A stretch of 33,051 nucleotides of DNA, taken from NCBI GenBank assembly GCA_015295945.1, contig DVED01000168.1, positions 1 through 33,051 of the forward strand. The letters are read 5' to 3'. Under the pieces are notes generated by a model, which worked only from the letters and a program-made list of their open reading frames with translations, was not told where the DNA came from and made no database searches. Position 1 is the first letter of the stretch. Each line of letters begins with the position of its first letter. Position numbers and translations under genes: made by a program. Source of the stretch: Oscillatoriales cyanobacterium M59_W2019_021. Lineage in GTDB: Bacteria > Cyanobacteriota > Cyanobacteriia > Cyanobacteriales > Geitlerinemataceae. Below, in pieces: positions 1 through 33,051 of this stretch.

Positions 1-63
1 CGCTCCCGCTATCAACGGTTAATATCCAAATGATAGCTAGAGTTGCTTTAAGCATCATCTAAC

Positions 64-97
64 AAAAAACGCCCTCCAAGTGGAGGGCGTTTTTTTT
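64..97. terminator. Bidirectional intrinsic terminator
   Basis: Positions 70-77 and 82-89 form a perfect 8-bp GC-rich stem (CGCCCTCC/GGAGGGCG) with a 4-nt loop. It is flanked by six A on the left and a T run on the right. It can therefore end both the minus-strand DUF2182 transcript, whose stop is at 107, and a plus-strand transcript entering from the left edge. Bases 1-63 hold no gene that can be identified. Confidence 0.85.
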
Positions 98-106
98 GGC
101 AGCGAA

Positions 107-889
107 CTACTGAGTGAATGGCAATAACATCAATGCCAGTCCCCAGACGAGGAGGAATACCGCACCGATGCGACCGAACGTATCGCCCCAGGGGGCAACC
201 TTTTCAACTAATACGAATAGGGAAATCGCTGCAATCCACAGCAAATTCATAACGCCGCCGAGAAAGAGTAACATCATCAACCCCCAGCAACATCCCAAAC
301 AATAGAGTCCGCGATCGATCCCCATGCGAAAGGTGCCAAAGTCACCGTGTTTCCAGTGCGTCGAGAGAAATTCGACGGGCGATCGGCAAAATTGAAGGCA
401 GGCAGATTTGTAGGGAACGAACTGATATAGTCCTGCCGCGATCGCCAGCAGTCCTCCGAAGACTGGAGAGGTACTCACCATCATGGGCGAGAGCAGTGCC
501 GCTCGTTCCAATCCCCATTGCAATACCGTTGCCACGAAGCTAAAGCCCGTCCACACTGCCAGGTAGCCTAAAAGGAAAGCTCCGGTGGGGGGCAGGGTAG
601 AGCCGCCAATCCCGCGTTGGCGGCAGACGCGAGCATAGAGTAGAATCGTCGGCGTGGCACTGGGAACCATCATCGCCACCATCATGACTGCCCACATGAG
701 GAACATCAGTACGGTATCGGTTAGCGTCCAAGGTTGGAGTTGTACCATACTCTCAATCGTCGGTGCGTGCATTCCTGCTGCCATGACGATTAGATAGATC
801 CAAGCGATCGCCGCTACCCCCAGCGTTGCCACCAAGACGATCCGACGATCGTCTTTCAGAAACCGTTCCACCCATTCTCCCAATGCCAT
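107..889 (-). CDS. DUF2182 integral membrane protein
   Basis: This is a 260-residue membrane protein with about six hydrophobic segments (near residues 17-40, 57-80, 104-124, 142-160, 203-230 and 240-258). It carries the cysteine motif of the DUF2182 family: C164/C168, and C197, C200, C201 in a GLYCLGCCW stretch just before a membrane segment. The family is described as predicted metal-binding; no reaction is established. It follows the DUF1326 gene by only 6 bp and ends at a strong terminator, so the two are very likely one operon. DUF1326 and DUF2182 genes are commonly found together, so a joint role in handling a metal ion or thiol ligand at the membrane is a reasonable inference. Confidence 0.85.
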   Translation of the reverse strand: MALGEWVERFLKDDRRIVLVATLGVAAIAWIYLIVMAAGMHAPTIESMVQLQPWTLTDTVLMFLMWAVMMVAMMVPSATPTILLYARVCRQRGIGGSTLPPTGAFLLGYLAVWTGFSFVATVLQWGLERAALLSPMMVSTSPVFGGLLAIAAGLYQFVPYKSACLQFCRSPVEFLSTHWKHGDFGTFRMGIDRGLYCLGCCWGLMMLLFLGGVMNLLWIAAISLFVLVEKVAPWGDTFGRIGAVFLLVWGLALMLLPFTQ

Positions 890-895
890 CGCCCA

Positions 896-1555
896 TTATC
901 CTCCCGCTTGGGGATAGCTCAGACCCTCGACTACACCGTAAGGATCGTACGTGGCGTAGGTGAGACATCCATAGCGATTTTGGTGATTTTGGATAACTTC
1001 TCCAGTGCTGTGGAAGGTACTGCTTGCCATTTCGGCTTTGCGAAACTCGAAACCGTGGGGTAACTCGATTGCTGCTAGATGCAGCTTCCCGGTCATGGGA
1101 TTGCGAATGGGTTCGAGTGCTGCTGCGAACACCCCGGAAACTGCCATGCGTCCTGTACGATTTTGCAGGTTCCACTCGAATTCGATGGGGGCGAAAATGG
1201 GGTCGGGTTCTTCATCGATGGTACTGGCATAAATACTGAACGCGGTGGTGGGTTCTTGTTCCTGCCCCGACAGAATGGTCAATAATGCTTCTTTTTGGCT
1301 CTCCGTAGCGCGATCGTCGATAATAGCTTGATAGATTCCCCCGCCTTCGTGAACCGGGCCGGGCCATCGATAGATTCCGGCAACGCGCAACCCGTCGAGG
1401 CGAACGTCGCCAAAGTAGCCCTCGACAATTTCCATCGCTTCGACTCCTTCGCAAAATTCCTGGGTGGGGCGGCCGTTGAATTCGCAGGGGCAGCCATAAT
1501 CGCAACTACAAGAAACCAAGCGCTTGGTTTCTATTTTCCAATCGGTGTAAGACAT
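896..1555 (-). CDS. DUF1326 domain protein
   Basis: This is a 219-residue soluble protein. Its N-terminus has a tight cysteine cluster, C16-x-C18-x3-C22-x-C24, plus C35, typical of DUF1326. The rest is rich in beta-type segments. The frame is open upstream to 1678, but the ATG at 1555 is preferred because family members begin a few residues before the Cys cluster and the upstream 41 codons look non-coding. No strong Shine-Dalgarno is visible before this ATG. It is first in a two-gene unit with the DUF2182 protein. Function is unknown; metal or cofactor binding is inferred from the Cys motif. Confidence 0.85.
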   Translation of the reverse strand: MSYTDWKIETKRLVSCSCDYGCPCEFNGRPTQEFCEGVEAMEIVEGYFGDVRLDGLRVAGIYRWPGPVHEGGGIYQAIIDDRATESQKEALLTILSGQEQEPTTAFSIYASTIDEEPDPIFAPIEFEWNLQNRTGRMAVSGVFAAALEPIRNPMTGKLHLAAIELPHGFEFRKAEMASSTFHSTGEVIQNHQNRYGCLTYATYDPYGVVEGLSYPQAGG

Positions 1556-1797
1556 AACAAAAAGGTGAACGATCGATCGTGAATGCTTTAATGATATCGA
1601 TTCTTGAATGGGGGGCAGTACGAGATCGTAAGAAAGCGATATACTTCTACAAGTTTGGGTAAGGGGCTTCTCAATCACTGCAAATCGCTATTTTTGTCGA
1701 TCGACCCAGCGTTTATCATTGTGAATGGACTCGAAGAAAAAGTGGGTTTCATGGCTTGCCTGCCAGTTGCCGAACCCGTTCAATAAAATAACCGACC

Positions 1798-2043
1798 ATG
1801 CCGAAAAAGCAAAAATTTCCCTATCTGGTGGGCTCGAAGTGGACATCCCAACAAAAAATGTGGGGTTGGCGACATTTTCAAGTCGTCAACCGCAAAAATC
1901 AAGGAGCGTGGGTTTTCGCGGAGATGGTGGCAGCTTGCGATCCGACGGTGCGTTTTTGGATGAATGCTAAGCTCTTAAAAGATGAGTCCCAGTGGAGAGC
2001 AGGTTGGAAGTCGTTACAAGAACAGGAAGAACTGGAAGGATAA
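1798..2043 (+). CDS. TIGR02450-type Trp-rich small protein
   Basis: This 81-residue basic protein has seven tryptophans (residues 15, 22, 24, 38, 54, 66, 70). It has the pattern SKWT...HFxVV...V..A...P...FW...L.D...W..GW seen in the small Trp-rich family TIGR02450 of cyanobacteria and other bacteria. No catalytic motif, signal peptide or membrane segment is visible, and the function is unknown. The ATG at 1798 gives the usual family length. It converges with the glutathione S-transferase gene, with 90 bp between stop codons. The 242 bp to its left hold the divergent promoters of this gene and the DUF1326 operon; no sharp motif is seen there. Confidence 0.8.
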   Translation: MPKKQKFPYLVGSKWTSQQKMWGWRHFQVVNRKNQGAWVFAEMVAACDPTVRFWMNAKLLKDESQWRAGWKSLQEQEELEG

Positions 2044-2133
2044 CCAGCGAGAACATCGCACATCGTGCGTTTCGATGCGCGAAAAATCGGATCGAATTTG
2101 CGGAACTCCATCGACTCCAACCATACTGGACTT

Positions 2134-2784
2134 TTATGACGGATTTTCCTCACCCACCTTAGCATAAAAGTCTTCATCTGCCCTCAAAAATCCCGGACGT
2201 TGCATGAGCTTTTCGAGATAGAGCTTCGTTGGGGTTTCGGCTTTCATCATCCCCAAACGGTAAGCCCACATTAGCACCCCTCCGGTAATAATATCGGCTA
2301 CGGAAAACTTGTTCTCCACCAAATAATCGCGATCGGTCAATACTCGATCTAACGGTTGGCAAACGCGATCGAACCAGGTTTGGGCGTCTGTTGTTGAGAG
2401 GTGAGTTTGTGCGTCCTTTGGTAGCACTTTTTCGGGCAAATTTGGAAATACATTAAACATATATTGTTCTACGGGTGGCTCTAAGGTTGCCGTTGCATAA
2501 AATAGCCATTGATAGTAATACGCTCGGGCGGAATCGTTCGGTTCCGGAGCCAATCCTTTCTCGGAATACTTATCGGCTAAGTAAGCACAAATCGCTGCCG
2601 ACTCGAAAATTGTTACCGCTTCATCTACAAGAACGGGAACTTTGCCGTGAGGGTGCAAGTGTTTGTATTCCGGTTGTTCCATCATCCCCGGACGAATGTA
2701 GATGAGTTCGTAGGGTGCTTCTAGTTCTTCGAGCAGCCACCGAGGACGAACGGCTCGCGTTGTGGGAATATAATAGAGTTTCAT
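2134..2784 (-). CDS. Glutathione S-transferase family protein
   Basis: The 216-residue length is standard for a cytosolic GST. Residues 1-78 form the thioredoxin-like domain: an LYYIPTTRAVRPRW start with Ser/Thr-type active-site region, the cis-proline segment KVPVL at 48-52, and ES at 61-62 that binds the gamma-glutamyl part of glutathione. The C-terminal helical domain follows. It likely conjugates or reduces small electrophiles or peroxides with glutathione, but the substrate cannot be told from sequence. It stands alone and converges with the Trp-rich gene. Confidence 0.88.
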   Translation of the reverse strand: MKLYYIPTTRAVRPRWLLEELEAPYELIYIRPGMMEQPEYKHLHPHGKVPVLVDEAVTIFESAAICAYLADKYSEKGLAPEPNDSARAYYYQWLFYATATLEPPVEQYMFNVFPNLPEKVLPKDAQTHLSTTDAQTWFDRVCQPLDRVLTDRDYLVENKFSVADIITGGVLMWAYRLGMMKAETPTKLYLEKLMQRPGFLRADEDFYAKVGEENPS

Positions 2785-2903
2785 AAATCAGCTTTTTTGG
2801 CAAAATAGATTTTCACAGAATTATAAGAGTTTAAAAAATTGAAGCTAAAATTTTCAGGAATATCGAAGTTTTATCCTTACTCATCATACTACCGCGATCG
2901 CCC

Positions 2904-3791
2904 ATGATAAACAATCCTTCAAAAAAATTCACACCTCAACGGACTGCCGATGGTTCTCAAACATTCTTTTCTGAAGAGTTTGGGGAACTTTTTCACAGCC
3001 ATCATGGTGCAAAACAGGAAGCTGAACTCAAATTCGTACAGCCAACTCAGCTAGAAATTAAGGCGCGATCGGCGACGATTTGTTTATTAGATGTTTGCTA
3101 TGGATTGGGATACAATACAGCAGCGGCTTTAACAGCAATTTGGCAAGCAAATCCCTATTGTCACGTTCGATGGATTGGCTTAGAATTGAATGTTAATGTT
3201 GCCCAAGCGGCGATCGCCCAAAATCTTCTCGATGAATTTCCCGAATCTGTTCGGCAATTTTTAGCAAACTTGGCGATCGATCTGAAGGTAAAAACAGAAT
3301 ATTTCGATGCCATACTTTTAATCGGCGATGCTCGAAAAACGATACAACAAGTTCGAGAATTCAATTTTCTTGTGGATGCGATTTTTCTCGATCCGTTTTC
3401 GCCACCAAGCTGCCCACAATTGTGGACGATCGAGTTTTTAGAGCGGGTAGTTTCTTGCTTGAAACCGTCGGGATATTTAGCAACCTATTCCTGTGCCGCC
3501 GCAGTCCGAACGGCTTTAATTGCAGCGGGATTGCACGTCGGATCGACCGTTCCCATCGGACGCAAATCGCCGGGAACGATCGCCAGTTTCTCCGCAAAAA
3601 ATATACCGCAACTCTCACAGCAAGAACGAGAACACCTACAAACTCGTGCGGCAATTCCCTATCGCGATCCTTCTCTCTCCGATTCGGCAGAAGTTATTCT
3701 TCAACGCCGCCAGCAAGAGCAACAAATTAGTGTATTAGAACCGACATCTCGATGGAAAAAACGGTGGCTGAGTTCGAGTGAAATGAGTTGA
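2904..3791 (+). CDS. mnmD: MnmD-like tRNA wobble-uridine methyltransferase (MnmC methyltransferase domain only)
   Basis: This 295-residue SAM-dependent methyltransferase is related to the N-terminal domain of E. coli MnmC. That domain methylates nm5s2U34 to mnm5s2U34 in tRNAs reading split codon boxes. Visible motifs are the SAM loop LDVCYGLGYNTA (residues 62-73), the acidic GLELN strand end near 92-96, and the signature DAIFLDPFSP (158-167), matching D-x-FLDxFxP of MnmC. The FAD-dependent oxidase half of MnmC is absent, as in stand-alone MnmD proteins. The ATG at 2904 sits just after a HIP1 site. The gene appears monocistronic. Confidence 0.8.
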   Translation: MINNPSKKFTPQRTADGSQTFFSEEFGELFHSHHGAKQEAELKFVQPTQLEIKARSATICLLDVCYGLGYNTAAALTAIWQANPYCHVRWIGLELNVNVAQAAIAQNLLDEFPESVRQFLANLAIDLKVKTEYFDAILLIGDARKTIQQVREFNFLVDAIFLDPFSPPSCPQLWTIEFLERVVSCLKPSGYLATYSCAAAVRTALIAAGLHVGSTVPIGRKSPGTIASFSAKNIPQLSQQEREHLQTRAAIPYRDPSLSDSAEVILQRRQQEQQISVLEPTSRWKKRWLSSSEMS

Positions 3792-3892
3792 TTTTGTATC
3801 GTGTTGATCGTCGAGAATAGGCTGTTTTTTTTTAATCTTATCGTTTGTATAAAACATGATATACTGAATAATATGAGGATCAATAAATTGTA

Positions 3893-4492
3893 ATGTCATC
3901 TGTTAACACCGTTGCTACGATTGCTCCAGAGTCGCTCGCTCGATTGAGTGTAGAACAGTATCATGCGATGATTCGATCGGGAATTCTCACCGATGACGAT
4001 GCGATCAAATTAATAGAAGGTTGGCTCATTTTAAAGATGGCTAAAAACCCGGCACATCGAGCAACAACTCGTTTAGTTAGAACGGCTTTAGAGGCGATCG
4101 TTCCGGTGGGGTGGTATGTTGACTCTCAGGAACCCATTACTCTCAGTAATAGCGAACCCGAACCGGATGTCGTTATCGTTCGCGGAGAAACTCGGCAGTA
4201 TCTCGATCGCCATCCAGGTGCGGCAGAAATTGTGATCGTTATTGAAGTTTCCGATACGACACTTCAGCGAGATCGCCAGATTAAAAAACGGATTTACGCA
4301 CAGGCAAAAATTCCCATTTGCTGGATTATCAATTTGGTAGAATCCCAAAGTGAAGTTTATGCGCAACCTGCCGAGGAAGAAGACGATTGCGATTATCGGC
4401 AAAGGCAAGATTACGAACGATCGGATAGAATACCCTTGGAGATCGAAGGAGTTGAAATAGGCTCGATTTCCGTTGCTTCTCTCTTGCCCTAA
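3893..4492 (+). CDS. Uma2 family endonuclease (DUF820), first copy
   Basis: This is a 199-residue member of the Uma2/DUF820 family, a restriction-endonuclease-like fold greatly expanded in cyanobacteria. The expected acidic and basic residues are present: E42 in the KLIEGWLI strand, D92 in EPEPDVVIV, E118 in IVIEVSD, and K131/K132 in the following helix. Nuclease activity is predicted from the fold; the biological role is unproven. GAGGAT about 12 nt before the ATG is a weak ribosome site. It is unrelated in position to the second copy at 6968. Confidence 0.85.
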   Translation: MSSVNTVATIAPESLARLSVEQYHAMIRSGILTDDDAIKLIEGWLILKMAKNPAHRATTRLVRTALEAIVPVGWYVDSQEPITLSNSEPEPDVVIVRGETRQYLDRHPGAAEIVIVIEVSDTTLQRDRQIKKRIYAQAKIPICWIINLVESQSEVYAQPAEEEDDCDYRQRQDYERSDRIPLEIEGVEIGSISVASLLP

Positions 4493-4501
4493 CTTGATCG
4501 A

Positions 4502-5965
4502 CTACCCATCAAAAGCCGATCGATAAATCTTTTCGTTCTCTTTTACAGATTCCATCAAATCTACCATTGGATAGGGATAATCGACACCCAGTTTAACCCC
4601 AAAATCTTCTTGTGCGGCAGGCGATAAAGTCCACGGTTCGCCAATTTTGCTAGCGGGAACGTTTTTCAACTCCGGACACCAATGTTTGATGTAGTTGCCT
4701 TCTGGGTCGTAATCTCTCCCTTGTTTGAGGATATTAAAATAGCGAAATCCTCGAGCGTCGTTGCCAATCCCGGCAACATAATTCCAATTTCCCCAATTAC
4801 TGCATACGTCGTAGTCGATCAGTTGCGACTCGAACCATTCTGCACCCATTTGCCAATTGATGCCTAAATTTTTAGTCAGGAAACTGGCAACATTTTGCCG
4901 ACCTCGATTCGACATAAACCCCGTGGCGGCGAGTTCCCGCATATTGGCATCGATCAAAGGAATTCCGGTTTGTCCGGTTTGCCATAATTGAAATTGTTCC
5001 CAATCTTCTTTCCAGGGAATTTCTAAGCCTTGCAAGCCCGATTTTTGAAAAATTCGGTTGCCGTGTTTTGCACCAATAAAGCGGAAATAGTCGCGCCACA
5101 AGAGTTCAAAAAATAGCCAATAGGTGGAGTCATTTTTGACTCGTTCCCGTTCGTATTCTTGAATTTGTTGGTAAATTAACCGGGGAGATAGGCAGCCAAA
5201 ACCCAACCAAGGAGAAAATTTTGAGGAATAGTCTGCCCCTAACATTCCGTTGCGGGTTTGTTTGTAATCTTTGAGGCAATCGCGCTGCCAAATATATTCG
5301 TTTAATCGATCGAGGGCTGCCGTTTCGCCGCCAACAAAACGCAACACCGCGCGATCGTCGAAAACGGGTTTGGAGAGGTTTAAATCGGCTAGTGTGGGAA
5401 TTTCTCCCCCGTCGATTTCCGGTAAAGGTGGCAGTTGTTCTGGGGTGGGAAAAGGGGGACGAACGGAACAGTGACTTTCAACTTGCTTGCGAAATTGGGT
5501 AAAAATTTCTGGTAGGTAGTGAAGGTCGCAAGGTAAACCATCGATATGATAGAGGGTCAATTCCCAAAAAGATTTGAGGCGAACGCCTAACGGGGAAAGG
5601 GCCCGTTGCAGGGCATTTTCAACTGCTAATTCTTCGGAAGTAACTTCAGCTTGATAGTAAACTGCATCGATTTCCAGTTGTTTGACTAATTCGGGAATAA
5701 CCCGTTCCGGTTTGCCTCGACGGATCAGCAAATCGCTGCCGCGCGATCGCCAACTGTTTCGCAAATCGGCAATGCTTTCTAACAAAAACTGGGCACGAAA
5801 CGCTCCGGTTTTGGGAAAACCGAAACTCGTTTGGCGAAATTTCCGAGGCTCGAAGCAGTAAAGGGGAATTAACTGTGCCTGCTCGCTCAGCGCTTGGTGT
5901 ATCGCCTCACGATCGTGGAGTCGCAGGTCGTTCCGATACCAAATTAAGATGCGGGGTGCGCTCAC
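4502..5965 (-). CDS. DASH-family cryptochrome / photolyase
   Basis: This is a 487-residue flavoprotein of the photolyase/cryptochrome superfamily. Residues 1-130 are the Rossmann-like antenna domain (LIWYRNDLRLHDREA); the FAD-binding helical domain spans roughly 210-480 and has DANMRELAATGFMSNRGRQ. The DASH class is supported by the QTSFGFPKTGAFRAQFL segment near residue 45 and by WNYVAGIGND near the flavin site. DASH proteins repair cyclobutane pyrimidine dimers, chiefly in single-stranded DNA, and may signal blue light. The best start is GTG at 5965, directly before SAPRILIWYR; no clear Shine-Dalgarno is seen. It is divergent from the HEAT protein across 280 bp. Confidence 0.9.
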   Translation of the reverse strand: MSAPRILIWYRNDLRLHDREAIHQALSEQAQLIPLYCFEPRKFRQTSFGFPKTGAFRAQFLLESIADLRNSWRSRGSDLLIRRGKPERVIPELVKQLEIDAVYYQAEVTSEELAVENALQRALSPLGVRLKSFWELTLYHIDGLPCDLHYLPEIFTQFRKQVESHCSVRPPFPTPEQLPPLPEIDGGEIPTLADLNLSKPVFDDRAVLRFVGGETAALDRLNEYIWQRDCLKDYKQTRNGMLGADYSSKFSPWLGFGCLSPRLIYQQIQEYERERVKNDSTYWLFFELLWRDYFRFIGAKHGNRIFQKSGLQGLEIPWKEDWEQFQLWQTGQTGIPLIDANMRELAATGFMSNRGRQNVASFLTKNLGINWQMGAEWFESQLIDYDVCSNWGNWNYVAGIGNDARGFRYFNILKQGRDYDPEGNYIKHWCPELKNVPASKIGEPWTLSPAAQEDFGVKLGVDYPYPMVDLMESVKENEKIYRSAFDG

Positions 5966-6245
5966 GATGTTTGGCAGAAGTGTTGAATCTTAAGATTTGA
6001 GGGGTCGTCACCAATTCGTGAATTGTTCATGATGATACCAAAATTCAGGTGTGACTGACTCTATTCACAATAATTTGGGGTTTAAAGTCAAGGACAAGAC
6101 CCAAAGTGTAAAGTTTTACCATCAGGATTCAACACTTCTGGATGTTTGGGGGATGGAATCGCTTCCGGTTTAGTATATCAAACCTGTCCTCTTCCGGTTC
6201 GATCGAGTTAAAGTAAAGAAATGTAAACATTCCGCTTGATCGACT
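5966..6245. promoter_or_regulatory. Divergent intergenic region between cryptochrome and HEAT-protein genes
   Basis: This 280-bp region must hold both promoters. Visible structure: a 9-bp direct repeat CTTCCGGTT at 6162-6170 and 6191-6199 (29 bp start to start, close to three helical turns), and the palindrome AATGTAAACATT at 6220-6231, 15 nt before the HEAT-protein ATG. Both could be protein-binding sites, but no known regulator consensus was matched. Confidence 0.35.
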
Positions 6246-6914
6246 ATGGAACTGCATCAAATCAAAGTGTATCTCAACAGTAGCGACTCTCAGAATCGAC
6301 TCAAAGCCCTGACGGAGTTGCGAAAGTATGATGCCGAGGATGCCATTCCCCTGTTGCTGCAAGCCCGCAACGATCCGGAATTTATCGTGCGATCGTTCGT
6401 AGCGATGGGATTGGGACGGAAGCAATCGGACGAAGCCTTCGAGTGTTTGCTCCAGATGCTGACCGGAGATCGCGACTACAACGTGCGCGCAGAAGCCGCA
6501 AACTCCATTGCCCTTTACGGAGAACGATCGATCGCCCCCTTAATGACCTCCTTCGAGCGAGACGACCACTGGCTCGTCCGACGCAGCATTCTGGCTGCTA
6601 TGGCGGAAATGACTGCTCCTGACGCCCTCTATCAAATCTGCCAAATTGGCTTGCTCGATGAAGACCTTACCGTACGGGATGCGGCGATCGAAAGTATGAG
6701 TTTGCTGGCTGGTTCCCATCGAGAAGCTGATGCCCTCGAGTCCTTGCTTTCCTTCGTCAGTGCCGACAGTTGGCGCACCCGCTACGCCGTCGCTCGCGCC
6801 CTGAAATCCTTCAATGCGCCCTCGGCAAAATCCGCCCTCAGTTATCTCAGCCGAGATACAGACCATCGGGTGGTGGGTGCGGCACTGGAAAGTTTGGTTC
6901 CCCAAGAAGGGTAA
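6246..6914 (+). CDS. HEAT-repeat protein, PBS-lyase-like
   Basis: This 222-residue protein is built almost entirely of HEAT repeats (six or more helical pairs; phrases such as FIVRSFVAMGLGR, YNVRAEAANSIAL and WRTRYAVARALKSF recur about every 31 residues). It has no signal peptide or membrane segment. Size and repeat type resemble the small cyanobacterial HEAT proteins related to phycobilin lyase subunits, including NblB, which acts in phycobilisome degradation. The match is not specific enough to name it. Chromophore handling, or another scaffold role, is an inference. No good Shine-Dalgarno precedes the ATG. Confidence 0.75.
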   Translation: MELHQIKVYLNSSDSQNRLKALTELRKYDAEDAIPLLLQARNDPEFIVRSFVAMGLGRKQSDEAFECLLQMLTGDRDYNVRAEAANSIALYGERSIAPLMTSFERDDHWLVRRSILAAMAEMTAPDALYQICQIGLLDEDLTVRDAAIESMSLLAGSHREADALESLLSFVSADSWRTRYAVARALKSFNAPSAKSALSYLSRDTDHRVVGAALESLVPQEG

Positions 6915-6967
6915 CGTTCTCTTAATTCTCAATAAAATGGGAATAGCGCGATCGGGGAAATAGCCAG

Positions 6968-7645
6968 ATGCAAACTCGAGAAAAAATTTTACCGTTGGAA
7001 AATGGCGATCGCTTGACTCGCGAAGAGTTCGAGCGTCGTTACGATGCCATGCCCCACTTAAAAAAAGCCGAACTTATCGAAGGAGTTGTTTATATGGGTT
7101 CTCCAGTTCGGGTGACTCACGGTGCCCCTCACGCTCGAGTGATGGCGTGGTTGGGCGGTTACTGGACGGCAACGCCAGGGGTTCAAGTTGCCGACAATAC
7201 CACCGTGCGCCTCGACGACGACAACGAACCCCAACCGGATGCGTTATTGAGAATCGAACGGGGCGGACAATCGACGATTAGCGAGGATGGCTACATTGAA
7301 GGCGCACCGGAACTGATTGTGGAAATTGCTGCCAGTAGCGCTTCCTACGATTTGCGAGATAAGTTGCGGGTGTATCGCCGCAATCGGGTGCGGGAGTATT
7401 TGGTGTGGCAAGTTTACGATCGCCGTTTCGATTGGTTTCAATGGCGAGAAGGCGAATATGTGGGGTTAGAACCCGACTCGGAAGGAGCGATCCGCAGTGG
7501 CGCATTTCCGGGATTGTGGCTGTCGGTGGCGGCGCTGTTAGAGGGCGATCTCGTCGAGGTGCGGCGGGTTTGGGAACGGGGTTTGGCAACCGACGAACGC
7601 GATAATTTTGTACGACGCTTACAAAATCCGCGTTTGGATGAATAA
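6968..7645 (+). CDS. Uma2 family endonuclease (DUF820), second copy
   Basis: This is a 225-residue Uma2/DUF820 protein. Catalytic-type residues are E38 in AELIEGVVYM, D91 in NEPQPDALL, E119 in ELIVEIAAS, and K132 in YDLRDKLRVYRR. It begins 53 bp after the HEAT gene. It is clearly diverged from the Uma2 copy at 3893, with different N- and C-termini, so the pair are members of a dispersed family rather than a recent tandem duplication. The C-terminal 50 residues are acidic and arginine-rich. Nuclease function is predicted only. Confidence 0.85.
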   Translation: MQTREKILPLENGDRLTREEFERRYDAMPHLKKAELIEGVVYMGSPVRVTHGAPHARVMAWLGGYWTATPGVQVADNTTVRLDDDNEPQPDALLRIERGGQSTISEDGYIEGAPELIVEIAASSASYDLRDKLRVYRRNRVREYLVWQVYDRRFDWFQWREGEYVGLEPDSEGAIRSGAFPGLWLSVAALLEGDLVEVRRVWERGLATDERDNFVRRLQNPRLDE

Positions 7646-7848
7646 TCGCCCGATCGCTACGTTCACAGGCATATCGTCAATTCGGTGTTCATCTCGGAAA
7701 AATGTTAATTATTGCAACAAAATCGATCTAAAGCTTCAAATTTTAAGGAAAGATGACGTATTGATACTCATTGACTTTCTTTCGCAGAATTTTGGGCGAT
7801 CGACAAGTCCGTGAGAGTGAAATTGATTAAAATTGGGAGAACGTAAAA

Positions 7849-8112
7849 TTGGTTAACTTAATGCTACTGGCAACATCCGTTCCCGCTACGGTTGAGTGGG
7901 GCCCGAAAGTGGCGATTACCATGATTATTTGCAACATCATCGCTATCGCCATCGGCAAGTACAAAATTCAAAACCCGAGTTCGCCGCCGGCAATGCCTTC
8001 GCCCGAAATGTTCGGGGGGATGGGTTTTCCCGCCGTGTTAGCCACCACCAGCTTCGGTCACCTCTTAGGAGTGGGCGCAATTTTGGGTTTGGCTAGCATG
8101 GGCGTTCTCTAA
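7849..8112 (+). CDS. psaK: Photosystem I reaction centre subunit PsaK
   Basis: This 87-residue two-helix thylakoid protein binds chlorophyll at the edge of photosystem I. Membrane segments lie near residues 19-36 and 60-85, and the end ILGLASMGVL is typical of PsaK. I take the TTG at 7849 as start. A strong Shine-Dalgarno GGGAGA at 7835-7840 lies 8 nt before it but 20 nt before the first in-frame ATG at 7861. The short N-terminal part before VPATVEW resembles the cleaved presequence known for cyanobacterial PsaK. The gene is monocistronic, with a 203-bp leader region and its own terminator. Confidence 0.92.
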   Translation: MVNLMLLATSVPATVEWGPKVAITMIICNIIAIAIGKYKIQNPSSPPAMPSPEMFGGMGFPAVLATTSFGHLLGVGAILGLASMGVL

Positions 8113-8151
8113 AAGAGACCATTCTGATTTTATTAATATAGACGAAAAAAA

Positions 8152-8184
8152 GGTGCGTTCGCAATCGAAAACGCACCTTTTTTT
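8152..8184 (+). terminator. Intrinsic terminator of psaK
   Basis: Positions 8152-8159 (GGTGCGTT) and 8170-8177 (AACGCACC) form a perfect 8-bp stem followed by seven T. A run of seven A on the left makes it potentially bidirectional. Confidence 0.88.
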
Positions 8185-8209
8185 AGGAGAATAACTACAA
8201 GTGGCGGTT

Positions 8210-8249
8210 GTAGATGCGAAGCGGCTTCTCGCAGAGTAACCGCATCTAC
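8210..8249. repeat. Small palindromic repeat element
   Basis: A perfect 9-bp inverted repeat GTAGATGCG (8210-8218) / CGCATCTAC (8241-8249) encloses a second, imperfect GCGA/TCGC-type hairpin. It lies in the convergent psaK-speA spacer. The layout resembles the 29-bp element at 17626-17654, which also starts GTA and ends TAC. It is probably a dispersed cyanobacterial palindrome. Confidence 0.6.
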
Positions 8250-8330
8250 TCAGTCCGCGATGGCAGACTTCGATTCTATAGGCGAGATTTCCAATCCCCA
8301 GCCGAATTCACCTGAATAGTTACTACCAGT

Positions 8331-8372
8331 CTCCCAACCCCAAACCCCAAACCCAAAATAACCAATGACCAA
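8331..8372. repeat. Heptamer repeat tract 3' of speA
   Basis: CAACCCCAAACCCCAAACCC followed by AACCAATGACCAACGATC is a mix of CAAACCC and CCAATGA heptamers. It ends just before the speA stop codon at 8379. It belongs to the same dispersed family as the tracts at 13331, 17757, 23281 and 27797. Confidence 0.7.
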
Positions 8373-8378
8373 CGATCG

Positions 8379-10349
8379 TTAAGTCAAATACGTATAACTC
8401 CTGAGACTCCGTTCGTAATTTTTCAGCAGCATTTGAGATTCAAAAATCGAAATTTTCCCTTCTTTTAAAGCGCGTTCGCTTTGACGGCGAATGCTTTCGA
8501 TCAAATCTTCCGAATCGTATTGAACGTAACCCAACACTTCCGTCATCGTATCTCCTTTAACGACGTGTTCGATTTCGTAGCCGTTGGGAGTCAGTTTGAT
8601 GTGTACGGTGTTAGTATCGCCGAATAGGTTGTGCAAATTCCCCATAATTTCCTGATAAGCACCCACCAAGAACATTCCCAAATAGTAGGGTTGTTCGGGG
8701 GAAAATGGGTGCAGTTCCAAGGCAGATTTGACATTGAGGCGATCGATAAAGCGATCGATCCGTCCGTCGCTGTCGCAGGTTAAATCGGCGAGGGTTGCTC
8801 GTTTTGTCGGTTCTTCGTTGAGGCGATGGATGGGAAGGATGGGAAATAATTGTTCGATCGCCCAATTATCCGGTGCCGATTGAAAAATGGACAAATTGAT
8901 ATAATAAATCGAGGCTAAAATCTCATCGAGTTCTTCTAAATCTTTAGGTTTATCCTCCTGTTTCTGTGCCAAAGCATGAATTTTTTGACAGCACGCCCAA
9001 TACAATTGTTCGGCTTTGGCACGTTCGGTAATGCTCAGATAACCAAAACCAAACAAACTAATGGCTTCTTCTTTAAATTGAATCGCATCGTGATAGGCTT
9101 CTTGATAATTTTCTAAGCTAATCGATCGATAGGTTTCGTACAGATTGCGAATGACCAAATGTTCTTTTTCCGCACTTGGTTCGGGGACAGTTGAAGAGGC
9201 TTCGCTAGTTCCCAGAACGTTGAAAATTAGCACTGATTGATGGGAAGCGATCGCCCGTCCGCTTTCGCTAATTAAGGTAGGTACGGCTCGATTTCGTTCT
9301 TCGCACGCTTCTTTCACTTCCGCGACAATATCGTTCGCGTAGTTTTGCATATTATAGTTTTTAGAAGCGGGAAAGTTGGTTTTAGAACCGTCGTAATCTA
9401 CCGCCAAACCACCACCAACATCCAGATAGTTCATATTCGCCCCTAAATTGGCGAGTTCGACGTAGATTTGACTGGCTTCTCGGATGGCATCTTTAATCGT
9501 GCTAATCGACGAAATTTGAGACCCAATATGGAAGTGTAATAATTGCAAGCAATCGAGCATTTCTGCCGCTTTCAACTGTTCGATCGCCCCCACAATTTCC
9601 GGAATGCTCAACCCGAATTTCGCCCCTTCTCCACTCGAATGACCCCAACGTCCGATGCCTTTGCTGCTGAGTTTTGCACGCACGCCGAGAATGGGTTTGA
9701 TGCCTAATTGACGGCTGACGGCGATCGCCAATTCCACCTCTTCTGGCTGTTCTAAAACGATAATCGGTTGCTGTCCCAAACGGGTTGCCAGCATTGCCGT
9801 TTCGATATATTCCCGGTCTTTATAACCGTTACAAATCATCAACGCACCCGGAGTAGATAGCGATGCTAAAGCGATGAGTAACTCCGGCTTAGAACCCGCT
9901 TCTAACCCAAATTGATAGGGTTTTCCAAAACTGACTAATTCTTCGATTAAATGCCGCTGTTGGTTGCATTTTACAGGAAAGACACCGCGATAGGTTCCGG
10001 GGTAATTGTAACGGGCGATCGCCTTAGCAAAACATGCATTTAACCGCTCGATGCGATCAGCTAAAATATCCGAAAAACGAATCATTAACGGCAATCCTAA
10101 ATTTCGCTGACGCAGTGCTTCTACTAACTCGTATAAATCTAAAGAACCGCCGCGATCGCCTTTCGGAGAAACCGTCACTCGACCGACTGCATTAATCGAA
10201 AAATACGGCTCTCCCCAGCCCCGAATTCGATACAATTCCTCGCTATCCTCGATCGTCCACTGGGGTTCCGCGTTTGAGGGGCGATCGATCGATCCGTTAC
10301 TTAACTGCCGTTCTAATTCAATTGGAGTACTTCCTGGCTGTAAACCCAT
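8379..10349 (-). CDS. speA: Biosynthetic arginine decarboxylase
   Basis: This 656-residue PLP enzyme converts arginine to agmatine, the first step of polyamine synthesis. The N-terminal barrel carries the PLP lysine K127 in VFPVKCNQQRHLIEE; further family segments are SVLIFNVLGTSE and the C-terminal LHNLFGDTNTVHI. The frame is open to 10487, but the ATG at 10349 has an excellent ribosome site (AGGAGA at 10359-10364, 9 nt away) and gives the family length. The C-terminal codons run into heptamer repeats just past the stop. It is monocistronic, with about 250 bp upstream before the Rpn remnant. Confidence 0.93.
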   Translation of the reverse strand: MGLQPGSTPIELERQLSNGSIDRPSNAEPQWTIEDSEELYRIRGWGEPYFSINAVGRVTVSPKGDRGGSLDLYELVEALRQRNLGLPLMIRFSDILADRIERLNACFAKAIARYNYPGTYRGVFPVKCNQQRHLIEELVSFGKPYQFGLEAGSKPELLIALASLSTPGALMICNGYKDREYIETAMLATRLGQQPIIVLEQPEEVELAIAVSRQLGIKPILGVRAKLSSKGIGRWGHSSGEGAKFGLSIPEIVGAIEQLKAAEMLDCLQLLHFHIGSQISSISTIKDAIREASQIYVELANLGANMNYLDVGGGLAVDYDGSKTNFPASKNYNMQNYANDIVAEVKEACEERNRAVPTLISESGRAIASHQSVLIFNVLGTSEASSTVPEPSAEKEHLVIRNLYETYRSISLENYQEAYHDAIQFKEEAISLFGFGYLSITERAKAEQLYWACCQKIHALAQKQEDKPKDLEELDEILASIYYINLSIFQSAPDNWAIEQLFPILPIHRLNEEPTKRATLADLTCDSDGRIDRFIDRLNVKSALELHPFSPEQPYYLGMFLVGAYQEIMGNLHNLFGDTNTVHIKLTPNGYEIEHVVKGDTMTEVLGYVQYDSEDLIESIRRQSERALKEGKISIFESQMLLKNYERSLRSYTYLT

Positions 10350-10601
10350 GGTCGGACATCTCCTCACGCCGATTGTCACGACTAAAGTGTATCGCGATTT
10401 GGTCGTTATCGAGACAGATCGACACCGATCGGTATTTGTAGCGGCATCAAGAAAAACCATATTAAGGGTTTGCGATTGGACGTGCAAGGTTCGGAGTTGA
10501 GTGATATAATAGTGTTGATGCTTACTTTATAAACTTATTGTACAATAAACAAGTATTTGCAGCTTTCAACCCAGTTTCGAGCGTAAAATTTAACAAAAAC
10601 G

Positions 10602-10736
10602 ATGAGGTTTATTGACCCTAAAATTGATCGCGCTTTCAAAAAAGTATTTAGTTCGGAACACAGTAAAGACATTCTTTTCAGCTTTCTCAACGCCTTAATT
10701 TATGAAAGCAATCCAACCAACGATCGATTCAATTGA
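10602..10736 (+). pseudogene. Truncated Rpn-family recombination-promoting nuclease (PD-(D/E)XK) remnant
   Basis: The 44-codon frame begins MRFIDPKIDRAFKKVF and continues SKDILFSFLNALIY, the conserved N-terminus of Rpn/PD-(D/E)XK family transposase-like nucleases, which are usually about 250-300 residues. After residue 36 the similarity stops and TGA follows at 10734, so the catalytic core is missing. It ends 4 bp before the purM stop codon on the other strand. The truncation probably happened by deletion in this convergent spacer. It is too short to be active. Confidence 0.7.
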
Positions 10737-10740
10737 TCGC

Positions 10741-11772
10741 CTAGCGACTTGCCAAACCCACTAAATTTCCAGTTCCGGGAATCACTTCGCCGATCGCCCA
10801 AGCTGCGATTTCGTGGGATTTCAATGCGGTTATCGCTTGATCGACCTCATCTGGCGGCACTAACACCACAAACCCAATTCCCATATTAAACGTCTCGAAC
10901 ATATCGGCAGAACTCACTTCTCCTTCGGCAGCAATCCACTGGAAAATGGGTGGAACTTGCCAACTATTAGGGTCGATCCGGATCGATCGTCCTTCTCCCA
11001 AGCATCGGGGTAAATTTTCCGGCAATCCCCCTCCGGTGATGTGTGCCATGCCGTGAACCTCTAACTCGCTGCGGAGGAGTTCTAAAATCGGTTTGACGTA
11101 GATGCGGGTGGGGGTTAACAAAACTTCACCCAAAGGACGATCGCCCAACAAACTCGCTCGATCGTCCCAAGCGAATCCTTTGGTCTCGATAATCTTCCGT
11201 ACCAAGCTGAATCCGTTACTGTGAACCCCGGAACTCGCCAGACCGATGGCGATATCCCCAACCCGAACTTGCGATCCATCGAGTAATTGGCTTTTCTCCG
11301 CGATGCCGACGCAGAATCCTGCTAAATCGTACTCCCCAGGAGCGTAAAATCCCGGCATTTCCGCCGTTTCGCCGCCTAATAGGGCGCATCCGGCTTGGCG
11401 GCATCCTTCAGCAATTCCCGCCACCACTTGCGTTAACCGATCGGAATTGAGTTTTCCCGTCGCTAGATAATCCAAAAAATACAGGGGTTCGGCACCGCAG
11501 GTGAGGACATCGTTCACGCACATGGCAACTAAGTCAATGCCGACGGTCTCGTGACGATCGAGATGATGAGCTAGCTTCAGCTTCGTGCCAACACCATCAG
11601 TCCCGGAAACGAGGACGGGTTGTCGATATCCCGACGGCAACTCAAAGCAGCCGCTAAATCCGCCTAAAGCCCCTAACACTTCCGATCGATAGGTGCTTTG
11701 TACCATGTTGCGAATATTTTCGACAAAAGCACGACCTGCGGCTACGTCTACCCCGGCTTCGCGATAGTCCAT
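10741..11772 (-). CDS. purM: Phosphoribosylformylglycinamidine cyclo-ligase (AIR synthetase)
   Basis: This 343-residue enzyme performs the ATP-dependent closure of FGAM to aminoimidazole ribonucleotide in purine synthesis. Recognised segments are the glycine-rich [13 protein letters not shown] near 56-68, [34 protein letters not shown], and the C-terminal [14 protein letters not shown] and FNMGIGFVV. Length and ends match the family. The ATG at 11772 has only a weak AGAG upstream. The gene is isolated from other pur genes here. Confidence 0.95.
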
Positions 11773-12382
11773 CGGTTCTCTGACCTACTATTTCCAATTA
11801 CGCATCCAACTTTATCAAAAGAAGGAGTTCGGGAGTTCATTAGGAGAGAAAGAGAGCTTTCTTGAGCGGGGGAAGCGGGGGAAGCAGGGGGAGAAGATTT
11901 TTACCAATGACCAATGACCGACGATCGATAACCGCACCCGCTCGATGAAGTTTGGGGTCAGTCATAGTTTCATAACATTGAGATCGCTCGTAACGATCGC
12001 TACTCTCTATTACCACAAAAAATGATTTTTTATTTAAAGATTGCGTAAATTCTTGAAATCTTTAAATAAAGCTTGAAACGCCTTCAGGACATGGCATTCG
12101 TTCGATTTCTTTCGATTTTTAATTGTAAAGCTTATGTAAAGTTTCCGTAATTTTAGAAATCCTGCTGATACGCGATCGCAAAACTTCATGCTATGTTGTG
12201 GCAGTCCAAGATGTTCGAGTCGAACACGTAACGAGTTCGAGTTGACAAAGACGGGAATTCATTCCGGTCAACGAAAAACTCGAGTTCTAACTCAGTTTTG
12301 AAAAGGCTCTAGAAATCCGCTCCCACAAGCCTTTCTAGAACAAACTTTCCGAAACTGAGATGTTGGGTTCTACACAGCGTAC
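11773..12382. promoter_or_regulatory. Long intergenic region with repeats and structured leader before the RlpA gene
   Basis: This is a 610-bp spacer between divergent purM and rlpA. It contains three parts. (1) A G-rich tract of GCGGGGGAA units at 11867-11895, followed by CCAATGA heptamers at 11908-11922. (2) A perfect 14-bp inverted repeat TTTATTTAAAGATT (12029-12042 / 12057-12070) with a 14-nt loop. (3) A dense set of inverted repeats from 12212 to 12359, listed as a separate feature. No ORF above noise is present. Confidence 0.6.
12212..12359 (+). promoter_or_regulatory. Structured 5' leader / operator cluster upstream of rlpA
   Basis: The palindrome TGTTCGA-G-TCGAACA lies at 12212-12226. 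GTTGAC (12241-12246) pairs with GTCAAC (12267-12272) around an inner GGAAT/ATTCC. CTCAGTTT (12291-12298) pairs perfectly with AAACTGAG (12352-12359), and nested inside it TCTAGAAA (12308-12315) pairs with TTTCTAGA (12332-12339). The outer stem ends 23 nt before the ATG. GGC (12305-12307) could also pair with GCC (12329-12331), which would cross the inner stem. No known riboswitch consensus was recognised. Confidence 0.55.
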
Positions 12383-13327
12383 ATGAATCAAAAAATTTGG
12401 AATCGGCTTTCTGCCACGGTTATCGCGACAGGCTTAGGCCTCGTACCTTCAGGTCTAGTCGCCACAGCCGCACCCCTTGACGGCGAATTTGCCAAACCTG
12501 ACTTAATCGCCGAACGAGCCGGAGAGCCACAAACAACAGCGATTCAACTGCCTGTTAACTCGATCACTCAAGTTGAGACCCACCAATTCGACGGGCGTTC
12601 TGCTGCCACCCTCTACGTCCGCAACATTCCCATCCTGACCTTTTTAGAGGGAAATGGCAGTCCGGAAGCTCGAGCCGCAGCCGTAGCCGATCGTCTAAAT
12701 CAACTAGCAAGTGCGGGTGTCGATGCTAATTTGATCGTCGCTTCTTGGATACCGGAAGGCGATCGGTATGCCATCCAAGTCGGGCAAGAGACCCTCGTTG
12801 AACTCGACGCCAATACCATTTTACCGGATATCACCGCCAACCCCGCAGACGACGCCCTCCAAGCCACCAACCGACTGCGTCGGGTGATGGGGAACGCCGC
12901 ACCTTTACAACAAATTGCGGGTAGACCCATTGAGGAAGCGAGATCGGAGCATCGTGTGAAAGTCGCCCCCAAACACCCTTCCGAACCCGTCATGTTCCGC
13001 ATGGATGGTTGGGCATCTTGGTACGGTCCCGGATTCGACGGTGCAACCAGTGCTAACGGCGAAGTTTTCGATCAATACGCACTGACTGCCGCACACCGCG
13101 ACTTACCGTTCGATACCCTGGTTCGGGTCACCAATTTGGATAACGGTCGATCGGTCGTGGTTCGCATTAACGATCGTGGTCCTTTCATCCCCGGTCGAGA
13201 CATCGACCTTTCTGCGGGTGCTGCCGAAGAAATTGGGATGATGGCTTCGGGAACCGCTCCTGTCTCCATCGAGGTTTTGGGTTCTCCCGAATCGGCAATG
13301 CCCTCGGCAGCGTTTCCAAAGAAGTAA
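12383..13327 (+). CDS. RlpA-like septal ring lytic transglycosylase family protein
   Basis: This 314-residue exported protein has an N-terminal signal-like stretch (residues 1-31, ending AATA/APLDG type). A conserved cyanobacterial N-terminal region of about 170 residues ([20 protein letters not shown]) follows, then a C-terminal double-psi beta-barrel from about residue 209. The barrel has the RlpA hallmarks [34 protein letters not shown] and NDRGPF (263-268, containing the catalytic-type Asp264), then [12 protein letters not shown]. RlpA enzymes cleave glycan strands lacking stem peptides at the septum. There is no SPOR domain. No Shine-Dalgarno is evident, and the leader is unusually structured. 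Confidence 0.88.
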
Positions 13328-13330
13328 AAC

Positions 13331-13423
13331 TTGGGATTGGGGTTAGTTGTTAGGGGTTAGTTGTTAGGGGTTAGTTGAACCAATGACCCATTACAATGAC
13401 CTATTACCAATGACCCGTTACCA
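13331..13423. repeat. Heptamer/14-mer tandem repeats immediately upstream of panC/cmk
   Basis: There are two parts: a 14-bp unit TTAGTTGTTAGGGG repeated about 2.5 times, then units of the type ATGACCyrTTACCA repeated at 13383, 13396 and 13410. The last unit's ATG, at 13424, is the start codon of the next gene. The ATG at 13410 opens a five-codon ORF whose TGA (13425-13427) overlaps that start as ATGA. Confidence 0.8.
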
Positions 13424-14926
13424 ATGACCTTCGTGTTACTAACGACCCCTGCCCAACTGCGAGATTACCGCAATACCATCGTCGGAGGAAGTATCGGCTT
13501 CGTCCCGACGATGGGGGCGTTGCATCCCGGTCATTTGAGCTTGATTGAGAACGCTCGCCGGGAGAACGAGATCGTTATCGTCAGTATTTTTATCAATCCG
13601 CTGCAATTCGCCCCTACAGAGGATTTGCAGCGGTATCCTCGCGATTTAGAACGCGATCGCCAACTTTGCGAAAAAGCGAGAGTCGATGTCATTTTTGCCC
13701 CGACAGTCGAGGAACTGTTGGGTAAACATGGCATCGCCACAACGGTTGTTCCCCCCGAATCGATGACATCTATATTATGCGGTCGATCGAGAACGGAACA
13801 CTTTCAGGGGGTCGCGACAATCGTCACCAAGTTGTTGAATTTAGTACAGCCCGATCGCGCCTATTTCGGACAAAAAGACGCGCAGCAACTCGCCATCGTT
13901 CGCCGATTGGTGGCAGATTTGAGCCTTCCCGTGGAAATTGTCGGCTGTCCCATCGTTCGGGAAGCATCGGGGTTGGCGTACAGTTCCCGCAATCAGTATT
14001 TAAGTTCCCAAGAAAAAGAGAGTGCCGCCGGACTGTATCGGAGTTTGCGCCAAGCACAGACGGCATTTCGCCAAGGGGTTCGCCGCAGCGTAGATTTAAT
14101 CGATCGCGCCAAATCCGAACTGGCAACCGAGCCGGAGATCCAACTCGAATACGTGGAGTTGGTGCATCCCGAAACTTTGGAACCCTTAGAAATCGTAGAG
14201 ACAGTGGGGTTAATCGCGATCGCTGCTCGCATCGGTTCCACGCGGTTAATCGATAACCTTCTCCTGCGACAGCCGATCGTAGCGATCGACGGACCTGCCG
14301 GAGCCGGGAAATCCACCGTAACGCGCCAAGTGGCTCGCCGATTGGGATTATTGTATCTCGATACCGGGGCAATGTACCGGGCAGTCACCTGGTGGGTATT
14401 GGATGCGGGAATGGAAATCGAGGAGAAAACCGTAGCCGCCGCCTTGGATGGCTGCCATTTGGAATTGCAACCCGACGAAGCATCCGGCTGTCGCGTCTGG
14501 GTCAACGATCGCGAAATTACCCGAGAAATCCGCACCCCGGAAGTGACCGAGAAAGTTTCTGCCGTCTCCGCACTGCCATCGGTGCGTCAGTTCCTGGTGG
14601 CGCAACAACAGCGATACGGTCGTCGCGGCGGCTTGGTGGCGGAAGGTCGGGATATCGGTACTTGCGTATTTCCCGATGCCGACGTCAAGATTTTTTTAAC
14701 CGCCTCGGTTGCCGAACGTGCCAGACGGCGGCAGAAAGATTTGGAACAACAGGGACACGGATCGATCGACCTGCCAGAATTGGAACGATCGATCGCCGAA
14801 CGAGACCGCCAAGACAGCACCCGCGCCATTTCTCCACTTCGCAAAGCCGACGATGCGATCGAAGTCTCAACCGATGGGATGACGATTGAAGAAGTCATCG
14901 ATCGAATTGTCGGGTATTGTCGATGA
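13424..14926 (+). CDS. panC/cmk: Bifunctional pantothenate synthetase / cytidylate kinase
   Basis: This 500-residue fusion is typical of cyanobacteria. Residues 1-280 are PanC, which joins pantoate and beta-alanine with ATP; motifs are FVPTMGALHPGHLSLI (26-41), SIFINPLQF, and YFGQKDAQQLAIVRR. Residues 286-500 are CMP kinase, with the P-loop GPAGAGKST (290-298), YLDTGAMYRA, and the EGRDIGT segment. The start ATG lies inside a repeat tract with no Shine-Dalgarno; the frame and the conserved N-terminus still favour it. The 3' end overlaps the cupin gene by 4 nt. Confidence 0.95.
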   Translation: MTFVLLTTPAQLRDYRNTIVGGSIGFVPTMGALHPGHLSLIENARRENEIVIVSIFINPLQFAPTEDLQRYPRDLERDRQLCEKARVDVIFAPTVEELLGKHGIATTVVPPESMTSILCGRSRTEHFQGVATIVTKLLNLVQPDRAYFGQKDAQQLAIVRRLVADLSLPVEIVGCPIVREASGLAYSSRNQYLSSQEKESAAGLYRSLRQAQTAFRQGVRRSVDLIDRAKSELATEPEIQLEYVELVHPETLEPLEIVETVGLIAIAARIGSTRLIDNLLLRQPIVAIDGPAGAGKSTVTRQVARRLGLLYLDTGAMYRAVTWWVLDAGMEIEEKTVAAALDGCHLELQPDEASGCRVWVNDREITREIRTPEVTEKVSAVSALPSVRQFLVAQQQRYGRRGGLVAEGRDIGTCVFPDADVKIFLTASVAERARRRQKDLEQQGHGSIDLPELERSIAERDRQDSTRAISPLRKADDAIEVSTDGMTIEEVIDRIVGYCR

Positions 14927-15255
14927 ATATTTTTCATTTACCTTCAGATCTTCCCCAGGAAGAATATTTTGAACCCCTGCTTTCCCAAGGCAACCTTTTA
15001 ATCGAACGCATCATTTCCACCGGACAAACCACGCCACCAGGGGAATGGTACGACCAAGACCGAGACGAATGGGTGGTGTTATTGCAAGGCGAAGCGACGC
15101 TGGGTTACGAAGACGGTTCTACGAAAGTGCTAACGGCGGGGGATTGGGTATTGATATCCGCCCATCAAAAACATCGCGTCGAATTCACCAGTACCCAACC
15201 CCCGTGTATTTGGTTAGCTGTTCACGTTGCGCCATCGATCAATCCGCAGTCCTGA
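14923..15255 (+). CDS. Small cupin-domain protein
   Basis: This 110-residue single-domain cupin has the motif 1-like stretch WYDQDRDEWVVLLQGEATLGYEDG and the motif 2-like GDWVLISAHQKHRVEFTS. Metal-ligand candidates are E48 and H85, so the usual His-x-His set is incomplete. Its ATG (14923) overlaps the panC/cmk TGA as ATGA, so translation is probably coupled. A TTG two codons earlier is possible but less likely. Function is unknown. Co-expression with CoA/CMP biosynthesis is implied by position only. Confidence 0.8.
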   Translation: MNIFHLPSDLPQEEYFEPLLSQGNLLIERIISTGQTTPPGEWYDQDRDEWVVLLQGEATLGYEDGSTKVLTAGDWVLISAHQKHRVEFTSTQPPCIWLAVHVAPSINPQS

Positions 15256-15330
15256 AAGGGGTTGGGCAAATTTACCGTTAAAAATTCACAAACTGCGATC
15301 GCCCATCGTCTTAGAAGCAGAACGGGAGAG

Positions 15331-15393
15331 ATGAAAACAACTCCAACCCTCCTGGAACGCCTTTCAAACTTTACTTCTGGAGACTGCAAATGA
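15331..15393 (+). CDS. Putative 20-residue leader peptide coupled to the next gene
   Basis: An ATG at 15331 opens a 20-codon frame beginning MKTTPTLLERL and ending GDCK. It stops at TGA 15391-15393, overlapping the downstream ATG (15390) as ATGA. GGGAG lies just upstream but only 2 nt from the ATG, so initiation may be weak. It could be a regulatory leader ORF or chance. There is no homology. Confidence 0.3.
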   Translation: MKTTPTLLERLSNFTSGDCK

Positions 15394-15998
15394 CGACGCT
15401 AATTAATGTCGAAACCAACGGTGCAAATTCGAGCGCGATCGAAGCTGCTTCTATGACCGTTTCTTCGCCAATTTCTACTCCCGAAACGAAAGCCACAACC
15501 GCGATTAAAGTTGCATTGCCTACCTTAAAAATGGGTCAAGCGGGCGAAGCCGTTCGCTTCCTGCAACAACGCCTGCAATCCTTTGAGTATCGCATCGCCT
15601 TTAACGGACAATTCGGCTTGCAAACCGATGCGGCAGTCAAACATTTCCAAGCGCATTACGGCGGGTTGTTAGTCGATGGCGTGGTTGGTTCTAAAACTTG
15701 GAAAGCATTGTGCGAAAATTCGCAGCTTTACGGCTATTCCTTCTACTCCGAATTCGTGGCAACCACCTATCCCTACGATGTCCATATGCCGACCTTGCAA
15801 AAAGGCATGGAAGGCGATGCCGTAGAATGCTTGCAACGTCGCTTGATTGCATACACCTATCGCCTCAAAGTCGATGGAATTTTCGGCGATGCAACGAAAG
15901 CCGTCGTTATCGGTCATCAGAAACGAGTTGGGTTGCCAACAGATGGTATTGTCGGTCGTCAAACCTGGCGCGAATTGGGACTGAATCTCGCCCCTTAA
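15390..15998 (+). CDS. Protein with two peptidoglycan-binding (PG_binding_1) domains, copy 1
   Basis: This 202-residue protein consists of a Thr/Ser-rich N-terminus of about 48 residues and two PG_binding_1 repeats. Repeat 1 spans about 49-109 (LKMGQAGEAVRFLQQRL, GQFGLQTDAAVKHFQ, DGVVGSKTWKAL). Repeat 2 spans about 134-199 (LQKGMEGDAVECLQRRL, DGIFGDATKAVV, DGIVGRQTWREL). A conserved aromatic linker (YGYSFYSEF...TTYPYD) joins them. There is no catalytic domain. No signal peptide or membrane segment is visible, which is odd for a cell-wall ligand. TGGAG lies about 11 nt before the ATG. It has its own strong terminator, and the next gene is its paralogue. Confidence 0.85.
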   Translation: MTTLINVETNGANSSAIEAASMTVSSPISTPETKATTAIKVALPTLKMGQAGEAVRFLQQRLQSFEYRIAFNGQFGLQTDAAVKHFQAHYGGLLVDGVVGSKTWKALCENSQLYGYSFYSEFVATTYPYDVHMPTLQKGMEGDAVECLQRRLIAYTYRLKVDGIFGDATKAVVIGHQKRVGLPTDGIVGRQTWRELGLNLAP

Positions 15999-16038
15999 AC
16001 GATCGCAAAATCTCTCTCTAAGCGCAAATCATTCGATC

Positions 16039-16089
16039 GGGCGATCGAGGTTAACTCTAGCAATAGATACATCTCGATCGCCCATTTTT
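16039..16089 (+). terminator. Strong intrinsic terminator after PG-binding copy 1
   Basis: A perfect 11-bp stem GGGCGATCGAG (16039-16049) / CTCGATCGCCC (16073-16083) has a 23-nt loop and is followed by ATTTTTA. Confidence 0.75.
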
Positions 16090-16121
16090 ATAGTTAATTA
16101 AAAACTCTTATCAAGATTAAA

Positions 16122-16151
16122 AAAGAGGTTCTAAATTGCCTCTTTGTTTCA
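16122..16151 (+). terminator. Second terminator or attenuator in the spacer between the PG-binding paralogues
   Basis: AAAGAGG (16122-16128) pairs with CCTCTTT (16139-16145) across a 10-nt loop, followed by a T-rich GTTTC. It lies about 120 nt before the start of copy 2, so it may be back-up termination or leader attenuation. Confidence 0.5.
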
Positions 16152-16269
16152 AAATATGCAAATCCAAAATTCACACATCTATCGACTCAATCGTCCTATT
16201 TATAGAAAGCAATAAATCTGGAATTGCTGCTTTTATCCTTCATCTCTACCAAATTGCCGGAGAAAAATC

Positions 16270-16866
16270 GTGAATTCAATCGCTAATACCAACATCGCCA
16301 ATACAACAAAATCCGAACTCGAAAATCAAGTTTCCGCCAACCTCGATCGAGAGAATCAACCGATCGAACCCATTACCCTCCCCGCCGAAATTTTCTTACC
16401 CATTCTCACCGTCGGTCAAGCCGGAGAAGCCGTCCGCTTCTTACAAAAACGCCTTCGCAATTTAGAATATCGTCTGGCGGTTAACGGTCAATTCGGATTG
16501 CAAACTGATGCCGCTGTCAAGCATTTTCAAGCTCGTTATGAAGGCTTACTAGTTGATAGAGTTGTAGGAGCGAAAACCTGGAAAGCTTTGTGCGAAAATG
16601 AATATCCATATGGCTTTTCCTTCTACGCCGACTACGTACCCACGACCTATCCCTACGATATCGATATGCCCATTTTACGCCTCGGCATGAAAGGGGAAGC
16701 CGTGGAGTGTTTGCAATTGCGCTTGCAAGCGACAGGTTACCTATTACAGATCGATGGACTTTTCGGAGAAAACACCCGCATGGAGGTAAAAAGTTTTCAA
16801 GAGCGTTCCCATTTAGAAATTGATGGGATTGTGGGTTACCATACCTGGCGATCGCTCGCTGAATAA
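16270..16866 (+). CDS. Protein with two peptidoglycan-binding (PG_binding_1) domains, copy 2
   Basis: This 198-residue paralogue of the preceding gene has the same architecture: a polar N-terminus of about 48 residues, repeat 1 (LTVGQAGEAVRFLQKRL, GQFGLQTDAAVKHFQ), the linker YGFSFYADY...TTYPYD, and repeat 2 (LRLGMKGEAVECLQLRL, DGIVGYHTWRSL). The first repeat is nearly identical between copies and the second is diverged. The start is GTG at 16270, with GGAGA at 16259-16263 placed 6 nt upstream. No signal peptide or catalytic domain is present. Tandem duplication is evident. The separate terminators show the copies are independent transcription units. Confidence 0.85.
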   Translation: MNSIANTNIANTTKSELENQVSANLDRENQPIEPITLPAEIFLPILTVGQAGEAVRFLQKRLRNLEYRLAVNGQFGLQTDAAVKHFQARYEGLLVDRVVGAKTWKALCENEYPYGFSFYADYVPTTYPYDIDMPILRLGMKGEAVECLQLRLQATGYLLQIDGLFGENTRMEVKSFQERSHLEIDGIVGYHTWRSLAE

Positions 16867-16935
16867 ATCGAAGCGATCGACTTTCACCGCTGACTCATAG
16901 ATTTATCAAATTGCATCTACCTCATAAAATACAAT

Positions 16936-16978
16936 GCGATCGGCTTCTCCGATCTTTTGGAGAAGTTGATCGCGTTTT
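16936..16978 (+). terminator. Intrinsic terminator after PG-binding copy 2
   Basis: A 15-bp stem with two G-U wobbles: GCGATC-GG-CTTCTCC (16936-16950) pairs with GGAGAAG-TT-GATCGC (16959-16973). The loop is 8 nt, and GTTTTAG follows. Confidence 0.8.
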
Positions 16979-17070
16979 AGGTAATATTACTAATTTGCCG
17001 ATCGTGAGTTGTGAAAAGTAAATCTAAATCTGATAGAATTAGAAAATGATTGGAATAAACTGACAACTTA

Positions 17071-17562
17071 GTGCTTTTATCTCAACCCAACGCTACACTC
17101 GAAATTAGACTTTGCCAGCCGAGTGCGTTCGTCCGACAACACCAGTCGCAAATTTTCCCCACCTGGAACGAACCGATCGCCTCGATAATTCTCATCTTAC
17201 AAAAATCTCGCTTTCCCCTCCCCACCGACAACCCCGAACTCGAAGCTGAAAAAGAGCAGTTGCGAGAACGATTTCTGCGATGGGCATTTCCTCGAGTTTG
17301 TCAACTGCGCGATCGCGATTTTTTAACCGATCTCATCGATCCGCGATCGGGCTATCCCCTATTCTCAAATCCCGGCGAAATCCGTCACGACGATGTAGCG
17401 GCAGTGGCGGCAACTTTGGGATGGGAAATTGCCTCAGTGGGCAACTGTCGGGCGATCGTTCATCCCCAATGGAGAACGGCAGTGTATCCCGCCACCCTCC
17501 TCTCTACCGCATCGTTACCCGTTTTGCAATCTGTCCTCAACGGCGATCGACTTGAACTGTAA
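17071..17562 (+). CDS. MMADHC-like protein (methylmalonic aciduria and homocystinuria type D family)
   Basis: This 163-residue protein resembles the cyanobacterial proteins annotated as methylmalonic aciduria and homocystinuria type D. Segments include FPTWNEPIASIILILQKS, DLIDPRSGYPLFSNPG, IRHDDVAAVAATLGW and IVHPQWRTAVYPATLLS. In animals MMADHC directs cobalamin to its target enzymes; the bacterial role is untested. The only available start is GTG at 17071, since an in-frame stop lies 12 nt upstream. No Shine-Dalgarno is seen, so the start is uncertain. There is no vitamin B12 gene nearby. Confidence 0.7.
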   Translation: MLLSQPNATLEIRLCQPSAFVRQHQSQIFPTWNEPIASIILILQKSRFPLPTDNPELEAEKEQLRERFLRWAFPRVCQLRDRDFLTDLIDPRSGYPLFSNPGEIRHDDVAAVAATLGWEIASVGNCRAIVHPQWRTAVYPATLLSTASLPVLQSVLNGDRLEL

Positions 17563-17815
17563 CAAAGTTTCCTGGCATAGTTAAGTCAAAGAGTTCAGGA
17601 GTTACAGGATTTCAGGAGTTCAGGAGTAAGCGCTTCGCGCTCACGAGCGCCTACAGGAGAATAGAAAGTTGGGGGAGCAGGGGGAAGGAGGACACGGAGA
17701 CACGGAGACTCGGAGACGCGGGGATAGTCAATGCGAAAGCGCAAAAGCGTATCGGTCAAACCCCAAACTCCAAACCCCAAACCCCCAACACCAAATGACC
17801 AATGACAAATAGCCC
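17563..17815. repeat. Composite repeat region upstream of the DUF1537 kinase gene
   Basis: These 253 bp are almost wholly repetitive: TTCAGGAG units (17594-17625); a GTAAGCGC/GCGCCTAC palindromic element (17626-17654); G-rich GGGGGAGCA units (17671-17689); an 8-bp tandem repeat GACACGGA with four copies (17691-17722); CAAACCC heptamers (17757-17790); and CCAATGA heptamers (17791-17806). The last ATGAC motif provides the start codon of the next gene. Confidence 0.75.
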
Positions 17816-19135
17816 ATGACCAATCCTAAAATCATCGTTCTCGACGACGACCCCACTGGATCGCAAACCGTCCATAGCTGCTTGTTGCTGACTCGGTGGG
17901 ACGTAGAAACCCTGCGAATTGGGTTAGCTGACGAATCGCCAATTTTCTTCATCCTCACCAATACTCGGGCACTAACCCCAGAAGAAGCCACCGCCGTCAC
18001 GCGGGAGGTGTGCCGCAATCTGAAAGTTGCCCTTGCCGAGGAAGGGATTACCGACTTTTTGGTGGTGAGTCGATCGGATTCCACCCTGCGGGGACATTAT
18101 CCCATCGAAACCGACGCGATCGCCGAAGAATTGGGTTCTTTTGACGCCCACTTCCTCACCCCCGCATTCTTTGAAGGCGGACGCTTCACTCGCGATAGCA
18201 TCCATTACCTGATGGTTAACGGCGTCGCTACCCCCGTCCACGAAACTGAATTCGCCCGCGATTCCGTCTTCGGCTACCATCACAGCTATCTCCCCGATTA
18301 CGTTGCCGAAAAAACCCAAGGAAAAATTCCGGCAAGTCAAGTGGAACGCTTTGTCCTCGACGATATTCGATCGGGCAGTTTAGATCGCTTGATGCAGCTA
18401 CAGGACAATCGTTGTGGCGTCGTCGATGCCGAAACCCAAGCCGACCTCGATCGCTTCGCTGCCGACCTCCGGGAAGCTGCCAGTCACGGCAAGCGGTTCC
18501 TCTTCCGCAGTGCCGCCAGTTTGCTAACTTCCCTCGCCAATTTGGGTTCGCAACCGATCGCCGCTGAAGCCATGTCCCAATACGTCCGGGGGGGCAAACC
18601 CGGAGCGGTTATCGTCGGTTCCCACGTCAAAAAAACCACGCAACAACTCGAATGCTTGTTACAGGAACCCAATACCGTCGGCATCGAAATCGACGTTTCC
18701 CATCTCCTCGACGACTCCCCCACCCAACGGGACACCCTGCTCAAAACCACATTAGATAAAATTGACACTGCCCATCAAAACAGCAAGACCCCCGTTATTT
18801 ATACCTCTCGCCAAGAACTGACCTTCCCGGATACCGAAACTCGACTGCAATTTGGGGCAGCGGTTTCGGCATTGCTGATGGATATCGTTCGCGCCTTACC
18901 CGAAGATATCGGTTTTCTAATTAGTAAAGGCGGGATTACGTCCAACGACGTACTCAGTACGGGTTTGGCTTTGCCCACGGCTCGACTGTTGGGTCAAATT
19001 TTGGCGGGTTGTTCCGTCGTCCGCACCCCTGACGACCATCCTCGATTCCCCAATCTTCCTGTGGTTTTATTTCCCGGAAATGTGGGTGATGAAACCGGAT
19101 TGGCAACCGTTTACCGACGGTTTTGCAAACTTTAA
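17816..19135 (+). CDS. Four-carbon acid sugar kinase family protein (DUF1537)
   Basis: This 439-residue kinase has the DUF1537 signature. The N-terminal sugar-acid-binding domain begins IIVLDDDPTGSQTV (6-19) and has SRSDSTLRGHYP near residue 85. The C-terminal nucleotide-binding domain has VIVGSHVKKTTQQ near 265 and SKGGITSNDVL near 370. Family members phosphorylate four-carbon sugar acids such as erythronate or threonate. In other bacteria they sit beside dehydrogenases, aldolases or isomerases of that pathway, but none is present here, so the substrate is open. The start ATG lies in CCAATGA-type repeats with no Shine-Dalgarno. The upstream five-codon ORF at 17802 ends as ATGA on this start. 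Confidence 0.88.
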   Translation: MTNPKIIVLDDDPTGSQTVHSCLLLTRWDVETLRIGLADESPIFFILTNTRALTPEEATAVTREVCRNLKVALAEEGITDFLVVSRSDSTLRGHYPIETDAIAEELGSFDAHFLTPAFFEGGRFTRDSIHYLMVNGVATPVHETEFARDSVFGYHHSYLPDYVAEKTQGKIPASQVERFVLDDIRSGSLDRLMQLQDNRCGVVDAETQADLDRFAADLREAASHGKRFLFRSAASLLTSLANLGSQPIAAEAMSQYVRGGKPGAVIVGSHVKKTTQQLECLLQEPNTVGIEIDVSHLLDDSPTQRDTLLKTTLDKIDTAHQNSKTPVIYTSRQELTFPDTETRLQFGAAVSALLMDIVRALPEDIGFLISKGGITSNDVLSTGLALPTARLLGQILAGCSVVRTPDDHPRFPNLPVVLFPGNVGDETGLATVYRRFCKL

Positions 19136-19161
19136 AATTCACAATCCTGAAGAAAGCGTGA

Positions 19162-19201
19162 AGACTCCGTATTAGGAAGTAACAGCCTGAAAACGGAGTT
19201 T
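19162..19201 (+). promoter_or_regulatory. Hairpin sequestering the ribosome site of the PatX-like gene
   Basis: ACTCCGT (19164-19170) pairs perfectly with ACGGAGT (19193-19199). One G-U and one A-U pair extend the stem to 9 bp, with a 22-nt loop. The right arm contains GGAG (19195-19198), the Shine-Dalgarno 5 nt before the ATG at 19204. The left arm also contains TCCGTA, one base from the TCCGGA core of DIF-class promoters, so a DNA role is an alternative. Confidence 0.5.
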
Positions 19202-19203
19202 CA

Positions 19204-19413
19204 ATGGTGCGAACTGTTACCCCTTTTTTATTCTCGAGTCTCGTTCTGGGTTCGATCGTCGGACTAACCGAATTCTCTATGCGCCCACAGGCGAATTTAC
19301 CTGCGGGTGCAGAGCAATTACACGCCCAAGCCGATCGCGGTGATGATGGTAGTCCTTATCGCGGCAGCAGCGGGCGACGAGTGTTGCGACAAACCCAAAC
19401 CTTGGACTCGTAA
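19204..19413 (+). CDS. PatX-like small signal protein with variant RGSSGR motif
   Basis: This 69-residue protein has a hydrophobic N-terminus (residues 7-22, FLFSSLVLGSIVGL) and a C-terminal DGSPYRGSSGRR stretch (residues 48-59). PatX proteins of filamentous cyanobacteria share exactly this plan: a hydrophobic N-terminus and an RGSGR pentapeptide that binds and restrains the regulator HetR. Here the motif is RGSSGR (codons at 19360-19377), with one extra Ser made by a repeated AGC. The Shine-Dalgarno GGAG is 5 nt from the ATG. HetR is not in the window. The assignment rests on architecture, size and motif context; the variant motif is the main doubt. Confidence 0.6.
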   Translation: MVRTVTPFLFSSLVLGSIVGLTEFSMRPQANLPAGAEQLHAQADRGDDGSPYRGSSGRRVLRQTQTLDS

Positions 19414-19464
19414 TCGATAACTTATCGATAATTGTCTCCTGCGATCGCCTCGCTGGAGTCTTTT
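19413..19464 (+). terminator. Palindrome and terminator after the PatX-like gene
   Basis: The perfect palindrome ATCGATAA-C-TTATCGAT (19413-19429) starts on the last base of the stop codon. Directly after it, CTCC-GCGA (19436-19439, 19441-19444) pairs with TCGC-GGAG (19450-19453, 19455-19458) and is followed by TCTTTT. The second hairpin is a likely intrinsic terminator. Confidence 0.6.
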
Positions 19465-19494
19465 GCTTGAAACACTAAACGGATTAATTTTCAA

Positions 19495-19617
19495 TTAAAA
19501 ATCGAGTTGCTTTGTTTTCTCTAGAACCTCATAAATTGGTGACTTTTTAGCCAGTTTATGGGGTTCTATTTTGGCGATTCCTCGAAATCCTTGAATTTTC
19601 ACTTGCCGGACTTTCAT
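19495..19617 (-). pseudogene. 40-codon fragment with AAA/OLD-ATPase-like N-terminus
   Basis: The frame starts MKVRQVKIQGFRGIAKIE, resembling the first strand (MKIKKVxIxNFRGI) of AAA15/OLD-type ATPases, but it stops after 40 residues with no Walker A motif. It begins 14 bp after the truncated XRE gene on the same strand. It is probably a remnant; a genuine small protein cannot be excluded. Confidence 0.3.
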
Positions 19618-19631
19618 CAATTCACCGTCCT

Positions 19632-19811
19632 TTACAATTCCGGGTCATTCACCGCTAGATCCCACAGGAGGGCTTCCGATATCGGATCTCTCGTTTCGTT
19701 GACCCAATGGAAAATCGTCGATCGATTGATTCCCATTGCCACTGCCAATTGATTTTGGCTGATTCCATAGGTCGTCAGGACTTGACTCAGCGCTCTTCCC
19801 GCTTGACTCAT
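19632..19811 (-). CDS. Short XRE-type helix-turn-helix protein, probably truncated
   Basis: This is a 59-residue protein from the ATG at 19811. Residues 1-40 (MSQAGRALSQVLTTYGISQN, then QLAVAMGINRSTIFHWVNE) are a typical cyanobacterial XRE DNA-binding domain with the recognition helix INRSTIFHW. Relatives continue past RDP with a further helical region of 40 or more residues. Here the sequence ends SEALLWDLAVNDPEL, suggesting loss of the C-terminus. The open frame extends to 19862, but the internal ATG fits the domain start. It lies between the PatX-like and Psb35-like genes on the opposite strand. Confidence 0.65.
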   Translation of the reverse strand: MSQAGRALSQVLTTYGISQNQLAVAMGINRSTIFHWVNETRDPISEALLWDLAVNDPEL

Positions 19812-19953
19812 AGCTTCTATGGTGTCAGAGGCGAGGTGGAAAAACAATGCGATCGCCGTCACAGGTTAAGAGCGATCGCGATCGCTTCACACTATTTAAC
19901 AGTTTGTTATATTTGTTTACATCAAGCAAAAAACACACACAGGAAACGACATT

Positions 19954-20190
19954 ATGTTCTCGACGATCCTTCTCATCTCCTTCATCCTTATCGGTTGGGT
20001 TGCTGCCGCCCTTCTCGGAACCCAAGCCTACTTCCGAGGCGAACAAACCAAACCCATCCACGAGCGGAACTGGAATTCTGAAACCTTCGATCGCCTCGCC
20101 CAATCCTTCACCGGAAACGAAACCGACTACGGCGATCGCACCCCGGCTTACGCTCTCGATGCTTATACCAGCAACAACATCTCCCGCTAG
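19954..20190 (+). CDS. Psb35-like photosystem II-associated small membrane protein
   Basis: This 78-residue protein has one N-terminal transmembrane segment (residues 3-26, ILLISFILIGWVAAALLG). A conserved hydrophilic tail follows: QAYFRGEQTKPIHERNW, then SFTGNETDYGDRTPAY. The sequence resembles the cyanobacterial Psb35 (Ssl2148) family, reported to associate with photosystem II subassemblies in the thylakoid. I am fairly but not fully sure of the name. AGGAAA lies 9 nt before the ATG. The gene is monocistronic and converges on cpcF. Confidence 0.65.
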   Translation: MFSTILLISFILIGWVAAALLGTQAYFRGEQTKPIHERNWNSETFDRLAQSFTGNETDYGDRTPAYALDAYTSNNISR

Positions 20191-20204
20191 TGGTATCAAG
20201 CTTC

Positions 20205-20864
20205 TTAACCCACCCCAGCCCCCTGGCTGGGGGTAACAGCTTCGATGCGCTCGATCGCCAAACCCACGCGCGCTCGAACGCTCGGTTCGACTTCCGTTGC
20301 TATCATTTCCTCGAATCGTTGGCGAATGGGCAACCCAGAAATCGATAGAGTGGGAGCGGTTGCCAGAGCTTCCAAACCGACGACTGCCGCGTAGCGCACC
20401 ACCCATTCCGGATCTTCCGTCGTCTCTAATAAAGTCTCCAAAGCTCGAGTTTGGGCGTCGGCAATGCCCCCTCTCTCCAATTCCTGCCACCGCAACGCCC
20501 CCAAACCTCGCGCAGCAGCCCGCCGCACGCTCAGGGAAAAATCCGCCGCTGCCGTCAATAAGATTTCCAAGCCTCGGGGATCGCCAATCCCAGCCAAAGC
20601 GCGAATCGCCCAAGCCCGAGCGCCGTAGTTATAGCCGTCGAGTTGTTCGAGCAGGGGCAGCACAGCCGGTTCGCCGATCGCCACCAAACCATCCACCGCC
20701 GCTACCGCCGCACCGGGGTTATTATAGCCCAGCACTTCGATTAATTTAGCGATCGCGTCCGTCGATTCAGCCGCCGACAGGGCTTTGACAGCATCTAACA
20801 CGCCATCGGCAGAATCCGCGCGATCGACATCTGCAATTAATTCTCGAACTCGATCTTCGGTCAT
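20205..20864 (-). CDS. cpcF: Phycocyanobilin lyase subunit CpcF-type HEAT protein
   Basis: This 219-residue protein is made of HEAT repeats, with the segments IEVLGYNNPGAAVAAVDGL, QLDGYNYGARAWAIRALAGI, FSLSVRRAAARGLGALRW and PEWVVRYAAVVGL. These match the beta subunit of the CpcE/CpcF lyase, which attaches phycocyanobilin to Cys84 of phycocyanin alpha. The start is the ATG at 20864, two codons inside a TTG-initiated frame. No cpcE or cpc structural gene is in the window, so the partner is encoded elsewhere. The last codons coincide with a GC-rich hairpin. Confidence 0.8.
   Translation of the reverse strand: MTEDRVRELIADVDRADSADGVLDAVKALSAAESTDAIAKLIEVLGYNNPGAAVAAVDGLVAIGEPAVLPLLEQLDGYNYGARAWAIRALAGIGDPRGLEILLTAAADFSLSVRRAAARGLGALRWQELERGGIADAQTRALETLLETTEDPEWVVRYAAVVGLEALATAPTLSISGLPIRQRFEEMIATEVEPSVRARVGLAIERIEAVTPSQGAGVG
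20213..20232. terminator. Hairpin inside the 3' end of cpcF
   Basis: CCCCAGCC (20213-20220) / GGCTGGGG (20225-20232) is a perfect 8-bp stem with a 4-nt loop. It encodes the last residues of CpcF on the minus strand and can fold in the psb35-like transcript on the plus strand. It lacks a T run. Confidence 0.5.
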
Positions 20865-20900
20865 CGTCAATTAGGATAAACGGCAGCGAACCTTATTACC

Positions 20901-20990
20901 AGGACTTACGCAGCCACGCTACTCATGGGGGTGATGGTGGGTTACGCTCCGCGCTTCACACCCTACATATGGAGGCGTTGCGTAAGTCCT
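20901..20990. mobile_element. 90-bp MITE-like element
   Basis: Perfect 12-bp terminal inverted repeats AGGACTTACGCA (20901-20912) and TGCGTAAGTCCT (20979-20990) enclose 66 bp with no ORF. The termini resemble a widespread cyanobacterial MITE family. No clear target duplication is seen. Confidence 0.7.
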
Positions 20991-21185
20991 AATTACTTAA
21001 GTTTCAACCATCATACGGCTTGTTGGTAATTGGGAGGAGACTGGGTATAGGTAGCGTTCCAGAGCCACCTGAACCGTCAGACGCATAATACCCATCGCTC
21101 CATCGACCCCAGTGCGCGAATCGTCCCCACGTTACATTGAAGGCAAATCTGAGTATCCTATAGGGGAACATCGTGGTGTGTCAGA
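20991..21185. promoter_or_regulatory. Upstream region of the DegT-family aminotransferase gene
   Basis: With the MITE at 20901, this makes up the 321-bp cpcF-aminotransferase divergent spacer. No ORF or clear operator is seen. TAGGGGAA at 21161-21168 is too far from the GTG start (17 nt) to be a good Shine-Dalgarno. Confidence 0.3.
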
Positions 21186-22292
21186 GTGAACTCAATTCCT
21201 CCCTTAGATTTAGCGCGGCAGTATCGAACGATCGCCTTGGAGGTTGAAGCTGCCGTTTTAGAAGTCCTCTCTTCCGGTCGTTACATCGGAGGTTCCCAGG
21301 TACAAGCCTTCGAGTGTCAGTTTGCCGATTACATCGGTACGACCGAATGCGTTTCCTGTCACTCGGGGACGGATGCCTTATACTTGGCGTTGCGATCGCT
21401 CGAGATCGGTCCGGGCGACGAGGTGATTACGACTGCCTTGAGCTTCTTTGCCACGGCAGAAACGATTTCGATGGTGGGTGCAACCCCCGTCTTTGTCGAT
21501 ATCGATGCCGCCACCTTTAACTGCGATGTCGATCGCCTAGAAGCCGCCATTACCCCCCGCACCAAAGCCATTCTCCCCGTTCACCTCTTCGGTCAACCCG
21601 TCGATATGACCCGGTTGATGGAGGTTGCCAACGCCCATCGCCTTGCCGTCGTCGAAGATTGCGCCCAAGCTGCCGGGGCTGAGTGGAACGGCAAAAAAGT
21701 CGGGAGTTTCGGTCGCATCGGCTGTTTTAGCTTCTTCCCGACGAAAAATTTAGGTGCATTTGGCGATGGGGGAGCGATAACCACCGACGATCGCGAAATT
21801 GCCGATCGAATTCGCGTTCTCAAAGATCACGGTGCGACCCGACGGTACTATCACGAATTCCAGGGAACCAACAGCCGTCTCGATGCCTTACAAGCGGCAA
21901 TTCTGCAAGTCAAACTTCCCTATCTCGACGGTTGGAACGCTCGACGGCGAGACCTTGCCGCACGATACCGAGACCTCCTCGCGCCCATTCCTCACATCGT
22001 TCTCCCCCAAGACTCAACGGGCGGAGGTCACGTCTGGAATCAGTATACGATTCGTATCGAGTCCGATCGCGATCGCCTCTACCAACAACTGCAACAAAGC
22101 GGCATCGGGTGCAACATCTACTATCCCTTCCCCCTCCACTTACAACCCGCTTACCGAGATTTGGGGTATGCCGTCGGTCAACTTCCCATTGCCGAACGCG
22201 CCTGCCAGCAAGTTCTCTCGCTACCCATGTTCCCCGAACTGGATGTCGAGGAACAGTATCAAGTGGTTCGCGCGTTGAAGGATTGTAGGTGA
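21186..22292 (+). CDS. DegT/DnrJ/EryC1/StrS family PLP aminotransferase
   Basis: This is a 368-residue fold-type I aminotransferase acting on nucleotide-linked keto-sugars. Key features are SGTDALYLAL (60-69), the PLP-ring aspartate in VVEDCAQAAGA (D158), and the PLP lysine K187 in FSFFPTKNLGAFGDGG. The C-terminal VWNQYTIR and IYYPFPLHLQPAY complete the family pattern. It probably makes an amino sugar for polysaccharide or lipopolysaccharide, but no sugar nucleotide genes adjoin it. The start is GTG at 21186, which puts MNSIPPLDLARQY at the family N-terminus. Confidence 0.9.
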   Translation: MNSIPPLDLARQYRTIALEVEAAVLEVLSSGRYIGGSQVQAFECQFADYIGTTECVSCHSGTDALYLALRSLEIGPGDEVITTALSFFATAETISMVGATPVFVDIDAATFNCDVDRLEAAITPRTKAILPVHLFGQPVDMTRLMEVANAHRLAVVEDCAQAAGAEWNGKKVGSFGRIGCFSFFPTKNLGAFGDGGAITTDDREIADRIRVLKDHGATRRYYHEFQGTNSRLDALQAAILQVKLPYLDGWNARRRDLAARYRDLLAPIPHIVLPQDSTGGGHVWNQYTIRIESDRDRLYQQLQQSGIGCNIYYPFPLHLQPAYRDLGYAVGQLPIAERACQQVLSLPMFPELDVEEQYQVVRALKDCR

Positions 22293-22346
22293 GGTTTGAG
22301 TCATGAGCCATTATTATCCGGGAGTCTTGAATAACCTCACCCCTAG

Positions 22347-22372
22347 CCCCTCTCCCAACGTTGGGAGAGGGG
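22347..22372. terminator. 26-bp perfect palindrome between convergent genes
   Basis: CCCCTCTCCCAAC (22347-22359) and GTTGGGAGAGGGG (22360-22372) form an uninterrupted palindrome between the aminotransferase (+) and folP (-) stops. It probably acts as a terminator in both directions, although no T run follows. The surrounding CCTCACCCCTAGCCCC text is a common cyanobacterial repeat motif. Confidence 0.65.
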
Positions 22373-22400
22373 AGATTCGGTAAGCCAGAAAATCCTGACG

Positions 22401-23219
22401 TTAACCTCGAAAGATAGCATCGGTAACGCGGCAGATATCGCGCATTTCGCGCACGTCGTGAACGCGCAAGATATCTGCTCCGCCAACGATCGCCGCCGCA
22501 CACGCCGCTCCCGTTCCCCATACCCGTTCCTTGGGGTTGGGTCGATCGAGAATATGTCCGATAAAGCTTTTGCGGGAAACGCCGACGAGGAGGGGATAGC
22601 CGAGCGATCGCACTTTGGGCAACTCGCGTAATATCGTTAAATTTTGCTCGTAAGTTTTGGCAAAGCCAATTCCCGGATCGAGAACGATCGCCCCTCGATC
22701 GACTCCGGCGGCAATGGCAGCGTTGGCTTGCCGTTCTAACACCTGGCAAATTTCCCCCACCACATCCTCGTAATCGGTGAGAGTTTGCATGGTTTGCGGC
22801 GTCCCTCGCAAGTGCATCAACACCACGGGAACCCCCAACTCGGCAACGGTTGCCAGCATTTGCGGATCGCCCGTCCCTCCGGTGACATCGTTCACCCAAT
22901 CGGCTCCTGCCGCCACTGCCGCACGAGCGACGATCGATCGCGAAGTATCCACGGAAATCGCGATCGAACTGCATTCTCGCAACGCCCGCACCACCGGAAC
23001 CACCCGGTTTAACTCTTCTTCTAGCGACACTTCGATCGCCCCCGGACGGGTAGACTGACCGCCAATATCGACGAGATCCACCCCCGCCGCTTCCATCGCT
23101 TTTGCCTGCTCTAGCGCGGCTTCTAGGGTATCGAATTCGCCCCCATCGCTGAAACTATCCGGCGTAACGTTGAGAACGCCCATGAGGTAGGTACGTTCTC
23201 CCCAGTTGAATTGTGGCAT
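22401..23219 (-). CDS. folP: Dihydropteroate synthase
   Basis: This 272-residue TIM-barrel enzyme joins p-aminobenzoate to dihydropterin pyrophosphate in folate synthesis. Motifs are LMGVLNVTPDSFSDGG (12-27), DIGGQSTRPGA, SVDTSRSIVARAA, VNDVTGG, LMHLRGTPQTMQ, and the C-terminal GVSRKSFIGHIL and RVHDVREM. The ATG at 23219 is chosen over an upstream start (23267) because MPQFNWGERTYLMGVLN matches the family start and the upstream codons lie in G-rich repeats. It is followed on the same strand, 113 bp upstream, by aroB, so shikimate and folate genes are neighbours. Confidence 0.95.
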   Translation of the reverse strand: MPQFNWGERTYLMGVLNVTPDSFSDGGEFDTLEAALEQAKAMEAAGVDLVDIGGQSTRPGAIEVSLEEELNRVVPVVRALRECSSIAISVDTSRSIVARAAVAAGADWVNDVTGGTGDPQMLATVAELGVPVVLMHLRGTPQTMQTLTDYEDVVGEICQVLERQANAAIAAGVDRGAIVLDPGIGFAKTYEQNLTILRELPKVRSLGYPLLVGVSRKSFIGHILDRPNPKERVWGTGAACAAAIVGGADILRVHDVREMRDICRVTDAIFRG

Positions 23220-23242
23220 GTTTGATGAAAGCAGAAGGGGAA

Positions 23243-23332
23243 GAGAGCGGGGGGAGCGGGGGAGCATGGGGAGAGAAGCAACTAACCACTAACCACTAAC
23301 AAACCCCAAACCCCCAACCCCCAACCCCAAAT
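23243..23332. repeat. G-rich and heptamer repeat tract between aroB and folP
   Basis: Four G runs (GGGG, GGGGGG, GGGGG, GGGG) at about 23236-23272 could form a G-quadruplex on the plus strand. They are followed by ACTAACC heptamers (23280-23299) and CAAACCC/CAACCCC heptamers (23301-23328). It is the same composite as at 11867, 17671 and 27750. Confidence 0.7.
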
Positions 23333-24412
23333 TTACAAGATTTGACGAATCACTTCAGCGGTGACACGATCGGTCACGGTAGCCGCGCCAATTTGGGTTG
23401 GCAAAACGAAGCGAACTCGTCCGGCTTTAACTTTTTTATCCGTTTGCAAGGCTTCTAGGATGTCGTCGGTGGCGACGCCGGAGGGAATGGCAGTGGGCAA
23501 TCCGGCTTTTTCGATCAGGGCAAATTGGCGCTTGTCGCAGGTTTCGTCCCACAGTCCCAAGGCAACGGCAATCCGACTAGCAGCAACCATGCCGATTCCT
23601 ACTGCCTCGCCGTGTAACACCTGGGTATATCCGGTCAAACTTTCCACCGCGTGTCCGATGGTGTGACCGTAGTTGAGAATTGCCCGCAATCCCGCTTCTT
23701 TCTCGTCTTGGGAGACCACATCGGCTTTGGCTTGGCACGATCGCCCTAAAATATCCGCTAACAGTGCCGCATCGATATATTCTAGGCGATCGAGGCGATC
23801 GGCTGCTTCCAGATTCTCGAATAATTGGGCATCCCAAATCACGCCGTATTTGATGACTTCCGCTATTCCTGCGATAAATTCCCGTTCGGGCAGCGTTTGC
23901 AGGACTTCGGGATCGATGAGGACGAATTTGGGTTGGTAGAATGCGCCGATTAAGTTCTTCCCTTGGGGATGGTTGACCCCGGTTTTCCCACCGATGGAGG
24001 CATCTACCATTGCCAGCAACGACGTGGGAACTTGGACGAAATGGATACCCCGCAGCCAAGTTGCCGCCGCAAACCCAGTCATGTCTCCCACCACGCCGCC
24101 ACCGAGAGCCACCATCGTCGAAGAGCGTTCCAAGCGGTTTTCCAGGGCTGTGTCGTAAATTCCTTGGATAGAGTCGAGGTGTTTGTACTGTTCTCCAGCG
24201 GGGAGGATGTGGTGAAATACGTCAAATCCGGCGGATTCCAGCACCGCGATCGCCCGTTCTCCGTAGTGTTGGAAGATTTCGGGGTTTGAGACCACCAAGA
24301 CCTTCTCGCCCAAATTTAGCGGCTGCATGCGCTCGCCCAGCCGATCCAATCCCCCCGCCGCAATCTCGATATCGTAAGATTGCTGGGGCAATTTCACTTT
24401 AATGACAGACAT
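23333..24412 (-). CDS. aroB: 3-dehydroquinate synthase
   Basis: This 359-residue NAD- and metal-dependent enzyme converts DAHP to dehydroquinate in the shikimate pathway. Motifs are [62 protein letters not shown] (a slightly longer conserved run, its Lys and Asp in place) and [13 protein letters not shown] with a zinc-binding His. The ATG at 24412 is preferred to 24463: [17 protein letters not shown] is the usual start and GGGAGA stands just before it. Confidence 0.95.
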
Positions 24413-24467
24413 TTCTCCCAACCCGATCGACGCGCGTGTGGGATGTATTGTACCCCATCCCATGATT

Positions 24468-24512
24468 TAATAGCTTATACAGCTATTAGCAATTAGCCGT
24501 TAGCGGAGTCAG
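24468..24512. repeat. Palindrome and TTAGC heptamers in the aroB-petL divergent spacer
   Basis: TAATAGCT-TATAC-AGCTATTA (24468-24488) is a perfect 8-bp inverted repeat with a 5-nt centre. It overlaps heptamers TTAGCAA, TTAGCCG and TTAGCGG. The site is between two divergent genes and could act as an operator or be another repeat remnant. Confidence 0.45.
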
Positions 24513-24577
24513 ATCGTCTAATCCGAACGGCGATCGCCAGCGTTTTTATTTTGTTCGATCGAGGAGATAAAAAAGAA

Positions 24578-24673
24578 ATGTCCGGTGCAATCACGTATGT
24601 ATTAATGTTGGGTTCGGCTACCGTTGCCGCCCTCGTTCTGTTTTTTGGATTGCGGGCGGTCAAATTGATCTAA
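24578..24673 (+). CDS. petL: Cytochrome b6f complex subunit PetL
   Basis: This 31-residue single-helix protein runs from ATG 24578 to TAA 24671. Its sequence MSGAITYVLMLG...FGLRAVKLI has the size and the basic C-terminus (FGLRxVKLI) of the small PetL subunit, which sits at the rim of the b6f dimer in the thylakoid membrane. The Shine-Dalgarno GAGGAGA (24561-24567) is 10 nt upstream. A strong terminator follows 28 bp after the stop, so it is a single-gene unit. Confidence 0.82.
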   Translation: MSGAITYVLMLGSATVAALVLFFGLRAVKLI

Positions 24674-24701
24674 CGCCTATCCGATTGGGTTTTCATAACA
24701 A

Positions 24702-24733
24702 AACGCGATCGTTCAGGCGATCGCGTTTTTTGT
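24702..24733. terminator. Terminator after petL
   Basis: AACGCGATCG (24702-24711) / CGATCGCGTT (24718-24727) is a 10-bp stem with a 6-nt loop. It is flanked by AACAAA on the left and TTTTTGTT on the right. It is built on a HIP1 site. Confidence 0.85.
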
Positions 24734-24734
24734 T

Positions 24735-24882
24735 ATAGCACTACGCATATAGACTAGGACATCTTGCCCAGTGACAAGCGATAGCGCGACGCAAATCCGT
24801 TCTGGTCGTGGGATAAAATTAACCACAAAGCCACAAAGGACATAAAGAAAGAAATTGTCCTAATTTAAGCGCGTAGTGCTAT
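24735..24882. mobile_element. 148-bp MITE-like element
   Basis: Terminal inverted repeats ATAGCACTACGC (24735-24746) and GCGTAGTGCTAT (24871-24882) are perfect. A second inner pair, TAGGACA (24756-24762) / TGTCCTA, extends the symmetry. The core has no ORF and includes ACCACAAAGCCACAAAGGAC. A further partial copy of the end (GTGCTATAG) lies at 24913-24921. Possible TA flanks hint at an IS630-type parent, which is an inference. Confidence 0.65.
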
Positions 24883-25144
24883 AGACATAGCAAAGTTTTG
24901 GCTGATAGCTGAGTGCTATAGCTTTGCCGATGGCGATCGATCTCGAAACTGCAAACAAAAAAGAAAGGGAAGTGCCACTGTTAGCATCTTCCCTCTTTTT
25001 GTTTCGGACTTGGCTCTCGTGGAGCTTTTTCCGCAATTGTTGCTGCTGTTTTCGCAGTTGCCGCGCTCGGGCAGAACCCCCTTTACCTTTGGAATTTCTT
25101 CCCGGTTTGCGGGGAGACTCCCAGCGCTTGAGTCGCTGAGTCAT
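24860..25144 (-). CDS. Hypothetical basic protein of uncertain 3' end
   Basis: The open frame is 94 codons from ATG 25144. The first 50 residues are very basic and Arg/Lys/Gln-rich (MTQRLKRWESPRKPGR, then RARQLRKQQQQLRKKL), with coiled-coil potential. After about residue 50 the frame passes through a terminator hairpin (24957-24998) and ends inside the MITE, which suggests the original 3' end has been lost or that the frame is not a gene. TAGGGAT about 8 nt before the ATG is a moderate ribosome site. It starts 24 bp after tRNA-Leu. Not recognised. Confidence 0.35.
   Translation of the reverse strand: MTQRLKRWESPRKPGRNSKGKGGSARARQLRKQQQQLRKKLHESQVRNKKREDANSGTSLSFLFAVSRSIAIGKAIALSYQPKLCYVYSTTRLN
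24957..24998. terminator. Terminator downstream of tRNA-Leu
   Basis: GGGAAG (24967-24972) / CTTCCC (24988-24993) is extended by three weaker pairs. It has a T run in the minus direction (complement of 24957-24962) and TCTTTTT in the plus direction. It can end the M48/tRNA-Leu transcript. Confidence 0.65.
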
Positions 25145-25168
25145 GGCGTTTATCCCTATCTAAAAGGA

Positions 25169-25250
25169 TGGGCAGAGAGAGACTCGAACTCTCATGACCG
25201 AAGTCGCCACATTTTGAGTGTGGTGCGTCTACCAATTTCGCCATCCGCCC
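25169..25250 (-). tRNA. tRNA-Leu (anticodon CAA)
   Basis: This 82-nt class II tRNA has acceptor GGGCGGA paired with TCTGCCC, a D-arm with GGTAGACGC, anticodon loop CTCAAAA giving CAA, an extended variable arm GACTTCGGTC, and T-arm GAGTTCGAGTC. The discriminator base is A; CCA is not encoded. Its first 22 nt are shared with the 3' end of the M48 peptidase gene on the same strand. Confidence 0.93.
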
Positions 25251-26104
25251 TTGGTTTCAGCTTTACCACTATAGCAGAAAGCACTACCGTTTAGCAAGGA
25301 TTGATAATCTTGAGAATTCGACCACCGATCGATCTCCCGCGCGCGCAACACCGGAACCGGGTGGGTGAGTTGTTCGGTCTGCGCTTGTTTGAGCATTTCC
25401 CCCAGGCGATCGTTGCTGATGTCGTCGTAGGCGCGAGCTTGTTCCAAAAACGCATCGAGATTGAGTAAGGGTGCGAGTTTGGGCGATCCTCCCGCCAACT
25501 TCATCAACACCGACATCACCACCCGAGGATTTTGGGTTGCCAGCAGTGCCGCGCGATCGCAGCTAAACTCCGCACAGCGCACCCACTCCAGCATCTGCGA
25601 CTGCAAACTTTGGGCGATGAGTCCCCCCCAGGTGGGAATTTGCCCTGCCGCCAGGGTAATCAAATTCGCCAGGGTCAAATAGACGCCGTGTTCGCACTTG
25701 AGGTGTCCCAACTCGTGAGCGATGACCGCTTGAATTTCTTCTGGCTCCAACATATCTAATAAGGAAGTATGCAGCACGACAAACGGCTGCCGTCCCCGCA
25801 TGGCAAAGGTATAGGCGTTGGGAACCGGGTTCTGGCGAACGTAGAGTTGTGGCGGTTCGAGATCGAGTACTCGCGCGGCATCTACCATCAGTTGGTATAG
25901 ATCCGGGAGTTGGCGATCGCTCACTCGCACGCTGGAGGCGATATTTTCTAAGTAAAAAAACTTTTCCCCCAACGCGCCTAATAGATTGCGAACCAACAGA
26001 TCCAAACCCGGTAGCTGTTTGAGCGCCTGAGTGGCTTGCAGGTCGAGGGGATGGCGAAAGAAATCGGATTTAAGACCGATGAGTAACGTTTTGGCGTCGG
26101 ACAT
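25229..26104 (-). CDS. M48 family zinc metallopeptidase
   Basis: This 291-residue protein has the M48 catalytic motif H130-E-L-G-H134 and the third zinc ligand E179 in CAEFSCDRAA. It resembles HtpX/Ste24-type peptidases, but the flanking hydrophobic segments are weak (140-170), so it may be peripheral. The upstream part has the family pattern PPQLYVRQNPVPNAYTFAMRG. The coding sequence runs into tRNA-Leu: the final residues GGWRNW and the stop TAG are read from the tRNA acceptor and D-arm. Transcription probably continues into the tRNA. Confidence 0.9.
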   Translation of the reverse strand: MSDAKTLLIGLKSDFFRHPLDLQATQALKQLPGLDLLVRNLLGALGEKFFYLENIASSVRVSDRQLPDLYQLMVDAARVLDLEPPQLYVRQNPVPNAYTFAMRGRQPFVVLHTSLLDMLEPEEIQAVIAHELGHLKCEHGVYLTLANLITLAAGQIPTWGGLIAQSLQSQMLEWVRCAEFSCDRAALLATQNPRVVMSVLMKLAGGSPKLAPLLNLDAFLEQARAYDDISNDRLGEMLKQAQTEQLTHPVPVLRAREIDRWSNSQDYQSLLNGSAFCYSGKAETKGGWRNW

Positions 26105-26268
26105 TTTGGGAGTTTGGGTTTGGGAGTTTGGGGTTTGGGATGGGTTAAGGAGTGGTGGTTCGCCGATCGCCGAGAACCGCCTCCATAACTTGTGCCAAAC
26201 CCAGGGCGGGTTTAGCTGAAAACGCTGTCGCCTGAGAATATCGAGATTGATCGCCCGCCCTCTAATCC
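26105..26268. repeat. murA-M48 spacer with GTTTGGG heptamers
   Basis: GGGTTTG/GGAGTTT heptamers (26107-26140) lie right behind the M48 start codon, on the opposite strand sense to the CAAACCC tracts. The rest (26145-26268) shows no gene. A weak GGGCGG/CCGCCC pairing lies near 26202 and 26253. Confidence 0.5.
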
Positions 26269-27648
26269 CTATTTTAAAGCGGATGCACTGGATTCGGCTT
26301 CGGGTTGGGCATTCACTTCCACGGGAACTCGCTCTAATTTGGCGCCGAGTTTTTGCATTTTCTCCGTCAGGTTTTCGTAACCGCGATCGAGATGCTGCAA
26401 CCCTTGGATGGTGGTCATGCCATCGGCTGCCAAAGCTGCCAGTACCAGCGCCGCCGAGGCTCGTAAATCCGTTGCCATGACCGGAGCGCCGGAAAGGAAG
26501 GGAACGCCGCGAATGACGGCAATATTGCCCTTTAAGCGAATGTCCGCTCCCATGCGCTGCAACTCGGCAACATGGCGCAAGCGATTTTCAAACACCGTTT
26601 CGGAGATCGTGCTGTTGCCTTCGCTGACAGTCAGCAACGCCATGAATTGAGCTTGCATATCCGTGGGGAAACCGGGGTAGGGTAAAGTTTCGATATCCGT
26701 CGCCCGATTTTCGCCCGGGATAATTCGCAAGCAATCGTGAGATTCGCGCACTACTCGGGAACCGATATCCCGCAATTTGGCGATCGTTGCGCCTAGATGA
26801 TCGGGAACCACCGGAGACATGGAGATTTCCGAGTGGGCGATCGCTCCGGCAACCAGGAACGTCCCGGCTTCAATGCGATCGGGAACGATCGAGTAATCCG
26901 TTTCGTGCAGGCGTCGAACCCCGGAGATAATAATGGTTTTGGTTCCAGCTCCCTGAATTTTAGCACCCATCGATCGGCAGAAATTCGCCAAGTCCACCAC
27001 TTCCGGTTCTTGCGCCGCATTTTCGATGCGGGTTTCCCCGTCAGCGAGGGTGGCTGCCATCATCAAGGTTTCCGTAGCGCCGACGCTGGGATAATCTAGA
27101 TAGATGCACGCGCCTTTGAGGCGGCGATCGACCCCAGGAATGGAGGCGTGGACGACACCGTGGTGAATTTGCACGTCCGCACCCATCGCTTGCAGACCGC
27201 GAACGTGCAGATCTACGGGACGAGCGCCGATCGCGCAACCACCGGGTAAGGGAATGCGAACATCTCCCAACCGCGCCAACAGCGGACCGATCGCGAAAAA
27301 GCTCGCTCGCAACTGGCTGACTAACTCGTACGGCGCTTGGGAATGGCTGATATCGCTGGCATCGATATCCCAGACATCGCCGTTCTGCTGGATCTTCACC
27401 CCCAACGCCGACAAAATTTGACCCATGCGAGCCACATCGACCAGAGACGGGACATTGCGCAAACGACAGTGTTCCGGACAAAGCAGCGCCCCTGCTAGGA
27501 CGACCAACGCCGCATTTTTGGCTCCGCTAATCCGAACGTGTCCGTGCAAAGGAGAACGCCCCCAAATTTGAAGAACGGAGTTTCCGGCTTCGGGGGGAGC
27601 GGAAGTTTGGATTCGATCGATCGAGAGAGTAATGGGTCGGCCCTCCAA
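26269..27648 (-). CDS. murA: UDP-N-acetylglucosamine 1-carboxyvinyltransferase
   Basis: This 459-residue enzyme catalyses the first committed step of peptidoglycan synthesis (enolpyruvyl transfer from PEP to UDP-GlcNAc). Visible are [18 protein letters not shown], the active-site Cys C138 in [31 protein letters not shown], and GTKTIIISG. The N-terminus extends about 24 residues beyond the usual start. There is no ATG: the frame begins with TTG at 27648 after an in-frame stop. A strong GGAGGG at 27641-27646 is instead well placed for an ATT codon at 27633, so the true start is uncertain. Confidence 0.93.
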
Positions 27649-27749
27649 ATTTTAATGTTTGTTTACATTATTTTGGCTCTGATTCTACCCGAAACTTGAC
27701 AAATTTCTCAATTCGTTTTCAGATTGGAGGAAAATAGTGACTCCTGACC

Positions 27750-27842
27750 CGCGCGGGGAGAGCAAGGGGGGCAAGGGGAGGATATTTGTAGCAATGACCA
27801 ACCTCAAACCCCAAACCCCAAATGACCAATGACCAGTGACCA
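27750..27842. repeat. Composite G-rich and heptamer repeat upstream of chrA
   Basis: The G-rich part (GCGGGGAGAGCAAGGGGGGC, 27752-27771) is followed by CAAACCC CAAACCC CAAATGA CCAATGA CCAGTGA CCAATGA (27804-27846). The last heptamer gives the chrA start at 27843. The ATG at 27829 opens a five-codon ORF ending TGA at 27844-27846. Confidence 0.8.
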
Positions 27843-28982
27843 ATGACCAATTCTAAATTGCGCCAACTGGCTGGAGTTTTTCTCAAACTGGGGACGATCG
27901 GTTTTGGCGGACCGGCTGCCCATATCGCCATGATGGAAGATGAGGTCGTCACTCGCCGGGGTTGGCTGACTTCGGCGGAGTTTTTGGATTTAGTTGGCGC
28001 GACCAATTTGATTCCCGGGCCCAATTCTACGGAGATGGCGATCCACGTTGGCTACATTTATGCGGGGTGGCGGGGATTAATCGTAGCAGGAGCGTGTTTT
28101 ATTTGCCCAGCCGTGGCACTGACGGCGGCTTTGGCTTGGGCGTACCGGGAATTCGGCGAACTGCCCCAAATTGCCCCCTTTTTCGATGGGATTCAGCCGG
28201 TGGTGTTGGCGATTATTGGAGTGGCGCTGTGGCGATTGGGGAAAAAGGCGTTAAAAAACCGCTGTTTGTGGGGGGTTGGGGTTGCTGTGGCGCTATCGGT
28301 CTTGTTGGGGGTCAACCAAGTTTTGGCGCTATTTTTGGGAGGTATTCTCGGTGCGATTGCCCTCAACTCTAACTTTCCCGGAACGAGAATCTCGCCGCTG
28401 TTGGGGTTTCCGCTGAGTCTGTCTCTCGCGCAAACGCCACCGACCATCATTTCTCCCCCGTTGTGGCAATTGGGTTTATTTTTCCTCAAAGTGGGTAGCG
28501 TTTTGTATGGAAGTGGCTACGTGTTGGTTGCCTTTTTGGAAAATGAATTGGTGGGGAAATACGGCTGGTTGACGCAGCCCGAATTACTCGATGCGATCGC
28601 CATCGGTCAGTTTACCCCCGGTCCGGTGCTTTCAACTGCAACGTTTATCGGCTACCAGATTGCGGGATTTCCGGGAGCGATCGTTTCTACGGTGGGAATC
28701 TTTCTCCCCTCCTTCGCGTTCGTGGCGCTGCTCAATCCCATTTTGCCCACACTGCGGCGATCGAAATGGATGTCCGGGTTTCTGGATGCGGTCAATGCCA
28801 GTGCGGTAGCGCTGATGGCGGTGGTGACGTTGCGGTTGGCGCAGGCAGTCGTGTTTCCCCCGACGGGTTTGAACGGTCTGGCGGTGGGGATTGCCGCCGT
28901 TTCCATTCTCCTTGCCGTTCGGTGGCGGGTTAACGCGGCGTGGTTGGTTTTCGGTGGCGCGTTAATCGGTGGATTGCTGTAA
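27843..28982 (+). CDS. chrA: Chromate transporter ChrA
   Basis: This 379-residue membrane protein has two homologous CHR domains (about 1-180 and 205-379), each starting with a LKLGTIGFGGPAAHIA- or LKVGSVLYGSGYVL-like motif. The first carries NLIPGPNSTEMAIHVGY and the second IGQFTPGPVLSTATFIGYQ. Ten or more membrane helices are likely. Long-chain ChrA exports chromate with proton antiport, although many cyanobacterial members are untested. The start codon lies in the heptamer array with no Shine-Dalgarno. Confidence 0.92.
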   Translation: MTNSKLRQLAGVFLKLGTIGFGGPAAHIAMMEDEVVTRRGWLTSAEFLDLVGATNLIPGPNSTEMAIHVGYIYAGWRGLIVAGACFICPAVALTAALAWAYREFGELPQIAPFFDGIQPVVLAIIGVALWRLGKKALKNRCLWGVGVAVALSVLLGVNQVLALFLGGILGAIALNSNFPGTRISPLLGFPLSLSLAQTPPTIISPPLWQLGLFFLKVGSVLYGSGYVLVAFLENELVGKYGWLTQPELLDAIAIGQFTPGPVLSTATFIGYQIAGFPGAIVSTVGIFLPSFAFVALLNPILPTLRRSKWMSGFLDAVNASAVALMAVVTLRLAQAVVFPPTGLNGLAVGIAAVSILLAVRWRVNAAWLVFGGALIGGLL

Positions 28983-29005
28983 GGCGATCGCGTTAACGAA
29001 AGAAG

Positions 29006-29069
29006 GGCGAAGCATTTGTACAAACCTTGCGGGATGGTATATTACCTGTCTCGAGCAAATGCTTTGCCC
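29006..29069. repeat. 64-bp inverted-repeat element
   Basis: GGGCGAAGCATTTG (29006-29019) pairs with CAAATGCTTTGCCC (29056-29069), 14 bp with one G-U-type difference. The core is 36 bp. It is probably a non-autonomous MITE or repeat remnant. Confidence 0.6.
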
Positions 29070-29096
29070 CTACCAGAAAACCTACACTTAAAAATG

Positions 29097-29143
29097 GAAA
29101 AGCGTTTGGGAGTCTTGCCGTGTTTCGACCCCAAACGCTTTTC
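29097..29143. terminator. 14-bp perfect hairpin between convergent genes
   Basis: GAAAAGCGTTTGGG (29097-29110) / CCCAAACGCTTTTC (29130-29143) encloses 19 nt. The A- and T-rich outer stem, with ATTTTT on the minus-strand side, suits a bidirectional terminator for chrA and the nuclease gene. Alternatively it is the 5' hairpin of a small RNA. Confidence 0.55.
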
Positions 29144-29291
29144 AACTTTACTCCTCACACTCCACTCCAGTATACATCCAAAAAATGGGTTGACAAGTCC
29201 TTTTTCCTGGAGATCGTCTTGAATGTTATTAAACGATCGTATATAAGGGCGAGCCGATCGCTAATTTGTCATCGATTGTTAACCCCGATCG

Positions 29292-30098
29292 CTAATTGGG
29301 GTTCAAATCCAGTGCTAACTGCAGCGGGGGGCGATCGGTGGTATTTTCGGGTAACGGTTCGGGATTGTCGGTAACGGCGGAACAGTACCGCGCGTAGCTA
29401 CAGTGGCGGCAGTGGTCTCCCGGACAAGGTTCCCACTCCAGATCGGTTCGCAGTTGAGTGGCGAGTTCGCCGATAGTGGCGATCGCATTTTCTCGATGTT
29501 GGGAAGTCGCCTCAAAAGTGACTTCTTCTCCGACTAAGATATACAGCAAGGTTAAGCGCTTTAAACTTTTGCGATAGCGCTGTTCCAAGGCAAGGTAATA
29601 CAGTCCCAATTGCAAGTCGATTTCGTCCGGGTCGAAGGGTTTGACGGTTTGATTGGATTTGTAGTCGATCAGTTCCAACCCCTCGTCATCAAGCCAATCG
29701 AGGCGATCGTACCGTCCGCTAATTCTAAAGTTGACTTGGCAGAAGGGAAGTTGGGAACTGATGCGTCCTTCGACCGCGACGGGACGCCGCAACTTTGTCA
29801 AAGTAGCGATGAATTCGTAATAGTAATTCTCTAAAATTTCCAGTCCGTAGTCGCGCAATTCCGGACTCAATTCGCTATGGCAGCGTTCCCAACACGTCCG
29901 AATCCAATCGATCGGCGGTTTCGGTTCGCCGTAATGCCAATCCCAGTAAATTTTCGCCAGTGCTGCGTGTAACGCGCGACCGAGAAGGGGCGCTCGGAAA
30001 AATGTCGGCGTTTTCAAACCTCGTTCGTACTTGAAATAATAGGCTCGCGGACAGCGATGGTACTCCTGAAGTTTGGTTGCACTGAGGTGATAGACCAT
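29292..30098 (-). CDS. PD-(D/E)XK nuclease family protein (RecB/Cas4-like)
   Basis: This 268-residue nuclease has the RecB-like core GRYDRLDW (D131) and ELIDYKS (D145, K147). Cysteines C16 near the N-terminus and C225, C230, C233, C239 in CPGDHCRHCSYARYC are placed like the 4Fe-4S ligands of Cas4/AddB-type enzymes. No cas gene or CRISPR array is near, so a role in DNA repair or end-processing is more likely than CRISPR adaptation. It is monocistronic, with the ATG at 30098. Confidence 0.85.
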   Translation of the reverse strand: MVYHLSATKLQEYHRCPRAYYFKYERGLKTPTFFRAPLLGRALHAALAKIYWDWHYGEPKPPIDWIRTCWERCHSELSPELRDYGLEILENYYYEFIATLTKLRRPVAVEGRISSQLPFCQVNFRISGRYDRLDWLDDEGLELIDYKSNQTVKPFDPDEIDLQLGLYYLALEQRYRKSLKRLTLLYILVGEEVTFEATSQHRENAIATIGELATQLRTDLEWEPCPGDHCRHCSYARYCSAVTDNPEPLPENTTDRPPLQLALDLNPN

Positions 30099-30559
30099 AA
30101 GCTCGACGCAGCGCTGCTCTTTACTCTACCGCGATCGGGAGGGTTTGGCTCCCCCTCATCCCCCGATCGTCCGAACCCGTTCTCTCCTTTTCTAGAGATG
30201 TCTAATTCTCGCCCGTAGTTGATTGAGAATAGGGTCGAGAATTTTCGGTATCTTTTCAGGGGATTTTCCTTGGGAAACGCTATGCGATCAAAACCTGAAA
30301 GGCTTACTCTCCCCGAGACTCAGAGCCTCGTTCCTCTTGAGTATCGCTTTGAGTATCGCTCGATATGCATTTTCCCAGCCATTTCCAAGCTTATACGGAA
30401 AATTTACCGCCAAAACGGAGATTGTTTACTGTCACAGACCCAAGCCACTGTTGAGTTTACAAAATCTTATTGTTTCTGTAAAGAGACTTCCTTTCTCCGT
30501 ACGGATGAGTTGAAATGTAAATAGAGACGTCAACGACACGAAGTTTAGAGATTATAGAG
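30099..30559. other. Intergenic region between nuclease and sulfotransferase genes
   Basis: These 461 bp have no convincing gene. Short frames on the plus strand show no family pattern or ribosome site. A perfect 12-bp tandem duplication TTGAGTATCGCT occurs at 30337-30360. Both divergent promoters must be here. Confidence 0.5.
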
Positions 30560-31552
30560 ATGGTATTAGCTAAGAAAGGAGAAGTTCAGCCTGTCGTCCG
30601 ATCCGCACCCAAACCAATCGGCGAACCCATTTTTCTGGTCGGAGCCGAACGCTCGGGAACGACGATGTTGAGACTCATGCTCTCCCATCATCCCGAAATT
30701 GCCTGGTGTAACGAGTTTGAGTATTCTGTCGATCTCATCTCTCAGACGCAAGAGTTTCCCCAACTCGATCTTTATTACGACTGGCTGGAAACCCATCGAA
30801 TTTTCCGGAACACGGGCTTTCAAATCGATAAAACGTTAGACTATCCCCAGCTTGTCAATAGCTTCTTACATCAGAAAAAAGAGCAAACCGAGAAAGCGAT
30901 CGTCGGTGCCACCGTTCACCGCCACTTCGACAAACTCTTAAAAATTTGGCCGAACGCCCGCTTCATCCACATCGTTCGCGATCCCCGAGATGTGGCTCGT
31001 TCTTGTATTGGTATGGGGTGGGCTGGCAATGTGTGGACGGGCATCGAACGGTGGTTAGAAGCCGAACGGTTGTGGGACAACCTTGCACGTCACATTCCCG
31101 CAGAGCGGCGAATTGAGGTTCAGTACGAAGCTTTAATTGCAGAACCCACAGAGATTTTAAGTCGTCTGAGCGACTTCATCGGTGTTGCCTACAATGATGC
31201 CATGCTCAGTTATCCCGAAACCACCACCTTCTCGTATCCCGACCCCAAATTGATCTATCAATGGCGGCGCAAAATGTCTGACTCTGAAGTGCAGTTAGTC
31301 GAATCGCAGGTGGGCGAACTGCTGGAACGTCGCGGCTACAAACCGAGCGGTTTGCCGAGCTTGGAGGTGTCCCCCCTCATGCAACGAAAACTTCGGTTGC
31401 AAGATAAGTGGCAACGCTGGCAATTCCGCCTCGATCGCTACGGTTGGCGTTTGTGGATTTCCGATTACCTGGCGCGACATTTGGGGATGAAGACTTGGGC
31501 AAAAGACTTGCGATTGCAGATTGGGGCGATCGACCAAACCTACGTGAAATAA
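30560..31552 (+). CDS. Sulfotransferase family protein
   Basis: This is a 330-residue PAPS-dependent sulfotransferase. The 5'-phosphosulfate loop IFLVGAERSGTTMLRLM (24-40) and the 3'-phosphate-binding strand and helix RFIHIVRDPRDVARS (about 135-150) are intact. YEALIAEPTEILSRLSDFIG is the usual C-terminal motif. The acceptor could be a polysaccharide, lipid or protein, and the sequence does not tell. The length exceeds simple domains by a basic C-terminal tail of about 60 residues (RKLRLQDKWQRWQFRLDRYG). No signal peptide is seen. It is monocistronic. Confidence 0.88.
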   Translation: MVLAKKGEVQPVVRSAPKPIGEPIFLVGAERSGTTMLRLMLSHHPEIAWCNEFEYSVDLISQTQEFPQLDLYYDWLETHRIFRNTGFQIDKTLDYPQLVNSFLHQKKEQTEKAIVGATVHRHFDKLLKIWPNARFIHIVRDPRDVARSCIGMGWAGNVWTGIERWLEAERLWDNLARHIPAERRIEVQYEALIAEPTEILSRLSDFIGVAYNDAMLSYPETTTFSYPDPKLIYQWRRKMSDSEVQLVESQVGELLERRGYKPSGLPSLEVSPLMQRKLRLQDKWQRWQFRLDRYGWRLWISDYLARHLGMKTWAKDLRLQIGAIDQTYVK

Positions 31553-31586
31553 ATAACGTCAGTACGGGATAAGACTGTTTCCGATG

Positions 31587-31657
31587 AGGACTGGTAATGA
31601 GTAATGGGTAATGGGTAAGAAACCAATTATTACTTATTACTTATTACTTCCAACTTC
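31587..31657. repeat. TAATGGG/TTATTAC heptamer repeats between convergent genes
   Basis: TAATGGG (twice, near 31601-31617) and TTATTAC/TTACTTA heptamers (31628-31647) face each other as an imperfect inverted repeat between the sulfotransferase and porin stop codons. They may serve as a weak terminator. Confidence 0.6.
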
Positions 31658-31663
31658 AAACCC

Positions 31664-33051
31664 CTAAAACGAAAAGACCATTCGCAGCACACCTTGCCAA
31701 GTGGTTTCGCTGCGACTATCGTTATCGGCATTGCCGACAACGATCAGAGCCGGGGTTAAGCTGAGATTGTCGCTGAGTTGCAAGTGATAAAAGGCTTCAA
31801 AGTTGGTTTGACTGGCATTGCCCAAATCGTTACTGACAAAGGGCTGTCCGATCGCCACTCCCGCCACATTCCCCGGTACGGGCCAATTGCGGACGTTCAT
31901 CCCCACCGCCCAAGTTACCGGACTGAGGTCTAAATCCCGCGATAGTACGGTATTGTACCCGTGGTAGTCCCCCCGACCCAAACGCGCGAAGAGTCCCAAA
32001 TAAGGATTGACCGCCCACTCTCCGTTAACGCCTACTGCATCGATGTCCGTCCCGTTAATTTCGGCGTGGGTATACTGAAGGCGTACCGTCCAAGCGGGAT
32101 CGGGAGCGTATTCCAGTTCGAGACTGGCTTGGTAAGGATCGCGCCAGAATCCCCCCATCTGCGGGTCAGCAGCATCGGCAGCAGCATACACCCCCGTCAG
32201 GGTAAACGGTTGGAGATCCCAAGCAACGGCAACCCCTGCACCGCCGGGACGATCGACCTGATTCTGGACGATTAGCGGGTTATTGAAGAAAAAGCTAGAG
32301 TTAAAATTCACATCGGAATCGTCGGCGAAGCGGTTGCGATCGATGAAATCCCCCGGTGCGAGTTTCGGTCCGACGGCGACGGTAATGCGATCGGTTGGTT
32401 GAAACGAATAGTACAACCGCCGCAAGCGCAACTGATTCCCCACTTCTACGTAATCCAATCCCCCCGCACCCGCTAGCAACCCCGTCGTTCCCAATAAATT
32501 ATCCCCTCGGTTGTGGACAGCAGCGATCGCATCTTGCCCGTTATTCCCTGCTTCCAATTGGGTAACCAGTCGCGTTTGCGGTGAAAACTGCGTCGTTAAA
32601 TTCAACCGCAGGCGATCGACAAAGGTGGTTTTCGAGCTATTATTGCCGTCGGTCAACCCCAAGACAAACTGACCCTGAAGTTGGGTCGTTGCCGAGAATT
32701 GTCGCTCTTCCAGGCGATCAATGCGCGGTTGGATGCGGTTGTCGAGGCGTGCGTTCAACTCGTCGATCGCCTCTTGGTAATTGATCTGCAATTGTGCCAA
32801 GGTATTGAGGTCTTCTTGCAACACCGTGTCCGATCGATCCAACCGTTCCAGCAAGGCATCTAACGCGGCGGCGACGGCGGCAGCAAACTCGTATCGGGTC
32901 ATCGATCGATCGCCGCGATACGTCCCGTCGGGATAGCCCAAATCCAGATCGTAGCGTTCGATAATGGATTTGAGCGCCTGATAAGCCCAATCCGAAGGCT
33001 GTACGTCCGACAGTTCGTCTACCGTTAGCAGGCGATCGGCACGGATTTCGC
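31664..33051 (-). CDS. Iron uptake porin (SLH domain plus OprB-type barrel), 5' end cut by window edge
   Basis: 462 codons are visible; the frame is open through the right edge (first full codon at 33049), so the signal peptide and N-terminus lie outside. The first visible residues EIRADRLLTVDELSDVQPS, then DWAYQALKSIIERYDLDLGY and PDGTYRGDRSMTRYEFA, form an SLH domain that anchors to the cell wall. A coiled-coil stretch follows (ALDALLERLDRSDTVLQEDL on to RLEERQFSATTQL), then an outer-membrane beta-barrel of the carbohydrate-selective porin OprB family ending in VFSF, with terminal Phe. Relatives take up inorganic iron across the outer membrane. Confidence 0.9.
   Translation of the reverse strand, partial: EIRADRLLTVDELSDVQPSDWAYQALKSIIERYDLDLGYPDGTYRGDRSMTRYEFAAAVAAALDALLERLDRSDTVLQEDLNTLAQLQINYQEAIDELNARLDNRIQPRIDRLEERQFSATTQLQGQFVLGLTDGNNSSKTTFVDRLRLNLTTQFSPQTRLVTQLEAGNNGQDAIAAVHNRGDNLLGTTGLLAGAGGLDYVEVGNQLRLRRLYYSFQPTDRITVAVGPKLAPGDFIDRNRFADDSDVNFNSSFFFNNPLIVQNQVDRPGGAGVAVAWDLQPFTLTGVYAAADAADPQMGGFWRDPYQASLELEYAPDPAWTVRLQYTHAEINGTDIDAVGVNGEWAVNPYLGLFARLGRGDYHGYNTVLSRDLDLSPVTWAVGMNVRNWPVPGNVAGVAIGQPFVSNDLGNASQTNFEAFYHLQLSDNLSLTPALIVVGNADNDSRSETTWQGVLRMVFSF

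Follow-up and report, generated by a model that had tools for sequence, protein, structure and literature searches.

The RGSGR-type motif normally acts to turn off HetR, a regulator of development; the locus described here raises the question of what becomes of a PatX-like protein whose motif is one residue too long. The window that we analysed (33,051 nucleotides) is the whole contig C106 of the genome of Oscillatoriales cyanobacterium M59_W2019_021 (4.99 Mb, 212 contigs, 99.99% complete). Translation of positions 19204-19413 on the forward strand gives MVRTVTPFLFSSLVLGSIVGLTEFSMRPQANLPAGAEQLHAQADRGDDGSPYRGSSGRRVLRQTQTLDS*, here named PatX-A, confirming the 69-residue open reading frame of the preliminary description together with its good ribosome site (GGAG at 19195-19198 on the same strand, upstream of the ATG), its hydrophobic N-terminus and the sequence SPYRGSSGRR near the C-terminus. 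The hydrophobic segment, encoded at 19204-19266 with an approximate boundary, is a presumed Sec signal; its best 15-residue mean hydropathy is 1.99, similar to that of PatX-A in relatives. The protein has no GES-like C-terminal end, unlike most PatX-A proteins of its family. The motif is encoded at 19360-19377 on the forward strand by CGC GGC AGC AGC GGG CGA, and the pair AGC AGC at 19366-19371, from which the extra serine had been proposed to come, is one codon longer than in the relative G013 and in the other PatX-A genes. Comparison codon by codon (CCT TAT CGC GGC AGC AGC GGG CGA CGA in the window, CCT TAT CGC GGC AGC GGA CGG CGC in G013) supports the proposed 3-bp slippage; since PatX of G013 reads RGSGR, the window motif can be read as a clean AGC duplication. 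Taken alone, the string RGSSGR is nothing special, being expected about 4.3 times by chance in six frames of an equally large genome when the window serves as the first-order model, whereas the synteny, the promoter and the PatX matches exceed chance.

We therefore consider how well the assignment to PatX holds. With the window protein as the sole query, PatX open reading frames were matched in 4 of the 13 other genomes of the family (E 0.004-0.024); one more, in G005, was rejected because it lay inside an unrelated frame of 1114 residues. The NCBIfam PatX model NF047413 gave the window protein 16.9 bits (E 0.0079), short of its cut-off of 30 bits, while the G013 ortholog scored 36.6, above the cut-off, and two RGGGR genes of genus g4 scored 28.4 and 22.1, below it. 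A profile of PatX-A gave E 8e-23, a value inflated because the window protein is one row of that profile. Judged by its sequence alone, the assignment would be borderline. It is the location that settles the matter: upstream, at 17816-19135 on the forward strand, lies a kinase gene with SBD_N and NBD_C domains (Pfam PF07005 and PF17042), and in G013, whose HetR is the closest among the relatives (85%), a kinase 78% identical to it directly precedes PatX (RGSGR) on the same strand, as in the window. The window gene thus shares its kinase neighbour, strand and promoter with an accepted PatX, and because it stands behind the kinase of the G013 patX, it is a true patX ortholog. The preliminary designation "PatX-like" stands on synteny, promoter and profile, and it falls short of the strict NCBIfam cut-off; its reliance on a relative with such an open reading frame at the same locus is borne out by G013. 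In seven of the eight loci of relatives that were looked at, patX follows a gene judged by eye to be oxidoreductase-like, to which the source genome has just weak partial matches. The idea that the window patX had moved was dropped, since G013 has the arrangement of the window. In other named genomes, a search of 80 of 288 loci for a pattern with a second Arg after the motif found no kinase-adjacent PatX.

The promoter region gives a further point of comparison. DIF1 (TCCGGA) is already known at patS and patX (PMC7377430, available text). In the window, a DIF1-type -35-like element, TCCTGA, differing from TCCGGA by one base, lies at 19145-19150 and is followed after 19 nucleotides by a -10-like element, TATTAG, at 19170-19175, both on the forward strand; both hexamers and the spacing are identical in G013. 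The whole element, TCCTGA-N19-TATTAG, sits 59 nucleotides upstream of the PatX-A start and is the sole TCC(G/T/C)GA-N19-TAWNAG site of the window on either strand. The other PatX-A genes of the family carry TCCTGA at -63 or -64 (10 of 13) or TCCCGA at -56 or -57 (3 of 13), whereas in random stretches of 140 nucleotides TCC(G/T/C)GA fell between -66 and -50 in 1.0% and TCC(G/T/C)GA-N19-TAWNAG occurred in 0.2%. Across 122 distinct PatX open reading frames, each with at least 80 nucleotides upstream, TCC(G/T/C)GA was present at -75 to -45 in 100, and in 92 it was accompanied by TA 18-20 nucleotides further on. The other 22 of the 122 have no such element, among them PatX-B (see below) in genus g57 and in two g4 genomes; it is therefore widespread in PatX without being universal, and the window gene has it in the TCCTGA variant. 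An inverted repeat, ACTCCGT ... ACGGAGT, spans 19164-19199, starting just 5' of the -10-like element and reaching the ribosome site, and predicted RNA folding around the PatX-A start codon (from 19176) was no better than that of shuffled sequences (z +1.0).

How unusual is the lengthened motif? Of the 388 genomes available for the order, 241 gave a match to a five-row PatX profile (E up to 1), and we read 124 places (30 loci and 94 stretches) chosen from the stronger of the matches listed. As L227, L228, L230, L231 and L232 repeat other places, 119 PatX places remained. Their best open reading frames carried RGSGR (89), RGGGR (11), RGTGR (6), RGEGR (1), RGNGR (1) or, in the window, RGSSGR (1), and at 10 places the motif was not found; among the matches listed, no lengthened motif besides that of the window occurred in the 119 places. 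For PatX-A, RGGGR was read in genus g4 (L027, L028, L031) and in g57 (L033, L140, L141, L153, L163, L168-L170), and RGEGR at L165. PatX is defined by an RG(S/T)GR pentapeptide in the available text of PMC7761841, and the RGSSGR of the window gene lies outside this definition, which is narrower than the family because RGGGR stands at 11 of the 119 places. Like PatX (NF047413; Nostoc PCC 7120 PatX, PMC12756182 and PMC7761841, as far as their available text goes), the window gene encodes a small protein with a hydrophobic N-terminus and an Arg-Gly...Gly-Arg near the C-terminus, and it has a DIF1-type promoter in a genome with hetR; it differs in its motif and in its score below the NCBIfam cut-off. 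RGSSGR did not occur in the accessible portions of the PatX and HetR literature searched. The g4 and g57 PatX-A genes with RGGGR or RGEGR are likewise changed at the serine site, with a canonical PatX-B in the same genome, but these substitutions keep the arginine spacing, whereas the window gene has an insertion. The PatX-like open reading frame at L207 (G357) carries RGSGR twice, once internally and once at the C-terminus.

Elhai and Khudyakov reportedly defined PatX in 2018, and the two PatX types that we call by the names PatX-A and PatX-B, coined here, may already have been described by them; no priority is claimed. The search of the source genome for other RGSGR open reading frames, which the preliminary description had suggested, did turn up a canonical gene of the patX type, on contig C31 (L277:2433-2510), so that RGSSGR is not the sole candidate ligand. 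Its product, PatX-B, has 25 residues and ends in PHRGSGR-stop (MRIYICLSQSRSLSIDILPHRGSGR-stop), an ending expected by chance 0.003 times per genome. The gene has TCCGGA-N19-TA at -61, with an exact TCCGGA, aligns with the longer PatX-B genes of relatives at promoter, start and end, and is convergent with a SWIM-type gene (named by eye), as in G002. The protein falls 31-34 residues short of its counterparts in length and does not have their hydrophobic stretch (hydropathy 0.81). PatX-B was found in all 14 family genomes examined, the source genome included. In another family, signal-less PatX-B-like open reading frames of 30 residues ending in PHRGSGR were seen at L213 (G206), L223 (G152) and L191 (G266), and in G266 a longer motif-less copy (HRGARRR) stands beside the signal-less canonical short one, a combination that resembles that of the source genome. 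PatS of Anabaena PCC 7120 has 13-17 residues and a C-terminal RGSGR (PMC7476756, available text); the C31 gene has the same form, being very short, signal-less and RGSGR-ended, but it encodes 25 residues and matches PatX-B in start, end, promoter and neighbour. Since it lines up with PatX-B and descent from patS is not seen, its likeness to PatS would be convergent at most. The window gene is not PatS-like. As judged from these comparisons, then, the window gene is PatX by descent with a motif outside the published one, in a genome that has a shortened canonical second gene.

The search for further canonical genes in the source genome gave little else. A CGN-coded pattern produced 79 sites, of which 26 encode RG(S/T)GR; all 26 were read in context by eye, and among them C31 alone looked like PatX, a statement that holds for CGN-coded motifs. 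The C31 gene was not reported when the PatX-A profile was run on the source genome. Searching for RG(S/T)GR-stop, which is expected by chance 2.7 times per genome, added C203, and in view of that expectation the short open reading frames at C112, C137 and C203 are most readily explained by chance. Those at C112 and C203 are antisense to long frames, and no TCCNGA-N17-21-TA was found within 700 nucleotides upstream of the C112 and C137 frames. The short intergenic frame at C137 (L266:268-315) encodes MMLKLFQDCERGSGR-stop; an ERGSGR-stop is expected 0.06 times. The frame resembles PatS and, although compatible with chance, may still be a gene of that type.

We compared the two types in the 23 genomes where both were read, 14 of the family and nine of the ten g57 genomes with a PatX-A read; for G368 (g57, 73% complete) no PatX-B was obtained. 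PatX-B has RGSGR in all 23, whereas PatX-A of the same genomes has RGSGR in 11, RGGGR in 10, RGEGR in one and RGSSGR in one. The difference in departures from RGSGR, 12/23 against 0/23, gives Fisher p 7e-5 in a test that ignores relatedness; because the genomes are related, the 12 departures correspond to about three independent changes. Nine genomes of genus g7 have a motif-less PatX copy; eight of them also yielded a canonical copy, and G328 yielded none. Neighbouring canonical and motif-less copies on one contig were seen there as L155/L144 (G263), L157/L172 (G310), L176/L173 (G345), L193/L180 (G101) and L195/L174 (G227).

The receptor is present: as the preliminary description had expected, the source genome has hetR, in a single copy on contig C195. 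In the Anabaena HetR complex (PMC4649674, available text), E253 is bound by the serine of ERGSGR and, together with D270' and D278', by its arginines; E254 and D256 hold the peptide N-terminus, and a distance is marked between R223 and the peptide C-terminus. The source HetR retains R223, E253, E254, D256, D270 and D278, as do those of 12 relatives and two solved sequences. These six peptide-contact residues are intact and so give no indication of a co-evolved pocket at the known sites; there the earlier proposal of one is unsupported. In G001 (L011, L285; 97% complete), PatX-A and PatX-B are both canonical, and HetR was found neither with the HetR_C model nor with the full protein. This inverts the published rule, by which genomes with HetR have PatX.

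Our preferred reading, to which we give about even weight, is that PatX-A of the window drifts, probably with weaker HetR binding, since PatX-B covers for it. PatX-A is a genuine patX ortholog with a conserved DIF1-type promoter and is probably exported, and because promoter and frame are kept, its gene is probably expressed. The 3-bp AGC duplication adds one serine to the HetR-binding motif, with the known HetR contacts unchanged. The peptide arginines, normally four residues apart on a beta-strand, are now five apart, and the processed peptide should therefore fit the HetR cleft less well; an added residue in a beta-strand should place the arginines on opposite faces. PatX-B, signal-less and under its own TCCGGA promoter, would supply the usual HetR inhibitor, and the lengthened motif of PatX-A may be tolerated because this canonical peptide is provided. 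We infer expression, export, processing, weaker binding and relaxed constraint alike. Against drift, 11 of the 12 departures of PatX-A are spacing-preserving substitutions (RGGGR, RGEGR), which may bind equally well, and PatX-A still reads RGSGR in 11 of the 23 genomes with both genes. In Nostoc, cytosolic PatX was inactive unless PatP was cytosolic too (PMC12756182, available text); since PatX there had to leave the cytosol, the signal-less PatX-B may fail to work as PatX does. A published result on Leptolyngbya BL0902, which is non-heterocystous, counts against every reading as a HetR ligand: PatX effects there were judged basically independent of HetR (PMC11298460, available text), so that HetR may not be the relevant target in the source organism.

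It is possible, though we put the chance well short of even, that RGSSGR is instead a working HetR ligand, bulged or register-shifted, with equal or tuned affinity and acting as an exported signal. PatX-A retains its promoter, frame, hydrophobic N-terminus and the flanking Pro-Tyr-Arg-Gly and Gly-Arg-Arg, and it is the only PatX-type protein with a hydrophobic N-terminus found for the source genome. However, the lengthened motif was met once in 119 PatX places among the matches listed, and the contacts in the crystal structure are set by the arginine spacing (PMC4649674, available text). Between a ligand of altered spacing and loss of function, two readings already proposed for this locus, we favour reduced function. 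That the gene is a decaying PatX heading for loss, with no function left, appears improbable: the altered motif, the low NCBIfam score (16.9 bits for a cut-off of 30), the missing GES-like end and the motif-less PatX copies elsewhere (10 of 119 places) would fit, but the kept promoter and frame argue against plain decay, as do the ribosome site and the exact spacing within the conserved promoter.

We think it similarly doubtful that the HetR inhibitor is split, with RGSSGR coming from the sole export-type precursor found and canonical RGSGR made only inside the cell, from a PatX that lost its signal and turned PatS-like; if so, signalling between cells would rely on one peptide and cell-autonomous inhibition of HetR on another, and the PatS-type gene on C31 would have arisen from PatX by one internal deletion. 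It is very improbable that HetR and its ligand changed together so that the source HetR prefers RGSSGR: 17 of its residues are absent from all 14 other sequences, two of them (E218 and G219) in a loop that is seen as disordered in the crystal of HetR with DNA (PMC4649674, available text), but the six published contacts are unchanged and the canonical RGSGR gene is still in the genome. A sequencing or assembly error is just as remote, for although the assembly is a draft of 212 contigs and genus g1 is known from one genome among the 14 of the family, the change is an in-frame 3-bp one in a short repeat and not in a homopolymer.

The source family has two patX-type genes in which the motif is held to different degrees. 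The C31 gene suggests that internal deletion within PatX can yield a short PatS-like gene with no signal, a point of interest for the origins of PatS-type genes. Serine changes are recurrent, whereas a different length was met at one of the 119 places, so that PatX may serve as a natural test of how strict HetR is, and RGSSGR and RGSGR are directly testable peptides.
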